Source: Afipia sp.
Lineage (GTDB): Bacteria; Pseudomonadota; Alphaproteobacteria; Rhizobiales; Xanthobacteraceae
Length of the DNA: 64,000 nt
Assembly: GCA_016201045.1 (NCBI GenBank)
Contig: JACQDM010000002.1
Span: 620,001-684,000, forward strand
Direction of reading: 5' to 3'
The notes under the pieces are model-generated. The model made no database searches, was not told the DNA's origin, and saw only the letters and a program-made list of their open reading frames with translations. Below, piece after piece: positions 1 to 64,000 of the stretch (the stretch's first letter is position 1; each line of letters begins with the position of its first letter). The position numbers and the translations under genes were made by a program.

Positions 1-841
1 GGACATCGCCAACGATGTTGTGCTGGAAAACGGCGAAGTCGTCACGCGTTCGATGGCGATCGACGATGCGCGGGAATCCGGCGCGCGCGCATTGTTCGGC
101 GAGAAATACGGCGACGAAGTGCGCGTGGTGTCGATGGGAAGCAATGCGCGCGACGGTGCCGCGAGCAACGCGCTCGGCTGGTCGGTCGAACTGTGCGGCG
201 GCACCCATGTCAAGCGCACCGGCGACATTGGTTTGATTTCCGTGACCGGCGAAAGTGCTGTCGCATCCGGCGTGCGCCGCATTGAAGCGCTGACCGGCCA
301 CAACGCGCGGCACGCTGTGAATGCCACGTTGCAAACGGCGAAAACCGCTGCGGCAGAATTGAAAACGACCCTCGACGATTTGCCCGGCCGCATTTCGGCG
401 CTGGTCGAGGAACGCAAGAAACTCGAGCGCGAACTATCCGATGCGCGCAAGAAACTCGCGATGGGTGGCGGCGGCAGCAGCGCAGGCAGTGACGACGCAT
501 CCAACGTGATCGACATCGCCGGCACCAAGTTCATGCGGCTGCTTGTCAGCGGATTGCCGAACAACGATCTCAAGGCGCTGGTCGATGAAGGCAAGCAGAA
601 GCTGAAATCCGGCATCGTCGCGGTCGCCAACAACGCGCCCGACGGCAAGGGCGGTCTGGTAGTGGGCGTCACGTCGGATCTGACGTCGAAGTTCAACGCG
701 GTCGATCTTGTCAAGAAGGGTGCAGAAGCGCTGGGCGGCAAGGGCGGCGGCGGCCGGCCCGACATGGCGCAGGCGGGCGGGCCGGATGGCGACAAGGCGG
801 GCGCAGCACTTGAAGCGATCGAGAAGGCGCTCGCCGGCTAA
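1..841 (+). CDS. alaS: Alanine--tRNA ligase, C-terminal part (5' end outside window)
   Basis: This is the 3' part of alanyl-tRNA synthetase, which charges tRNA-Ala in the cytoplasm. The frame is open from base 2, so the catalytic domain lies upstream of the window. The visible part has the end of the editing domain with the zinc/editing motif CGGTH (near base 200) and the typical TGDIG and GVRRIEA segments. A charged coiled-coil linker ([19 protein letters not shown]) follows. The C-terminal DHHA1/C-Ala domain carries the glycine-rich [13 protein letters not shown] signature just before the stop. Length and motifs are normal for the family. The next genes run convergently on the other strand. 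Confidence 0.97.
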
Positions 842-847
842 CGGGCG

Positions 848-1276
848 CTATTTCTTTTTTAGAAACACGTAATCCGCCGAATACGGTACGTTCAAAAACG
901 CGCCGGGCTTGCCATGCAATTTATCGGGTTTTCCGCCGATTGTGTTGATCCGCTGCACGGCGGTCACATTGCTCAACACGCCGCTGCCGCATTTGGAAAC
1001 GACCTCGATCTTCAGCCACGGAATGTCGTCGGCCGTCGTTGCAGGTGCATTTGCAATCGCTTTGCCGACGATGGCGCTGCCGTCGTGGTGTTCCCAGTTC
1101 GGCCCGGCGTAATGGCGGCCGACTGTTTTGCCGTCCAACATCAGAGTCGCTGTCGGCTCGCGCAACACCCAGCCAGGTTCGCCGGACGCATCCGGCCTCC
1201 ATTCGTAAATCTGAGCACCTTCGGCGTGAAGCGTGAGAACAATGTCTTCACCGGACGCTGCAATCGCGTCCGGCAT
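848..1276 (-). CDS. DUF3455 domain protein without a signal peptide
   Basis: The 142-residue product matches the DUF3455 family in its core: HAEGAQIYEW near the N-terminus, HYAGPNWEHHDGSAIVGK in the middle, and the C-terminal GKPGAFLNVPYSADYVFLKK. The function of the family is unknown. Most members I know begin with a secretion signal of 20 or more residues before the PDAIA segment; here the only ATG in a sensible place begins directly at MPDAIA. The frame stays open upstream into icd, but that upstream part is a shadow of icd. The start lies 23 bases after the icd stop codon, so the gene is probably co-transcribed with icd. Either the signal was lost or the protein is cytoplasmic here. Confidence 0.75.
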   Translation of the reverse strand: MPDAIAASGEDIVLTLHAEGAQIYEWRPDASGEPGWVLREPTATLMLDGKTVGRHYAGPNWEHHDGSAIVGKAIANAPATTADDIPWLKIEVVSKCGSGVLSNVTAVQRINTIGGKPDKLHGKPGAFLNVPYSADYVFLKKK

Positions 1277-1299
1277 TTTCTGTTCCGGCGGTCGCCCGC

Positions 1300-2514
1300 T
1301 CAGGTCGCCATCGCCTTGGTGAGATTTTCTGCAACCTTGTCGAGGAAGCCGGTCGTGGACAACCACCTCTGGTCCGCGCCGACCAGCAGTGCGAGATCCT
1401 TGGTCATGTAACCTGCCTCGACTGTATCGACGCAAACTTTTTCGAGCGTCTTGGCGAATTTTGCGAGGTCCGCGTTGTTGTCGAGCTTGGCGCGATGGGC
1501 GAGGCCCTGCGTCCACGCGAAAATCGAGGCAATGGAGTTGGTTGAGGTCTCCTTGCCCTTCTGATGTTCGCGGTAGTGGCGCGTCACGGTGCCATGCGCG
1601 GCTTCTGCTTCGACGACCTTGCCGTCTGGTGTTAGCAGCACCGAGGTCATCAAACCGAGCGAGCCGTAACCCTGCGCGACAGTGTCGGACTGCACGTCGC
1701 CGTCGTAGTTCTTACAGGCCCATACGTAACCGCCGGACCACTTGAGCGCCGAGGCGACCATATCGTCGATCAGGCGATGCTCGTAGGTGAGGCCCTTCGC
1801 CTCAAAATCCTTCTTGAATTCCTTGTCGTAGATGTCTTGGAAGATGTCTTTGAAACGTCCGTCGTAGACTTTGAGGATCGTGTTCTTGGTCGACAGGTAA
1901 ACTGGATAGCCGCGCGACAAACCATAGTTCAGCGAGGCACGGGCGAAATCGCGGATCGAGCCGTCGAGATTGTACATCCCCATCGCGACGCCGGATTCCG
2001 GCGACTTGAACACTTCCTTTTCGATCACCGTGCCATCTTCGCCGACGAACTTCATCGTCAGCACGCCCTTGCCCGGAAATTTGAAATCGGTGGCGCGGTA
2101 CTGGTCGCCGTAGGCGTGACGGCCGATAATGATCGGCTTGGTCCAGCCGGGCACGAGTCGCGGCACGTTCTTGCAGATGATCGGCTCGCGGAAGATTACA
2201 CCGCCAAGGATATTGCGGATGGTGCCATTCGGCGATTTCCACATCTCCTTGAGGCCGAATTCCTTCACACGGGCTTCGTCCGGCGTGATGGTCGCGCATT
2301 TGACGCCGACGCCGTGCTTCTTGATCGCGTTGGCCGCGTCGATCGTGACCTGATCGTTGGTCTTGTCGCGGTACTCCATCCCGAGGTCGTAATATTCGAG
2401 CTTCACATCGAGGAATGGCAAAATGAGCTTGTCCTTGATGTACTGCCAGATGATGCGGGTCATCTCGTCGCCGTCGAGTTCGACGACCGGGTTTGCGACC
2501 TTGATTTTTGCCAT
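1300..2514 (-). CDS. icd: NADP-dependent isocitrate dehydrogenase
   Basis: The 404-residue protein is the homodimeric, eukaryote-like NADP isocitrate dehydrogenase common in alphaproteobacteria. It oxidises isocitrate to 2-oxoglutarate and CO2 in the TCA cycle. Recognition rests on the N-terminus [20 protein letters not shown], the segment [20 protein letters not shown], and the metal/substrate region [19 protein letters not shown]. The ATG at 2514 fits the family start exactly, and the length is full. It converges with alaS across the DUF3455 gene. Its promoter must lie in the 433-base gap to the divergent methyltransferase gene, which also holds the GANTC array. Confidence 0.97.
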
Positions 2515-2725
2515 GAGGGATCGGGCCTTCTTCGGGGTGATGCCGGCAAGCGGATGGGATTGGGCGGGCTATAGCATCGCAACCGGGGCTGCGAAAGCCA
2601 GCCATAAGCAGCACGCCTGCGCGTTTTGAGCGCGGTGGGGAAATGAAAAATTCGCCGCGAACGACGAAATCCAAAGAGTTTCGTAACCTATTGATACTAT
2701 TATAGTTTTTAGGCTAGTAAAGGCG

Positions 2726-2923
2726 GATTCTGTAGCAATTTCCGTGACTTGAATCGGGTTCTTCAGAACTTGATTCAATCTCTTAAGCCGTTGAATCGAC
2801 TTCTTGAGAAGTTGATTCACATCCTTCACTGCCTGAATCAAAATCTTCGCGGCTTGAATCACCGTCTTCAGCGGTTGATTCAGGGCGCTGACTGGTTGAA
2901 TCAATGCGCTCGCGCGCCGATTC
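2726..2923. repeat. Phased array of GANTC sites, 21-bp period
   Basis: Nine GAATC or GATTC pentamers start at 2751, 2772, 2793, 2814, 2835, 2856, 2877, 2898 and 2919, exactly 21 bases apart, mostly within the heptamer TTGAWTC. A tenth lies at 2726, 25 bases before. The 14-base spacers are not conserved apart from a frequent CTT near their middle. GANTC is the recognition site of the alphaproteobacterial cell-cycle methyltransferase CcrM. The array fills most of the 433-base gap between the divergent icd and methyltransferase starts. The rest of the gap (2515-2725) shows nothing but AT-rich sequence near 2690-2720 that could hold promoters. A 21-bp period equals seven codons, so every frame reads as a pseudo-heptad. 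Confidence 0.9.
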
Positions 2924-2947
2924 AGAAAGCCAGCCCAAAGGCCGTCA

Positions 2948-4147
2948 ATGTCCGGAACGGACAAAACCAAAACGCAGAAAATCATCGAAGGCCCCGTGGT
3001 CGTCCTCGTCGAGCCGCAGCTTGGCGAGAACATCGGCATGTGCGCGCGCGCGATGGGCAATTTAGGGCTGACGCGGCTGCGCATCGTCAATCCGCGCGAC
3101 GGCTGGCCGAACATGGCCGCGCAGCGCGCCGCGGCCGGCGCGGACCATATTCTCGAGAAGGCCGAGTTGTTCGACACGGTCGAGGCCGCAGTCGCGGACT
3201 GCTCGCTCTTATTTGCGACAACCGCCCGTGCACACGATCAGGCCAAGCCGGTGGTTGGACCCGAAGAGGCCGCGCGTGAGATCGTCGCCGAAGTGGCGGC
3301 CAAGGGAACGGCCGCCATCATGTTCGGCCGCGAGCGTTACGGTCTTGAGAACGACGAGGTCGCACTCGCCAACCGCATCATCACGTTTCCGGTCAATCCG
3401 GCCTTTGCGTCTCTGAATCTGGCGCAAGCCGTTCTGCTGATGGGCTACGAATGGTTCAAGCATGCGACCGGCGCGGAATTGCCGTTCGCCATGCCGGAGC
3501 GATCCGAACGCGCCTCATCGCACCAGATGCAGACGTTCTTCGACAATCTGATCGCCGAGCTCGACAAGGTCGAATTTCTGCGCCCGCCGGAGAAGCGCGA
3601 CACGATGCTGGTCAACCTTCGCAACATTTTTTCGCGGATGGAGCCGACCAAGCAAGACATGCACACGTTGCACGGCGTAGTGATGGCGATTGCGGAAGGG
3701 CGCAAGGGTCCGGCGAAAGGCGGCGTGCTCGACAGTTCGGGAGCGGAGAGGTTGCGCGCGTTGCTTGCCGAGCACTCTCAAGCAAGATCGCCAAGCGAGA
3801 GCGGTACCGTGCGTGGCCTTGCGAAAATGCTGCGGCGAAATCCGACCGATGCGGAGCGGATGCTGTGGAATGCGCTGAAAACCGACAAGCGGTTTGCGGC
3901 GCAATTCAAGCGGCAGACGCCTGTCGGCAAGCACATCCCAGATTTCGTCTCGTTCCCGAAGCGCGTGGCGATCGAACTTGTCAATCCGGGCGAGGCCGAG
4001 ATCGTCGTCGGTGAAAGAGCGGCTCGTGCCGCATGGCTTTCTGAACGCGGTTATCGCGTTGTGGCGGTGAAGGTGGCCGATGTCCAAAGCGGGCTGGGCG
4101 CTGTGCTCGATTCGATTGCCGGTGCGACGGCCGAAGACGGCAAATAG
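2948..4147 (+). CDS. TrmJ-like tRNA/rRNA 2'-O-methyltransferase with C-terminal DUF559-like domain
   Basis: Residues 1-250 are a SPOUT-class RNA methyltransferase of the TrmH/TrmJ type. TrmJ methylates ribose 2'-OH at position 32 of tRNAs using S-adenosylmethionine. Motif 1 is VEPQLGENIGMCARAMGNLG (21-40), motif 2 FGRERYGLENDE (126-137), and the knot motif NPAFASLNLAQAV lies at 150-162. The protein then continues to 399 residues, whereas canonical TrmJ ends near 250. Residues 288-385 resemble DUF559, a Vsr-like nuclease fold: LRRNPTDAERMLW, FKRQTPVGKHIPDFV, and an R..WL.ERGYRVV tail. The usual ELDG acidic site reads IELVNPGEAE here, so nuclease activity is doubtful. The start follows the GANTC array by 24 bases. 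Confidence 0.85.
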   Translation: MSGTDKTKTQKIIEGPVVVLVEPQLGENIGMCARAMGNLGLTRLRIVNPRDGWPNMAAQRAAAGADHILEKAELFDTVEAAVADCSLLFATTARAHDQAKPVVGPEEAAREIVAEVAAKGTAAIMFGRERYGLENDEVALANRIITFPVNPAFASLNLAQAVLLMGYEWFKHATGAELPFAMPERSERASSHQMQTFFDNLIAELDKVEFLRPPEKRDTMLVNLRNIFSRMEPTKQDMHTLHGVVMAIAEGRKGPAKGGVLDSSGAERLRALLAEHSQARSPSESGTVRGLAKMLRRNPTDAERMLWNALKTDKRFAAQFKRQTPVGKHIPDFVSFPKRVAIELVNPGEAEIVVGERAARAAWLSERGYRVVAVKVADVQSGLGAVLDSIAGATAEDGK

Positions 4148-4242
4148 TTCCAAACCGTTTTCAAAATATAGCTGGAACAAAAGTTCCGTTTGATTCTTGT
4201 CCCGGCATTGGCGGCGCACCCACCAGGACAGGAGAATTCAAG

Positions 4243-4407
4243 ATGTCTCTCGGTACCATTATTCTGATTATTTTGATTATCGCGCTGCTGGGCGGTTTTA
4301 GCGGCATCGGCGGCGGACGGTTCTACGGCACCGGCCATTACGGTGGCGGCGGCCTCGGCTTGGTCATTGTTATTCTGCTGATCCTGCTTCTGCTCGGAAA
4401 GCTCTGA
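4243..4407 (+). CDS. DUF3309-family small membrane protein
   Basis: A 54-residue protein begins MSLGTIILIILIIALLGG, has a Gly/Tyr/His-rich centre, and ends VIVILLILLLLGKL. This is the layout of DUF3309 proteins: two hydrophobic segments around a glycine-rich turn. No function is known. The ATG has a purine-rich ribosome binding site (AGGACAGGAG, 4225-4234) at slightly long spacing. It is followed 45 bases later by another small membrane-protein gene in the same direction. Confidence 0.8.
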   Translation: MSLGTIILIILIIALLGGFSGIGGGRFYGTGHYGGGGLGLVIVILLILLLLGKL

Positions 4408-4452
4408 GCGGGACGCGACTGGCACTTCAACTCTGGAATGGAGGGTTCATCC

Positions 4453-4665
4453 ATGCGTGAATTTCTGGGAATCATCCTTGGCGTCCTGCTGACGGTCGCT
4501 GTGGTTTACGTGCACGATTCGATGGCGACATCGACGGTTGCGAGCGGTTCAACCGCAAGTACGTCGCGCCAGATAGTAAATTGGGATGTTGCGAGCGCGG
4601 AGTGGGGCGAGGTGAAAAACAACGTTCGCACCACCTGGCTCAAGCTCAAAGCGAGTAACAGCTAG
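4453..4665 (+). CDS. Small hypothetical single-pass membrane protein
   Basis: The predicted 70-residue protein starts MREFLGIILGVLLTVAVVYV, an N-terminal membrane segment or signal anchor. A Ser/Thr-rich stretch and a soluble tail with several Trp residues follow. I recognise no family. The start at 4453 is preferred to the in-frame ATG at 4438 because GGAATGGAGGG (4435-4445) is a good ribosome binding site for 4453. It lies directly downstream of the DUF3309 gene and is probably transcribed with it. Confidence 0.6.
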   Translation: MREFLGIILGVLLTVAVVYVHDSMATSTVASGSTASTSRQIVNWDVASAEWGEVKNNVRTTWLKLKASNS

Positions 4666-4876
4666 CCTCGCCGTCCGAATTGCGAATGCCACGCGGGCCG
4701 TTGAATCGGCACGCTTGGCTTTTGCTTATGTGACAATTGTTGGCATTGGCCCGTGAAGTTCCACAGGTGAGTTAACGCACCTTGAAAGAGCAATCGCATT
4801 TTCTCATTCGCGCCTTTGCAAATTCGCAATGCGCGGCCGCTATCGCTGCGCAATGAATGCAATGCAGGGAAATCGC

Positions 4877-5284
4877 ATGAAAAATCGAATGATGTTTGCG
4901 GCTTGCGTGAGCGCGCTCACGATGGCTTCGGCGTCCGCTCAGTCGCCCGTGGTACAGCCGCTCGCCGCGCGCGTGGCGTCGGAGTTCAGTTCGCAGCAGC
5001 AGCGGCAGGAAGGTTTCGTGCGGGTGTCGAGCAACATCAGCTATTTCGTGCCGGGCCCGACGGATGACGGCGAGGCGGCGCAGAAATTGCGCGACCGTGC
5101 ACGCCGGCAGATCTATGAGACAGCCGCGCGGGAATGCGGCGTGCTGATGGAGACGCTGGCAGCGACTTGCCGGATGGAAAACATCAACAGCAATCTGAAC
5201 GTGAGCCGACCTTACGGAAATTCCGGACAGCAGGAAGGCTTCACCATCAACGGATCGATGACCTATCAGATCACGCTGAAATAG
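4877..5284 (+). CDS. Secreted hypothetical protein
   Basis: The 135-residue product has a signal peptide (residues 1 to about 21, cleavage near SASA-QS). The mature part is probably periplasmic, with a Gln-rich start, an RDRARRQIYETAARECGVLMETL helix-like segment containing one Cys, and a second Cys in TCRMENINSNLNV. It ends with a beta-like GFTINGSMTYQITLK. I recognise no named family. The start at 4877 is preferred to upstream in-frame codons because of the signal peptide and the CAGGGA site at 4865-4870. It converges with the ATPase inhibitor gene 12 bases downstream. Confidence 0.65.
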   Translation: MKNRMMFAACVSALTMASASAQSPVVQPLAARVASEFSSQQQRQEGFVRVSSNISYFVPGPTDDGEAAQKLRDRARRQIYETAARECGVLMETLAATCRMENINSNLNVSRPYGNSGQQEGFTINGSMTYQITLK

Positions 5285-5296
5285 GGCTGCTGGCTT

Positions 5297-5614
5297 CTAC
5301 TGTCCGGCCTTGATCTGCATCGCGGCGGTTGCGGCAAGTTCGTCCATCTTCTTGCGGATATCCAGTTCGCTGACACCCTTGCCGGCGAGGTCCTTGGCGA
5401 CTTTACGCAGCACGTCGCCATCTCCGGCTTCCTCGAAGTCGGCGGCGACGACTTCTTTGGCGTAGGCAGTTGCGTCATCGCCGATCTTGCCGAGCTTTTC
5501 GGCCGCCCATAGGCCCAACAATTTGTTGCGGCGGGCCTCCGCCTTGAACTTCTGCTCCTCGTCGAGGGCAAACTTCTTCTCGAAGCCCTCCTCGCGCTTG
5601 TCGAAAGTCGTCAT
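5297..5614 (-). CDS. F1-ATPase inhibitor subunit zeta (DUF1476)
   Basis: The 105-residue protein begins MTTFDKREEGFEKKFALDEE, the inhibitory N-terminus of the alphaproteobacterial zeta subunit (DUF1476). It is almost wholly alpha-helical and charged. In Paracoccus denitrificans and relatives zeta inserts into F1F0-ATP synthase and blocks ATP hydrolysis. The start at 5614 is chosen because the family begins at MTTFDKRE; the frame extends 16 codons further upstream without family similarity. The gene is divergent from purC across a 260-base gap. Confidence 0.92.
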   Translation of the reverse strand: MTTFDKREEGFEKKFALDEEQKFKAEARRNKLLGLWAAEKLGKIGDDATAYAKEVVAADFEEAGDGDVLRKVAKDLAGKGVSELDIRKKMDELAATAAMQIKAGQ

Positions 5615-5874
5615 ATATCTGATCCGTCTCGCAAATCCGCCATGCCGGAAACCGGCTCGCATGGCCTCTGGGTACAGGTTCCGCGCCTAACAAGGCAGAT
5701 GGCTTTAGGTCGCAGCAAGGGCCCGAAACAAGGCGGTAAAACGAGGTTCGCCGCGTTGTATCGAGGGGGTCAATCGGTTAGGTTGCCGATGAGTCCGGTT
5801 CGCGGTTTGTTTCACGTTTCCGGGCTTCGTGGCAGCTCCGCCGCGGGTCGCGTAATCATCCGGAGCACCCCATC

Positions 5875-6672
5875 ATGGACTTCAACAAGACACGGTACAT
5901 CCCAATGAGCCGTCGGCGTCGCATTTACGAAGGCAAGGCCAAGACCCTTTACGAGGGACCGGAGCCCGGCACCCTGATCCAGCACTTCAAGGACGACGCC
6001 ACCGCGTTCAACGCCAAGAAACATCAGATCATCGAGGGCAAGGGCGTCCTCAACAACCGTATTTCCGAATACGTGTTTCAGCATCTGAACGACATCGGCG
6101 TGCCGACGCATTTCATCAAGCGGCTCAACATGCGTGAGCAGTTGATCCGCGAAGTGGAAATCGTTCCGCTCGAAGTTGTGGTGCGCAACGTCGCCGCCGG
6201 TTCGTTGTCGCAGCGCCTGGGCATCGAGGAAGGCACGCAACTGCCGCGCTCAATCATCGAGTTTTACTACAAAAACGACCAGCTCGGCGATCCGATGGTG
6301 TCCGAAGAGCACATCACCGCGTTCGGCTGGGCGACGCCGCAGGAAATCGACGACATGATGGCGCTGGCCATTCGCGTCAACGACTTCCTCACTGGACTGT
6401 TTCTGGGCATCGGCATTCGTCTCGTCGACTTCAAAATGGAATGCGGACGTTTGTTCGAGAACGAAATGATGCGCATCATCGTCGCCGATGAAATCTCGCC
6501 GGATAGCTGCCGCTTGTGGGACATCAAGTCGAACGAGAAGCTCGACAAGGACCGCTTCCGCCGCGATCTCGGCGGCTTGCTTGAGGCTTACACCGAAGTC
6601 GCCAAGCGTCTCGGCATCCTCATTGAAAACGAGCGTCCGGCGGGCACCGGCCCGGTATTGGTCAAAAGCTGA
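5875..6672 (+). CDS. purC: Phosphoribosylaminoimidazole-succinocarboxamide synthase
   Basis: SAICAR synthetase joins aspartate to CAIR with ATP in purine synthesis. The protein has [15 protein letters not shown] at the N-terminus, [22 protein letters not shown] (acidic catalytic region) and [12 protein letters not shown]. Length is 265 residues from the ATG at 5875, which has GGAG nine bases upstream. Many homologues start at the internal [13 protein letters not shown], position 5905, which lacks a clear ribosome binding site, so 5905 cannot be excluded. The stop overlaps the purS start by one base (TGATG), the head of a purCSQ operon. Confidence 0.97.
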
Positions 6673-6914
6673 TGAAGGCGCGCGTTACCGTTACGCTGAA
6701 GAACGGCATCCTCGATCCGCAGGGTAAGGCCATCGAGGGCGCGCTGAAATCGCTCGGCGTCGATGGTGTGGCGTCCGTGCGGCAGGGCAAGGTGTTCGAC
6801 ATCGAGTTGTCGGCCACCGACAAGACGAAGGCCGAAGCCGCGCTGAAAGCCGCCGCCGACAAACTCTTAGCGAATACCGTGATCGAGAACTATCGCGTCG
6901 AGGTAATCGGCTAG
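6672..6914 (+). CDS. purS: Phosphoribosylformylglycinamidine synthase subunit PurS
   Basis: The 80-residue PurS is the small structural subunit of the three-part FGAM synthase (PurS, PurQ, PurL). It bridges the ammonia-producing PurQ and the synthetase PurL. It shows the usual [20 protein letters not shown] start and the [13 protein letters not shown] end. It overlaps the purC stop by one base and leaves one base before the purQ ATG, so translation of the three genes is probably coupled. Confidence 0.96.
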
Positions 6915-6915
6915 G

Positions 6916-7617
6916 ATGAAATCCGCCGTTCTCGTTTTCCCCGGCATCAATCGCGAACGCGACATGGCGCGCGCTTTGAAACTTATCTCCGGCGTCGCGC
7001 CCGCGATGGTGTGGCACGCGGAGACCTCGCTGCCGAAGGGCACTGACCTCGTCGTCGTGCCGGGCGGCTTTTCCTACGGCGACTATCTGCGATGTGGCGC
7101 GATTGCCGCTCGCGCTCCGGTGATGGACGCGGTCCGCAAGCACGCAGCCAATGGCGGTCTTGTCCTCGGCGTCTGCAACGGCTTTCAGATCCTTTGCGAG
7201 TCGGGACTGTTGCCCGGCGTGCTGATGCGAAACGCACAACTGAAATTCATCTGCCGTGACGTGCATCTGCGCATCGAGCGTTCGGATTCGCCGTTCACGC
7301 GCGGTTACAATGCGGGGCAGGTAATCCGCGTGCCGGTCGCGCACGGCGAGGGCAACTACGCCGCCGATGAAGAAACGCTCAGGCGTCTCGAAGGCGACGG
7401 CCGCGTGCTGTATCGCTATTGCTCGCCGACGGGTGAAGTCGCCGACACCCACAACATCAATGGTGCTGCAGCTTCCATCGCGGGCATCGTCAGCGACAAG
7501 GGCAATGTGCTCGGCATGATGCCGCACCCGGAAAACCATGTCGAAGACATCATGGGCTGCACGGACGGCCGCGGATTGTTCGCGGGACTGGTCGCACATC
7601 TGAAACAGGCGGCCTGA
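6916..7617 (+). CDS. purQ: Phosphoribosylformylglycinamidine synthase subunit PurQ
   Basis: The 233-residue glutaminase subunit of FGAM synthase supplies ammonia from glutamine. The class I amidotransferase nucleophile is Cys87 in [11 protein letters not shown], the oxyanion region is [13 protein letters not shown] (49-61), and the His/Glu of the triad are in MMPHPENH near the C-terminus. It follows purS with a one-base gap. purL is not adjacent: about 1.9 kb with two secreted paralogues and a thioesterase lies between. Confidence 0.97.
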
Positions 7618-7683
7618 GCCCAAAGCAAAAGAAGAATTCAAATCGCGGTCCGTGCGCTGTCCAATGAAGCGTGAGGTGAAACG

Positions 7684-8214
7684 ATGATGAAATTCTGCGC
7701 TGGATTGCTGCTTGCTGCGGCTGGTTTACTCGGCAGCCCCGTCTTGGCGCAAAATGCGCCGAAACAACTCTACAACAAGACCGTCGTCATTCATTGGAAC
7801 GAGTCGCTGCAACAACGGCGCCCGCCCGATACCAGAATTTTCAACGCCCAAGTGACCGCCGTTCGCACGGCCTATGTCAGCAACGCTGGCCGTGTGTTCA
7901 TCCGGGCGTCGCGCTCGAACAAGTCGGGCGGACGCAAGGATGAAACGGCGCCGGATTCGCGGGCCGCCGGCACGCTCGTATTTCAGGGCAACATGATGGT
8001 GGGAACATCCGCGTTCGAAGGCGGCGCGCGGCAAACCCGCATCACCTTTGACCCATCGTTCAACAGTTGCACGGCGAGCGTGGTGTACGGCAAATCCGGC
8101 GATGGGCCGATCCGCTGGAAAAGCTGGGACGGCAACACCTACGAAACCTTGGAGGCCAACATCAGTGCCGTGTCGTGTTCGATCCGCGACGGCAATGCTT
8201 TTGCAGAGCAATAG
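7684..8214 (+). CDS. Secreted protein, first of two tandem paralogues
   Basis: The 176-residue protein has a signal peptide (hydrophobic to about residue 21, ending VLAQ). Its mature part is probably periplasmic. It is clearly related to the next gene: both have NKTV.I, a GR.F.......NK stretch, FQGN/D, GGARQ, TFDPSF.SCTA, and end SCS....GNAFA.. with four conserved Cys that may form two disulphides. No named domain is recognised. An ATG follows at 7687 as well; GAGGTG near 7671 serves either. It lies 66 bases behind purQ but looks unrelated to purine synthesis. Confidence 0.75.
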   Translation: MMKFCAGLLLAAAGLLGSPVLAQNAPKQLYNKTVVIHWNESLQQRRPPDTRIFNAQVTAVRTAYVSNAGRVFIRASRSNKSGGRKDETAPDSRAAGTLVFQGNMMVGTSAFEGGARQTRITFDPSFNSCTASVVYGKSGDGPIRWKSWDGNTYETLEANISAVSCSIRDGNAFAEQ

Positions 8215-8352
8215 CTCACAAGCTCGTTATTTGCCTCGATTTGGCGTAGACGTGAACTTTGTCCGATCTCGGCGCGACCAAGCGCGAACGCGGCACGTCC
8301 AATTTTTCGCCGGTAATTCTACTTGTCGTTATTTGAAAATAGGGGGAACGCA

Positions 8353-8892
8353 ATGAGGAATTTCAATCGCCGCTGGGCAGCGGCAATTTCAGTATTTGCA
8401 GCGGTCGTCGTGAGCCCTGCGGTTTCGGTGGCCGCTCCTTCCGGAGCGCTGAACAAGACGGTGACGATCTCCTTCGTGTCTTCGGGCATGGCAACATCGG
8501 CGATGGGCCAGCAGAAGAGCTTCAACACCTCGGTTCAGCGCATTGTCTACATCAGCAGCGCGGGCCGCCTGTTCATGAAGCACACCGCGTCAAACGGTAA
8601 ATTCCAGCGCGGCGGCACGTTCGATCCGGACAATACGAGTGCGAGCCACGGCGGCAGCTTCAACTTTCAGGGCGACAAGCTGGTTGGCGTGATTTCCTAT
8701 GCGGGCGGCGCGCGCCAGATCACCGCGACATTCGATCCCAGCTTTTCAAGTTGCACAGCCAACATCATCGAAGGCGCGGTCGGCGGCAAGATGCAGCGCA
8801 AGGGTCCGAACGGCGAGATGTACACGCTCACCGGCGTGACGACATCCCAGCCAAGCTGTTCGGTGCAGAGCGGCAACGCATTCGCGCAATAG
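8353..8892 (+). CDS. Secreted protein, second of two tandem paralogues
   Basis: The 179-residue protein has a signal peptide MRNFNRRWAAAISVFAAVVV (residues 1 to about 27). Its mature domain is paralogous to the product of 7684-8214, sharing ALNKTVTI, ISSAGRLFM, GGARQITATFDPSFSSCTA and the C-terminal SCSVQSGNAFAQ. The start at 8353 has AGGGGGAA (8341-8348) at good spacing and replaces an in-frame upstream codon at 8323. The two genes arose by tandem duplication and then diverged widely outside the GGARQ/TFDPSF core. Function unknown. Confidence 0.75.
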   Translation: MRNFNRRWAAAISVFAAVVVSPAVSVAAPSGALNKTVTISFVSSGMATSAMGQQKSFNTSVQRIVYISSAGRLFMKHTASNGKFQRGGTFDPDNTSASHGGSFNFQGDKLVGVISYAGGARQITATFDPSFSSCTANIIEGAVGGKMQRKGPNGEMYTLTGVTTSQPSCSVQSGNAFAQ

Positions 8893-9354
8893 TCAGGCTT
8901 TCCTCTTCATTCGCTTGATCGTGCCTGAAAACGTGAACAGCGGGCGCCCGCCGCACACCAGCGTGCCGCGCAAGAAAATCAGCGAGCCGCCGGCACGCGT
9001 AATGCCGCCGGTGGCTTCGATCAGGTCACCTTCCTTTGCTGCGTCGAGAAACTCGCACGCGAAAGACACGGTAACGGCTGGCGCTTCCAGTTCGCGCGCG
9101 GCAAACGCAAACAGGCAATAATCGGCGAACGTCATGTAGCAACCGCCGTGAACGTTACGCATGCCGTTGAGATGCTTCCTCTCGACACGGAATGCACAGC
9201 GCACGCTGCCGTCGTCCTCGAAGCGATGCCAGAACGGGCCGTTGTTGGACTCGAAAGAGTCGCGGCTCCAGGTCCGCCAGCCGGCGAATTCGCCTTCGGT
9301 CGCGATCAACAGGTCCGGACGTGGGCGGGGTGATTTTTGCAGGATGTCGTTCAA
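8893..9354 (-). CDS. PaaI-like hotdog-fold thioesterase
   Basis: The 153-residue protein has the hotdog helix and catalytic loop [23 protein letters not shown] beta-rich half with [21 protein letters not shown] and a C-terminal [12 protein letters not shown] follow. Members hydrolyse acyl-CoA thioesters; the substrate here is not visible. Its stop directly abuts that of the convergent secreted paralogue at 8892. Its start lies 186 bases from the divergent purL start. Confidence 0.85.
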
Positions 9355-9540
9355 GGCCGGTCGGCTCCGTCAATGGTCGGTCGCGTGTTTCGTCTTAAAT
9401 CGTATCCCGAACTGATGCGCAAACTGGCTCTTTCGCAGGTGTCCCCAGCTTTGCGCGGAATGCGCAGAAGTGGCAGCAAAAAGCCCTTTTCTCATGTGCT
9501 TGATCCACATAAGAAGAGGCTTAGATCGCGTATCGGCAGC

Positions 9541-11751
<2,211 letters not shown>

Positions 11752-11846
11752 GACCATCCGCTGCCGCTGCGATACTTGCGCGGCTCCGATCATGCGCTAG
11801 ACTCTGAATGTGCCGCTGCCGGGCGGAAGATCAGGAGACGTCAAGA

Positions 11847-12083
11847 ATGCCGATGGATGCCCGCGAAATCGAATCCATGATCAAGGCCGCGCTGCCCGAC
11901 GCCAAGGTCGAGATTCGCGATTTGGCCGGCGACGGCGATCATTATGCGGCAACCGTCATTTCGGAATCGTTTCGCGGCAAATCCCGCGTGCAGCAGCACA
12001 AGCTGGTTTACGATTCGCTGAAAGGTCAGATGGGCGGAGTCCTGCACGCGCTGGCGCTGCAGACCGGCGTGCCGGAATCCTGA
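11847..12083 (+). CDS. BolA-family protein
   Basis: This 78-residue BolA-like protein probably partners a monothiol glutaredoxin in iron-sulphur trafficking. It shows LAGDGDHYAATVISESFRGK and the conserved VQQHKLVYDSL with the invariant His of the family. AGGAGA at 11833-11838 supports the ATG at 11847. In many alphaproteobacteria a bolA gene of this kind stands next to grxD after purL. Here grxD lies 3.7 kb away, separated by the LtrA and ergothioneine genes. Confidence 0.9.
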   Translation: MPMDAREIESMIKAALPDAKVEIRDLAGDGDHYAATVISESFRGKSRVQQHKLVYDSLKGQMGGVLHALALQTGVPES

Positions 12084-12090
12084 TCGCCCG

Positions 12091-13287
12091 ATGCGTCTCG
12101 TAAAGCGATCGCTGCTACGCGCGACATCGTCACACGGCCATCATCGCGTCACCTATGTCGAATTGTTCTTCGATCTCGTGTTCGTGTTTGCGATCACGCA
12201 GATTTCCCACACCATGCTGGCGCATTTCACGCCGCTTGGAGTCCTGCAAACCGCAATCCTGATGTTCGCGGTGTGGTGGGTCTGGGTTTTTACGTCCTGG
12301 ATCACCAACTGGCTCGATCCCGACAAGACGCCGGTGCGCGTCATGCTGTTCGGTCTGATGCTCGCGGGGCTCGTACTGTCGACCTCAATCCCGAAAGCCT
12401 TCGAGAGCAGGGGACTGGCGTTCGCGCTGGCCTATGTGGCGATGCAGGTTGGCCGCAGCGCGTTCTTTCTTTTCACGTTGCCGAAATCGGAAACCGGCCA
12501 CCGGAGCAACTTCGTTCGGATTTTGATCTGGTTTGCGGCCAGCGGCGCAATCTGGATCGCCGGGGGTCTTCTCGAGGGACAAGCGCGTCTCGTGCTCTGG
12601 ATCGTCGCTATCGCAATCGAATATGTCGGACCTTCGGCCCGTTTCTGGACGCCGGGATTGGGGGCCACGAAGTATCGCGACTGGCAGGTCGAAGGTGGCC
12701 ACATGGCCGAGCGCGCCGCACTGTTTATCATTATTGCGCTCGGCGAATCCGTTGTCATCACCGGAGCGACCTTTTCCGAAGCGTCATGGGCTGCGCCGAT
12801 GATTGCCGCATTCATCATTGCCATGCTCGGGAGCATCGCGATGTGGTGGATTTATTTCCATATCGGTGCGGAAGCGGGGTCGGAGCACATCTCGCAGATG
12901 GAGGAGACCGGCCCTATGGCGCGGCTGGCCTACACCTATCTGCATCTGCTGATCGTCGCGGGTATCGTCGTCTCTGCGGTCGGCGACGAACTTCTGTTGG
13001 CCCACCCTGACGGGCATTCGGGGGTAAAAGAAATTATAGGCATCGTCGGCGGCGCGCTGATCTATCTCGTCGGCGTGATCCTGTTCAAGCACACCATTCA
13101 CGGCCGGTTTCAGCTGTCGCATCTCATCGGCATTACTCTGCTTGGACTATCGATTCCGGCTGCGCCGAACCTGCCGCCGCTCGCGCTCGGCGCGCTGACG
13201 TCGGTCATTCTGATGATCGTCGCAGGGTGGGAAGCGTGGTCGCTTCGCAGCAGGACACCTGTCGAGCCGGAAATCCAAAAGCCTTAA
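12091..13287 (+). CDS. LtrA-like (low temperature requirement A) membrane protein
   Basis: The 398-residue protein is very hydrophobic, with around ten membrane segments. It carries the LtrA family start HRVTYVELFFDLVFVFAITQ. Other landmarks are SWITNWLDPDKTPVR and HMAERAALFIIIALGESVVITG. LtrA was named from a Listeria cold-growth mutant and its biochemical role is not known. It starts eight bases after the bolA stop. Its stop overlaps the stop of the convergent egtD by four bases. Confidence 0.88.
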   Translation: MRLVKRSLLRATSSHGHHRVTYVELFFDLVFVFAITQISHTMLAHFTPLGVLQTAILMFAVWWVWVFTSWITNWLDPDKTPVRVMLFGLMLAGLVLSTSIPKAFESRGLAFALAYVAMQVGRSAFFLFTLPKSETGHRSNFVRILIWFAASGAIWIAGGLLEGQARLVLWIVAIAIEYVGPSARFWTPGLGATKYRDWQVEGGHMAERAALFIIIALGESVVITGATFSEASWAAPMIAAFIIAMLGSIAMWWIYFHIGAEAGSEHISQMEETGPMARLAYTYLHLLIVAGIVVSAVGDELLLAHPDGHSGVKEIIGIVGGALIYLVGVILFKHTIHGRFQLSHLIGITLLGLSIPAAPNLPPLALGALTSVILMIVAGWEAWSLRSRTPVEPEIQKP

Positions 13288-14255
13288 GCGCCGACGACCA
13301 GCGCGTGGACTGAGAACATCCGGTCCGGATCGGTCCACGACGATTGCCGCTTCCAGCCTGCGCCGCGCGCGAGCGCCGCGAGCCGGTCGAGGCTATATTT
13401 GTAGCTGCTCTCGGTGTGAATGCTTTCGCCCGCTCGGAATGCGTAAGAGTTTCCAAGCACGCGCACGGTCTGCGCCTTCTTGGCGATGAGGTGCATCTCA
13501 ATGCGGTGCCGTTCACGATTATAGATCGCTCGGTGGACGAAGTTCGGGAGATCGAAATTGCCGCCGAGGTCGCGGTTGATCCGCACGAGCACGTTGGAAT
13601 TGAATTGTGCAGTGACGCCTGCTGCATCGTTGTAGGCGTCGTGAAGCACGCGTTCGTCCTTCTCCAGATCGACGCCGATGATCATCGTGGCACCGTTGCC
13701 CAAAATATCGCGCGCACTTTTTAGAAAGGCACAGGCCTCATGCGGATCGAAATTGCCGATCGTCGAGCCGGGGAAGAAGCCGACTTTTGGCATGTCTTTC
13801 ACTTCGGGCGGAAGCGCAAACGGCTTGGTGAAGTCTGCTATCACCGGATAGACGGCAAGGTCTGGAAAATCATTTCGCAGGCCCTCGGCCTGAGCATTGA
13901 GAAAATCGCCGGAAATATCGACAGGCACATAGGCGTCGAACGAACATTGATGCAGCATCAAACGGACTTTGGTGGTCGCGCCAGCGCCGAATTCGACCAG
14001 TGCCGCGCCTTCCGGAATTGCAGCCGCGATGTCCGCGCCACGATCGCGCAAAATGCGCAATTCCGTTCGCGTTGGATAATATTCCGGCAGCAGCGTGATC
14101 TGCTCGAACAGCTTCGATCCAGCCTCGTCGTAGAAATATTTCGGAGGCAGCTGCTTGGGATGCTGGGACAATCCCGACGCGACATCCTCCGCGAATGCAG
14201 CGTTAGAATCGTCAAGCAGTGGAGTGTTGGCCAGCGCGGTCACATGAACGTTCAT
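13284..14255 (-). CDS. egtD: L-histidine N-alpha-methyltransferase
   Basis: The 323-residue EgtD trimethylates histidine to hercynine with S-adenosylmethionine, the first step of ergothioneine synthesis. It has LPPKYFYDEAGSKLFEQIT and LPEYYPTRTE near the N-terminus. The SAM-binding LVEFGAGATTKVRLML, GFFPGSTIGNF and HTESSYKYS follow. Length and motif order are canonical. It lies 21 bases downstream of egtB in the same direction, so the two form an egtBD operon. No egtC or egtE is visible nearby; alphaproteobacteria often have a shortened pathway. Confidence 0.95.
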   Translation of the reverse strand: MNVHVTALANTPLLDDSNAAFAEDVASGLSQHPKQLPPKYFYDEAGSKLFEQITLLPEYYPTRTELRILRDRGADIAAAIPEGAALVEFGAGATTKVRLMLHQCSFDAYVPVDISGDFLNAQAEGLRNDFPDLAVYPVIADFTKPFALPPEVKDMPKVGFFPGSTIGNFDPHEACAFLKSARDILGNGATMIIGVDLEKDERVLHDAYNDAAGVTAQFNSNVLVRINRDLGGNFDLPNFVHRAIYNRERHRIEMHLIAKKAQTVRVLGNSYAFRAGESIHTESSYKYSLDRLAALARGAGWKRQSSWTDPDRMFSVHALVVGA

Positions 14256-14276
14256 GGCGATCTCGTTGCGTTTAGG

Positions 14277-15536
14277 TCAGAGCGAATAGTCGGCGAGCCG
14301 CAAGCCGGTGAATTGCCAGCGGTGGTGCGGATAGAAGAAGTTACGATATGAAATACGGCTGTGGCCGTCCGGAGTTGCAACCGACGAGCCGCGCAGCACC
14401 AGTTGATTGACCATGAATTTGCCGTTGTATTCGCCGAGCGCGCCTTCAATGGCGCGGTAGCCGGGATAGGGCGAATAGGAACTGCGCGTCCACTGCCACA
14501 CGATGCCGAAGGCGTCGTTCAGTTGACCGGCGCGCGCAGCGACTTCCCATTCCTTCTCGGTGGGCAGATGCTTTCCGCTCCAGCGCGTAAACGCATCGGC
14601 CTCGTAGTAGCTGACGTGCGAGACGGGTGCCGCAAGATCGACGTCCTGCAGGCCACCGAGCGTCATGATCTTCCAGTTTCCGTTGATCTTGCGCCAGTGA
14701 CCGGGTGCCTGCCATTCCTCGTTCGATGCGGCAGCATGACCGTCCATCAGCCACAGTGTGGGCGATGTGTAGCCGCCGTCTTCCATGAATGCCAACCATT
14801 CAGCGTTAGTGACAAGATTGCGTGCGAGCTTCACTGGGCCGACGAGCGCGCGGTGCGGAGGCTTCTCATTGTCGAAATGAAACGTATCGCCCTGATGGCC
14901 GATGGTGTGAATGCCTTCGGTCAGTGTCACCCATTCGTCGCCACTCCGCGCCGCTTTCGGGAAGCGCCATTTCGGATCGTAGGCGGGCGGAATTGGATTC
15001 TGCGCAAAGGCGTGAAGAATATCGGTTAGCATCAATTCCTGATGCTGCTGCTCGTGATTAAGGCCGACTTCGATGAGGGGTTCGAGCGATGCGAGTTTTG
15101 CCTCGTCCGCTTCGCCGAAGAACTTCGCCACCGCCGCATCGACATGCTTGCGGTAGGCTGTGACCTCGTCGGCACCGGGGCGGGTGAGATGACCGCGCTG
15201 CGCGCGTGCATGACGCGGTCCAGCGCTGACGTAGTATGAGTTGAAGATGTAGGCGTAGTCGGGATGGTACGGCGTGTAGCCGGGGCTGTGCTCGCCGAGC
15301 AGGAACTGCTCCCAGAACCACGTCACGTGCGCGCGGTGCCATTTGATCGGGCTCGCGTCCGGCATGGACTGCACCACCTGATCCTCTGGCGACAGTGGCG
15401 CAGCGCGCCGCTCGGTCTCGTCACGCACCGTGCGAAAGGCCGTCAGCAGTCGCTCTGCGAGGCCAGAAGAGGATTCGGACGGATTTGAAAGGGAAGCCGT
15501 GGCGGGCGTCTTTGGTAGGGCAGCCTGATTCGTCAC
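14277..15536 (-). CDS. egtB: Ergothioneine biosynthesis protein EgtB (hercynine oxygenase)
   Basis: The 419-residue EgtB is an iron-dependent sulphoxide synthase joining hercynine to a thiol donor. The N-terminal DinB-like domain has the iron-binding histidines in WHRAH (66-70) and NHEQQHQEL (160-168). The C-terminal formylglycine-enzyme-like domain (about 200-419) includes PVSHVSYYEADAFTRWSGK and LPTEKEWEVAAR. It heads the egtBD operon. Whether the thiol donor is cysteine or gamma-glutamylcysteine cannot be told from the sequence. Confidence 0.94.
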   Translation of the reverse strand: MTNQAALPKTPATASLSNPSESSSGLAERLLTAFRTVRDETERRAAPLSPEDQVVQSMPDASPIKWHRAHVTWFWEQFLLGEHSPGYTPYHPDYAYIFNSYYVSAGPRHARAQRGHLTRPGADEVTAYRKHVDAAVAKFFGEADEAKLASLEPLIEVGLNHEQQHQELMLTDILHAFAQNPIPPAYDPKWRFPKAARSGDEWVTLTEGIHTIGHQGDTFHFDNEKPPHRALVGPVKLARNLVTNAEWLAFMEDGGYTSPTLWLMDGHAAASNEEWQAPGHWRKINGNWKIMTLGGLQDVDLAAPVSHVSYYEADAFTRWSGKHLPTEKEWEVAARAGQLNDAFGIVWQWTRSSYSPYPGYRAIEGALGEYNGKFMVNQLVLRGSSVATPDGHSRISYRNFFYPHHRWQFTGLRLADYSL

Positions 15537-15834
15537 GACGGTCTCCGGTTTTGGAGAGAACGGTGCTTCGGACTATCCGTTCCGAAGCAGGGTTGTTCCT
15601 AAATAGGGCCTTCCTGAGAAGATAAAAGGCATCCCCGGCCATGATTTGGATACGCGGCGGCTATGGCCGCCGTTACGCTTTCTCGCGCATTCGAGTGGGA
15701 AAGCATGGCTCCCACGCGGCAATTTGATTGGGCTGGGGAACCGTTTCGGGCTACATATATGATTGAAATGAAGGCTGATCGGCGATCCGGCCTTCAGCAG
15801 GCCGATCCTGCGCAAAAATTCAAAGGACGGGACT

Positions 15835-16170
15835 ATGAGCATCGAGCAATTCATCGAAAACGAGGTGAAGTCCAACGACGTGGTGCTTTTCATGAAGGGC
15901 ACGCCGCAGTTTCCGCAGTGCGGATTTTCCGGTCAGGTCGTCCAGATCCTCGACCATGTCGGTGCGGCGTATAAGGGCCTCAACGTCCTCGAATCGTCCG
16001 AACTGCGCGACGGCATCAAGATCTATTCGAACTGGCCGACCATTCCCCAGCTTTACGTGAAGGGCGAATTCATCGGCGGCTGCGACATCATCCGCGAGAT
16101 GTTCCAGGCAGGCGAATTACAGCAGTTGCTCGCCGACAAGGGCGTCGCCGTTCAGCAGACTGCTGGCTGA
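15835..16170 (+). CDS. grxD: Grx4-family monothiol glutaredoxin
   Basis: The 111-residue protein carries the CGFS active site (FPQCGFSG, Cys29), WPTIPQLYV and GGCDI, all hallmarks of monothiol glutaredoxins that bind a [2Fe-2S] cluster with BolA proteins. The ATG follows AAAGGACGGG. The 298-base gap before it holds a GC-rich hairpin near 15655-15673 and no gene. A stem-loop terminator lies downstream. Confidence 0.95.
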
Positions 16171-16195
16171 TCCACGATGTCAGTTTGATCCGTTG

Positions 16196-16222
16196 TTCGG
16201 GCAGGCCTCGCGCCTGCCCGAA
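16196..16222. terminator. Stem-loop terminator between grxD and the threonine aldolase gene
   Basis: A perfect 10-bp stem TTCGGGCAGG/CCTGCCCGAA with a 7-base loop lies between two convergent genes. On the plus strand a TTTT follows after four bases. It can serve both directions. Confidence 0.75.
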
Positions 16223-16228
16223 TGCGTT

Positions 16229-17296
16229 TTAGGCTTGCGCGACAATCTGCCGGACGGCGGCAATCATCTCATCGACCATCGCCGTCGTGACGTCGAGATG
16301 CGTGCAGGCCCTGATGCGGTGATCGAGCGCGCCGACCAGAATGCCGCGCGAATCCAGTTCGGAAATCAACCGCTTGGTATCGACGCCCGAATTCGCCGGG
16401 TCGAAGAACACCAGATTGGTCTGGGGCTGGTTCACTGCGATGCCGGGGATTTGCGCGAGGCCTCGCGCGAGTGCGCGTGCATTGGTGTGATCGTCCTTGA
16501 GGCGGTCGACATGATGATCGAGCGCGTAGATGCAGGCGGCGGCATTGATGCCGCTTTGGCGCATCGCGCCACCGAGGCGCTGCTTCCAGCGCCAGACTTC
16601 ATCGATGAATTCGGCGCTGCCCGCAATCACGGCACCCACGGGCGCGCCGAGACCTTTGCTGAAATCGATCCAGACCGAGTCCCAGCCATTCGAAAAATCT
16701 TTCGCTGATACGCCGCTGGCGACGACGGCATTCATCAGCCGTGCGCCATCCATATGGGTGAAAAGTTTATTGTCGCGCGCGATATCGACGATCTCATCGA
16801 GATCGGATTTTCTCCACACCGTTCCGCCACCAATATTCGCCGTCTGCTCGACCGTGACGACGCGCTGCGGCGCGGAGTAGCGGTTTGGCCGAACGATAGC
16901 CGCGCGCAGCGTCTCAGGTGCGAAGATGCCATCTTCGCCTGCAAGCGGTGTGATCTGAAATCCGCCGAGCGCGGCATGTGCGCCGCCTTCACGCGTCAGA
17001 ACATGCGCGGAGGGATGTGCTAAAATTTCATCGCCGTGGCGGCAGCGCACCAGCGTCGCCGCGATATTGCACATCGTGCCGGACGGCATGAATACCGCGG
17101 CCTGCTTGCCGAGAAGGCTCGCGACGCGGTCGCACAATTCGTTTGTGGTCGGATCGTCCCCGATCTGCTCGTCGCCGACCTTCGCGCGCATCATTGCCTC
17201 GCGCATGGCGGACGTCGGGCGCGTCTGCGTGTCCGACATCAGGTTGATGCGGATCGGCGGCGATTTCGGATCGCGGGGTGTAGGGGTCATTTTCAT
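16229..17296 (-). CDS. ltaE: Low-specificity L-threonine aldolase
   Basis: The 355-residue PLP enzyme cleaves threonine and allo-threonine to glycine and acetaldehyde. It has the SDTQTRPTSAMREAM start, AVFMPSGTMCN, LFTHMDGARLMNA (Asp that pairs with the PLP ring), and the PLP lysine in WIDFSKGLGAPVG. It is full length. The short N-terminal extension before MSDTQTRP makes a start at an internal Met possible. It is divergent from the beta-lactamase-fold gene. Confidence 0.9.
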   Translation of the reverse strand: MKMTPTPRDPKSPPIRINLMSDTQTRPTSAMREAMMRAKVGDEQIGDDPTTNELCDRVASLLGKQAAVFMPSGTMCNIAATLVRCRHGDEILAHPSAHVLTREGGAHAALGGFQITPLAGEDGIFAPETLRAAIVRPNRYSAPQRVVTVEQTANIGGGTVWRKSDLDEIVDIARDNKLFTHMDGARLMNAVVASGVSAKDFSNGWDSVWIDFSKGLGAPVGAVIAGSAEFIDEVWRWKQRLGGAMRQSGINAAACIYALDHHVDRLKDDHTNARALARGLAQIPGIAVNQPQTNLVFFDPANSGVDTKRLISELDSRGILVGALDHRIRACTHLDVTTAMVDEMIAAVRQIVAQA

Positions 17297-17402
17297 GGAG
17301 TTGGTGTAGTCAAAAAGCGGGCATGATCCAAGATCGTAGATCGCTATGCGCGGATGGTCTCAGCGGATAGAGTTCACGGTCGTACTGACAGGAATTTTCG
17401 TC

Positions 17403-18656
17403 TTGAACCGCTTTGCCTCTGCCATCGTTCTCTTCGCAGGATTGATCTCGTCGACAGCCACATTGGCGGAGCCGCTGGGCAAGACCGATGCGGTCAAGGC
17501 CGGTTTTCTTCCTGAGCGGCTGTCACGCATCAAAACCTATCTGGAACATGAAATTGCGCTGAAGCGGATTCCCGGCGCGATCGTGCTGATCCGCCGCCGC
17601 GGCCAGACCGCGTATTACGAAGGCTTTGGTACGCGCAGTCCTGCGACTGGCATGCCGATGACGCCCGACACGATCTTCACGCTTTTTTCGATGACGAAGC
17701 CGATTACGTCTGTCGCGGCGATGGTGCTCGTCGAGGAGGGGAAACTCGCGCTCGACGCCGAGGTCGGCCAATATATCCCGTCGTTTTACAACATCAAAGT
17801 TGGCGTCGAGAAAGCGGGCGCCGGCGGCAGGCCGGAGCTTGATCTTGCTGCGCCGAACCGCCCGATTTTGATCCACGATCTGTTGCGGCAGAGCGCTGGC
17901 ATTCCTTACGCTTCGCTCGCTTACGGTGTGGTCAAGAAGCCCTACGAAGACGCAAGGCTGCTCAGCGGCGATCTGACGAACGCCGAGCTTGCCGATCGCA
18001 TCGCCGCCTTGCCGCTGATCGCCAATCCCGGCGAATACTGGGTTTACGGTCACGCCACCGATGTTTTGGGTGCGGTGATCGAGAAAGTATCCGGACAGAC
18101 GCTTTATGACTTCGAGAAGTCGCATCTGCTCGATCCGCTCGGCATGACGAATACGAGCTTCTTCGTCACCGATGCAGCAAAACTGAAATTGATCGCCGAG
18201 CCGAATGCCAACGAAAAATTCGACCGCGATCCGCGCGTCGTGCAGAAATGGCAGTCAGGCGGCGGCGGCATGGTGGCTTCGATCGAGGACTATGCGCGCT
18301 TCGTGCAGATGTTGATGAATGGCGGCGAACTCGACGGCAAGCGCATCCTTGGCCGCAAGACGGTGGAGTTCATGACCGCAAACCACATCGGTCCCGCGTC
18401 CGGTGTGAAACCGTGGGCATACTACTTTCCTGGCGCGGGCTACGGTTTCGGCCTCGGCGTTGCGGTACGGACCGAGCAGGGGGTCAACCATTGGCCGGGA
18501 TCGATCGGCGAATTCGAATGGAGCGGCGGCAGCGGCGTTTATTTTCTCGCCGATCCGAAGGAAGACATGTTCGCCATCCTGATGATGCAGACGCAAACCC
18601 AGCGCGGGCGCATTCAGTCGGCCTTCAAAAGCATGGTTTATGGTGCGCTGAAGTAG
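17403..18656 (+). CDS. Secreted serine hydrolase of the class C beta-lactamase fold
   Basis: The protein of about 417 residues has an N-terminal signal (LNRFASAIVLFAGLISSTA) and the SxxK motif SMTK in FTLFSMTKPITSVAAMVLVEEG. YGHATDVLG is in the position of the YxN element. A domain typical of beta-lactamase-related esterases and peptidases follows. Substrate unknown; real antibiotic hydrolysis is only one possibility. I prefer a TTG start at 17403, preceded by AGGA and directly followed by the signal peptide. The frame opens at 17346 without a good site. A bidirectional terminator follows. Confidence 0.82.
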   Translation: MNRFASAIVLFAGLISSTATLAEPLGKTDAVKAGFLPERLSRIKTYLEHEIALKRIPGAIVLIRRRGQTAYYEGFGTRSPATGMPMTPDTIFTLFSMTKPITSVAAMVLVEEGKLALDAEVGQYIPSFYNIKVGVEKAGAGGRPELDLAAPNRPILIHDLLRQSAGIPYASLAYGVVKKPYEDARLLSGDLTNAELADRIAALPLIANPGEYWVYGHATDVLGAVIEKVSGQTLYDFEKSHLLDPLGMTNTSFFVTDAAKLKLIAEPNANEKFDRDPRVVQKWQSGGGGMVASIEDYARFVQMLMNGGELDGKRILGRKTVEFMTANHIGPASGVKPWAYYFPGAGYGFGLGVAVRTEQGVNHWPGSIGEFEWSGGSGVYFLADPKEDMFAILMMQTQTQRGRIQSAFKSMVYGALK

Positions 18657-18666
18657 CCGCAAACAA

Positions 18667-18692
18667 AAAGGCCGCCCAATGAGGCGGCCTTT
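18667..18692. terminator. Bidirectional terminator between hydrolase gene and rpsD
   Basis: AAAGGCCGCC and GGCGGCCTTT form a 10-bp stem around a short loop. The flanking A-run and T-run make it a rho-independent terminator on both strands, between two convergent genes. Confidence 0.88.
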
Positions 18693-18714
18693 CCAATTCG
18701 ACGCTAATAAAAAG

Positions 18715-19332
18715 TCAGCGCGAATAGAATTCGACAATCAGATGGGGCTCCATCTGGACCGGAAAGGGAACTTCCGACAGGTTCGGAATGCGCGAAACCT
18801 TTGCTGTCTGCTTGCCGTGATCGACGTCGAGAAAATCCGGCACATCGCGCTCGGCCAGCTGATTGGCTTCGAGCACGAAGGTCAGCTGCTTGGACGATTC
18901 CTTGATCTCGATGACGTCGCCGACCTTTACCTTGTAGCTGGCGATATTGACGCGCTTGCCGTTCACCTTGACGTGACCGTGGTTGATGAACTGGCGGGCA
19001 GCGAACATCGTGGAGACAAACTTCGCGCGGTACACGACGGTGTCGAGACGGCGCTCAAGCAGGCCGATAAGGTTCTCGCCCGAGTCACCCTTCATGCGGG
19101 TTGCCTCGACATAGATGGCGTAGAACTGGCGCTCAGAAATGTTGGCGTAGTAGCCCTTCAGTTTCTGCTTGGCGCGCAGCTGCGTGCCGAAGTCGGAGAG
19201 CTTGCCTTTGCGGCGCTGGCCGTGCTGACCGGGGCCGTATTCGCGCTTGTTGACGGGGCTCTTCGGGCGGCCCCAGATATTCTGGCCCATACGGCGATCG
19301 ATCTTGTACTTCGCCTCACTGCGCTTAGTCAT
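18715..19332 (-). CDS. rpsD: 30S ribosomal protein S4
   Basis: The 205-residue S4 is a primary 16S rRNA-binding protein of the small subunit. It begins [20 protein letters not shown] and has the S4 RNA-binding domain [20 protein letters not shown] with [17 protein letters not shown]. It ends VEFYSR. It stands alone, away from the ribosomal protein operons, as in many alphaproteobacteria. Confidence 0.98.
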
Positions 19333-19456
19333 CGCGTCCTCATGTTGAGTTTAAGTGTTTGAGGATCGCGCCCTCCTGTGCACCGGGAATGGTCCAGGTG
19401 CCGACAGATCTACCTCATAAGCCTGACGAGGTGGACCACGGGTCGCGAAACGCAAC

Positions 19457-19478
19457 GCGGGCCGTAAAACGGCCCGCG
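19457..19478. other. Strong GC hairpin upstream of rpsD
   Basis: CGCGGGCCGT and ACGGCCCGCG form a 10-bp stem with a two-base spacer between the rpsD and cupin genes, both on the minus strand. There is no T-run on either side, so it is not a classic terminator. It could end cupin transcripts or affect the rpsD leader. Confidence 0.45.
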
Positions 19479-19540
19479 AGCAGGGTGTTCATAGGTAGAA
19501 AACGCTGCGAAGTCAAACGTTTCGAGGCCGTCTCAGAGCC

Positions 19541-19957
19541 TCATTTCGGGGCTGGGCTGGCGACCGGCTTGTCCTTTTCGACCACATAAACAGCCATTAC
19601 TTTCAAGCCGTTAGGTCCAGCCTTGACATCGTGGGGAACGCCTGCGGGCACCGCATAGGAATCGCCCGGCTTCATCTCTTGATCGGGCTTGCCCTCCATC
19701 ATGAAGGTACCGGAGCCTTCGAGGCAATATCCGGTATCGACGCCCGGATGGGTATGGCGGCCTGCGAAAGTATTGGGGGCGATTTCAGCGACAACGGTGA
19801 TGATGTTGTAGCCAGCCGGAAAGTTTTCGACTTTCTGCAGCGGCGTGCGCTTGATGTTGCTGGCGGGTGCTGGCGCCGGAGCCATCTTGTCTTGTGCCAG
19901 CGCGGCCCCGCCGACGAGCGCGACGACCGACAGGCCGAGTACGATCTTCTTGAGCAT
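19541..19957 (-). CDS. Secreted cupin-domain protein
   Basis: The 138-residue protein has a signal peptide (MLKKIVLGLSVVALVGGAALAQ) and a single cupin barrel. Motif 1 is GRHTHPGVDTGYCLEGSG (two His and a Glu for a metal) and motif 2 is PGDSYAVPAGVPHDVKAG. The role is unknown; such periplasmic cupins are common in this group. The start at 19957 is chosen because GGGAGATAAAC precedes it and the signal peptide begins there. Confidence 0.85.
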   Translation of the reverse strand: MLKKIVLGLSVVALVGGAALAQDKMAPAPAPASNIKRTPLQKVENFPAGYNIITVVAEIAPNTFAGRHTHPGVDTGYCLEGSGTFMMEGKPDQEMKPGDSYAVPAGVPHDVKAGPNGLKVMAVYVVEKDKPVASPAPK

Positions 19958-20098
19958 GTTTATCTCCCATTTTGCCGTTCTCTCTGGAACGGACCGCCGA
20001 AAGGCTAGCAGCGAAGCCCGCATGGTGGAAGCACGGGCGCGCGGCCGCCGCAGCGCACACTTTTTTCGACCCGACGGAATAACCGCGTGCGTGAGCGA

Positions 20099-20881
20099 TC
20101 AGGCGATATGGCTTGCGCCGAAAAACGGCGCTAGTGCCTTGACGAGCGCTGCTGAGGGCACTTGCCCGGACGTGAAGACAATTCGTGCGGATTGCGGTTC
20201 GATCGATGCGGGCGTGCCGAGCAGATCGTTGACGCGCCGCGCGATCGCGGGGGCAGGGTCGATCCAGTTGACCGGCCAGGGCGCGAGCTCGACGAAGCGG
20301 TCCAGCAGCAGCGGATAGTGCGTGCAGGCCAGGACCACAGTGTCCGTGCGCGCGTCGCCATCGGTAAAGCACGGCGCGATTTCTTCGAGGATATCGCGAT
20401 CGCTAATCGGTTCGCCTTTCAACGATGCTTCCGCGAGAGCTGCGAGATTTTCCGCGCCGATCAGCTTCACGTCGCAGCCTTGCGCGAAATCGGCGATCAG
20501 TTTTTTGGTGTATTCCCGCTGCACGGTTCCTTTCGTGCCCAAAACCGAAACACGCTTGGTTTTCGACGACGCGCAGGCCGGCTTGATCGCGGGCACAGTA
20601 CCGACAAAGGGAACTTGATAAGCCTTGCGCAGATGATCCATGACCAACGTGGAGGCTGTATTGCAGGCGATCACTGTCAATTTCGGATCGTGAGCTCCGA
20701 TCAGCTGGCCGATCAGCGGCACCACGCGCGTGACGATCTCGGCCTCGCTATGCTGGCCGTAAGGAAAATAGGCGTCGTCGGCGACGTAAATGTAGCGTGC
20801 GCCAGGACGCAGCTTCACGATCTCGCGCAGCACGGTGTTTCCGCCAAGGCCGGAATCGAACACGAGAATCGTCTCAGGCAT
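20099..20881 (-). CDS. murI: Glutamate racemase
   Basis: The 260-residue enzyme makes D-glutamate for peptidoglycan. It has VFDSGLGGNTVLRE (8-20), the first catalytic Cys73 in VIACNTAS and the second in VVLACTHYPLLLD. ADDAYFPYGQ also fits. Length is normal. It is divergent from the cytochrome b561 gene. Confidence 0.94.
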   Translation of the reverse strand: MPETILVFDSGLGGNTVLREIVKLRPGARYIYVADDAYFPYGQHSEAEIVTRVVPLIGQLIGAHDPKLTVIACNTASTLVMDHLRKAYQVPFVGTVPAIKPACASSKTKRVSVLGTKGTVQREYTKKLIADFAQGCDVKLIGAENLAALAEASLKGEPISDRDILEEIAPCFTDGDARTDTVVLACTHYPLLLDRFVELAPWPVNWIDPAPAIARRVNDLLGTPASIEPQSARIVFTSGQVPSAALVKALAPFFGASHIA

Positions 20882-21025
20882 CGGGGAATAAAACCCGATC
20901 TCCTCCGGTCATTCAATCGGGCCGATTAGAGCGATTCAAGGCAGGGCATCGCAATCTGGGCGACCAGACACTTGTTGCGCTCGTGCGGCTGTGGCTTTCG
21001 TAATGCGCAAGGAGAAAGTCGAACG

Positions 21026-21577
21026 ATGTTTCGGAATACGAAAACGAACTGGGGTTCAGCCTCGCGGGCGCTTCATTGGGTGCTGAGCATACTCATCATC
21101 GGCATGCTCGGATACGGCTACTGGATGAATCATTTCACAGCGCGGTCCGACCGTTTCTTCTACCGTTCGATTCACGCCGACATTGGCTATGTGATCCTTC
21201 TGCTGCTGGTTTTGCGGATTGTGTGGCGACTCTTCAATCCATCGCCGGCGCTTCCGTCCGGAACGCCGCGCTGGGAACGCGCCGCGGCATGGATCAGCCA
21301 TTTTGCGCTTTATCTCGTGACCTTCGTCGTCGCAATGCTGGGCTGGGCGCACTCCGGTGCGCGCACTCAGGACTATTCCAGTTTTTTCGGGCTGTTTCGC
21401 GTGCTGCAGTTCACGTCGCCGGACAGAGCCGCCGCGCACGCTTACGAGGAAAACCACATGTGGGGTGCGTATATTCTCGCAGGGCTTGTCGCGCTGCATC
21501 TTCTCGCCTCGCTCTACCATCACTTCTACAAGCGCGACCGCGTTCTGATGCGGATGGTGGACGGCAAATCAGGCTGA
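21026..21577 (+). CDS. Cytochrome b561-family protein
   Basis: The 183-residue inner-membrane protein has four hydrophobic segments with histidines in the places that bind two b-hemes: ALHWVLSILIIGMLGYGY, IHADIGYVILLLLVLRI and ILAGLVALHLLASLYHHF. Members pass electrons from quinol to acceptors, possibly superoxide. The ATG at 21026 follows AAGGAGAAAG. Its 3' end overlaps the convergent purB gene by nine bases. Confidence 0.88.
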   Translation: MFRNTKTNWGSASRALHWVLSILIIGMLGYGYWMNHFTARSDRFFYRSIHADIGYVILLLLVLRIVWRLFNPSPALPSGTPRWERAAAWISHFALYLVTFVVAMLGWAHSGARTQDYSSFFGLFRVLQFTSPDRAAAHAYEENHMWGAYILAGLVALHLLASLYHHFYKRDRVLMRMVDGKSG

Positions 21578-22876
21578 ACCGAACACGCGCTTGAAGATCG
21601 TGTCGACGTGCTTGAGGTGATAGCCGAGATCGAACTGTTCCTCGATCTCTTTGTCACCCAGATATTTCTTAACGTCGGCGTCCTGTTTCAGAAGTGTGAG
21701 AAAATCGCCTTCGCCGCGCCAGACCGGCATCGCGTTGCGCTGCACGAGCTTGTAGGCGTCCTCGCGTGACGCGCCTTTCTGGGTGAGCGCGATCAGCAAG
21801 CGCTGCGAGTGGACAAGACCGCCAAGCCGGTCGAGATTTTTTTGCATGTTGGCCGGATAAACCAGCAGCTTCTCGATCACGCTCGCCAGACGATTGAGCG
21901 CGAAATCAAGTGTTACCGTCGCATCGGGTCCCATCATGCGCTCGGCGGAGGAGTGGGAAATATCGCGCTCGTGCCATAGCACGACGTTTTCCAGCGCAGG
22001 CGTCACATAGGCACGCACCATGCGCGACAAGCCGGTCAGATTTTCCGTCAGTACAGGATTTCGCTTGTGCGGCATCGCCGACGAACCCTTCTGGCCTTCG
22101 GAGAAAAATTCTTCGGCTTCCAGAACTTCGGTGCGCTGCATGTGGCGGATTTCAGTGGCGAGACGTTCGACTGATGAGGCGATGACACCCAATGTCGCGA
22201 AATACATCGCATGCCTGTCGCGCGGAATGATCTGCGTCGAAATCGGTTCAACGGCGAGACCCATGGCTGTTGCGACATGGGCTTCGACGCGCGGATCGAT
22301 CTGCGCGAAAGTGCCGACGGCACCTGAGATCGCGCAGGTCGCGATGTCTTTCCGCGCGTAAACGAGCCGCTCGCGCGCGCGGGTGAATTCGGCATAGGCG
22401 TAAGCGAGCTTTAGTCCGAATGTCACGGGTTCGGCATGAATACCGTGCGAGCGGCCGATGGTCGGCGTCATCTTGTGTTCGAACGCGCGCATTTTGAGCG
22501 CGGCAAGAACCTTATCGATGTCGGCGATCAGAAGATCCGCGGCGCGCGAAAGCTGTACGTTCAAACAGGTATCGAGCACGTCCGATGATGTCATGCCCTG
22601 ATGCACGAAGCGCGCTTCTGGTCCGACGATTTCGGCAAGATGCGTGAGAAACGCGATGACGTCGTGCTTGGTCTCGCGCTCGATCTCGTCGATGCGTTCG
22701 ACGTTGAACGTGACGTTCTTCGCCTTCGCCCAGATTGTCTTCGCGGCATCCTTCGGGATCACGCCGAGGTCCGCGAGCGCGTCGGCAGCATGGGCCTCGA
22801 TCTCGAACCAGATTTTGAACCGTGTCTGCGGATCCCAGATCGCCGTCATTTCGGGGCGCGAGTAGCGGGGGATCAT
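21569..22876 (-). CDS. purB: Adenylosuccinate lyase
   Basis: The 435-residue PurB acts twice in purine synthesis, releasing fumarate from SAICAR and from adenylosuccinate. It belongs to the fumarase/aspartase superfamily. The signature loop is [12 protein letters not shown], with [17 protein letters not shown] and [14 protein letters not shown] also present. Its ATG overlaps the rpe stop by four bases, so it is translated behind rpe. Confidence 0.97.
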
Positions 22877-23574
22877 ATCGCTTCCCCGCGCGCGGATGCG
22901 GCGGCATTGCGGATCGCCGCGATGTTCGATTTGTAGCTTTCCATCGTGCCACCCTTGAACACGGCGGAGCCTGCAACTAGGGCGTTGGCGCCGGCTGCTG
23001 TAATCTCAGCGGCATTATTCGCGGTAACGCCACCATCGACCTCGATGTCGATCGGGCGGCCCGCGCACATCGCGCGCACATTCGAGATTTTCTCAAGTGC
23101 GGATGAAATGAAAGACTGTCCGCCGAAACCCGGATTGACCGACATGACCAGAACGAGATCGACTAGATCGATCACGTGCTCGATTGCGCTCGCCGGCGTT
23201 GCGGGATTGAGCGACACGCCGGCCTTTTTGCCGAGCGCGCGGATCGCCTGCAGCGAGCGATGCAGATGCGGGCCGGCCTCGACATGCACCGTGATGTGAT
23301 CGCAGCCGGCCTTTGCGAAGGCTTCGAGATACGGATCGCAGGGCGCGATCATCAGATGCGCATCGAAGATTTTCTTCGAGTGCGGACGCATCGCCTTGAT
23401 GACATCGGGTCCAAACGAGATATTCGGCACGAAATGGCCGTCCATCACGTCGAGATGCATCCAGTCGGCACCGGCCCGATCGACTGCGCGGACCTCGTCG
23501 CTCAGCTTTGCGAAGTCCGATGCCAGAATGGACGGCGCGATCACGAGCGGGCGCGACGCGAAGGCTTGAGTCAT
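22873..23574 (-). CDS. rpe: Ribulose-phosphate 3-epimerase
   Basis: The 233-residue TIM-barrel enzyme interconverts ribulose 5-phosphate and xylulose 5-phosphate. It has [13 protein letters not shown], the metal site [28 protein letters not shown] and DGGV. The start [15 protein letters not shown] at 23574 is chosen over an upstream in-frame start at 23658 because the extra 28 residues are unlike the family. It overlaps purB by four bases. Confidence 0.96.
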
Positions 23575-23847
23575 CGGGCGGTTCCGGGGCTCGAAATCGG
23601 TGGATTCGGCGGTGGTTTTTGTTCGGCTTCGCCTAACACGCCGCACCGTGCCGGGCAATGCAAGCTGTGGATGCGCGAGGCATTTCGCCCGGCAGTTTCT
23701 GCCGTTGCGGCAGAACCTGCCGCGTCAAACGGCGCGGTGGAATCAAAGAAATAGGCATTTTTATTGGGATTTCAACACGGCACAGCCTTTGCTCCCCTAA
23801 AGGCATTGGGATAGCTGCGCCTTGCGCGGCGTGTATGGGAGTATGTG

Positions 23848-24612
23848 ATGTATCTTGCTTTGGCAGGCGCGGCATCAAGCGCGCTGGATTTGCTGTCCTC
23901 GCTGGCGTCGAAGTCCGGCACCAGCAAGACGACGACAGGCCTCACTCAAAATACGACATCGTCGTTCGGTCTCACAAGCACGACATCGGCCTCGGCGCAG
24001 GGGTCGGGCCCGATCTCCGGCGGCTCGAGCGGCGCGCTCTCGCCGGATACGCTGAACGCGCTGTTTGCAGCTCAGAGTTCGACGCAGTCGTCAGGGACGA
24101 CAAGCCAGTCGGATGCGTTGAAGGATCTGTTTGGCCTGCTCGATACCAATGGCGACGGGCAGATCAGCAAATCGGAATTCGAATCCAATCTTGGCGCAGG
24201 CGGCACGAACATCGCCAACGCAGACAGCGTGTTCGGAAAGCTCGACACCAATGGCGACGGATCGGTTAGTCTCGATGAATTGTCGACAGCCTTGAAAAGC
24301 AAGGGCGGCGGTCACGGTCACCACCACGCGCACGGCGCGGGCGGTGGCAAGGGCGGCGGTCAGGACGCTTTGCTGCAGGCGCTCGACGGCGCTTCCAGCT
24401 CATCGACCACCAACTCCGACGGCTCGACCACGACGACCTTGACCTACTCCGACGGGTCCACCGTTACGCTGAACACACCGGCCAAGTCGGCGAGCAACTC
24501 CATCGCATCGAACACGGCGTCCTCGTCCTACAATCTCGTCGAGAAGATGATCCAGAAACAGGCCGACGCGCTTGCGCTGTCGGCGAAGCAATCCCTGTCG
24601 GTCAGCGTCTGA
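23848..24612 (+). CDS. EF-hand protein with Ser/Thr-rich and His-rich linkers
   Basis: The 254-residue protein has two canonical calcium-binding loops: DTNGDGQISKSE (99-110) and DTNGDGSVSLDE (133-144). The N-terminal part (20-90) is Ser/Thr/Gly-rich. A His/Gly patch GGGHGHHHAHGAGGG follows the second hand. A further SDGSTTTTLTYSDGSTVTLN repeat and a helical tail end the protein. The N-terminus is hydrophobic but no clear cleavage site is seen. GGGAG (23836-23840) supports the ATG at 23848. A calcium-sensing or surface role is inferred; no partner is visible. Confidence 0.82.
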   Translation: MYLALAGAASSALDLLSSLASKSGTSKTTTGLTQNTTSSFGLTSTTSASAQGSGPISGGSSGALSPDTLNALFAAQSSTQSSGTTSQSDALKDLFGLLDTNGDGQISKSEFESNLGAGGTNIANADSVFGKLDTNGDGSVSLDELSTALKSKGGGHGHHHAHGAGGGKGGGQDALLQALDGASSSSTTNSDGSTTTTLTYSDGSTVTLNTPAKSASNSIASNTASSSYNLVEKMIQKQADALALSAKQSLSVSV

Positions 24613-24694
24613 TCGGTAGGATACGGCGTGGTGCATCTGTAGCATCACGAATGAAGCGGCAAACTTCACCAAGCACTAACTCTACACACAACTA

Positions 24695-24729
24695 GATGCA
24701 GCCTGCGCAAGAAATGCGGAGGCTGCATC
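24695..24729. terminator. Stem-loop between EF-hand and peptidase genes
   Basis: GATGCAGCCT and AGGCTGCATC form a 10-bp stem with a 15-base loop, between two convergent genes. The plus strand follows with GCGTTTGGTTTGTCTT, a weak U-rich tract. Confidence 0.6.
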
Positions 24730-24755
24730 GCGTTTGGTTTGTCTTGTCGAGCGCG

Positions 24756-25751
24756 CTATGCGAACCGTTTTTTCCACGATGGCAACGCGCCGGAGAAGGG
24801 AAGGGCCTCGGCTTCGTAGACGCCGCGCGCGACGGCGCGGGCCAGCACGTTCGCCGCGACCGCGCCGAGTTCGGTCAATTCCAATAACGGTTCGATTGGC
24901 CTTTGCCCTGTCGATGCTGCGAAAACGATGTCGCCGTCCATCGGCGAATGAACCGGATAAATCGCACGCGCGAATCCGGTCTGCGCTATCATCGCAAGCC
25001 GCTTCGCTTGTGCCTTGGTGAGAGCGGCGTCGGTGGCGACGACCGCAATCGTGGTGTTCTCGATGGCTGCAGTCGCCGGCGCGCCTTTGAGGCGGATCGA
25101 CAGCATGTCGTCGCTAAATTTCGAGGGAAACCCTTTTCCGCCGAATTCTCCATCGCGCTCGAAGGGTGCCGCCCAGAACCACGGCCCGTCACCGACGGTG
25201 ACGCTGCCGAGCGCGTTGACGATAACAACCGCGCCGACGGTGACGCCACGCGGCGTTTTTTCCGACGCCGAACCGATGCCGCCCTTGAAGTTGGCGGTGA
25301 GCGCGCCAAGCCCTCCGCCCACACTTCCAAGCGTGAAGTCTGCTCCTGCCGCAGCAGCAGCGGCATAACCGAGATCGCGGTAGGGTGCAAAGCGTCCCCA
25401 TTTCTTGTTGCCGCCGTTGAGCAGATCGAAAACGATGGCGCCGGGTACAATGGGAACGAGCGCATCGCGTACCGCAAATCCGCGGCCCTGTTCGGCGAGC
25501 CAGGCCTGAACGCCCCCACCGGCCTCAAGACCGAACGCCGAGCCCCCCGACAGAGCGATGGCGTCGATTTTTTCAACGGTATTCGCGACATCGAGCAATG
25601 AGCCCTCGCGGGTGCCGGGCCCGCCGCCGCGCACGTCCATCGCTGCGACTGCAGGTTGATCGAACACAATCGCGGTCACGCCCGACGCAAGCACTGCGTC
25701 GTCTGCATGGCCGACCCGGACGCCGGCAACATCGGTCATCAGATTTCGCAT
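24756..25751 (-). CDS. P1-family (DmpA-like) aminopeptidase
   Basis: The protein of about 331 residues resembles DmpA/BapA-type N-terminal nucleophile aminopeptidases (family P1/S58). It shows TDVAGVRVGHADD at the start, VRGGGPGTREGSLLD, the SGGSAFGLEAGGGV helix, and the region IENTTIAVVATDAALTKAQ where family members self-cleave. The DUF-like Asn/Thr triad cannot be checked without alignment. I chose 25751 as start because the core begins soon after it; 25739 is an alternative. Confidence 0.85.
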   Translation of the reverse strand: MRNLMTDVAGVRVGHADDAVLASGVTAIVFDQPAVAAMDVRGGGPGTREGSLLDVANTVEKIDAIALSGGSAFGLEAGGGVQAWLAEQGRGFAVRDALVPIVPGAIVFDLLNGGNKKWGRFAPYRDLGYAAAAAAGADFTLGSVGGGLGALTANFKGGIGSASEKTPRGVTVGAVVIVNALGSVTVGDGPWFWAAPFERDGEFGGKGFPSKFSDDMLSIRLKGAPATAAIENTTIAVVATDAALTKAQAKRLAMIAQTGFARAIYPVHSPMDGDIVFAASTGQRPIEPLLELTELGAVAANVLARAVARGVYEAEALPFSGALPSWKKRFA

Positions 25752-25977
25752 CGAGTCCCAACTTTCACGTGCAACAAGACCGCAACTGCGGGCGAGCGTC
25801 AACGCGGCTGTCACGGCCGATCACAACGCTGTGGGGTGAGGCGGTAAATGCCGTATTCGCAACGATTTTCAACCAAGTGACGTACAGCACGAAACGAATG
25901 GGACTGTTCCATCGTAGACGCTGTTGTGGCAGATCATCTGTCGAGTCATGGAATTGAAGAAGTAGACGGTCGCTAAG

Positions 25978-26712
25978 ATGAAATCGGATATCTCGGTTTA
26001 CGCTGCTTTCGCGGCAGGTCTGATCAGCTTTCTGTCGCCTTGCGTCCTTCCTCTGGTCCCTCCGTATCTGGTTTACCTCACCGGCGCGACCATCGAGCAC
26101 GTCGAGAACGACGAAGGCGCGGCGGCATCGCGGCGTGCGGTAATGATTTCCGCGCTGTTCTTCGTATTGGGCTTCTCCACGGTCTTCGTCGCGCTTGGTG
26201 CCAGCGCAAGTTACATCGGTAGCTTCATTCGAGCATGGTCGGCCCAACTGTCGATCGTCGCCGGCATTGTCATCATTGTCATGGGACTGCACTTCCTCGG
26301 CCTCACGCGCATCGGTCTGTTGATGCGCGAAGGCCGTTTGACAGCGCCGAAGCCTATGGGACTTTGGGGCGCGTATGTGATGGGTCTCGCATTCGCGTTC
26401 GGATGGACGCCGTGCATCGGCCCGATCCTCGCCGCCATTCTGTCGGTCGCCGCATCGGAGGCGACTGTCGCCAAGGGCGCGGTGCTGCTGGCGGTTTATT
26501 CGGCGGGGCTGGGCGTGCCGTTCCTGATCGCCGCTTTCATGGTCGAACAGTTCGCGTCCGTGTTCGCGCGCATGAAGAGACATCTCTTGACAGTCGAACG
26601 TGTGATGGGCGGATTGCTGGTGCTGACCGGAATAGCGTTTCTTTCGGGTGGCATTTCGTGGATCAGCATCTGGCTGCTTGAGACGTTTCCGTCGCTGCAG
26701 AATTTTGGGTGA
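25978..26712 (+). CDS. ccdA: Cytochrome c biogenesis protein CcdA
   Basis: The 244-residue membrane protein has six hydrophobic segments. The two redox cysteines lie in FLSPCVLPLVPPYL and FGWTPCIGP. CcdA moves reducing power from cytoplasmic thioredoxin to periplasmic thiol proteins for cytochrome c maturation. No ccm genes lie in the window. A strong bidirectional terminator follows. Confidence 0.95.
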   Translation: MKSDISVYAAFAAGLISFLSPCVLPLVPPYLVYLTGATIEHVENDEGAAASRRAVMISALFFVLGFSTVFVALGASASYIGSFIRAWSAQLSIVAGIVIIVMGLHFLGLTRIGLLMREGRLTAPKPMGLWGAYVMGLAFAFGWTPCIGPILAAILSVAASEATVAKGAVLLAVYSAGLGVPFLIAAFMVEQFASVFARMKRHLLTVERVMGGLLVLTGIAFLSGGISWISIWLLETFPSLQNFG

Positions 26713-26720
26713 CCTCAAAC

Positions 26721-26749
26721 AAAACCGCTCCGGTTAGCGGAGCGGTTTT
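26721..26749. terminator. Bidirectional terminator between ccdA and livK-type gene
   Basis: AAAACCGCTCCG and CGGAGCGGTTTT pair over 12 bp around a 5-base loop, between convergent genes. A/T-runs are built into the stem ends. Confidence 0.9.
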
Positions 26750-26767
26750 GAATTCCGTGAGAGTGGA

Positions 26768-27889
26768 TCAGGTACCTTTGCCGGGCTCAATTTCGGCGTA
26801 GTTGCCTTTCGCATCCCACTTATAGACGACGTAATCGAGCGCCTTGATATCGCCCTTGGCATCGAATGACAGCTTGCCGAGCACTGTTTCCCATTCGCCG
26901 GCCTTGATGATGTCCATCACCTTCTTCGTATCCGTCGAGTTGGCTTTTGCTGCGGCCTGCGACCAGATCTGGAAAGCGGCGTAAGTGTAGAGAGTGTAGC
27001 CTTCCGGATCGATGCCTTTCGCCTTGAACTTCTCGACGATTGCCTTTGCCGTCGGCTTGTTGCGCGGATCTGGGCCGAACGTGAACAGCGTGCCTTCCGC
27101 TGCCGGGCCAGTGATCGATGCGAATTCCTTGTCGTTCATCGCGTCGCCCGCCATCAGCACAGTCTTCAAGCCCTGATCGCGCATCTGGCGAACGATCAGA
27201 CCTGCTTCCTGATGATAGCCGCCGACATAAACCAGATCGATATTGGCGAGTTTCAAACGCGACACGATGGAGTTAAAATCCTTGTCGCCCTTGTTATAGG
27301 ACTCGAACAGTTTTTCCTGCATGCCGCCGGCGTTGAGCGCCTTCTTCATTTCGTCGGCGAGACCTTTGCCGTAGGTCGTCTTGTCGTTGAGGATCGCGAT
27401 ATTTTTTCCGGCATAGGCTTTCAGAATGTATTGCGCTGCGACGACGCCCTGCTGGTCGTCACGGCCGCAGACGCGCAGCACGTTGGTCAGCTTGCGCTCG
27501 GTGAACAGCGGGTTGGTCGAGGCAGGCGTGATCTGCAGCACATTGCCGTCCGCGTAAGCCTCCGACGCAGGAATGGACGACGACGAACAGAAATGGCCTG
27601 CGACGAACGGAACGCCGGAGCTAGCGATCTTTTCGGCAACCGAGCGGGCCTGTTTGGGATCGCAGGCATCGTCGCCGATCTGAAGCGCGAGATTCTTGCC
27701 GAGCAATCCGCCGGCCGCGTTGATGTCGGCCACCGCAAGATCGGCACCGTTCTTCATTTGACGGCCGAATGCGGATTCGCTGCCGGTCATCGGGCCCGCG
27801 ACTGCGACCGGAATGGTCTGCGCCGTCGCAGCCGTCGAAAGCAGAATCGAGGCGCCGAAGGCAAGACCGAGCAGGCGGATAGGTTTCAT
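26768..27889 (-). CDS. Branched-chain amino acid ABC transporter, substrate-binding protein
   Basis: The 373-residue periplasmic protein has a signal peptide (to about residue 23) and the LivJ/LivK fold: PVAVAGPMTGSESAFGRQMKNG, PFVAGHFCSSSSIPASEAY and VYVGGYHQEAGLIVRQMRDQG. It delivers a substrate, probably a branched-chain or other hydrophobic amino acid, to the LivHMGF permease encoded just upstream in the same direction. The specificity cannot be read from sequence. Confidence 0.92.
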   Translation of the reverse strand: MKPIRLLGLAFGASILLSTAATAQTIPVAVAGPMTGSESAFGRQMKNGADLAVADINAAGGLLGKNLALQIGDDACDPKQARSVAEKIASSGVPFVAGHFCSSSSIPASEAYADGNVLQITPASTNPLFTERKLTNVLRVCGRDDQQGVVAAQYILKAYAGKNIAILNDKTTYGKGLADEMKKALNAGGMQEKLFESYNKGDKDFNSIVSRLKLANIDLVYVGGYHQEAGLIVRQMRDQGLKTVLMAGDAMNDKEFASITGPAAEGTLFTFGPDPRNKPTAKAIVEKFKAKGIDPEGYTLYTYAAFQIWSQAAAKANSTDTKKVMDIIKAGEWETVLGKLSFDAKGDIKALDYVVYKWDAKGNYAEIEPGKGT

Positions 27890-27982
27890 GGGATCCTCAT
27901 GGAGTTCGCAGGTCGAAAGGACGGTTTCGGAGCTATTGTCCGCTGATTTCCGAACGAAGTCATTGGCAATTTCAGCCGCGAA

Positions 27983-28339
27983 TTACGGCTTCGATGGCAC
28001 ATCTTGCCGCAGCTGCCACGCCAGCGGGCCATTAGCCTCATAAAGCCAATAATACTGCCGTACCATTTGCAGCGCACGGGTGCGCTGGAACGACAGGCAG
28101 GCAATCGCCAAGAGGACGAGCGTTTCGACGGCGTAGGTGCCGGGCTTCAGCAGCGCCTCGTTGAACAGCGCGAAGTGCACGAACCTCACGGCTAATCCCA
28201 TCGCCAGCATCGCACCGACGACGACCCATATGCTTCGCCATGTAGACGCGATGGCGCGTCCGGCGAGATAAGCGCAGCCGCCACCCAGAACGAGCGTTAC
28301 AAACAATACTTGAAAGACGTTCTCGCTGGCATACAGCAT
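27983..28339 (-). CDS. DUF6867-like membrane protein of the liv operon
   Basis: The 118-residue protein has three hydrophobic segments. It resembles the small membrane proteins (DUF6867) that sit between livF and the binding-protein gene in Bradyrhizobium-type liv operons: GRAIASTWRSIW, VRFVHFALFNEALL and MVRQYYWLYEANGPLAW. Its start overlaps the livF stop by one base. A role in the transporter is inferred from position only. Confidence 0.7.
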   Translation of the reverse strand: MLYASENVFQVLFVTLVLGGGCAYLAGRAIASTWRSIWVVVGAMLAMGLAVRFVHFALFNEALLKPGTYAVETLVLLAIACLSFQRTRALQMVRQYYWLYEANGPLAWQLRQDVPSKP

Positions 28340-29076
28340 CAGTGGCGGCCTCCTTCTAGGTAGGCCGCGCGTATCTCTGGCCGCGCAAGAAGCTCCGCGC
28401 CGGTGCCGCTCATCGTAATCAATCCGTTGACCATCACGTAGCCACGATGCGCCAGTTTCAGCGCGTGATTGGCATTCTGCTCGACGATGAGAACGGTCAG
28501 GCCGTCCTGCTTGTTTAGCGTTCTGATCGCGTCGAAGATTTGCCGCGCGATCAGCGGTGCCAGACCGAGCGACGGTTCGTCCAGCATCAGTAGGCGTGGC
28601 CGGCTCATCAGGGCGCGACCGATGGCGAGCATCTGCTGTTCGCCGCCCGACAACGTGCCGCCGCGCTGTGTGAGACGTTCCTTGAGTCGCGGGAATAGCG
28701 CCAGCACGCGGTCGAGACTCGCCGCTCGTTCGGCCGGTGTGTTGCCCTCGACAGCGTCCGCACCCATCTGCAGGTTCTCCGCGACGCTCATGCGCGGAAA
28801 AACCCGCCGGCCCTCCGGCGATTGCGCGATCCGCAGCCGCGCGACGAAATGCGTCGGAATCTGCGTGATGTTGCAGCCATCGAATTCGATGACGCCGGAT
28901 TTAGCGCGCGGCTTGCCGAACACCGACATCATCAGCGTCGATTTGCCGGCACCGTTCGATCCGATGAGCGCGACGATCTCGCCGGGTGCGATATCGAGAT
29001 CAACCCCCTTGAGCGCTTCGATATTGCCGTAAGCGGCGTGCAGGCCACGGATGGAAAGGAGGGATGCTGCGCTCAT
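28339..29076 (-). CDS. livF: Branched-chain amino acid ABC transporter ATP-binding protein LivF
   Basis: The 245-residue ATPase has Walker A GSNGAGKSTLMMS, the ABC signature TLSGGEQQMLAIGRAL and Walker B RLLMLDEPSLGLAP. It drives uptake with LivG. It overlaps livG by four bases. Confidence 0.95.
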   Translation of the reverse strand: MSAASLLSIRGLHAAYGNIEALKGVDLDIAPGEIVALIGSNGAGKSTLMMSVFGKPRAKSGVIEFDGCNITQIPTHFVARLRIAQSPEGRRVFPRMSVAENLQMGADAVEGNTPAERAASLDRVLALFPRLKERLTQRGGTLSGGEQQMLAIGRALMSRPRLLMLDEPSLGLAPLIARQIFDAIRTLNKQDGLTVLIVEQNANHALKLAHRGYVMVNGLITMSGTGAELLARPEIRAAYLEGGRH

Positions 29077-29918
29077 GCGCTTTCCTCCATCACCTTGATC
29101 GCGGCGTCCTCATCGGCACCGAGATAGGCGGCGATGACTTTCGGATCGTTACGGATTTCGTTCGGAGTGCCGTCCGCGATTTTGACGCCGTGATCCAGCA
29201 CGAAGATCCGATCGGATATTTCCATTACGACCGACATGTCGTGCTCGATTAGCAGAATCGATGTGCCGTGATCTTTCCGGATTGTGCGCAGCAAGGTATT
29301 GAGGTCGTCGCTTTCCCGCGCGTTCAAGCCAGCCGCCGGTTCATCGAGGCAAAGCAGCAACGGTTCCGAACACATGGCGCGGGCGATCTCCAGCCGCCGC
29401 TGGTCGCCGTAAGGAAGATTGCCTGCCGCGTCGTCGGCGCGGTTGAGGAGCCCGATACGATCCAGCCAGTATTTTGCGAGTTCGACAGCGCGTGTCTCGG
29501 CGCGCCGGAAGCCGGGCGCGCCGATCAAGCCGAGGAACGAATAGCCGGAGGCACGCATCAAAGGATTGTGCTGGGCGACCATCAGGTTTTCCAGCGCCGT
29601 CATCCCAGCGAACAGCCGGATGTTCTGAAACGTCCGCGCGACCTTCGCCACTTTCGAGATGCGATAGTCGAACAACCGTTCGAGCAGGAATTCGCGGCCA
29701 TCGTCTCTCATCAGCCGAAGCATTCCCGTCGTCGGCTTGTAGAAACCCGTAATGCAGTTGAAGACGGTCGTCTTGCCTGCACCGTTCGGTCCGATCAACG
29801 CGGTGATGTCGCCGCGCTTGGCTGCGAACGAAAAGTCGTTGACGGCGACAATGCCGCCGAAGCGCATCGATAGGTGTGCCACATCGAGGATGTCGGCCGA
29901 GACGGATGTTTCGGTCAT
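29073..29918 (-). CDS. livG: Branched-chain amino acid ABC transporter ATP-binding protein LivG
   Basis: The 281-residue ATPase has Walker A GPNGAGKTTVFNCITGFY, the LivG-type signature NLPYGDQRRLEIARAM and Walker B LLLCLDEPAAGLN. The C-terminal BCA_ABC_TP extension (VLDHGVKIADGTPNEIRNDP) is present. It overlaps livM and livF by four bases each, indicating coupled translation. Confidence 0.95.
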   Translation of the reverse strand: MTETSVSADILDVAHLSMRFGGIVAVNDFSFAAKRGDITALIGPNGAGKTTVFNCITGFYKPTTGMLRLMRDDGREFLLERLFDYRISKVAKVARTFQNIRLFAGMTALENLMVAQHNPLMRASGYSFLGLIGAPGFRRAETRAVELAKYWLDRIGLLNRADDAAGNLPYGDQRRLEIARAMCSEPLLLCLDEPAAGLNARESDDLNTLLRTIRKDHGTSILLIEHDMSVVMEISDRIFVLDHGVKIADGTPNEIRNDPKVIAAYLGADEDAAIKVMEESA

Positions 29919-31258
29919 CCGTGGCCTTCCTTGACAACAGCGGATGAGATGTCTTTCGCCTCTTCCAGGAAGACGGTCGGTGCGCGATGTCCGATCAACC
30001 CGCGCGGTCGCCAGATCATCAGCAGGACCATTGCGCCGCCGAACACCAGCATGCGGAACTGTTCAAATCCCCGAAACAGTTCAAAGCCGCCGATCATGGC
30101 CAACGCTGCGAGCGCGACGCCGAGTTGCGATCCCATGCCGCCGAGCACGACGATGGCGAGCACCAAGGCTGATTCCTGAAACGTGAAAGACTCCGGGCTG
30201 ATGAAGCCCTGGCGTGTTGCGAAGAATGCGCCGGCAAATCCGCCGAACATCGCGCCCGTCGCGAATGCCGTCAGTTTGGTTTTCGTCGTGTTGATGCCAA
30301 GTGCGCGGCAGGCGACTTCGTCCTCGCGCAGCGCTTCCCATGCGCGGCCGATCGGCAATCGCCGCAGGCGGATTGTCACCCAGTTCGTCAGCAGGGAGAG
30401 CGCGAGGATCAGGTAGAACAGAAACACCACGCGATGGGTCGGTGAAAATGCGATTCCGAGTTTGGCGGCGAGACCGTCTTCGGTGTTCGTCAGAGGAATT
30501 CCGAAAAACGTCGGACGGGGAATTCCCGAGATACCGTTGGGTCCGCCCGTGACTTTTTGCCAGTTCAGCAGAATGAGGCGGATGATTTCGCCGAAGGCAA
30601 GCGTGACGATGGCGAGATAATCGCCGCGCAACCGGAGTACCGGAAAGCCGAGCAGCATGCCCCAGAACGCGGCGAGAATTCCCGCGAGCGGAAGGCAGAC
30701 CCAGAACGACAATCCGAAAGTCGTCGCCAGCAACGCATACGAATAGGCGCCGACCGCATAGAACGCGACGTAGCCGAGATCGAGCAGTCCGGCGAGGCCG
30801 ACGACGACATTCAACCCCCAGCCGAGCATCACGTAGGTCAGAACGAGAATACCGAGGTCGAGAATGTAGCGCTGGTCGTAGAAGACGATCGGGACAAGTG
30901 CCGTGAACACCAGCAGGGCCGGCACTAGGATGCGGCGGAATTTTTTTAGCCCGGCGCCGATAGAGCCCGGAATGCGGGATTCGAGAGCCGATATGGTCAC
31001 CGATCCGCGGAGCAATTCAACGAAAATGCTGCCCGCAAAAACTGTTGCCACCAGCATCGCGAGATCGCCAAAGCGGGTCCAATAGATGAGCTGGCCGGTC
31101 GGTCCTGCTTCGGTGCGAACGCCGACCATCAGCGAAAACAGTACGAGCGCAATAAGTGCGCTGAGCAAAGATTTCTTCAGGATGAATGCGGTGCCGCGCC
31201 CCGGTGCAGGGGATACGGACGCGAGAGGATCGGTTGTGCGCGCCACGTCGTCTCTCAA
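29915..31258 (-). CDS. livM: Branched-chain amino acid ABC transporter permease LivM
   Basis: The 447-residue permease has about ten membrane segments. It carries the LivM core with GLNVVVGLAGLLDLGYVAFY and GDYLAIVTLAFGEIIRLIL. About 120 residues before the core form an N-terminal extension with two or three hydrophobic segments, as in many alphaproteobacterial LivM proteins. It overlaps livH and livG by four bases. Confidence 0.94.
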   Translation of the reverse strand: MRDDVARTTDPLASVSPAPGRGTAFILKKSLLSALIALVLFSLMVGVRTEAGPTGQLIYWTRFGDLAMLVATVFAGSIFVELLRGSVTISALESRIPGSIGAGLKKFRRILVPALLVFTALVPIVFYDQRYILDLGILVLTYVMLGWGLNVVVGLAGLLDLGYVAFYAVGAYSYALLATTFGLSFWVCLPLAGILAAFWGMLLGFPVLRLRGDYLAIVTLAFGEIIRLILLNWQKVTGGPNGISGIPRPTFFGIPLTNTEDGLAAKLGIAFSPTHRVVFLFYLILALSLLTNWVTIRLRRLPIGRAWEALREDEVACRALGINTTKTKLTAFATGAMFGGFAGAFFATRQGFISPESFTFQESALVLAIVVLGGMGSQLGVALAALAMIGGFELFRGFEQFRMLVFGGAMVLLMIWRPRGLIGHRAPTVFLEEAKDISSAVVKEGHG

Positions 31259-32250
31259 ACTTTTTCGACTTCAGGACGGCCAAGCAAGCCGGTCGGCAAA
31301 AAGATGAGGACGATAATCAAAATCGAAAACGCTGCGACATCTTTATACTCGGACGAGAAGTAAGCCGCCCAGAATGTCTCGATCAGTCCAATGGCCAATC
31401 CGCCGAGCATTGCGCCGGGAAGGGAGCCGATTCCGCCGAGCACGGCGGCAGTGAACGCCTTGATGCCGGCGACAAAGCCCATGAAGAAATCGACGACACC
31501 GTAATAGAGCAGGTACATCATGCCTGCGACGGCCGCGAGTGCCGCGCCTATCACGAACGTCATCGAGATCGTGCGATCGACATCGACGCCGAGCAGCGCC
31601 GCCATCGTCTGATCCTGTTCGCATGCACGCATGTCGCGGCCCAGTCGCGTGCGCGCCACGAGCCACGAGAAGACTACGAGCAGGACCATCGTGGTGACGA
31701 CGACGATGATCTGGATGTTAGAGAGCCGGACAGCGAAGCCGTCGCGCTCCAGAAGCGTGTAGCCGCCGGTAATCACGGGGGGCACTGGCTTCACGCGCGC
31801 GCCCTGCGCAACTTGCGAGAAATTCGACAGAACGAAGGACATTCCAATGGCCGACAGCATTGGCGCGAGACGAAACGATTGACGCAGCGGCCGGTACGCA
31901 ATTCGCTCCACCGTCCAACCATAAAGAGCGGTGATCGCCATCGCGACGACGAGAACCAGCATCAGGATGAGAGGGATCGAGCTGAGGCCGATTGAGACGA
32001 GAACGAGAAAGGCAATCAGTGCGATGAATCCGCCGATCATGAAGATATCGCCATGGGCGAAATTGATCATGCCGACGATGCCGTAGACCATTGTGTAGCC
32101 GATTGCGATCAGCCCGTAGATGGAGCCGAGCACAAGGCCGTTGATCATCTGCTGGGCAAAATAATCCAAAATGAATCCCGCAATGGATCCCCTGCGATCT
32201 CGCAGGTGGAAGAATGCGCCGAAGCCCGGCCGGATCGTCGCTTGTGTCAT
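31255..32250 (-). CDS. livH: Branched-chain amino acid ABC transporter permease LivH
   Basis: The 331-residue permease has the LivH start region QQMINGLVLGSIYGLIAIGY and YGIVGMINFAHGDIFM, the RLGRDMRACEQDQTMAALLG loop that contacts the ATPase, and about eight membrane segments. It is first in the livHMGF order. The ATG at 32250 has a poor ribosome binding site; an internal start near residue 34 is unlikely because the first segment begins there. Confidence 0.94.
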   Translation of the reverse strand: MTQATIRPGFGAFFHLRDRRGSIAGFILDYFAQQMINGLVLGSIYGLIAIGYTMVYGIVGMINFAHGDIFMIGGFIALIAFLVLVSIGLSSIPLILMLVLVVAMAITALYGWTVERIAYRPLRQSFRLAPMLSAIGMSFVLSNFSQVAQGARVKPVPPVITGGYTLLERDGFAVRLSNIQIIVVVTTMVLLVVFSWLVARTRLGRDMRACEQDQTMAALLGVDVDRTISMTFVIGAALAAVAGMMYLLYYGVVDFFMGFVAGIKAFTAAVLGGIGSLPGAMLGGLAIGLIETFWAAYFSSEYKDVAAFSILIIVLIFLPTGLLGRPEVEKV

Positions 32251-32415
32251 TTTCTAACAGTGGGAACTGGAGGCGGCAACCGGAGCCGCTGCGGTGCGCC
32301 CGTCCGTCCACGATTGTTCCTGTGCCTCGAAATGGTCACGCCGGAACCGCTGTTCCAATGAAACCAACGCTGCTTCACCGGGGTTATCGTTCGTTCAACC
32401 AAGGAGAAATGTTCG

Positions 32416-32553
32416 ATGTCCCAGAACAATCAGAACCAGAACGCCGGCCAGCAGAGTCAGAACCCGAACCAGAAGCCGGGTCAGCAGCAGGGCGGCGGCC
32501 AGAAACCTGGTCAGCAGAGCCAGAATCCGGGGCAGCAGAATCCGAACCGCTAA
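32416..32553 (+). CDS. Tiny Gln/Asn/Pro/Gly-rich low-complexity protein
   Basis: A 45-residue open frame begins MSQNNQNQNAGQQSQNPNQK and is built from Q, N, P, G, S and K only, apart from one Ala, one Met and a final Arg. QSQNPxQ and KPGQQ recur. AAGGAG (32401-32406) lies nine bases before the ATG, and a rho-independent terminator begins 30 bases after the stop, so it looks like a complete monocistronic gene. It is divergent from livH. No family is recognised. It is hydrophilic, probably disordered, with no signal peptide. Confidence 0.65.
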   Translation: MSQNNQNQNAGQQSQNPNQKPGQQQGGGQKPGQQSQNPGQQNPNR

Positions 32554-32582
32554 AGCGTTCCGGACAAGCCCCGCGAAGGAAG

Positions 32583-32610
32583 ATCCCGCCGAAAGGCGGG
32601 ATTTTCTTTG
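32583..32610 (+). terminator. Rho-independent terminator of the Q/N-rich small gene
   Basis: ATCCCGCC and GGCGGGAT form an 8-bp stem with a GAAA tetraloop, followed by TTTCTTTG on the plus strand. Confidence 0.88.
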
Positions 32611-32759
32611 TTCTGTCTGGTGCGGTAGCGGGGTCCGCCGCTGCCGGTAAGGTTAAAAAAGGGTTTAAATTGCCGCTTGCAGTTGAGCGGCGTTAGCTGC
32701 CGCCCAACAGAAAAATGGGGTGCCGGTTCGGCATTACCTAAATGCGGGGCGCAGGCAGA

Positions 32760-33275
32760 ATGAACAGGGATTGGCGGCTCAGTACGTTCAATGGCGCACT
32801 GCTGGCGTCGTACTTCATCCCGGCGTGGACTATCGCCGCTCTGAAAATCTGGATTTCGCCTATCCGCGGTCTTTACGACCGCGCCAACATCGCGCCTGCG
32901 ATGTATGTCAGCGACAATCTCGCGTTGTCCGCCGTCACGACCGTTCGTCTTGCGTGGCTGCTGGCTCTGGCCAAGGTAACGGTCGCGGCGTTCTTTGTGG
33001 TGTTTCTCGTTCTGATCGTGCGGGAGTCGATCCGCAGGAAGGGCAACTGCGACGAAGCGCTCGGCTATGCACTCGGCATTGGTGCCTTCATCAGCATGGC
33101 GAGCTTGCTCGCCGCGTCCAAGGTCGGCGAGCTTGCGGCGTTGCGTCTGCACGCCAGTGAGTCGCTGCTTCTGATCGGCGCTGCGATCGTTCTGATCGTC
33201 GATACGTCGCGAGCGCCTGCCGTAAAAAAGCTGGACGATCGCGTTGGCTATCCCCTGGGCGCTCCCAATTCCTGA
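32760..33275 (+). CDS. Hypothetical membrane protein
   Basis: The 171-residue protein has four hydrophobic segments (around 12-32, 62-92, 103-125 and 137-152) and a short charged tail. I recognise no family. The ATG at 32760 is taken from GCAGGCAG just upstream; the frame is open from 32742. Its 3' end overlaps the convergent pcaC by 28 bases, which leaves no room for a separate terminator. Confidence 0.65.
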   Translation: MNRDWRLSTFNGALLASYFIPAWTIAALKIWISPIRGLYDRANIAPAMYVSDNLALSAVTTVRLAWLLALAKVTVAAFFVVFLVLIVRESIRRKGNCDEALGYALGIGAFISMASLLAASKVGELAALRLHASESLLLIGAAIVLIVDTSRAPAVKKLDDRVGYPLGAPNS

Positions 33276-33640
33276 ATTGCCGCGGCGGCTTCCTTGAGGG
33301 CGTGATTGGCTACCGGCACCCCGCAATAGATTGCCTGCTGCAGGATGATTTCCTTGATGTCGTCTCCCGTAAAGCCGCCCTCCGAAAGGGCGGCGCGCAC
33401 ATGCATGCGGAATTCGTCCCAATGTCCGAGCGCCATCATGGTGCCAATTACAAGAATGCGACGTGCGCGCTCGTCGAAATGCGGCCGCGTCCAGATCTCG
33501 CTCCATGCGTAACGCGTGATGAGATCGAGAAATTCGGCATTGAACGGTGTCTTGTTCGCGGCGGATTTGTCGACCCACGCATTGCCCAGAACTTTTCGGC
33601 GTTGCACCTCACCCTGCTGACGCCGCTTGTCGTCATCCAT
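33248..33640 (-). CDS. pcaC: 4-carboxymuconolactone decarboxylase
   Basis: The 130-residue PcaC decarboxylates 4-carboxymuconolactone in the protocatechuate branch of the beta-ketoadipate pathway. It has RRKVLGNAWVDKS, NAEFLDLITRYAWSEIW and GHWDEFRMHVRAAL, with the carboxymuconolactone-decarboxylase core IKEIILQQAIYCGVPVANHA. The start MDDDKRRQQGEVQRRKVLG at 33640 fits the family. It lies 10 bases downstream of pcaD. Confidence 0.93.
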   Translation of the reverse strand: MDDDKRRQQGEVQRRKVLGNAWVDKSAANKTPFNAEFLDLITRYAWSEIWTRPHFDERARRILVIGTMMALGHWDEFRMHVRAALSEGGFTGDDIKEIILQQAIYCGVPVANHALKEAAAAIQELGAPRG

Positions 33641-33650
33641 GACGTGATCC

Positions 33651-34433
33651 TCAGCGTTGCGTGAGGAAACCAGCAACGGCTTCCGTGAATGCGTGCGGCT
33701 GCTCGACGTTGGAAATATGTGCCGCGTCGAGCAGCGTCATGCTGGCGCCGGGAATATGGGCGCGGATGTATTCACCGGCTTCGACGGGTGTCGACATGTC
33801 CTTGCGTCCCGCGATCACCAGCGTCTTGGCTTTTATCTTCGGCAGAAATTCGCGCTGGTCGAGTTTGCTCAAGGCTTCGCAACAGGCGATATATCCTTCC
33901 ACGGGCGAAGCGATCAGCATCGATTTCATGCGCTCCGTTGTTTGAGGATTGCGGTCGCGGAAATCTGCTGTGAGCCATCCCGCGATCACCGCGTCGGCAA
34001 CCGATGCGATGCCGCCTTCCGTCACGGCTTTGATGCGGTTGTTCCAGTTTGTCGGGTCTGGATAGTAGCAACTGGTATTGGCGAGGATCAGCCGGTCGAT
34101 CCGTTGCGGCGCGTTGGCACCAAGCCATTGTCCGACCATTCCACCCATCGACAATCCGCACCAATGCACGCGCTCGATGTTGAGATCGTCGAGGATCGCA
34201 AGCACATCCTTGCCGAAGCGTTCCATCGAATACGGTCCCGGCGGCACACCGGATTTGCCGTGGCCGCGGCGATCGTATCGCACGACGCGAAACAGCTTGG
34301 CCAGAGCCGCCATCTGCGGCTCCCACATCTGCATCGTCGAGCCGAGTGAGTTCGACAGCATCAGTGTCGGGCCGCCATCGCGTCCTTCGACCGCGACATT
34401 CAGAAGACAGCCATCGGCATCGATCATCGGCAT
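33651..34433 (-). CDS. pcaD: 3-oxoadipate enol-lactonase
   Basis: The 260-residue alpha/beta hydrolase opens beta-ketoadipate enol-lactone. The nucleophile is Ser95 in GLSMGG. SLGSTMQMWEPQ, RYDRRGHGKS and the C-terminal His in DAAHISNVEQP complete the catalytic layout. It lies between pcaB and pcaC in one operon. Confidence 0.93.
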   Translation of the reverse strand: MPMIDADGCLLNVAVEGRDGGPTLMLSNSLGSTMQMWEPQMAALAKLFRVVRYDRRGHGKSGVPPGPYSMERFGKDVLAILDDLNIERVHWCGLSMGGMVGQWLGANAPQRIDRLILANTSCYYPDPTNWNNRIKAVTEGGIASVADAVIAGWLTADFRDRNPQTTERMKSMLIASPVEGYIACCEALSKLDQREFLPKIKAKTLVIAGRKDMSTPVEAGEYIRAHIPGASMTLLDAAHISNVEQPHAFTEAVAGFLTQR

Positions 34434-34445
34434 CGTTTTTCCAAT

Positions 34446-35801
34446 CTAGTCTTTCTGCAGCGATGCCAGCAGCCGGTCGATCAGCGTCTGCGACACCCCG
34501 TGATAGGACATCGGTTCGAACAGCGCGCTCAGCTTATCGGGCGCAATATGAGAGGTGACGTGAGAATCTTTCGCAAGCACGTCGCGCAGATGCTGCCTCG
34601 TCTCGACTGATTTGCGGCTGGCCGCTTCAATAATTTTATGCGCTTCGCTTTTGCCGATTTTTTTCGCCAGCGCCATTGAAACGGCCTCGGCCATGATAAG
34701 ACCGCGCGTGCTGTCGAGATTGGTACGCATCCGCTCGGCGTCGACGGTCATGCCTTCGGCAATATCGGCGACGGCCGCGAGCGCTCCGGATGTGACCAGC
34801 ATCAGCGTCGGCAACGCCGGCCACTCTGCGTGCCATAATCCCGCGCTTCGCTCGTGTTCCTGAGCCTGTGCGGCGAATATCGTTGCTGCAAGGTTGGGAG
34901 CCATCGTTGCCGCAGCGATGGCCGATGCAGCCCCCACTGGATTGCGCTTGTGCGGGAGCGCCGACGAGCCGCCGCGCCCTTCGCCTGCAGGTTCGAATGC
35001 TTCGCCCACTTCGGTCTGCATCAACAAGGTGACGTCACGTGCGATCTTGCCGCAAGTGCCGGCAAGGATCGCAAATACCGATGCGCATTCCGCGATCCGA
35101 TCCCGTTGAGTGTGCCAGGGCGCGTCGGGCAATGGCAGCGACAATTCCTTCGCAAGATGCTCGGCGATCTTGAGTCCGTCCGCTCCGAGCGAGGCGAGCG
35201 TGCCACCCGCGCCGCCGAATTGCAGCGCCAGTGTTTCGCGCTTTGCTCTCTTGAACCGTGCGCGAGAGCGATGCAGCGCAGATGCATACTCGGCGAGCTT
35301 CAACCCGAATGGCATCGGAAGCGCTTGCTGGAGAAGCGTCCGCGCAACAGTTGCCGTGTTCCGATGTTGATTTGCAAGTTTGGCGAATGCCGCGATGGTG
35401 CGGTCAAGGTCTTTCAGAAGTACGTCGATGCCATCGCGCAATTGCAGCACGGTTGCGGTGTCGATCACGTCCTGGCTGGTCGCGCCCCAATGCACGAATT
35501 TTGCAGCTTCCGCGTCGGATTTTGCTACTTGCGCGGTCAGCATCTTGACGAGCGGGATGGCGAGGTTGCCGGCTTTGGTCGCGCCGTCGCCGAGCGTTGC
35601 GATATCGAAATGCGCAGCGACACATTGCTTGCCGATGGACGTTGCCGCAGCCTTTGGAATGATGCCCGTAGCAGCTTGTGCGCGCGCGAGCGCGCTTTCG
35701 AAATCGAGCATATGTTGAACATACGCGCTGTCATCGCAGACGGCCTGCATGGCAACACTCGACAGGAAGGGCGCTAACAGCGGTGACAACGACGTGCTCA
35801 T
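34446..35801 (-). CDS. pcaB: 3-carboxy-cis,cis-muconate cycloisomerase
   Basis: The 451-residue enzyme of the fumarase superfamily lactonises 3-carboxymuconate. It has the signature GRGGSSALPHKRNPVGAAS, WGATSQDVIDTATVLQLRDG and the TLLQQALPMPFG segment. It heads pcaBDC with a 12-base gap to pcaD. The ring-cleaving dioxygenase genes pcaHG and a PcaQ regulator are not in the window. Confidence 0.93.
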   Translation of the reverse strand: MSTSLSPLLAPFLSSVAMQAVCDDSAYVQHMLDFESALARAQAATGIIPKAAATSIGKQCVAAHFDIATLGDGATKAGNLAIPLVKMLTAQVAKSDAEAAKFVHWGATSQDVIDTATVLQLRDGIDVLLKDLDRTIAAFAKLANQHRNTATVARTLLQQALPMPFGLKLAEYASALHRSRARFKRAKRETLALQFGGAGGTLASLGADGLKIAEHLAKELSLPLPDAPWHTQRDRIAECASVFAILAGTCGKIARDVTLLMQTEVGEAFEPAGEGRGGSSALPHKRNPVGAASAIAAATMAPNLAATIFAAQAQEHERSAGLWHAEWPALPTLMLVTSGALAAVADIAEGMTVDAERMRTNLDSTRGLIMAEAVSMALAKKIGKSEAHKIIEAASRKSVETRQHLRDVLAKDSHVTSHIAPDKLSALFEPMSYHGVSQTLIDRLLASLQKD

Positions 35802-35956
35802 AATGAGCGGACCCTAGCCAAGCAGCCCTTGCATGCCAAGCCAACGGTCGATGTCCAGTGTAGTTTTGCAATGCACGTTGGTGTTGGCTGCCCCTTTTCA
35901 TTGCGCTCGCGTTGGCATAGTTGAATGCAACGGATCGGCAATGCGGAGACGACGAC

Positions 35957-36406
35957 ATGGCAATGACAATGACCGGCGAGGTCCAGCTTCCGGCGTCACG
36001 GCAGGTTGTATGGGAGAAGCTGAACGATCCCGAGGTGCTCAAAGCGTGCATTCCCGGATGCGAAGAACTGACGAAATCCGGCGACAATCAGTTTGAGGCC
36101 GTGGCGAAAATGAAGGTCGGGCCGGTATCGGCGCGCTTCAAGGGCAAGGTCACGCTCGGCGATCTCGACCCGCCGAACGGCTACAAGATTTCCGGCGAAG
36201 GCGAGGGCGGTGTCGCGGGCTTTGCGAAGGGCGGCGCGACGGTCGCGCTGGCGGACAAGGATGGCGGGACGCTATTGACCTACAATGTCGAGGCCCAGAT
36301 CGGCGGCAAACTCGCGCAGCTTGGACAGCGCCTCATCAGCGGCGCTGCCAAGAAATTGGCCGATGAATTTTTCGCAAAATTCGCCGATGCTGTGAAAGCG
36401 GGCTGA
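35957..36406 (+). CDS. coxG: CoxG-like SRPBCC protein
   Basis: The 149-residue protein is a CoxG/carbon monoxide dehydrogenase subunit G family member: MTMTGEVQLPASRQVVWEKL, CIPGCEEL and KMKVGPVSARFKGKV, ending in a helical LADEFFAKFADAV. CoxG is thought to anchor or help mature the Cox enzyme at the membrane. GCGGAGAC precedes the ATG at 35957. It opens the cox-type cluster, 178 bases before coxS. Confidence 0.9.
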   Translation: MAMTMTGEVQLPASRQVVWEKLNDPEVLKACIPGCEELTKSGDNQFEAVAKMKVGPVSARFKGKVTLGDLDPPNGYKISGEGEGGVAGFAKGGATVALADKDGGTLLTYNVEAQIGGKLAQLGQRLISGAAKKLADEFFAKFADAVKAG

Positions 36407-36583
36407 AGGCCTTTTCGCATATCTGGCCGTCGGCCAAATCAAGCCTTCTTGTTCCAGAGATGGCGGCCCGAGGTTGCTCAAGGCCGCCTTGACCCATACT
36501 ATGCAAATGGAACGATTTAAATAGTTTTTCGCCGCGCCCAAAGCGCGGCCCCGCGACGCAAGCCCGACAGACTGAGAGTTTCG

Positions 36584-37069
36584 ATGGCCAAGATTTCACT
36601 GATCGTGAACGGCAATCCGGTGACCGCGAATATCGACCCGCGAACGCTGCTGGTTCAATTTCTGCGCGAGAACCTGAGGCTGACCGGCACGCATGTCGGC
36701 TGCGATACGTCGCAATGCGGAGCCTGCGTTGTGCATCTCGATGGCAAAGCGGTGAAGGCATGCACCGCGCTTGCGGTGATGGCCGACGGGCATGAGGTCA
36801 AAACCATCGAGGGTCTCGCCGCCGACGGCGCACCGCTGCATCCGATGCAGGAGGCGTTTCGCGAACATCACGGCTTGCAATGCGGATTCTGCACACCGGG
36901 CATGATCATGACCGCCGTCGATATGGTTCATCGCAAGGGGCACGATCTTTCCGATCAGACCATTCGCGAGGAATTGGAAGGAAATCTCTGCCGCTGCACG
37001 GGCTACCAGAATATCGTGCTGTCGATCGCCGCCGGAGCGAAGGCGATGGCGAAGTCGGATATGGCGTAG
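36584..37069 (+). CDS. coxS: Molybdenum hydroxylase small [2Fe-2S] subunit, CoxS type
   Basis: The 161-residue iron-sulphur subunit carries two [2Fe-2S] sites. The plant-ferredoxin-like cysteines are in [16 protein letters not shown] and the second site is in CGFCTPGM with [11 protein letters not shown]. It passes electrons from the molybdenum centre to the FAD subunit. It should pair with coxM and a large CoxL-type subunit, but no large-subunit gene lies beside it. Confidence 0.94.
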
Positions 37070-37078
37070 GGAATACCG

Positions 37079-37885
37079 ATGTACGAATTCAAATATCATC
37101 GTCCGGGCACCGTCCGTCAGGCCGCCAATTTCCTTGCCAAGAATGAGGACGCCAAGGTGATCGCGGGCGGCCACACGCTGGTGCCTGTGATGAAGCAGCG
37201 CCTCGCCAACCCGCCGCATCTCGTCGATCTGTCGCATATCGAAGGCCTCAACGGCATCGAGATGAAAGGCCGCAGCCTCGTCATCGGCGCGACTGCGACG
37301 CATGCCGAAGTCGCGGGCTCCGCCATCGTTGGAGAAGCCATTCCCGCGCTCGCGCATCTCGCCGGTTTGATCGGCGATCCCGCCGTGCGCCACAAAGGCA
37401 CCATCGGCGGTTCGCTCGCCAACAACGATCCGACGGCTGACTATCCTGCGGCGGTGACCGCGCTTGGCGCGACGATTGTGACCAACAAACGCAAGCTGAA
37501 GCCGGAAGAGTTTTTCCAGGGCTTGTTTGCAACGGCGCTCGAGGCTGACGAGATCATCACCAAAGTGATGTTTCCAGTTCCGAAAAAGGCCGCGTATCAG
37601 AAATTCCGCAATCAGGCATCGCGCTATGCACTGGTCGGCGTGTTCGTCGCCAAGCGCCCGTCCGATGTGCGCGTCGCCGTAACGGGCGCAGGAAGCAATG
37701 GCGTGTTTCGCGTAACGTCTTTCGAGGACGCGTTGAAGAAACGATTTTCACCGAAGGCGCTCGACGGACTCAGCGTTTCGGCTGACGGTCTGAACAGCGA
37801 TCTGCACGGCAGCGCAGACTATCGCGCCCATCTTATTCAGGTTCTCGCGCGCCGGGCCATGGAAGCGGCGACGGCCAAGACCTGA
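37079..37885 (+). CDS. coxM: Molybdenum hydroxylase FAD-binding subunit, CoxM type
   Basis: The 268-residue subunit has MYEFKYHRPGTVRQAANFLA, the FAD-binding VIAGGHTLVPVMKQRLA, and TIGGSLANNDPTADYP. It takes electrons from CoxS and hands them to quinone or another acceptor. It is nine bases behind coxS. The next gene is the MoxR-type coxD; in complete clusters a coxL gene normally accompanies coxM and coxS. Confidence 0.94.
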   Translation: MYEFKYHRPGTVRQAANFLAKNEDAKVIAGGHTLVPVMKQRLANPPHLVDLSHIEGLNGIEMKGRSLVIGATATHAEVAGSAIVGEAIPALAHLAGLIGDPAVRHKGTIGGSLANNDPTADYPAAVTALGATIVTNKRKLKPEEFFQGLFATALEADEIITKVMFPVPKKAAYQKFRNQASRYALVGVFVAKRPSDVRVAVTGAGSNGVFRVTSFEDALKKRFSPKALDGLSVSADGLNSDLHGSADYRAHLIQVLARRAMEAATAKT

Positions 37886-37910
37886 CGTTTCCGGAACGGG
37901 AGTCCGAGAA

Positions 37911-38822
37911 TTGACCGCAAAGCCTTCCGCGATTCCATTGTCAGTCGATGCCACGCTCGATTTGCTGACGAGCCACGGCTATCTCGCCGAACGCTCGCTC
38001 GCGGCCGTTGTATTCCTCTCGCTGAGGATGGGCCGGCCACTGTTTCTGGAAGGCGAGGCGGGCGTCGGCAAAACGGAAATTGCGAAGGTTCTCAGCGCCG
38101 CGCTCGGCCGCAAGCTGATCCGTCTGCAGTGCTACGAAGGCCTCGATGTTGCCTCCGCAGTTTACGAGTGGAATAGCGCCGCGCAGATGATCGCAATTCG
38201 CCTGGCGGAAGCCGGAGGCGAGACTGACCGCGAGCAGCTTTCGAGCGATATCTTTGCCGATAAATTTCTAATCAAGCGCCCGTTGCTGCAGGCGCTCGAG
38301 CCGGATGTGGCGGGTCCGCCCGTGCTGCTGATCGACGAACTCGACCGCGCCGACGAAGCGTTCGAGGCGTATCTGCTGGAAATTCTCAGCGACTTTCAAG
38401 TGACGATTCCAGAGTTTGGGACGGTGAAGGCACCGCAGCCGCCGATCGTCATCGTTACGTCGAACCGCACCCGCGAAATTCACGACGCGCTCAAACGCCG
38501 CTGCCTTTATCATTGGGTCGATTACCCATCCGCCGAACGCGAACTGGCTATCGTGAAATCGCGCGTGCCGAATATCGGCGCGAAACTCTCGCAGCAGGTC
38601 GTGGGCTTCGTTCAGGCGCTGCGCGAGCAGGAACTGTTCAAGGTGCCGGGCGTCGCCGAGACCATCGACTGGGCGACGGCGCTTACAGAGCTGGATGCGA
38701 AATCGCTCTCGCCGCAGATCGTCGGCGACACGCTCGGCGCGCTTCTGAAGTATCAGGACGACATCGGCCGCATGCAGGGCGATGCACTGAATAAAGTCAT
38801 CAAGGAAGCCGTCAGCGACTAG
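37911..38822 (+). CDS. coxD: MoxR-type AAA ATPase, CoxD-like
   Basis: The 303-residue ATPase has Walker A EGEAGVGKTEIAK, Walker B VLLIDELDRADEAFEAYLLE and sensor IVIVTSNRTREIHDALKRRC. CoxD helps build the Cu-Mo active site in CO dehydrogenases; the same proteins serve other Mo hydroxylases. The start is a TTG at 37911 with GGAG eight bases upstream; no ATG fits before the AAA core. Confidence 0.92.
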   Translation: MTAKPSAIPLSVDATLDLLTSHGYLAERSLAAVVFLSLRMGRPLFLEGEAGVGKTEIAKVLSAALGRKLIRLQCYEGLDVASAVYEWNSAAQMIAIRLAEAGGETDREQLSSDIFADKFLIKRPLLQALEPDVAGPPVLLIDELDRADEAFEAYLLEILSDFQVTIPEFGTVKAPQPPIVIVTSNRTREIHDALKRRCLYHWVDYPSAERELAIVKSRVPNIGAKLSQQVVGFVQALREQELFKVPGVAETIDWATALTELDAKSLSPQIVGDTLGALLKYQDDIGRMQGDALNKVIKEAVSD

Positions 38823-38829
38823 GGGCACC

Positions 38830-40026
38830 ATGCCGGGCGAACGCGATACGCAAGCGACGGGACAGATTGCGGATAACGTCATTGCCTTTGCGCGTTCGCT
38901 ACGTGTTGCCGGCTTGCCAATTGGGCCGGGCGCGGTGATCGACGCGCTCAAAGCGATGCAGCTCATCGACATCGGAAACCGTCAGGATCTGTTCACGACG
39001 CTGGAATCCATTTTTGTCAAACGCCACGAGCACGCGCTGATCTTCGCGCAGGCGTTCGATCTGTTCTTCCGCCGCGAGCAGGGCAACATTCATATGCTCG
39101 ACTCCGTGCCATTGCCGCAGAGCGCGCAGAAGCCGCCGCCGCCGGCTTCGCGCCGCGTTCAAGAGGCATTCTCCCAGAGCCGAAGCGTCAACGCGCCGGA
39201 TATCGAGGAGAAGAATGTCCAGCTTTCGGTCTCCGACCGCGAGGTTCTTCAGTCGAAAGACTTCGCGCAGATGAGTGCGGCCGAGATTGCGGAGGTGACG
39301 CGCGCGATTGCCGCGATGAAGCTGCCGCAGGCTGAATTGCGCACGCGCCGCTTTGCGCCCGATGCACGAGGTCACAGACTCGATTTACGCCGTACACTGC
39401 GCAGCAGCCTGCGCACAGGCGGCGAGATCGTGAACTTTCATCGCCTCGGCCGCGTCGACAAGCCCGCGCCGATTGTCGCACTGCTCGATATTTCCGGCTC
39501 GATGACCGATTACACCCGGCTGTTCCTGCAATTCCTCCACGCCATCACCGATGCGCGCAAGCGAGTATCGGTATTTTTATTCGGCACCCGCCTCACTAAC
39601 GTCACGCGGCAATTGCGTGCCCGCGATCCCGATGAGGCGCTGGCGGCCTGTTCGTCATCTGTCGAAGATTGGGCGGGCGGCACCCGGATTGCGACGTCGC
39701 TGCATAACTTCAACAATCTCTGGGGCCGCCGCGTGCTAGGGCAGGGCGCGATTGTGCTGCTGATATCCGACGGGCTCGAGCGCGAAGCGGATTCGCGTCT
39801 CGAATTTGAAATGGATCGGCTGCATCGCTCGTGCCGCCGCCTCATCTGGCTCAACCCGCTGTTGCGGTTCGACCGTTTTGAGGCCAAGGCGCAGGGCATC
39901 AAAATGATGCTGCCGCATGTTGATGAATTCCGCCCCGTGCATAACTTGAAGTCGATGGAAGGTCTCATTGCGACGCTCTCGTCGCCGGCAGTTCCTCGCC
40001 GCTTCGACGCTCGCTCGGCTGCATAA
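38830..40026 (+). CDS. coxE: VWA-domain protein, CoxE-like
   Basis: The 398-residue protein ends in a von Willebrand A domain with the metal site VALLDISGSMTDYTR (DxSxS). RTLRSSLRTGGEIVNFHRLGR comes before it. CoxE partners the CoxD ATPase in active-site maturation. It begins seven bases after coxD. Confidence 0.92.
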   Translation: MPGERDTQATGQIADNVIAFARSLRVAGLPIGPGAVIDALKAMQLIDIGNRQDLFTTLESIFVKRHEHALIFAQAFDLFFRREQGNIHMLDSVPLPQSAQKPPPPASRRVQEAFSQSRSVNAPDIEEKNVQLSVSDREVLQSKDFAQMSAAEIAEVTRAIAAMKLPQAELRTRRFAPDARGHRLDLRRTLRSSLRTGGEIVNFHRLGRVDKPAPIVALLDISGSMTDYTRLFLQFLHAITDARKRVSVFLFGTRLTNVTRQLRARDPDEALAACSSSVEDWAGGTRIATSLHNFNNLWGRRVLGQGAIVLLISDGLEREADSRLEFEMDRLHRSCRRLIWLNPLLRFDRFEAKAQGIKMMLPHVDEFRPVHNLKSMEGLIATLSSPAVPRRFDARSAA

Positions 40027-40037
40027 GGATATCGACG

Positions 40038-40367
40038 ATGCTCAACAGTGACGAAGACATTCTCAAAGTCGCTGAAGACTGGATGAAATCCGGTCATGGC
40101 GTTGCACTCGCGACGGTGGTTGAGACATGGGGCTCCGCGCCGCGGCCTGCGGGATCGAGTCTTGTCATCAACGACGACGGTGCGTTTCTTGGCTCGGTGT
40201 CCGGCGGATGCGTCGAAGGCGCGGTCGTCACTGAGGCGCTCGACGTGATTGCAAGCGGCAAGCCGAAGATGCTGGAATTCGGCGTGGCGGACGAGACGGC
40301 GTGGAACGTCGGGCTATCGTGCGGCGGCACGATCCGCGTGTTTGTCGAGAAGGTCGGTAATTCTTGA
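40038..40367 (+). CDS. XdhC/CoxI-family protein, N-terminal domain type
   Basis: The 109-residue protein is the XdhC_CoxI domain alone: VVETWGSAPRPAGSSLVIN and SVSGGCVEGAVV with the conserved Cys. XdhC proteins bind and hand over molybdenum cofactor to Mo hydroxylases. It overlaps the next gene by four bases. Together the two would make one normal XdhC of about 345 residues, split into two chains. Confidence 0.88.
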   Translation: MLNSDEDILKVAEDWMKSGHGVALATVVETWGSAPRPAGSSLVINDDGAFLGSVSGGCVEGAVVTEALDVIASGKPKMLEFGVADETAWNVGLSCGGTIRVFVEKVGNS

Positions 40368-41074
40368 AACAGGACATGCTTTCTCAACTGAATTCAGAAC
40401 GCGCAGCGCGGCGCGCGGTCGTCGTCGTGACCGATGTCGTCAGCGGCGGTCAACGTCTGATCAAGGCTGCGGACATCCAGAGCGATCCGCTTCATGTCGA
40501 ACTCGACAAGCATCTGCGCATGGGCAAGAGCGGCATGATCGAGACTGATGGAAAGAAACTGTTTCTAAACGTGTATGCGCCGACCGCGCGTCTCGTCATC
40601 ATCGGCGCCGTTCACATCAGTCAGGCGCTGGCACCGTTGGCGCAGTCGCTCGACTACGACGTGTATGTGGTCGATCCGCGCACGGCCTTCGCATCGCCCG
40701 AGCGCTTTCCGGATATTCCGCTGTTTGCCGATTGGCCCGAAGTTGCGCTGCCACCCCTCAAGATCGACCGCTACACGGCCTTCGTTGCGCTTACACACGA
40801 TCCGAAAATCGACGATCCGGCATTGTTGCATGCGCTGGCTCGAGACTGCTTCTATATCGGCGCGCTCGGTTCGCGGAAGACGCATGGCAAGCGTCTCGAT
40901 CGCCTGAAAACGCAGGGCGCGACCGATGCCCAGCTTACGCGTATCCATGCGCCTATCGGCCTCGACATCGGTGCTGTGTCGCCGTCCGAGATTGCTGTCG
41001 CGATCATGGCGGAAGTCACTGCGCGTTTGCGGCTACCGGCCGATGCGCCGCTTAAGACGAAGTCGGCGGCATGA
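40364..41074 (+). CDS. XdhC-family protein, C-terminal Rossmann domain type
   Basis: The 236-residue protein has an N-terminal region and the XdhC C-terminal Rossmann domain: LVIIGAVHISQALAPLAQSL, ALTHDPKIDDPALL, YIGALGSRKTHGKRL and IGLDIGAVSPSEIAVAIMAE. The start overlaps the previous stop as TTGA (TTG codon), favouring coupled translation. An ATG at 40376 is possible but its purine tract is too close. It should work with the preceding chain in cofactor insertion. Confidence 0.87.
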   Translation: MKQDMLSQLNSERAARRAVVVVTDVVSGGQRLIKAADIQSDPLHVELDKHLRMGKSGMIETDGKKLFLNVYAPTARLVIIGAVHISQALAPLAQSLDYDVYVVDPRTAFASPERFPDIPLFADWPEVALPPLKIDRYTAFVALTHDPKIDDPALLHALARDCFYIGALGSRKTHGKRLDRLKTQGATDAQLTRIHAPIGLDIGAVSPSEIAVAIMAEVTARLRLPADAPLKTKSAA

Positions 41075-42693
41075 AGTTCGGCCCGGTCACGCCCGACGAA
41101 GCGATTGGTGGCATCACCGTTCACGCGATCCGGATGGGATCGATGGTTCTCAAGAAGGGCACCGTCATTGGCGCGGCGGAAGTCGCGGCGCTGAAGCAGG
41201 CCGGGGTCAACGAGGTTGTCGTTGCCTGTCTTGAGAATGGCGACGTCTCGGAAGACGAGGCCGCCGGAAGCATCGCGCAGGCGGTGGCCGGCGATGGCGT
41301 GAGCGCCGAACATGCGTTTACCGGCCGATCGAATCTATTCGCGGCGCATGCTGGAATTCTGGTGGTCGACCGCAACGCCGTGGATCGTATCAATCGCGTC
41401 GATGAGGCGATTACTTTCGCGACTCTCGCTGCGTTTAAGCCTGTCGTCGCCGGCGAGATGATCGCGACAGTCAAGATCATTCCGTTCGGCGTTGAGGCGA
41501 CGCTTCGCGATGCTGCGGTCGAAGCCGCGAAGACGGGCCGCATGCGGGTCGCTCCGTTCACGATCAGGAAAGTCGGCATCGTCTCGACGATGCTTCCCGG
41601 CCTCGCGCCGAAGGTCATCGACAAGACGCTGAAGGTGACGGCTGAGCGATTGGCACCGGCGGGCGCGACAATCGTCGGCGAGCGGCGGGTCGCGCATGAC
41701 AAGAACGCGCTCGCGCTTGCCATCGAGGAGCTGAGCGCGCTCGGCGCGGAGCTGATTTTGGTTTTCGGCGCGTCCGCCATTGCGGATCGCCGCGATGTGA
41801 TCCCTGCGGCAATCGAGCAGATTGGAGGCAAGGTCGAACATTTCGGCATGCCGGTCGATCCCGGCAATCTCATGCTGCTCGGTCGGGCGAAAGGAATTCC
41901 GGTGTTGGGCGCGCCGGGTTGCGCGCGCTCGCCGAAAGAAAACGGCTTCGACTGGATCCTGATGCGGATGCTCGCCGGGCTGGAAGTCACGCGCGCGGAT
42001 GTTACCGGAATGGGCGTTGGCGGTCTCCTGATGGAGATCGTCACGCGCCCGCAGCCGCGCGTGCCTATTGAAACGAGCGAAGCGCGCAATGTCGCTGCCG
42101 TTATTTTGGCGGCCGGGCGTTCAACACGAATGGGCGGCCCGAACAAATTGCTCGCCGAGTTGAACGGCAAGCCGCTGGTACGGATCGTTGCCGAACAGGC
42201 GCTTTCGTCGAAGGCGTCCTTTGTGATCGTCGTGACCGGCCATCAGGCCCCTGAGGTCACGGCAGCATTGAAGGGACTCGATGTGACACTGGTGAGCAAC
42301 CCGCAGTTCGCGGACGGCCTTGCGAAGTCGGTCAAAGCCGGCATCGCTGCTGTCCCCGCGTCGGCCGACGGAGCCGTGGTCTGTCTTGGCGACATGCCGC
42401 TGATCGATGCCCACCTGATCGACCGCCTGATCGATGCCTTCGCGCCGGATCGCGGCTCATTGATAACAGTGCCGGTCGCGGGTGGACGCCGAGGCAATCC
42501 CGTTTTGTGGTCGCGTCGTTTTTTCCCCGAACTGATGGCGCTGGACGGCGATATCGGCGCGCGGCATCTTATCGCACAGCACGCGGAGGCAGTGGCCGAA
42601 GTGAAAGTCGAAGGCAAAAGCGCCTTTCTCGATATCGATACGCCCGAAATGCTGGCCGACGCCCGCAGAGCGAAGGTTCGTTCACCAAGTTGA
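41071..42693 (+). CDS. Molybdopterin-binding domain fused to a MobA/MocA-like nucleotidyltransferase
   Basis: The 540-residue protein has an N-terminal molybdopterin-binding part (about 1-340, with FGASAIADRRDVIPAAIEQI and MPVDPGNLMLLG). Its C-terminal NTP transferase (about 345-540) has the nucleotide loop AAVILAAGRSTRMGGPNKLL and CLGDMPLIDAHLID. The C-terminal part resembles MocA, which makes the cytosine dinucleotide cofactor used by CO dehydrogenase-type hydroxylases. It overlaps the XdhC gene by four bases and closes the maturation operon. Confidence 0.88.
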   Translation: MKFGPVTPDEAIGGITVHAIRMGSMVLKKGTVIGAAEVAALKQAGVNEVVVACLENGDVSEDEAAGSIAQAVAGDGVSAEHAFTGRSNLFAAHAGILVVDRNAVDRINRVDEAITFATLAAFKPVVAGEMIATVKIIPFGVEATLRDAAVEAAKTGRMRVAPFTIRKVGIVSTMLPGLAPKVIDKTLKVTAERLAPAGATIVGERRVAHDKNALALAIEELSALGAELILVFGASAIADRRDVIPAAIEQIGGKVEHFGMPVDPGNLMLLGRAKGIPVLGAPGCARSPKENGFDWILMRMLAGLEVTRADVTGMGVGGLLMEIVTRPQPRVPIETSEARNVAAVILAAGRSTRMGGPNKLLAELNGKPLVRIVAEQALSSKASFVIVVTGHQAPEVTAALKGLDVTLVSNPQFADGLAKSVKAGIAAVPASADGAVVCLGDMPLIDAHLIDRLIDAFAPDRGSLITVPVAGGRRGNPVLWSRRFFPELMALDGDIGARHLIAQHAEAVAEVKVEGKSAFLDIDTPEMLADARRAKVRSPS

Positions 42694-42743
42694 AACGACC
42701 CGTCGGCTAGATTCCCGCCCTCACGGCCTCTGGGGAGGGGACT

Positions 42744-43127
42744 TTGACCATTTTCGAAGCCGCGAATTGCCGCGCGCTTTTTACCTCGCTTACTTTATTC
42801 GCGTTTGCCGCAATGCCCGTCACTGCCGACGCGGCCGGCGCGCTGGCGGTCGGTAAATGCGGCGCATACGGCCAGGCTTACGATTATCCGGCCGAAGACG
42901 CCGCCCGCGCGGCCGCGCTTAAGCAGTGCAAGGGCACCTGTGAGGCTGTCGTCATGAAGCGCGCCTGCGCCGCGTTGTCCCTTGATATGGCCAACCCGTG
43001 CGGAGCGCACGGCTACGCCGTTGCCTCGCGCATTTCCAACACGCTGAATGCCGCGATGAAGAAATGCTACGATTTCGGCGGCAAGGAATGCGTGATCCGC
43101 GCCTGGGCCTGCGACGCCAAGGGCTAG
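42744..43127 (+). CDS. Secreted DUF4189-like protein
   Basis: The 127-residue protein has a signal region to about residue 30. Its Cys-rich domain resembles DUF4189: GALAVGKCGAYGQAYDYP, AALKQCKGTC, NPCGAHGYAVAS and CVIRAWAC. Eight cysteines suggest disulphides in the periplasm. The start is a TTG at 42744, preceded by the strong GGGGAGGGG. Function unknown. Confidence 0.75.
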   Translation: MTIFEAANCRALFTSLTLFAFAAMPVTADAAGALAVGKCGAYGQAYDYPAEDAARAAALKQCKGTCEAVVMKRACAALSLDMANPCGAHGYAVASRISNTLNAAMKKCYDFGGKECVIRAWACDAKG

Positions 43128-43190
43128 ACTGAGCGCCAAAATCGTCACACTCGGTTTGATAGCTATTGTAGAATGCGCCAAGTGCAGGTC

Positions 43191-44504
43191 ATGGCGGATT
43201 CCCAACTCGCAAACGGGCTGAATTCGGATACGCCGGTCTCGGACGCGTATCGCCATGCGCTGATTCGCGAAACGCTTCAGACCGAATTATTGCGAGTAAA
43301 GGCGCTTATCATAGCGGCCGCACTCCTTGGTTCGGTTGCCTGGGTCACCTTCCTGATTGCGCCGCAGGTCCTCAATCGCATCTGGGAAGGCACGCTGAAG
43401 CCGATCTATTTATTTTCGATCATCGTTCCGTTCTTCCTGTTCGAAATCGCGGTCTATGCGTTGATCAAGCGCCAGTTGGCGCTCGGTCGCGACTTGCCGG
43501 TCTGGCGCCGCTATCTCAACGCTCTGATCGAGACAAGTGTTCCTACGTGCATGCTGGCTGTCCAGATGGGCAACATGGGCGGCGAACGCGCGCTCGGCTT
43601 CATCGTACCGCTGATCTATCTGATGTTCGTAATCGTCTCGACGTTGCGGCTCGATTTCTGGCTGTCCGTCTTTACCGGCTTCGTCGCCGCGACCGAACTG
43701 TTTCTGATGGCGATGTATTACCTTCCGGTCAGCGCATTCGATCCCGCACCAAGCGCTGGCTACCACGGCGCGCGCAGCCTCATCATTCTCGCATGCGGCG
43801 TGCTCGCGGGCGCGGTGGGTTCGCAACTGCGGCGGCAATTCGAAAAGAGTATTGTAGCTGCCTCCGCGCGCGATCGAGTCACTAATCTTTTCGGTCAGCA
43901 CGTCTCGCCGCAAGTCGCGGAACGGCTACTGACGGAAGGCGCAAGCGCGGCGAGCGATCATCGGCAGGTCGCGGTGATGTTCGTCGATTTTCGGAGCTTT
44001 ACGTCCGCAGCACGCACGCGAACGCCACAGCAGGTGGTCGAGCGTCTTGACGGCGCGTTCGCAGATCTCGTCGAAATTCTCGATCGTCACCACGGCATCG
44101 TGAATAAATTTCTCGGCGATGGGTTTCTCGCTCTGTTCGGCGCGCCGCTCGACGATCCGCGAGCGGTGCATCATGCGGTTGCCGCCGCCCGCGAAATGCT
44201 GAACGCGATGGAACGCAACAACAAGACGAACGATTGGCAATTGCGGATCGGGATCGGTTTGCATTTCGGCGCGGTGGTCGCCGGCAATATCGGCTCGCCC
44301 CGACGCAAGGAATATACGGTGATGGGCGACACCGTGAATTTCGCGTCGCGCATCGAGGCACTCAACAAGGACTTCAATTCGCAGTTTCTTATTTCGTCGG
44401 CGGTTCGGGACGCCTTGGGCGAGGAGGGTGGCGACGCAGTGCTGCTCGGCGAAGTGCCGGTGAAGGGCTACGAGCAGCCGATGGCGATCTGGCGGCTTGC
44501 TTAG
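43191..44504 (+). CDS. Membrane-bound class III adenylate/guanylate cyclase
   Basis: The 437-residue protein has about six membrane segments (residues 35-215). A C-terminal class III cyclase domain follows. The metal-binding aspartates are in VMFVDFRSFT and VNKFLGDGFLALFGAP, and YTVMGDTVNFASRIEALNK follows. The product is probably cAMP; the sensing role of the membrane part is unknown. A start at 43191 is preferred to 43173, which lacks a ribosome binding site. Confidence 0.92.
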   Translation: MADSQLANGLNSDTPVSDAYRHALIRETLQTELLRVKALIIAAALLGSVAWVTFLIAPQVLNRIWEGTLKPIYLFSIIVPFFLFEIAVYALIKRQLALGRDLPVWRRYLNALIETSVPTCMLAVQMGNMGGERALGFIVPLIYLMFVIVSTLRLDFWLSVFTGFVAATELFLMAMYYLPVSAFDPAPSAGYHGARSLIILACGVLAGAVGSQLRRQFEKSIVAASARDRVTNLFGQHVSPQVAERLLTEGASAASDHRQVAVMFVDFRSFTSAARTRTPQQVVERLDGAFADLVEILDRHHGIVNKFLGDGFLALFGAPLDDPRAVHHAVAAAREMLNAMERNNKTNDWQLRIGIGLHFGAVVAGNIGSPRRKEYTVMGDTVNFASRIEALNKDFNSQFLISSAVRDALGEEGGDAVLLGEVPVKGYEQPMAIWRLA

Positions 44505-44509
44505 TTCGC

Positions 44510-45271
44510 CTATCGCCGCGTCAGCACGCTGAGCCGCCCGTAAGCGCCTGACCGATGGCTGTTGTCCTCGACATAACCCGCGCCGAGCGCCCACTCGAAC
44601 TCGCCGGTCTTGAGCGCGGTGACGTGCGCGCCAAAGCGGTTTTGCCGATAGACCTCGTCGCCAGAGGTTTCAATTTCCGGCCCGGCCCAGAGCCGATCTG
44701 TTACACGCCAGCCTGCGGCACCTCTGATGCCGAAGCTGTTGCCAATGGTCGAGCCTGAAATCGATGAGGCCAGCATCATCGTCGCTGGGATCGGCTCCCA
44801 CCACAGATCGGCGTTAACTCGCAATCCGGCGCGATTGCCGCGCAAACTATTGCTGGGGTCGTCCGGAGAGAGTCTGTGATTTTGCAGATCGAGACCGGCG
44901 AATGCTTTGATCTCCAGATTCCCGCGCTTGATGCGCCATCCGGGCATTACCGAGGCCAGCAGGTAAGTGCCGCGCGTGTCGATACCGCCCGACAGATATT
45001 TGTAGCTTCCCTCAGCCAGCAGAACCTTAAGCGTAAATCCGTCGTTGTTAATCCCACCCGGCGCCCACTGCGCGCCGCCGTAGAACGAGCCGCCATTGCG
45101 CCACAGATCGAAGCCCGCGAAGTAAAGATACTGCTGTGCGCGTTGACTGCCGAGTTCGCCCGAAGAGGGAATGTCGTCGAGAAGCGGATCGGCAAATGCC
45201 GGTGACAACCCGCAGGCCAGCAACAGGGCCGCGGCTACGCGAACTGCGCGTATCGTTCCAACGCAACGCAT
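44510..45271 (-). CDS. bcsS: Cellulose biosynthesis protein BcsS-like
   Basis: The 253-residue secreted protein has a signal peptide (cleavage near AFA-DP) and an outer-membrane, beta-rich body. YLYFAGFDLWRNGGSFYGGAQW, GLDLQNHRLSPDDPSN and a C-terminal AYGRLSVLTRR match the BcsS family of alphaproteobacteria. No bcsA, bcsB or bcsZ lies in the window, so the gene is an orphan here. It converges with the cyclase gene five bases away. Confidence 0.82.
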   Translation of the reverse strand: MRCVGTIRAVRVAAALLLACGLSPAFADPLLDDIPSSGELGSQRAQQYLYFAGFDLWRNGGSFYGGAQWAPGGINNDGFTLKVLLAEGSYKYLSGGIDTRGTYLLASVMPGWRIKRGNLEIKAFAGLDLQNHRLSPDDPSNSLRGNRAGLRVNADLWWEPIPATMMLASSISGSTIGNSFGIRGAAGWRVTDRLWAGPEIETSGDEVYRQNRFGAHVTALKTGEFEWALGAGYVEDNSHRSGAYGRLSVLTRR

Positions 45272-45404
45272 GGAGCCCCCAAAGCCCCGTACAAATGCTT
45301 ACGCAAAAGTCTTAGGAATTAGAACGTCCGGGGGTCTCACCGTCCAGCGGACAAAAGAGAACGCGCCGTGAACGTGACGAAAGTTCTAGTTGTGCGATGA
45401 GGGA

Positions 45405-45866
45405 TCAGATTTGCGAGGCAACAAGGTTTTCGATTTTCACGCCTTCGCGGTCTTCGATGATTTCGGCAATGAATTTGCGATGGCAATCCTTGTGATCGCG
45501 CTCGTAGCACAGGATGCAGATAGGCCCGGATTTCTTAACCAGCGCGGCCAGTTCATCCATTTCTTCCTTCGCCTGCGGCGTCTTGAGATGCGCGCCGTAG
45601 ATTCTCGCCAGCGCCTTCATGTCGCCGCTGCGCGCGGCCTCGCGTCCGTTCTTGGGCGTGCCGAGACCGCGCAGATGCAAATAGGCGATGCCGCGCTCGT
45701 CGAGCCCGGCGGCAAGCTGCGACTTCGAGAAACCAGGACGCCGCGAGGCGGCGACGGCGCGCACGTCGACCAGAAGTTTCACGCCTGCGCGCTCAAGTTC
45801 GTCCAGCACGGACTTAGCGGGCGTCTGCTCGTAACCGATGGTGAAGAGCTTCTTCGCTTTGGCCAT
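45405..45866 (-). CDS. DUF488-family protein
   Basis: The 153-residue protein has the DUF488 pattern: TIGYEQTPAKSVLDELERAG, LLVDVRAVAASRRPGFSK and the Cys pair in ICILCYERDHKDCHRKFIA. Function unknown; the CxxC..C..H cluster suggests a metal or redox site. It lies 14 bases behind the DUF72 gene, a common pairing. Confidence 0.88.
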   Translation of the reverse strand: MAKAKKLFTIGYEQTPAKSVLDELERAGVKLLVDVRAVAASRRPGFSKSQLAAGLDERGIAYLHLRGLGTPKNGREAARSGDMKALARIYGAHLKTPQAKEEMDELAALVKKSGPICILCYERDHKDCHRKFIAEIIEDREGVKIENLVASQI

Positions 45867-45880
45867 GCCCGATTAGATGA

Positions 45881-46684
45881 TCATTTTACGCGCTCGATCA
45901 ATTCCATCGCACCCGCAGGCGCACGAATTTTTCCCTCGTGGATCACATAGGCGAACACGTCGCGCGGTTGTTTCTTGGCCGGGGACTTGTCGACGCGCGG
46001 CAGATCCTTCGGCTCGCCGCCGCTCGCCCATGTCTCGAAACGCTTGGCCCATTCATCGAGCTGTTTGGGCGGGTAGGCGGTCTTGACCGTGTCCTTGCCG
46101 GTCTGCAGCCGCGCATAGACGAATTCGCCGGTGATATCAGCGATAGCGGGATATTTTCCGTGATCGGCATAGACCACCGGAATTGCAAACCTTCGGAGTA
46201 GGGCGATGAACTCCGGCACTTTGAAACTGTCGTGGCGGACCTCGACCACGTGACGCAGCGCGCGTCCCTCAAGTTTGCGCGGCAGAAGTTCGAGGAATTT
46301 TCCGAAATCGGCCTCGTCGAATTTCTTGGTTGGCGCGAACTGCCATAGCACGGGCCCGAGCGCATCGCGCAGTTCAAGCACGCCGGAATCGTAGAAACGC
46401 TTGATGGAATCTCCGGCTTCGGCGAGCACGCGCCGGTTGGTCGCAAAGCGCGGCCCCTTCACTGAGAAAATAAATCCGTCCGGCACCTCGGAGTGCCATT
46501 TGCGGAAACTCTCCGGCTTCTGCGAGCCGTAATAGGTGCCATTGATTTCGATCGATGTCAGTTTAGAGGCCGCGTAGCTCAACTCCTTGGATTGCGCGAG
46601 CTTCTCCGGATAGAACGCGCCGCGCCACGGTGGAAAGGTCCAGCCGCCGACGCCGATGTGAATTGCTCCCGATTTTCCTGCCAT
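45881..46684 (-). CDS. DUF72-family protein
   Basis: The 267-residue TIM-barrel-like DUF72 protein has IHIGVGGWTFPPWRGAFYP, LTSIEINGTYYGSQ, FIFSVKGPRFATNRR and a late WAKRFETWASGG. Family function is unsettled. It is transcribed ahead of the DUF488 gene. The 281-base gap between its start and the divergent glycosyltransferase gene shows no further gene. Confidence 0.9.
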   Translation of the reverse strand: MAGKSGAIHIGVGGWTFPPWRGAFYPEKLAQSKELSYAASKLTSIEINGTYYGSQKPESFRKWHSEVPDGFIFSVKGPRFATNRRVLAEAGDSIKRFYDSGVLELRDALGPVLWQFAPTKKFDEADFGKFLELLPRKLEGRALRHVVEVRHDSFKVPEFIALLRRFAIPVVYADHGKYPAIADITGEFVYARLQTGKDTVKTAYPPKQLDEWAKRFETWASGGEPKDLPRVDKSPAKKQPRDVFAYVIHEGKIRAPAGAMELIERVK

Positions 46685-46965
46685 CGAATGTCCTTGAATG
46701 CCCTTGTGCGCTATCGAGACCGTACCTATCTAGCTTTGTAACGGCGATGTCGCAGCCCCCGCTCCATCGCCGGGACGGCCACGAGAAGATACCTTTAGAG
46801 ACGAATAGGCGCCGGATGTACGCGCTGAACGACATCTCTTATCGGATCCCTCCGTGGCCGTTGGCATGTTCGGGTTGAACGTATTGGTTTTCCACCCGTT
46901 TTCCGGGTTTTGACCTCTGTTCCAGCGGCTTGGCATAGCGCTTTGCGCCGGATATACGCTGCGCC

Positions 46966-48069
46966 ATGACCGAAGCCGCCAAAGCCACGCGCCAGCTGTG
47001 CGTCGTGGTCCCCACCTTCAACGAACGCGACAACGTAACGAAGCTCTTCGCAAAGCTCGACGCGGCGCTTGCCGGTGTCGCGTGGGAGGTCATCTTCGTC
47101 GACGACAACTCGCCGGACGGGACCTGGGACGTGGTGCGTCAACTTGCGCAATCCGACCCCCGCGCACGCTGTATCCGGCGCATCGGACGCCGTGGACTGG
47201 CCGGTGCTTGCATCGAAGGCATCCTCGCGTCGTCGGCTCCTTACGTGGCGGTGATGGACGCAGACTTGCAGCACGACGAGACGCAACTGCCGAAGATGCT
47301 CGGCCTTTTGCAGAACGGCGAGGCTGAACTCGTCGTCGGCAGCCGCTATGTCAGCGGCGGCAGCGCGGACAGTTTCGGCGCGACAAGATTGGGCGGTAGC
47401 GTGTTCGCGACCAAGATCGCGACCAGACTGCTGCACGTCAACGTCGCCGACCCGATGAGCGGTTTCTTCATGATCCGGCGCGATCGCTTCGAGCAACTCG
47501 CGCCGTCGCTCTCGACGCAGGGTTTCAAAATTCTTCTCGATCTCGTCGCGACCGCAGGCGGCAAGCTGCGCGTGGTCGAAGTGCCTTATTCGTTCGGCAC
47601 GCGCCTTCACGGCGAGAGCAAGCTCGACTCGATGGTCGTGCTGGATTTTCTCGGCCTCGTCCTGGCGAAGCTGACGCACGATCTGGTGTCGCTGCGCTTT
47701 CTTCTGTTCGCGCTGGTCGGCACGATCGGATTGTTCGTCCATCTTGTCACGCTCTACATTTCGCTGGAACGGTTCAACGTCGAATTCGCTGAAGCGCAGG
47801 CCATCGCCGCGTTTGTTGCCATGACCGGCAACTTCTTTCTCAACAATCGGCTCACCTACCGCGATCAGCGATTGAAGGGCTTTGGCATTCTTCGCGGTCT
47901 CTTGCTGTTTTATCTGGTTTGCAGCGTCGGCTTTCTGGCGAATGTCGGCGTCGCGTTCTCCGTCTACGATCAGGAGCCGATCTGGTGGCTGGCCGGCGCG
48001 TCTGGCGCGCTGATGGGCGTGGTGTGGAACTACGCGGTTTCCAGCCTTTTCGTCTGGCGCACCAAATGA
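46966..48069 (+). CDS. Glycosyltransferase family 2 with C-terminal GtrA domain
   Basis: Residues 1-230 are a dolichol-phosphate-mannose-synthase-like GT2: VVVPTFNERDNVTKL, FVDDNSPDGTWD and the metal site VMDADLQHDETQLP. The last 130 residues have four membrane segments and the GtrA pattern (ALVGTIGLFVHLV, NFFLNNRLTYRD, WNYAVSSLFVW). It probably charges a polyprenyl phosphate with a sugar and flips or anchors it. It overlaps the next gene by four bases, which suggests that gene uses the product. Confidence 0.92.
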   Translation: MTEAAKATRQLCVVVPTFNERDNVTKLFAKLDAALAGVAWEVIFVDDNSPDGTWDVVRQLAQSDPRARCIRRIGRRGLAGACIEGILASSAPYVAVMDADLQHDETQLPKMLGLLQNGEAELVVGSRYVSGGSADSFGATRLGGSVFATKIATRLLHVNVADPMSGFFMIRRDRFEQLAPSLSTQGFKILLDLVATAGGKLRVVEVPYSFGTRLHGESKLDSMVVLDFLGLVLAKLTHDLVSLRFLLFALVGTIGLFVHLVTLYISLERFNVEFAEAQAIAAFVAMTGNFFLNNRLTYRDQRLKGFGILRGLLLFYLVCSVGFLANVGVAFSVYDQEPIWWLAGASGALMGVVWNYAVSSLFVWRTK

Positions 48070-49571
48070 CACCCGGCGATCCGAAGTTCGCACGCACCGC
48101 GGCCGTCACCGTGGCGGCGCTTGTGGCGTTGCGTCTTGCGGTCGCGGCCTTCACGCCGCTGACATTCGACGAGGCCTATTACTGGACGTGGTCTAAACAT
48201 CTGGCGGGCGGATATTACGATCATCCGCCGATGGTCGCTTTCGTGATCCGCCTCGGCACCATGATCGCCGGCGACACCGCCTTCGGCGTGCGTGTCGTTT
48301 CAATTCTTCTGGCGCTGCCGATGAGCTGGGCGGTGTATCGCACAGCGCTCATTCTGTTCGATAGCATGCTTGTGGCCGCGATGTCGGCGATCTTCCTCAA
48401 TGTCACGCTGATGGCGGCGGTCGGAACGACCATTGTTACGCCCGACGCGCCGCTTCTCGTTGCATCGTCTTTCGTATTGTTTTTTCTCGCCAAGGTCTAC
48501 GAGACCGGACGCGGCGTCTGGTGGCTCGCCGTCGGCGCCTCGGTCGGCTGCGCGCTGCTGTCGAAATACACCGCGCTGTTCTTTGGCGCCGAGATTTTGC
48601 TGTGGCTCGTCTGGTTCAAAGGCATGCGGCGCTGGCTCGCGTCGCCGTGGCCCTATCTCGGCGGCATCATTGCCTTTGCTGTGTTCTCTCCCACGGTCCT
48701 GTGGAACGCCGATCATCAATGGGTATCTTTCGTCAAGCAGCTCGGCCGGGCGCGGGTCGAAGGCATGACGCTGAAATATATCGGCGAGATGATTCCGACG
48801 CAGTTCGCATTTGCGACGCCACTCGTTTTTATTCTCGGCGTGTTCGGTCTCGTTGCGCTGGCAAAGCGCGGACCGGGCCCGGACGCCGCGCGCGGTCTCG
48901 TCACGGTGAGCTTCTGGGTTATCTTCGTCTACTTTCTCTGGCACGCGCTTCACGATCGGGTCGAAGCGAACTGGCTCGGGCCGATCTACCCCGCATTTTC
49001 GATTGCGGCTGCTTACGCCGCGTGGGGCGTGGGCTGGGACAAGCCGAGCAATCGGCGCACGGTGGAATTCTGTCGGCGATGGGCTTTCGCGTCAGGCGTG
49101 GTGCTCTTTCTCTTGCTGATCGTTCAGACCAATACCGGCCTGCTGTCGGGCTATCGCCGCGACGCCAGCGTGCGCAGCGTCGGCGTCGGCTGGACCGAAC
49201 TCGCGCAAGAGATCGAAGCCTTGCGTGTGAAGACCGGCGCGCAGTGTATTCTGTCGCAGGATTACGGATCGACGGCGTGGATGATGTTCTACATGCCCAA
49301 AGGCACCTGCGTCGCGCAGCGTGGCGATCGTTACCGCTGGGACAATATGCCGGAGCCCGATGCCAGTCTGCTGAAGAGCAAGGTGCTGCTGGTCGGTTTC
49401 CTCAACGGACCAGACCGTCTCAAGGATAATTTTGAGCGAATCGAGAAAATCGGCGACGTAAAGCGCAAGCGTAGCGGCATCGTGGTCGAAACCTACGAAA
49501 TCGATCTTGCCGAAGGCGCGAAGGGCGATGTGCTCGACCGTTCGCCGCCGCCGGAGTTGATACCGCGCTGA
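48066..49571 (+). CDS. Family 39 (ArnT/PMT-like) membrane glycosyltransferase
   Basis: The 501-residue protein has about ten membrane segments and the PMT_2 start region FDEAYYWTWSKHLAGGYYDH with the acidic DE pair, then HPPMVAFVIRLG. Such enzymes move a sugar from a lipid carrier to lipid A, glycan or protein in the periplasm. The ATG at 48066 overlaps the stop of the GT2-GtrA gene (ATGA), so the pair is one unit: one makes the lipid-linked sugar, the other uses it. The target is unknown. Confidence 0.9.
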   Translation: MTPGDPKFARTAAVTVAALVALRLAVAAFTPLTFDEAYYWTWSKHLAGGYYDHPPMVAFVIRLGTMIAGDTAFGVRVVSILLALPMSWAVYRTALILFDSMLVAAMSAIFLNVTLMAAVGTTIVTPDAPLLVASSFVLFFLAKVYETGRGVWWLAVGASVGCALLSKYTALFFGAEILLWLVWFKGMRRWLASPWPYLGGIIAFAVFSPTVLWNADHQWVSFVKQLGRARVEGMTLKYIGEMIPTQFAFATPLVFILGVFGLVALAKRGPGPDAARGLVTVSFWVIFVYFLWHALHDRVEANWLGPIYPAFSIAAAYAAWGVGWDKPSNRRTVEFCRRWAFASGVVLFLLLIVQTNTGLLSGYRRDASVRSVGVGWTELAQEIEALRVKTGAQCILSQDYGSTAWMMFYMPKGTCVAQRGDRYRWDNMPEPDASLLKSKVLLVGFLNGPDRLKDNFERIEKIGDVKRKRSGIVVETYEIDLAEGAKGDVLDRSPPPELIPR

Positions 49572-49699
49572 CATACGCTGCTTGCCGGCGCACCTGATCC
49601 GAAAACCGCTTCACACTTTTCGCTGCGCGGCCGTGCCGGTCGGGGTCATGCATCATCAGCCCTGTTATTTGCGGCGCGGGCGCGCCGTAGAAAATTCGC

Positions 49700-50037
49700 G
49701 TCGCTTGCCCTCATAACGAGGGCGCACGGAACGCCGGATGCGCAACGCATCCGCAGCCTCGCGTGCAAAAGTGGAAAAGCACACGAGCATAGTCACCACG
49801 AACACGCCGAAAACATCCGGCGCTCCGCGCGCAATGGTTTAACCGGCTTGCTCCGCGAACAGGACCCCCGGAGGCCGATCCATGTGTCGTGCCCCCGTTC
49901 ATGGCGCAAGGCGAAGCGCCGGGACCTCGCGGTTTGGGCCGGCTTGCGTGAAGCGCGCCGTCAGCACGGGCGAATGAAAAAATCCCGCCCCGCGCATCGT
50001 GACGATCGCGAAACGCCCCTCAAACTTGGGGCGGGAT
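49700..50037. repeat. Probable dispersed Bradyrhizobium-type repeat and non-coding spacer
   Basis: The 597-base gap from 49572 to 50168 holds no credible gene. From about 49700 it shows sequence of a kind I associate with dispersed non-coding repeats in this group: CTCATAACGAGGGCGCACGG, the inverted CGGATGCG/CGCATCCG at 49734-49752, a stretch near GCGCAATGGTTTAACCGGC, then a GC-rich block. It ends with a 10-bp inverted repeat ATCCCGCCCC (49982-49991) and GGGGCGGGAT (50028-50037). The lower-GC foreign-looking sequence begins right after. The identification is from memory and needs a genome-wide comparison. Confidence 0.45.
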
Positions 50038-50101
50038 GGATAGGAATATAGTCCGCACTAGATCAACGGTCAATAGCCAAATTACTTCGCTACAACGCCT
50101 C

Positions 50102-50134
50102 GCAAGCTTGTTGCAAGATTGTTTACAATATTGC
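50102..50134. promoter_or_regulatory. Three tandem GCAA-N2-TTGY palindromes before the HTH-NTPase gene
   Basis: GCAAGCTTGT (50102-50111), GCAAGATTGT (50113-50122) and, inverted, ACAATATTGC (50125-50134) repeat every 11-12 bases, one helical turn. The last two also form a 22-bp dyad. They end 34 bases before the ATG of the XRE-domain gene and overlap a possible -35 (TTGCAC, 50131) that pairs with TATAGA at 50153. This is the layout of an autoregulatory operator. The same motif recurs after the gene. Confidence 0.7.
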
Positions 50135-50168
50135 ACAATACGGTCTGGCGGTTATAGAGAGATAAAAA

Positions 50169-52265
50169 ATGGGCATTCCTACAAGCGTATTGAGGCGCGC
50201 GCGGGAAGAGGCGGGCCTTAAGCAGAATGATGTGGCTTTGCGTCTGGGTGTCAGCGGAAGCGTGATCTCACGCTTGGAAAAAGCTGACGTCACTACTGAT
50301 GACGTTATGGCTCACCGCTATCTTGAGGCCCTTGGCACAAGTATTGGCTCCGAGATTGCTGCGTTTTATTCGCGGGATTGGCGATTGTCCGACCGCCCGT
50401 CTTTTTTTCATCCCGACCGCGAGGCGCTTTGGAGTGGCGAGCAAGCACTACAACGGCTCGAAGATTTTGCGACAAGTGAAGATTATGATCCTTTGCTCGA
50501 TGTTCCGATCACAAAGATCAAAAGTGGTCTTGAAACTGCCATCGCATTCGTTGGTCGATTGGATCACTCGATGGCTTGGATCGGTTCTGTTGGCGTCGGC
50601 AAAACTACTGCGCTTTCCCTCCTGACAAACCTCGTCGTCGAAGGAAAGGGCGGCATTCGTCAGCCTGTTTTTCCAGCTACCGGCGGTCGCACAACTATTA
50701 GCGAAGTTGTGGTTCGCGCGGCACCAGCTTACGGCATCGCCGTAGAACCCATGAGCGAAGATGCCGTTCGGCTACTCGTTGCTGATCTTGTAAACGGACT
50801 AGCAAAAAACGAGGGTGGAGTTTCGACGGAACTAGAGCGCGCCATTCGTAATATGGCCGATCTTCGTCGGTCGCGGGACGAGAAACGTGGAAACGTGGAT
50901 CCAATTCGAGATTTGTTAGATCAGAAAAAAAATGCCGTAGACGATGTAATCGAAGAAGTAATCGTCCGCATGAACTTAAATGATCGGACGGAGACTCAGT
51001 TGATACTTTCGGAAAGCACTGAAAACGGCCTTCGGTGGCTGTCAGAAAATATTACGACAATAAATTACGGACAACATCAGCGTTTCTCGCTCCCTGAACG
51101 TGTCACTGTTTTTGTACCGCCGTCATTTCTAAGAAAAATGCGTTACGACGTTACGATCGTAGACACTAAAGGAATCCATGGAACAACACTAAGACAAGAC
51201 CTTCGAGCCCATCTAGATGATGCTCGAACGTTATCAATTCTCTGTTGCATGTTTAATGAAGCGCCGGGCGCTGAGGCACTTAAAATGCTTGGAGAGCTTA
51301 AATCACTTGGTTCGGACGCTTTAGATCGCCAGCGCATCGTGATTCTGGTTTTGCCTCGCGGTGATGAAGCCATGAAGATAATTGATGAAAGTGGCGAACA
51401 ACCGGAAACGGCAGAAGACGGTTATGCAATCCGTGCATTACAGGTCGCTGATACGTTCCGAAAGGAAGGACTCCCAGATGTTCCAGTAGTCTTCTTCAAT
51501 GCAATGACCGATATGCCCTCTGTCGTTTGGGATCAGCTTGGCGGGCGAATAGGTGTTTTGCGACAGCGGCAACTGGATCGCTTAAGCAGATTTGTCGATG
51601 TGTCCGCCGATTTAGTGACAAATGCAGACGCAGCAAAAATTCAACAAGCGCGAGTTGCCTTGGCAGAAGAAGTTGTTCGAATGTGCGAAGCCTATGGGAG
51701 GCTTCAACCTCTAGTAAGACCGGCTCATCAAACTCTGCTGGATGAAATTGGGAAGGGCCACGCCAGTTCTATCGCGGCATCTGTAAATCGTCGCGGCGAA
51801 TGGTCAAATTTTTCGGTCATGCACATTATAGGACTCGGTGTTCGAGTTGACGCGAATTTTCGTACGCACGAGGTTTTCACCAAGATCGATGGCCGACTTG
51901 AGGGCCTTTCGCAAAAGTTCTCGAGTTTGCCGGAGGCTGTGACTATCTTGGAATCGTTGAGGGAAGACCTCGAAGAATGGCGCCAGGAGTTTTTGCTTCA
52001 GGCGGTCACGATTGGGCGTGTTGCGTTCAAGCCCTATTTAGATTCAGCGTCAGATCTTTGGAAGGGGCTAGCTGCATACTGGGGGCAAGGGTCCGGATAT
52101 AGGTCTAAAGTCCTTGCAGATATAAGCAGGTGGTTCGAAGAAACCGAAGAAGTCGGCGAGGCGCGCCGTCGCGTAGAGACCCGGCTGCGTGAAGCCTGGC
52201 GTGGGCTCGTTATAAATCGTCTCAAGGCAGCAACGGAGGTGGAGACTACCGAGGCCACTAATTAG
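50169..52265 (+). CDS. XRE helix-turn-helix fused to a large GTPase-like P-loop protein; candidate mobile or defence gene
   Basis: The 698-residue protein has three parts. Residues 3-65 are an XRE-type HTH (LRRAREEAGLKQNDVALRLG, SGSVISRLEK). Residues 130-450 are a P-loop NTPase: Walker A/G1 GSVGVGKTT (139-147), a hydrophobic strand ending in VTIVDTKG (328-335, G3-like DxxG), and FFNAMTD (442-448), where GTPases have NKxD. An unusual insert of about 180 residues separates G1 from G3. Residues 470-698 are mostly charged helix, dynamin-like in look. Two rows counted by hand gave 53% and 43% GC, lower than neighbours, and codons are AT-richer. It stands alone between repeats and groEL. No exact family is recognised; a DNA-binding regulator-effector in phage defence is an inference. 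Confidence 0.75.
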   Translation: MGIPTSVLRRAREEAGLKQNDVALRLGVSGSVISRLEKADVTTDDVMAHRYLEALGTSIGSEIAAFYSRDWRLSDRPSFFHPDREALWSGEQALQRLEDFATSEDYDPLLDVPITKIKSGLETAIAFVGRLDHSMAWIGSVGVGKTTALSLLTNLVVEGKGGIRQPVFPATGGRTTISEVVVRAAPAYGIAVEPMSEDAVRLLVADLVNGLAKNEGGVSTELERAIRNMADLRRSRDEKRGNVDPIRDLLDQKKNAVDDVIEEVIVRMNLNDRTETQLILSESTENGLRWLSENITTINYGQHQRFSLPERVTVFVPPSFLRKMRYDVTIVDTKGIHGTTLRQDLRAHLDDARTLSILCCMFNEAPGAEALKMLGELKSLGSDALDRQRIVILVLPRGDEAMKIIDESGEQPETAEDGYAIRALQVADTFRKEGLPDVPVVFFNAMTDMPSVVWDQLGGRIGVLRQRQLDRLSRFVDVSADLVTNADAAKIQQARVALAEEVVRMCEAYGRLQPLVRPAHQTLLDEIGKGHASSIAASVNRRGEWSNFSVMHIIGLGVRVDANFRTHEVFTKIDGRLEGLSQKFSSLPEAVTILESLREDLEEWRQEFLLQAVTIGRVAFKPYLDSASDLWKGLAAYWGQGSGYRSKVLADISRWFEETEEVGEARRRVETRLREAWRGLVINRLKAATEVETTEATN

Positions 52266-52275
52266 CAAGTTTTCT

Positions 52276-52297
52276 GCAATCTTGCTTGCAATCTTGC
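52276..52297. promoter_or_regulatory. Two GCAA-TC-TTGC palindromes after the HTH-NTPase gene
   Basis: Perfect 10-bp palindromes GCAATCTTGC occur at 52276-52285 and 52288-52297, 12 bases apart. They match the three-site array before the gene (GCAA-N2-TTGY). A looser GCAA-N6-TTGC lies at 52296-52309. They stand immediately upstream of the promoter proposed for the structured RNA, so the HTH protein may control that RNA as well as itself. Confidence 0.65.
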
Positions 52298-52332
52298 AAA
52301 ACCGCTTGCAGAGGACACCGCCTGGGGATAAT

Positions 52333-52499
52333 AGAGGGTGCCGAGTTGTTTCGAGACAACTCAGCTAGGCCCCAGGATAGGGCCTCACCCTGTTCCTGCG
52401 ACCCGTACGTCGGACAACAGCCGTGTTCCAAACCTGCCAGGGGAGGGAACGGAGAGGTTTCCGGGTCGTGGGCCTATTAGCCAGAAATAACGGCTTTTC
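52333..52499 (+). ncRNA. Candidate structured small RNA, class unknown
   Basis: A possible promoter CTTGCA (52305) with 16 bases to GATAAT (52327-52332) would start RNA near 52335-52340. AGGGTG (52335-52340) pairs with CACCCT (52386-52391), closing a domain that holds hairpin GAGTTGT/ACAACTC (52343-52363) and hairpin AGGCCC/GGGCCT. A second domain is closed by CGACCCG (52399-52405) with CGGGTCG (52462-52468) and contains further pairing such as CCGTGTTCC with GGAACGG. AGCC/GGCT followed by TTTT (52479-52498) could end it. I do not find the tmRNA tag, SRP or RNase P signatures. A host 6S-like RNA is the main alternative to an RNA of the HTH-NTPase module. Confidence 0.5.
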
Positions 52500-52514
52500 A
52501 ACGATTTACAAACA

Positions 52515-52542
52515 AAAACCCCGGCGTTTCCGCCGGGGTTTT
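52515..52542. terminator. Terminator downstream of groEL
   Basis: AAAACCCCGGCG and CGCCGGGGTTTT form a 12-bp stem with a TTTC loop, beginning 28 bases past the groEL stop on the minus strand. It can also stop plus-strand RNA from the upstream region. Confidence 0.92.
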
Positions 52543-52570
52543 GCATTTCGTAGTCGCGTTTGACTGCGCG

Positions 52571-54235
<1,665 letters not shown>

Positions 54236-54240
54236 TTATT

Positions 54241-54327
54241 GTCATCACCGGGCTTGTCCCGGTGATCCCGACAGATGAGGCATTGTGCCCTCGTTATCGG
54301 GATGGCCGGACGAAATCCGGCCATGAC
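54241..54327. repeat. Palindromic cruciform-type element between groES and groEL
   Basis: The 87-base element is bounded by GTCAT and ATGAC. It contains ATCACCGGG/CCCGGTGAT (54244-54266), CCCGA...TCGGG with inner GAGG/CCTC, and ATGGCCGGA/TCCGGCCAT (54302-54324), giving three hairpins within one outer pairing. Elements of this look are frequent between genes in Bradyrhizobium-like genomes. Here it is inside the groESL transcript and could influence processing or the relative amounts of the two chaperonins. Confidence 0.75.
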
Positions 54328-54347
54328 AGTTCAGTGCGAAGTCGCGC

Positions 54348-54665
54348 TTACGCGGCCTTCTTCTTTGACGTGGACTGTCCGGTGATGACGCCCATGATGT
54401 CGCTTTCCTTCATGATCAGGACGTCGACATTGTCGATCTTCACTTCGGTGCCCGACCATTTGCCGAACAGCACGATGTCGCCGACCTTGAGGTCGATCGG
54501 GATCAGCTTGCCGGCTTCGTCGCGGCCGCCCGGACCCACCGAAAGGATCTCGCCCTGCGATGGCTTTTCCTTCGCGCTGTCCGGAATGATGATGCCGCCA
54601 GCGGTCTTCTCTTCGGCGTCGATACGCTTGACCACGACGCGGTCGTGAAGCGGACGGAATTTCAT
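54348..54665 (-). CDS. groES: Co-chaperonin GroES
   Basis: The 105-residue co-chaperonin begins [21 protein letters not shown]. It has the mobile-loop [17 protein letters not shown] and [18 protein letters not shown]. It caps the GroEL ring. Its ATG has AGGAGGACTGC upstream. A CIRCE operator lies 43 bases before the start. Confidence 0.97.
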
Positions 54666-54707
54666 GCAGTCCTCCTAAAACTTTGATGATGCTCGTCTTT
54701 TGAGAAT

Positions 54708-54734
54708 TTGGCAGTCGCGGATTGCGAGTGCTAC
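54708..54734 (-). promoter_or_regulatory. CIRCE operator of groESL
   Basis: Read on the minus strand it is GTAGCACTC-N9-GACTGCCAA, close to the CIRCE consensus TTAGCACTC-N9-GAGTGCTAA. CIRCE is bound by the heat-shock repressor HrcA. Its place just before groES predicts HrcA control of the operon. The remaining 54735-55007 region holds a T/A-rich stretch near 54788 and no gene. Confidence 0.88.
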
Positions 54735-55007
54735 CGCGGCTGGTGCGGACATAGGGAAATGCCGCCGCGCGGGCAAGGGCTTCTAGCAAATTTTTTGGCA
54801 CTCAGAAGACGTGACTGCCGGAATTCGTTAAGTGGCGTTAACGCCCGCATGGTCCCGAAAGGCGGATACCTTGTTTCGGGCCTGGCCGCTGCTAGCAGTA
54901 CTGGAACCATGCTGCCAATGCCTGCGAAATCAACAGCTTAGTAAACTTTTCATCTTGTGGGTGCTTGATTCCCGCTCGACACTTTTCGTGCCGGATCGGA
55001 GGATCGC

Positions 55008-55307
55008 ATGGTGCAGAAGGGTTCGTTGGCTGGCGGCGTCGCCTCGGAGGACTTCAAGAAGCAGCTCGCAGGCTACGGCCTGACCACGGCGGAAATTCTC
55101 TACCGCCGCCCCGACCATCATTGGCTGCTGCAATCCTACGTCTGGCAGAACTACGATCTGTTCCCGAAATTTCCCGCGCTGCAGGATTTTCTCGCATTCT
55201 GGCAGGCGAAGCTCGAAGGCCCGCTGGTTGGCGTCACGGTCGCGCATTCCAAGCTCATCAGGCCGGCCGAAATGAAAGCCATCGACGGCGTGTTTCGGCT
55301 CCACTGA
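55008..55307 (+). CDS. Usg-family protein
   Basis: The 99-residue protein matches the small Usg family, named from a gene near trp genes: LAGYGLTTAEILYRRPDHHW, LLQSYVWQNYDLFPKFP, LQDFLAFWQAKLEGPL. Function unknown. It is divergent from groES and converges with the SDR gene six bases downstream. Confidence 0.88.
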   Translation: MVQKGSLAGGVASEDFKKQLAGYGLTTAEILYRRPDHHWLLQSYVWQNYDLFPKFPALQDFLAFWQAKLEGPLVGVTVAHSKLIRPAEMKAIDGVFRLH

Positions 55308-55313
55308 GCGCGA

Positions 55314-56066
55314 TTATCCCCGCCCCACGAACGGCATCTGCGTCGCCATGATGTTGAGGAACAGCGCGTTGGCATCGAGCGGGCGCGTCGCCATGAACAC
55401 CAGCGCATCGGCAACATTCTGCACGTCCATGCGCGGCTCGACCATCACGTCGCCGCGCGGCTGAGGCACGCCGCCGGTCATGCGGTCGGTCATCTCAGTG
55501 GCGGCATTGCCGACATCGATCTGTCCGCAGGCGATGTTGTATTTGCGGCCGTCGAGCGCGGTGGAGCGCGTCAGTCCGCTGACGCCATGCTTTGTCGAGG
55601 TGTAAGGCGACGACAGCGGACGAGGGGCATAGGCCGAGATCGAGCCGTTGTTGATGATGCGTCCGCCCTGCGGTTTCTGATCCTTCATGATGCGGAAGGC
55701 GTGCTGCGTGCAGAGGAACGGCCCGGTGAGATTGGTGTTCACCACCGACTGCCATTGCGCGAGCGAAATATCTTCCAGCGGAATCGCGGGCGTGCCCATG
55801 CCCGCGTTGTTGAACAGAAGATCGAGCCGCCCGAACGTCTCCATCGTCTTTGCGAATAGTGCTGCGATCGACGCCGGATCGGACACGTCCGTCGGCACCG
55901 CAAGGCTCTTGCCGAAGTCCTTGCCGCGCGTCGCTGTTTCGTCGAGCGCGTCTTTGCGCCGTCCGGCGAGCACCAGTGTAAATCCTGCTTTCATCAGCGC
56001 GAGTGAACACGCGCGCCCGATGCCGGAGCCTGCGCCGGTGACGATTGCGACTTTCGGTGTGGACAT
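55314..56066 (-). CDS. SDR-family oxidoreductase
   Basis: The 250-residue Rossmann enzyme has the cofactor motif [11 protein letters not shown] (10-20), NNAGMG, and the catalytic YTSTKHG (YxxxK) with [11 protein letters not shown] supplying the Ser. Arg/Lys residues after the second strand suggest NADP. The substrate is not visible. Confidence 0.92.
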
Positions 56067-56099
56067 TTTCGTCTCCCTTTATTTTTGTTGATTGGCGTC

Positions 56100-56212
56100 G
56101 TCCCCGCGAAGGCGGGGACTCATACTCCCTGTCGCCGCGTTTGAAGGTTGACCTCGATACGTCTTCTTCAACATATCGGCCGGTGGTTATGGGTCCCCGC
56201 CTTCGCGGGCAC
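56100..56212. repeat. Inverted-repeat element between SDR and Anbu genes
   Basis: GTCCCCGCGAAGGCGGGGAC (56100-56119) is itself a hairpin. It is repeated in inverted form at 56193-56212 (GTCCCCGCCTTCGCGGGCAC), 73 bases away, so the arms can also pair with each other. Such GC-rich elements are widespread between genes in rhizobial and Bradyrhizobium-like genomes. No gene is seen within it. Confidence 0.72.
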
Positions 56213-56241
56213 AACCGGGTGGTTAAGTTATTTATCTATGG

Positions 56242-56994
56242 CTAGCTGCTCTCGGCATTTCCATACGGCGGGCGCGGAATGTTCTGATGAGCCGCGCGCA
56301 ACGCCGCCGACCAGCGCGAGCGCAGATCGTGAAAATACGGCTCGCCGGACTCGATACGGTAGTTCAGGTCAGCGTCGCAGACATCCGGCCGCACCAGAAG
56401 AATGTCGATCGGCATGCCGACGCCGAGATTGGAGCGCATCGTCGAATCCATCGAGACGAGGCCGACTTTCAGCGCGTCGTACAGATCGACGTCGTAGGAA
56501 ATCGCGCGGTCGAGCACCGGCTTGCCGTATTTGTGCTCGCCGATCTGCAGGTACGGCGTGTCGGTGGTGCATTCGATGAAGTTGCCCGCCGTGTAAATCA
56601 TGAACAGCCGCATCCGCGCGCCCTTGATCTGGCCGCCGAACAGAAACGACACGTCGAAATTGATGTCCTCGGCACGCAGCGCGTTGCCCTCCAGCTTGTG
56701 GACTTCGCGGATGGCGTGGCCGATGCGCTGCGCCGCCTGAAACATCGTCGGTGCGTTCATCAGGGTCTGAAGCTCGCCGGTGGCGGGATCCTCGATGCCT
56801 TCGGTCAGCGTCGAAATCACCGACTGGCTGATCGCGAGATTGCCGGCGGTCGCGATCGCCATGATGCGCTCGCCGGGCTTGTTGAAGACGTGCAACTTGC
56901 GGAAGGTGGAGATGTTGTCGAGACCGGCATTGGTGCGGGTATCGGCCATCATCATCAGGCCGTCACGCACCAGAATTCCGCAGCAATAGGTCAT
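56242..56994 (-). CDS. Anbu (ancestral beta subunit) proteasome-like peptidase
   Basis: The 250-residue protein is an Ntn-hydrolase of the Anbu type. It starts MTYCCGILVRDGLMMMADTR, with Thr2 in the nucleophile position and Asp18 in place. GERIMAIATAGNLAISQSV and INFDVSFLFGGQ follow. Anbu forms open-ring assemblies and its natural substrate is unknown. It belongs with the three genes upstream (transglutaminase-like, alpha-E, ATP-grasp), the cluster with which it is found in many bacteria. Confidence 0.93.
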   Translation of the reverse strand: MTYCCGILVRDGLMMMADTRTNAGLDNISTFRKLHVFNKPGERIMAIATAGNLAISQSVISTLTEGIEDPATGELQTLMNAPTMFQAAQRIGHAIREVHKLEGNALRAEDINFDVSFLFGGQIKGARMRLFMIYTAGNFIECTTDTPYLQIGEHKYGKPVLDRAISYDVDLYDALKVGLVSMDSTMRSNLGVGMPIDILLVRPDVCDADLNYRIESGEPYFHDLRSRWSAALRAAHQNIPRPPYGNAESS

Positions 56995-56995
56995 A

Positions 56996-57074
56996 GCGAG
57001 TGGTCCGATTCTAACATTCGCATCCCGGTTCGGCGGCCATCTTTTGCGAATGTTAGAATCAAAGGACCACTCGC
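56996..57074. repeat. Hairpin element 1 of an opposed pair
   Basis: Outer arms GCGAGTGGTCC (56996-57006) and GGACCACTCGC (57064-57074) pair over 11 bp. Inner arms GATTCTAACATTCGC (57007-57021) and GCGAATGTTAGAATC (57046-57060) pair over 15 bp. An AAA bulge (57061-57063) sits on the right arm and the loop has 24 bases. The second element has the same plan in reverse orientation. They fill the gap between the Anbu and transglutaminase genes. Confidence 0.9.
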
Positions 57075-57086
57075 AAATATAAATTT

Positions 57087-57161
57087 CAGTGGAGTTTTGG
57101 ATTTGACATTCGCGTCGGATACCTCTGCAAACGGGGAGCGAATGTCAAATCCACTCCACTG
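57087..57161. repeat. Hairpin element 2 of an opposed pair
   Basis: Outer arms CAGTGGAGT (57087-57095) and ACTCCACTG (57153-57161) pair over 9 bp. Inner arms GGATTTGACATTCGC (57099-57113) and GCGAATGTCAAATCC (57138-57152) pair over 15 bp. A TTT bulge (57096-57098) lies on the left arm and the loop has 24 bases. On the other strand this is the AAA bulge, 24-base loop plan of element 1, with ACATTCGC/GCGAATGT kept and the rest of the stems changed on both sides. Confidence 0.9.
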
Positions 57162-57228
57162 ATTGTCCCAAAAACAGCCCTAGCGGTTTAGACAAACCAA
57201 ATGCTGCGGGCAACAGTCGCGGAGTATT

Positions 57229-58053
57229 TTACGACTGGCTCTGCCGTCCGGCCTGATCGACCTTGACCGCGACATTGAGGATTTCCTTGCCGCCGCCGTA
57301 GCGCGTGCCGCGCACCGGCGCCGCGCTCAGATAGTCGAGGCCGATGGCGACGCGGATATAGGCGTCGGTGGTGCAGATCGCGTTCGCGGCGTCGAAGCCG
57401 ACCCAGCCGAGCTTGTCGACATAGGCTTCGGCCCATGCGTGCCCGGCGTCCTGCGCCACCATGTCGTCGGAGCGCAGCAGATGGCCCGACACGTAGCGCG
57501 CCGGGACCCCGGCGCTGCGAGCGCAGGCGATGAAGATGTGCGCGTAGTCCTGACACACGCCGCGGCGTAATTTAAACGCCTCCGATGCGGTCGTTTCGCT
57601 GTGCGTCGGATCGGTGTCGAACGTCATGTGATCGTAAAGCTGCAGCAGCAGCGCGTGGCAAAATCCAAGCACGTCGCCTTCGGTTTCCGCGCGCAGATCG
57701 TGGGCGAATTTCGCCATCTGATCGTTGAGGTCGGTGAGGGCAGTTGCGCGCAGAAACAGCGATGGCGGAAAACGCTCGTCGGTGCCGCGCAGCACGCCGC
57801 CGGTATCGTGGGTCTCGACCAGCCCGCCGACAGTGATGGTGAGGTCCGAGAGCGGGCCGTGAGTCAGAACATGCGTCACGTTGCCGAACGCATCCTGATG
57901 GGTTTCGAGCCGGGAATCGCTCGAGACGTCGATCTGCCAGTTGGCGACATATTGTCCGTCATGGCTGCCGGGCGTCATGCGCAGAATCTGGATCGCGCCG
58001 CTGGCCGGCGGCTCATACTTGTAAGTGGTCGAGTGGGATATTCGCAGGCGCAT
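57229..58053 (-). CDS. Transglutaminase-like protein of the Anbu cluster
   Basis: The 274-residue protein has the bacterial transglutaminase N-terminal region (MRLRISHSTTYKYEPPASGA) and a papain-like core. The catalytic Cys is in LRRGVCQDYAHIF, His in DAGHAWAEAY and Asp in GWVGFDAAN. It is probably a peptidase or amide ligase acting with the ATP-grasp and alpha-E partners. It starts 39 bases after the alpha-E stop. Confidence 0.92.
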   Translation of the reverse strand: MRLRISHSTTYKYEPPASGAIQILRMTPGSHDGQYVANWQIDVSSDSRLETHQDAFGNVTHVLTHGPLSDLTITVGGLVETHDTGGVLRGTDERFPPSLFLRATALTDLNDQMAKFAHDLRAETEGDVLGFCHALLLQLYDHMTFDTDPTHSETTASEAFKLRRGVCQDYAHIFIACARSAGVPARYVSGHLLRSDDMVAQDAGHAWAEAYVDKLGWVGFDAANAICTTDAYIRVAIGLDYLSAAPVRGTRYGGGKEILNVAVKVDQAGRQSQS

Positions 58054-58092
58054 GGGTTGAGACGAATCTTCGGTATGATGCGGAACGCTGAC

Positions 58093-59037
58093 TCAGATCA
58101 GATACTGCTTGGAGATGATATCGCCGAGCCGCGCGTTGTCCCCAATGAACTCCTGAATGAATTCGTGCAAGCCCCGCTGGAAAATATCGTCCATGTGGCT
58201 GTGTTCGAGGCGGTTGCGGACGCCGCGTGCATGGCGCTGCGCGGCACCCTGCCGTCCATAGGCGACGCCGATCTGGTCGAGATTGCGCACGAGATTGCCG
58301 TAACAGCTCGCCAATGAACGCGGCAGCGACTCGTTCAGGATCAGAAGGTCCGCGATCAGCCAGGGCTTGAGCGTTTCGCGATAGACCCAGTGATAGGCGG
58401 TGAGCGCCGAGACCGAGCGCAGGATCGAGGTCCACTGATAGTAGTCGAGCGGGCCGCCGACATGTTCTTCCTCCGGCAGCAGCACGTGATACTTAACGTC
58501 GAGAATGCGCGCGGTGTTGTCGGCGCGCTCGACATGCAACCCGAGCCGCGAAAACCAGTAAGCGTCGTTGCGCAGCATGGTGCGGTAGGCCGAGCCGTCG
58601 AAGCGCAACGAGGTTTCCTGCACGAAGCGCAGAAAATTGTTGAGCTGCTCGCGGGTCTTTGCGCCGTTGCGCCAAGCGCCCTGCAATTCGAGCCACGCGC
58701 CGTTGATGGTGTCCCACATTTCCGAGGTCAGCGCCGTGCGCACCGAACGCGAATTCAGCCGCGCGTTCTCGATGCAGTTGCGGATCGAGGAGGGGTTGTC
58801 GAGCGAGAACGACAGAAATTCGACGACCGTCTGCTCATTCGCTTCATCGTGGAATTGATGAAAGGAGTCGTCGACGCCCGCGGTCAGCAGCGCGGATTCC
58901 CATTCGTTGCTCTTGCCGCCGTAGGTATCGGGCAACGATGTCGCGCGCAGCGTCGCCTCGATGGTGCGCGCGAGATATTCCGCGCGCTCCACGTAGCGGG
59001 CCAGCCAGAACAGGTTTTCGGCGGTGCGCGACAGCAT
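58093..59037 (-). CDS. Alpha-E domain protein (DUF403)
   Basis: The 314-residue all-helical protein begins MLSRTAENLFWLARYVERAE, the hallmark of the alpha-E family. It carries LNSRSVRTALTSEMWDTIN, RTMLRNDAYWFSRLGLHVER and ADNTARILDVKYH. Function unknown; it always travels with the circularly permuted ATP-grasp gene, here nine bases upstream. Confidence 0.94.
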   Translation of the reverse strand: MLSRTAENLFWLARYVERAEYLARTIEATLRATSLPDTYGGKSNEWESALLTAGVDDSFHQFHDEANEQTVVEFLSFSLDNPSSIRNCIENARLNSRSVRTALTSEMWDTINGAWLELQGAWRNGAKTREQLNNFLRFVQETSLRFDGSAYRTMLRNDAYWFSRLGLHVERADNTARILDVKYHVLLPEEEHVGGPLDYYQWTSILRSVSALTAYHWVYRETLKPWLIADLLILNESLPRSLASCYGNLVRNLDQIGVAYGRQGAAQRHARGVRNRLEHSHMDDIFQRGLHEFIQEFIGDNARLGDIISKQYLI

Positions 59038-59046
59038 GCGGCAATC

Positions 59047-60465
59047 TTACTCGTCGAGGATCCAGGTATCTTTGGTGCCGCCGCCCTGACTTGAGTTGAC
59101 GACGAGCGAGCCTTCCTTCAGCGCCACGCGCGTCAGGCCTCCCGGCACGACGGTGACGTGATCGCGCCCGGTGAGCACGAACGGCCGCAGATCGACGTGA
59201 CGCGTGGCCAGACCTTTTTCGGTGCAGGTCGGGCAGGTCGAGAGCGCCAGCGTCGGCTGCGCGATGAAGCCTTCGGGCTCATGTTTCAATTTCTTGCGGA
59301 AGGATTCGATCATCTCCTTGGTCGAAGCCGGGCCGATCAGCATGCCGTAACCGCCGGAGCCGTGAACTTCCTTCACGACGAGGTCTTTCAGATTGTCGAG
59401 GACGTATTTCAGGTCTTTCTCTTCGCGGCAGCGATAGGTCGGCACGTTCTTCAGGATCGGCTCTTCGCCGAGATAGAATTTCACGATGTCCGGCATGTAG
59501 CTGTAGACTGCCTTGTCGTCGGCGATGCCGGTGCCGACCGCATTCGCCAGTGTGATGTTACCCGCCATGTAGGCCGACATCAGGCCCGGCACGCCGAGTA
59601 CGGAATCGGGACGGAAGGTGAGGGGATCGAGGAAGTCGTCATCGACGCGGCGGTAGATCACGTCCACGCGCTTCAAGCCTTCGGTCGTGCGCATGAACAC
59701 TTCATCGTCCTTGACGATCAGGTCGCGGCCCTCGACCAGTTCGACGCCGAGCTTGTCGGCGAGGAACGAATGTTCGTAATACGCAGAGTTGTAAACGCCC
59801 GGCGTCAGCAGCGCGACAGTCGGCTCGTTCGATCCGGAGGTCGGCGCAACCGAGCGCAAAGCCGCCAGCAACTCATCCGGATAATTCTCGACCGGCGCCA
59901 CGCGATGACGCGCGAACAGATCCGGAAACAGCCGCATCATGATCTCGCGGTTTTCCAGCATGTAGGACACGCCCGATGGCGTGCGCGCGTTGTCTTCCAA
60001 CACATAGAAATTCTCGGCATCGACACGCACGATGTCGATACCGGCGATGTGGACATACACATCGTGCGGCACATCCTGTCCGTTCATTTCAGGACGGAAC
60101 ACCGGATTCTGAAAAATCAGGTCGTCGGGGATGATCTTGGCGCGAAGCACGTCGCGGTTGTGATAGATGTCCTTGAGAAACATGTTCAGCGCCTTGACGC
60201 GCTGCTTCAGTCCCTTCTCCATCACTGTCCATTCCTTGCCGGACAGAATGCGCGGGATGACGTCGAACGGGATCAGCCGCTCGGTGGATTCATTGTCGCC
60301 GTAGACTGCGAATGTAATGCCGATGCGGCGGAACAGCAGTTCGGCTTCCTGGCGGCGATATTCCAGCGCGTCGGGCGGCGTCTCCTTCAACCAGGCGGAG
60401 AGGGCTTGATAGGCCGGGCGCAGATCGCCCTTCGGCCCGTTCATCTCGTCAAACGCCAATGCCAT
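59047..60465 (-). CDS. Circularly permuted ATP-grasp type 2 protein
   Basis: The 472-residue protein (DUF404/DUF407 type) has LIPFDVIPRILSGKEWTVME, RVDAENFYVLEDNARTPSG, VKEVHGSGGYGMLIGPAS and a C-terminal SLVVNSSQGGGTKDTWILDE. It is predicted to form a peptide-like bond with ATP. With alpha-E, transglutaminase and Anbu it may make and remove a peptide tag; this is inference from gene context. The start at 60465 is chosen because upstream in-frame codons to 60567 lack family similarity. Confidence 0.93.
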   Translation of the reverse strand: MALAFDEMNGPKGDLRPAYQALSAWLKETPPDALEYRRQEAELLFRRIGITFAVYGDNESTERLIPFDVIPRILSGKEWTVMEKGLKQRVKALNMFLKDIYHNRDVLRAKIIPDDLIFQNPVFRPEMNGQDVPHDVYVHIAGIDIVRVDAENFYVLEDNARTPSGVSYMLENREIMMRLFPDLFARHRVAPVENYPDELLAALRSVAPTSGSNEPTVALLTPGVYNSAYYEHSFLADKLGVELVEGRDLIVKDDEVFMRTTEGLKRVDVIYRRVDDDFLDPLTFRPDSVLGVPGLMSAYMAGNITLANAVGTGIADDKAVYSYMPDIVKFYLGEEPILKNVPTYRCREEKDLKYVLDNLKDLVVKEVHGSGGYGMLIGPASTKEMIESFRKKLKHEPEGFIAQPTLALSTCPTCTEKGLATRHVDLRPFVLTGRDHVTVVPGGLTRVALKEGSLVVNSSQGGGTKDTWILDE

Positions 60466-60698
60466 AAACGCGGACTGCTTCCTTCGCGCTGCGGTGCCGG
60501 GAGTCCGCGAGCTTAAAGTGATGGTAGCAAGGCTTGGGCCAGCGCGATATGCATTGACCTGAGGCAAATGGCCGAAAGGTTTACGTCATTGCCTGAAAAA
60601 CGGGCGAGACCTTGCCGCAGGAAGCGGCAAAATCCCGTCCGTTCAATGTGTTGCAGGTCTTTAAGTTCCGGCGAGCCGCCCGGCGGTGGAGAACGAAG

Positions 60699-61436
60699 AT
60701 GAGCGAAATCGTAACCGCCGGCATTCTGGTGATCGGCGACGAAATCCTGTCCGGGCGTACCAAGGACAAGAACATCGGCTTCATCGCCGAATACCTGACC
60801 AATATCGGCATCGACCTGAAGGAAGTGCGCGTCGTCGCCGACGACGAGGCCGACATCATCGCCGCGCTGAACGCGCTGCGCGAGCGCTATACTTATGTGT
60901 TCACGACCGGCGGCATCGGGCCGACCCATGACGACATCACCGCCGACAGCGTGGCGAAGGCGTTTCGCGTCGGCATCGATCATCACCCGGAAGTGGTCGC
61001 GCGATTCAAGGAGCGCTTCAAGGACGATCTGAACGAGGCACGGCTGCGCATGGCGCGGATTCCGGACGGCGCGGAACTCGTGCAGAGCGCGACGATTCTG
61101 GCGCCCGGTTTCATGATCGGCAACGTCATTGTCATGGCGGGCGTGCCGTCGATCATGCAGGCAATGATGGACATCGTCGCGCCGAAACTGAAATCCGGCA
61201 TGAAGATGCTGTCGGATTCGGTTCGCGCCAACGCGCGCGAAGGCGATATCGGCTCGCCGCTGCGCGACATCCAGAAGGCGCACCCAAACACGAGCATCGG
61301 CTCCTATCCGTTTCTCGATGAGGATTCCAAGCCCAATACCAATATCGTGGTGCGCTCTCGCGACGCGGACAAACTCGAAGCCGCGATGAACGAGGTGAAG
61401 GCCATGCTCGCAGGACTGAAGGTCGCGCGTCCGTGA
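60699..61436 (+). CDS. CinA N-terminal / MoaB-like molybdopterin-binding domain protein
   Basis: The 245-residue protein has the MoCF-binding fold: TAGILVIGDEILSGRTKDKN, FTTGGIGPTHDDITADSVA and MAGVPSIMQAMMD. It lacks the C-terminal deamidase domain of full CinA. Such stand-alone proteins are often named competence/damage-inducible protein A, but the role is unproven. GGTGGAGAAC precedes the ATG at 60699. Its stop overlaps the GTG start of the next gene. Confidence 0.88.
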   Translation: MSEIVTAGILVIGDEILSGRTKDKNIGFIAEYLTNIGIDLKEVRVVADDEADIIAALNALRERYTYVFTTGGIGPTHDDITADSVAKAFRVGIDHHPEVVARFKERFKDDLNEARLRMARIPDGAELVQSATILAPGFMIGNVIVMAGVPSIMQAMMDIVAPKLKSGMKMLSDSVRANAREGDIGSPLRDIQKAHPNTSIGSYPFLDEDSKPNTNIVVRSRDADKLEAAMNEVKAMLAGLKVARP

Positions 61437-61678
61437 GCGGCACGTTTTTCGACGCCATCAAGGCGGGCAAAATCCCGACGCCCGAATGCGCCAAGACGCT
61501 CGGCATCGAAATTCTGAGTCACGATCCGGTCAACCACTCTGTCGAACTTGAATTCGAGGGACGGCCGGAGTTCGGCAATCCGATCGGCCACGTGCAGGGC
61601 GGCTTTCTCGCCGCGATGCTCGACGATGCGATGGGGCTTGCGGCGGCGACCGCGACCGCGCTGATACGAAAGGCTTAG
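61433..61678 (+). pseudogene. Shrunken PaaI-like hotdog thioesterase
   Basis: The 81-residue frame has a GTG start overlapping the previous stop. It contains the first half of a hotdog protein: LGIEILSHDPVNHSVELEFEG and the helix region FGNPIGHVQGGFLAAMLDDAMGLA. It then jumps to ATATALIRKA, which resembles the usual extreme C-terminus of the family. About 55-60 residues of central beta-sheet are missing, pointing to an in-frame internal deletion. It is probably inactive, though still in frame and coupled to its neighbours. Confidence 0.7.
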
Positions 61679-61679
61679 C

Positions 61680-62276
61680 ATGCCGCGCGATGACATCAGC
61701 GATCCGTCGTTGCGACGCGCGGTCGCCATCGTCGCAATCCTCAACTTTCTTTATTTCGGAATCGAATTTGTCGTCGCGCTGACCATCGGCTCGGTCTCGC
61801 TATTCGCGGACAGCGTGGATTTTCTTGAGGACACGTCTGTCAATATCCTCATCCTGATGGCCTTGGGCTGGTCGCTGCGCGCCCGAGCGCGGATCGGCAT
61901 GGTGCTGTCCGCAATTTTGATGGTGCCTGCGCTTGCGACGGTGTGGGCGATCTGGAGCAAGTTCAACGCGCCCGTGCCGCCCGAAGCGTTGAGGCTTTCG
62001 GTCACCGGCCTCGGCGCGCTCGCCGTCAACCTGAGCTGCGCGTTTCTGCTCGCGCGTTTCCGTCATCACAGCGGCAGCCTGACCAGGGCGGCGTTTCTCT
62101 CCGCGCGCAACGATGCGTTTGCCAACGTCGCCATCATCGGCGCCGGCATCGTCACGGCTTACACATTGTCGGCGTGGCCCGACCTGATTGTGGGAATCGG
62201 CATCGCCATTCTCAACGCCGATGCCGCGCGTGAGGTCTGGACTGCTGCACGCGACGAACATCGCGCGGCGGCCTGA
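61680..62276 (+). CDS. Cation-transporter-like membrane protein (CDF N-terminal type)
   Basis: The 198-residue protein has five or six membrane segments and resembles the membrane half of cation diffusion facilitators: LRRAVAIVAILNFLYFGIEF, SVSLFADSVDFLEDTSVN (metal-site Asp pair) and RNDAFANVAIIGAG with Asp. There is no cytoplasmic C-terminal domain. It might export a divalent metal. It starts one base after the stop of the shrunken thioesterase. Confidence 0.82.
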   Translation: MPRDDISDPSLRRAVAIVAILNFLYFGIEFVVALTIGSVSLFADSVDFLEDTSVNILILMALGWSLRARARIGMVLSAILMVPALATVWAIWSKFNAPVPPEALRLSVTGLGALAVNLSCAFLLARFRHHSGSLTRAAFLSARNDAFANVAIIGAGIVTAYTLSAWPDLIVGIGIAILNADAAREVWTAARDEHRAAA

Positions 62277-62282
62277 ACGGAA

Positions 62283-63305
62283 CTAGCCGAGTTTCTGCCG
62301 TGCCAGCTTCGCGCCCGCGCCAAGCGCGTTGAGCTTGGCTTCGGCGATGTTGCGGTTCATCGGCGCCATGCCGCAATTCGTCGTCGCCATGATGTTTTCC
62401 TTTGGCACGAATTTCATCACGGCTTCGATTGTTCTGACGACGTCTTCAGGCGCCTCGACTTTGTCGCTGGCGACATCGATGACGCCGGCCTGAACGACCT
62501 TGCCCTTGAGCAGTGCGAGCAGGTCGAGCGGCACGCGCGAATTCTTGCACTCGATGGCGACCTGCTGGATCGGCGACTTGGCAATCGCGGGGAAAATTTC
62601 CTCGTACTGCCGCCACTCCTTGCCGAGCGTTTCCTTCCAGTCGGTATTGGCCTTGATGCCGTAGCCATAACAGATGTGAACCGCGGTCTTGCATTTGAGG
62701 CCTTTCGCGGCGCGCGTCAGCGCCTCGATGCCCCATTCGTTGACTTCGTCCATGAACACGTTGAACGCCGGCTCGTCGAACTGGATCATGTCGATGCCGT
62801 CGGCTTCCAGCGCCTTGGCTTCCTGATTGAGCAGGTCGGCGAAGGCGAACGCCATCTTCACGCGGTCGCCGTAGAATTTATCGGCGAGCGTGTCGATGAT
62901 GGTCATCGGCCCCGGCATCGTGAATTTCAGTTTGCGCGTCGTGTGTGCACGCGCGGCCTTCGCTTCCGCATCGTGTACGCGGCCTTTGAGTTTCAGCTCT
63001 GAGACGACCTGCGGTACCATCGCCTTATAGCGATCTTTCCGGATTCCCATTTCCACTTTATGCGCGAAGTCGATGCCTTCGACGCGCTCCAGAAACCCGT
63101 GAACGAAATGCTGGCGCGCCTGTTCGCCTTCCGTCACCATGTCGATGCCGGCGTCTTCCTGCACCTTCACGGCGAGCAGCGTCGCGTCGCGCTTGGCGTG
63201 AACCAGTTCTTCGCCCTTGAGCTTCCACGGCGCCCATAGCTTTTCGGTTTCCGCCAGCCATTCGGGCTTGGGCAATGAACCGGCGATTGTCGTCTGGAAC
63301 AGCAT
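62283..63305 (-). CDS. MetE C-terminal-like cobalamin-independent methionine synthase family protein
   Basis: The 340-residue protein matches the catalytic half of MetE. The zinc ligands are in VHICYGYG (HxC), AIECKNS (Glu) and TTNCGMAPM (Cys). It starts MLFQTTIAGSLPKPEWLAE and has DMIQFDEPAFNVFMDEV. Without the MetE N-terminal half it probably uses a methyl donor other than triglutamyl folate. No SAM or cobalamin riboswitch is seen in front. The start at 63305 is favoured over 63368 by family similarity. Confidence 0.88.
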   Translation of the reverse strand: MLFQTTIAGSLPKPEWLAETEKLWAPWKLKGEELVHAKRDATLLAVKVQEDAGIDMVTEGEQARQHFVHGFLERVEGIDFAHKVEMGIRKDRYKAMVPQVVSELKLKGRVHDAEAKAARAHTTRKLKFTMPGPMTIIDTLADKFYGDRVKMAFAFADLLNQEAKALEADGIDMIQFDEPAFNVFMDEVNEWGIEALTRAAKGLKCKTAVHICYGYGIKANTDWKETLGKEWRQYEEIFPAIAKSPIQQVAIECKNSRVPLDLLALLKGKVVQAGVIDVASDKVEAPEDVVRTIEAVMKFVPKENIMATTNCGMAPMNRNIAEAKLNALGAGAKLARQKLG

Positions 63306-63503
63306 CGGCGTTTCCCGTTGTTTCTTGATTGTTGCGCTTATCTGCCATGCTTGTGGCTTGGCATACAAGCCGTTCGCGCCAGCAGGATGGAATGTGATCG
63401 TAACGAGGGTTAGGGTGTAGCCGCCTCTATTAGGCGGATTGCCATCTCGACTTTGGGCGCGACGCTCTCATTTCTCCTTCATCGTATCGGGCAGATCTAT
63501 TTC

Positions 63504-64000
63504 TTAATGTGGTATCAACGGTGGCTGAGTATCTATCCCGCACCCAAGAACCGAATAGGCAGACGAGTCCAACGCTCTGACGTGTACGAGAGCAAAACGA
63601 ACAGGAAGCAGGTTCTGCGGAAATATCGAGATTGTCGGTCGCCGCCAGCCGCCTAATTCGGTCTCGACCCCGCTTCGGTGTTCAGGATCCATCAAGACCC
63701 AGCATCCGCAGCCGTTAGGCGGATGACACTGCTCGTCGAGGAAAACCAGACGCGGCATTCGGTTGGATTCATCGAAATTCGCCTGTTGCCGTTGATAGAT
63801 GTCGGCAATTTCGCGATGGGATCGGGAGGGAAACACCAATCGATTGTCCTTGAGCGATGCGACGGCAAAACCCGATACGTATGTCGCGGCGAAGGCGGCG
63901 AGGTAGCACGACGACAAGAAAATCTTGCGTCGCAGCAGCAGGACGACGCCCGCGATAAAAAGCGCGTAAATAAACAAGCCAAAAGCTAGTTCAAGGGCGG
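63504..64000 (-). CDS. Hypothetical membrane protein, 5' end outside window
   Basis: The frame is open through the right edge: codons before the TTG at 63977 continue without a stop, so the real start is beyond 64000. The visible part has two hydrophobic segments (FGLFIYALFIAGVVLLL and CYLAAFAATYVSGFAVASL) and a soluble C-terminal domain with NRLVFPSRSHREIADIY, NRMPRLVFLDEQCH and CGCWVLMDPEH. I recognise no family. Confidence 0.6.
   Translation of the reverse strand, partial: ALELAFGLFIYALFIAGVVLLLRRKIFLSSCYLAAFAATYVSGFAVASLKDNRLVFPSRSHREIADIYQRQQANFDESNRMPRLVFLDEQCHPPNGCGCWVLMDPEHRSGVETELGGWRRPTISIFPQNLLPVRFALVHVRALDSSAYSVLGCGIDTQPPLIPH

Follow-up and report, generated by a model that had tools for sequence, protein, structure and literature searches.

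An apparently recently gained gene in an Afipia-like bacterium encodes a DNA-binding domain fused to a dynamin-like GTPase and adjoins a structured RNA that has no Rfam family. As judged from the sequence, one DNA-binding protein plausibly controls its own gene as well as the adjacent RNA, and the neighbourhood of its relatives suggests that the gene-RNA pair may be a virus-defence device. The window, meaning the whole stretch of DNA that was analyzed, has a length of 64,000 nucleotides, and all coordinates are positions within it. Sequence and prediction show the fused domains, a dynamin-like fold, operators on both sides of the gene, the structure of the RNA and its linkage to the gene at three loci.

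The gene (50169..52265, + strand) encodes a protein of 698 amino acids, described by its open reading frame, Pfam and the predicted structure as an XRE helix-turn-helix joined to a dynamin-superfamily GTPase. Residues 8–65 (50190..50363, + strand) match the Pfam families HTH_31 (E = 5e-10) and HTH_3 (E = 5.5e-9), and outside this HTH group no Pfam family reached its cut-off in the window protein. The GTPase domain covers approximately residues 131–450 (50559..51518, + strand), with the P-loop at residues 139–147, a DTKG motif at residues 332–335 and a possible G4 motif, PRGD, at residues 396–399. It is followed in the predicted structure by a helical trunk of approximately residues 450–689 (51516..52235, + strand). 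The sequence-only reading of this DNA had proposed an XRE domain and a P-loop protein with a long helical tail in one gene of lower GC content, and all of these features were found. The GC content of the gene is 50.7% compared to 59.6% for the window; at the three loci where the RNA is present, the genes have 50.7, 49.3 and 48.4% compared to approximately 61–66% in the measured flanks. The recent gain of a lone, AT-richer gene, apparently as a self-contained module, is in line with these values.

In an alignment of 36 rows, G139, G142, G144 and K145 of the G1 motif are each conserved to at least 90%, and D332 and G335 of the DxxG motif are invariant. The canonical G4 motif of dynamins is [TN]KxD. 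This motif is not present in the window protein and the best candidate is PRGD, which weakens the case for calling the protein a canonical dynamin GTPase and leaves the fold match unaffected. The stretch LPRGD (residues 395–399) comes right after a predicted strand (residues 390–395), and P396, R397 and D399 are conserved to at least 90% in an alignment of 10 rows, but not in the 36-row alignment. By its predicted position and its conservation, LPRGD is likelier to be the G4 motif than NAMTD, and the previous assignment to the latter may be wrong.

The structure of the window protein was predicted from the 36-row alignment with a mean pLDDT of 90.4. All 40 PDB matches of this predicted fold at E ≤ 0.001 belong to the dynamin superfamily (best E = 1.1e-7); they include 5oxf (a bacterial DLP pair), 2j69 (BDLP), IniA, mitofusins, dynamins, Mgm1 and MxA, with 5oxf, 2j69, 5owv and 6j72 as the best ones. 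The TM-scores by query are 0.14–0.36 and the rmsd is large, and therefore the claim is made at superfamily level and no family is named. By predicted fold the NTPase is a member of the dynamin superfamily, a class which the sequence-only reading had not named, whereas the P-loop and DxxG motif on which it called the protein GTPase-like are borne out. The sequence support for this membership across the 36 rows is weak but consistent: Pfam Dynamin_N matches two rows (best E = 1.1e-4), the PADLOC model LeoBC four rows (best 7.9e-6) and one LeoA model, weakly, three rows. The window protein itself matches neither LeoA nor LeoBC in PADLOC. As a general observation, low TM-scores and a large rmsd can arise from multi-domain proteins in different poses.

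Dynamins are mainly known as membrane machines. The predicted fold resembles BDLP, DLP1/2, IniA and DynA in consisting of a GTPase plus a helical trunk, and differs from these bacterial dynamin-like proteins by an N-terminal XRE domain placed ahead of the neck-like helices, which are predicted at residues 84–129, C-terminal to the XRE domain. In contrast to BDLP with its hydrophobic membrane-binding tip, the hydropathy scan of the window protein revealed no stretch fit for a membrane paddle: the peak 19-residue hydropathy is 1.15 and lies within the P-loop, and the putative tip of the trunk (residues 510–575) is not hydrophobic. The relevant passages on classical dynamins describe a PH domain in place of the paddle (PMC4159319), so that a paddle is not defining for the superfamily. 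In the corresponding passages on BDLP and LeoA, the term "helix-turn-helix" denotes a neck element and not a DNA-binding domain (PMC4159319, PMC2862293). Within the open-access literature, judged mostly by titles and abstracts, no publication on an HTH-dynamin fusion was found.

DynA delays phage lysis in Bacillus subtilis (PMC8844932), Eleos is presented as a Dynamins-like defence system (PMC11811056), and leoA, leoB and leoC are given as neighbouring dynamin genes (PMC4159319). Any likeness of the present family to Dynamins/Eleos lies in the weak LeoBC and LeoA profile matches in four and three of the 36 related rows. The difference lies in the gene content, adjacent dynamin genes in those systems compared to one gene with an HTH plus an RNA in the module. 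No second dynamin gene was found beside the window gene or its counterpart in genome G043, where the neighbours read as housekeeping genes.

Wherever the RNA was found, at three loci, it adjoins the gene. The stretch after the window gene aligns with the stretch after a 78%-identical gene of genome G043, a second species of the genus, which occupies another genomic site (L066; L003 and L032 are the same locus). The third locus (L069) belongs to Mesorhizobium sp. WSM4313 and carries a 58% relative; here, the RNA immediately precedes the gene and ends approximately 20 nt before the start codon. This adjacency at three of three RNA loci supports the earlier view of a self-contained module whose protein plausibly controls itself and the adjacent RNA.

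The RNA in the window has a 5' hairpin obtained by folding (52340..52365, + strand), and a hairpin in a similar position is predicted at each of the three loci. It is followed by a core of approximately 107 nt (52368..52474, + strand), predicted as a three-way junction of P1, P2 and P3, the last carrying P4. GUAC, ACAGCC and GGAGAGGUUUCC are conserved among the three sequences. A terminator-like hairpin (52515..52542, no strand assigned; called on the - strand by the scan) lies further downstream and is ancestral, being common to the groEL flank of several relatives. The segment 52340–52476 folds with -62.2 kcal/mol (z = -3.19, with 1 of 200 shuffles as good), and 52320–52545, terminator included, reaches z = -2.92. 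With the 5' hairpin, the z values at the three RNA loci are -3.19, -4.05 and -2.28, whereas the core without this hairpin (52365–52483) has just z = -1.63. Due to this, the case for the RNA rests more on conservation than on stability, and of the well-folded RNA proposed before, the structure is real by conservation while the stability of the core fold alone is modest.

Standard pairs occupy 97.2% of the pair cells, and 10 of the 24 pairs display compensatory changes on both sides, counts which lean towards the assumed structure since three sequences are few and the structure was set by hand. None of 500 shuffles did as well in four of five measures and two did in the fifth; when the pairing partners were slid by 1–3 columns, 29–54% of the cells still paired. 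The leave-one-out search is a test that does not lean towards the hand-set structure. Here, L069 was recovered from 796 kb by model R2, built from the window and L066, with E = 1.6e-11. P3 does not form in the lowest-energy fold of L069. A CCUC in the P2 loop could pair with a GAGG of the P3 strand in all three rows, once via a G-U pair, which offers the suggestion that the RNA is perhaps pseudoknotted.

No Rfam family reached its gathering score in the window. At the locus, 17 low-threshold matches were obtained, all of which include the terminator hairpin and stay under the gathering scores, and of two weak matches in the region of L069, neither covers the RNA. An identity as 6S, SRP or RNase P RNA was rejected, as no Rfam match exists, and a coding function was rejected since the alignment of the two most similar copies has gaps of 1, 2 and 5 nt. 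From its conserved sequence and pairing, the structured RNA is real and without an Rfam family.

The distribution of the RNA was followed with model R1 over 70 sources representing 63 distinct gene loci (L036 is without the gene and six sources repeat others). The RNA was found in the window, L066 and L069 only, the next match having E = 1.7. The other 60 of the 63 loci gave no match, an upper bound on true absences since some loci are partial or short-flanked (e.g., L072 and L094). Within the genus, the gene is present in 2 of 29 genomes and the RNA (E ≤ 0.001) in the same two; a third R1 match (G002, E = 0.44) was taken as chance. Within the order, strict filters gave the RNA in 1 of 397 genomes, the window's own, and in the genus Mesorhizobium it occurs in 1 of 146 genomes, that of L069. 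A copy of the RNA without the gene was not found in the genomes searched. An ancestral groEL-linked element was considered as well and rejected: among 29 groEL loci searched, the RNA matched in the window's own only, and the 28 other loci of 27 other genomes, some of them partial or from a groEL paralogue, contain none. Conservation of the RNA at this site in relatives lacking the gene, raised by the sequence-only reading as counter-evidence, was not observed there. Most simply, the RNA would have arrived together with the gene.

A looser pattern of the core gave one other match in the 397 genomes of the order, without P3, and 49 stretches in viral contigs, a number that such a loose pattern can yield by chance. 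Nine of these 49 have some complement of 5–6 nt nearby, none at the spacing of 15–17 nt seen in the real copies. BLAST searches of the RNA against plasmids returned one and three records, each of them short and with E of 1 or more.

That the RNA is an unrelated passenger, which chance or hitch-hiking placed next to the gene, would fit the many homologue loci without it. Nevertheless, its occurrence at three genomic sites, in two arrangements and with matching operators in two of them, together with the lack of any gene-free copy in the genomes searched, makes a passenger highly improbable. Since no RNA was found at 60 of the 63 gene loci, it would be a partner within one clade and not a family-wide one. 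In a maximum-likelihood tree of 28 proteins, the window protein has that of L066 as its sister, and L069 branches off first within the clade of 10 rows, with a support of 93/93 for the fork separating it. On this tree the presence of the RNA needs two changes, either one early gain followed by loss or two gains. The sister group (49–59% identity, seven loci) gave no RNA with filters off, the best E being 0.16. At L067, L068 and L072, which have no RNA, an open frame of 118, 234 and 241 amino acids, respectively, starts at most 16 bases from the gene end. These frames are alike at their start, and Pfam gave no match for the frames of L068 and L072.

Upstream of the gene, an operator array (50102..50134, no strand assigned) contains three RCAANNTTGY palindromes starting at 50102, 50113 and 50125, in steps of 11 and 12 bp. 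A downstream array (52276..52309, no strand assigned) contains GCAATCTTGC twice, starting at 52276 and 52288, plus the half-site AACCGCTTGC in register at 52300–52309, so that TTGC recurs at 52282, 52294 and 52306. The earlier description of three palindromes before and two after the gene at 11–12 bp spacing stands, but not the start with GCAA in all of them, since the third upstream site begins with ACAA. By eye, a putative gene promoter consists of a -35 element TTGCAC (50131–50136), overlapping the third operator, and TATAGA (50153–50158), and a putative RNA promoter of TTGCAG (52306–52311), which overlaps the third (half-)site, and GATAAT (52327–52332) with a 15-bp spacer. A sigma-70 scan called neither of them; the promoter previously suggested ahead of the RNA is visible by its boxes but gained no call.

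The seven RCAANNTTGY sites in the whole window are an ordinary total (shuffles have a mean of 4.16, and 15 of 100 reach seven), whereas their clustering beside the gene is not: five of the seven fall in two stretches of approximately 35 bp, and 0.00–0.01 sites are expected per 180 bp beside the gene. A survey of 180 bp on each side covered 37 loci, including the window, from the 63 distinct gene loci. An exact upstream palindrome is present in 11 and missing in 26 of them, L069 among the latter, and an exact downstream palindrome is present in two, the window and L066, the only loci with a downstream RNA. Among the nine loci of the 10-row clade having upstream sequence, seven carry upstream sites; the exceptions are L005, with GGAAAGTTTC twice, 12 bp apart, in place of RCAANNTTGY, and L069, with 7 of 8 positions at best (at 4789 and 4821 of L069). 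TTGY half-sites in steps of 11–12 bp form ladders at both promoters of the window and at both of L066; the promoters of the gene in L067 and L068 have one, too, and none was found in L069, L070, L071, L006 and L005. The background is seven such ladders in 848 kb of strand; two further ones lie in the window outside the module, at 1039 and 35152. Homologues without the RNA or the palindromes had been named beforehand as speaking against the module, and in part they do occur, as the counts of 60 of 63 and 26 of 37 loci reveal. What holds of the expectation that both travel with the gene is the adjacency of gene and RNA at every RNA locus and the downstream site at both loci with a downstream RNA.

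We regard an autorepressed DNA-binding dynamin, probably defensive and with an RNA partner under the same control, as having about an even prospect of being the right reading. The module would be a small, horizontally gained cargo unit that combines a soluble, XRE-bearing dynamin-superfamily GTPase with a structured RNA dedicated to it. In the resting state, the HTH would bind the palindrome ladder, whose steps are about one helical turn, and repress its own promoter, and the second ladder would let it repress the RNA promoter, too. The dynamin part might allow the protein to oligomerise along the operator ladder. The RNA would be produced in parallel with the protein and act on it in trans as a partner, binding it so as to keep it inactive or to tune its activity. 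A disturbed balance, most likely by phage infection, would release the GTPase, which would then assemble and halt the infection. A dynamin ribonucleoprotein, in which a dedicated three-way-junction RNA, perhaps pseudoknotted, governs a DNA-binding dynamin as an RNA-guarded immune GTPase, goes further and is put forward tentatively, with clearly less than even confidence. If true, transcription control, RNA sensing and GTP-driven assembly would be coupled in one unit. A widespread bacterial dynamin family with a DNA-binding domain and without a hydrophobic tip would extend the known roles of dynamins, and the RNA, a structured family absent from Rfam 15, can be tested as an example of an RNA that partners a dynamin GTPase.

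Instead of a protein partner, the RNA might be an expression regulator that sets dynamin synthesis, as an mRNA leader in Mesorhizobium or as a small RNA. The layout of L069, where the RNA ends just ahead of the start codon, fits a leader, and so do the Brt RNAs of Bartonella, which in the sections concerned lie directly upstream of XRE genes with proposed action in cis and trans (PMC5387305). In the window and L066, by contrast, the RNA follows the gene and has a separate operator array in front of it, a position from which a leader cannot act; such a downstream copy would act in trans or as a decoy. A purely regulatory RNA is considered somewhat unlikely. The Brt RNAs (194–203 nt, described as in tandem with small XRE proteins, Trp, of 108–152 amino acids; PMC5387305) are a partial precedent for a layout which the earlier reading held to be without known parallel: they share a structured RNA beside an XRE gene in an alphaproteobacterium, directly upstream as in L069. 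By this description they are set apart from the module with its 698-amino-acid protein, its core RNA of approximately 107 nt and its RNA downstream in two of three loci.

In type III toxin-antitoxin systems, the gene of a ToxN-like RNase is preceded by a series of RNA repeats. As far as they are described, these systems, retrons and DRT resemble the module in combining a protein with a dedicated RNA in one unit. The module differs from the type III systems by one RNA copy per locus and the lack of an RNase domain in Pfam, where the window protein has neither a ToxN-like nor a reverse transcriptase match. A plasmid or mobile-element maintenance device or a toxin-like protein, with the RNA as antidote instead of a role in phage defence, could draw on the 20 plasmid records with relatives, 10 of them typed conjugative, and on HipA, PemK/MazF and RelE/HigA genes among the neighbours of relatives. 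However, the contigs with the three RNA loci are long, and the RNA loci adjoin housekeeping genes, which, read from translations, we take to be groEL in the window, rpoD and dnaG in L066, and carB; a maintenance device is judged quite unlikely.

According to record titles or listings, relatives of the gene occur in Alphaproteobacteria, Gammaproteobacteria, Cyanobacteriota, Actinomycetota and others. Scanning the genome contigs with a single sequence gave no relative; an alignment query of the contigs gave 45 distinct loci. A protein search across the order matched at least 13 of 397 genomes (nine short, HTH-only matches and four of full length), a number from which relatives may be missing since at most two candidates per genome were scored. 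Phage records contained no relatives, nor did viral contigs searched with a narrow-alignment query. Some relatives adjoin Gabija, Septu, Hachiman or Dpd genes. Among ten neighbouring genes from six loci, hand-picked as looking defensive, six match PADLOC, namely GajA and, in part, GajB (L008), PtuA (L018), a GmrSD-like gene (L012), HamA (L006, 2.6e-138) and DpdB (L007); the other four, including all three from L009, do not. The housekeeping surroundings of the three RNA loci themselves are no defence islands, which counts against the defensive reading. The left edge of the module in the window is formed by a resident intergenic repeat (49640..50062, + strand), of which three more partial copies exist in the genome; a further one adjoins the homologue of the second species in this genus.

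A mosaic repeat of about 300-600 bp is present in five intergenic copies, namely in the window (49640-50062), at three further sites of the same genome, where the copies are partial (L036, 2187-2707; L171, 1961-2258; L172, 2011-2398), and at L032 (9444-10062), next to the homologue of the dynamin gene in the other species of the genus. Three of the five copies terminate at a common GGAATATA-type edge, which is followed by an AT-richer gene, and this arrangement suggests that the repeat is a landing site for single genes. The gene following this edge is the dynamin gene in two of the three cases and a 215-aa gene (43% GC) without a Pfam match in the third.

The 3' end of groEL, which lies near the window copy of the dynamin gene, looks like an insertion hot spot. 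At seven loci of the genus (L038, L043, L049, L055, L056, L053 and L058) this 3' end or the groEL terminator is duplicated 0.3-1.4 kb downstream. Five of these (L038, L043, L049, L055 and L056) carry a two-gene cassette between the copies, encoding products of 164-208 and 157-160 aa within a stretch of 50-54% GC; the one gene pair scanned gave no Pfam match.

At three loci without a match to the structured RNA, L067 (7093-7449), L068 (7093-7797) and L072 (1446-2171), the dynamin gene is directly followed by a frame whose product, no longer than about 240 aa, may substitute for the RNA. The L067 frame diverges from the other two past its start, and neither the L068 nor the L072 protein matched Pfam.

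In two Sphingomonad plasmids, a DUF262 gene begins within 30 bp 3' of the dynamin gene (L012, 6192-8096, with a GmrSD_N match in Pfam; L015, 5358-7265, assigned from annotation), possibly representing a two-gene version of the system. Furthermore, inspection by eye of other subgroups (L009, L010, L012 and L015) apparently revealed short palindromes of other kinds, TTCGC-type and GCATATATGC-type, upstream of the dynamin gene, as if recognition helix and operator co-vary between the subgroups.
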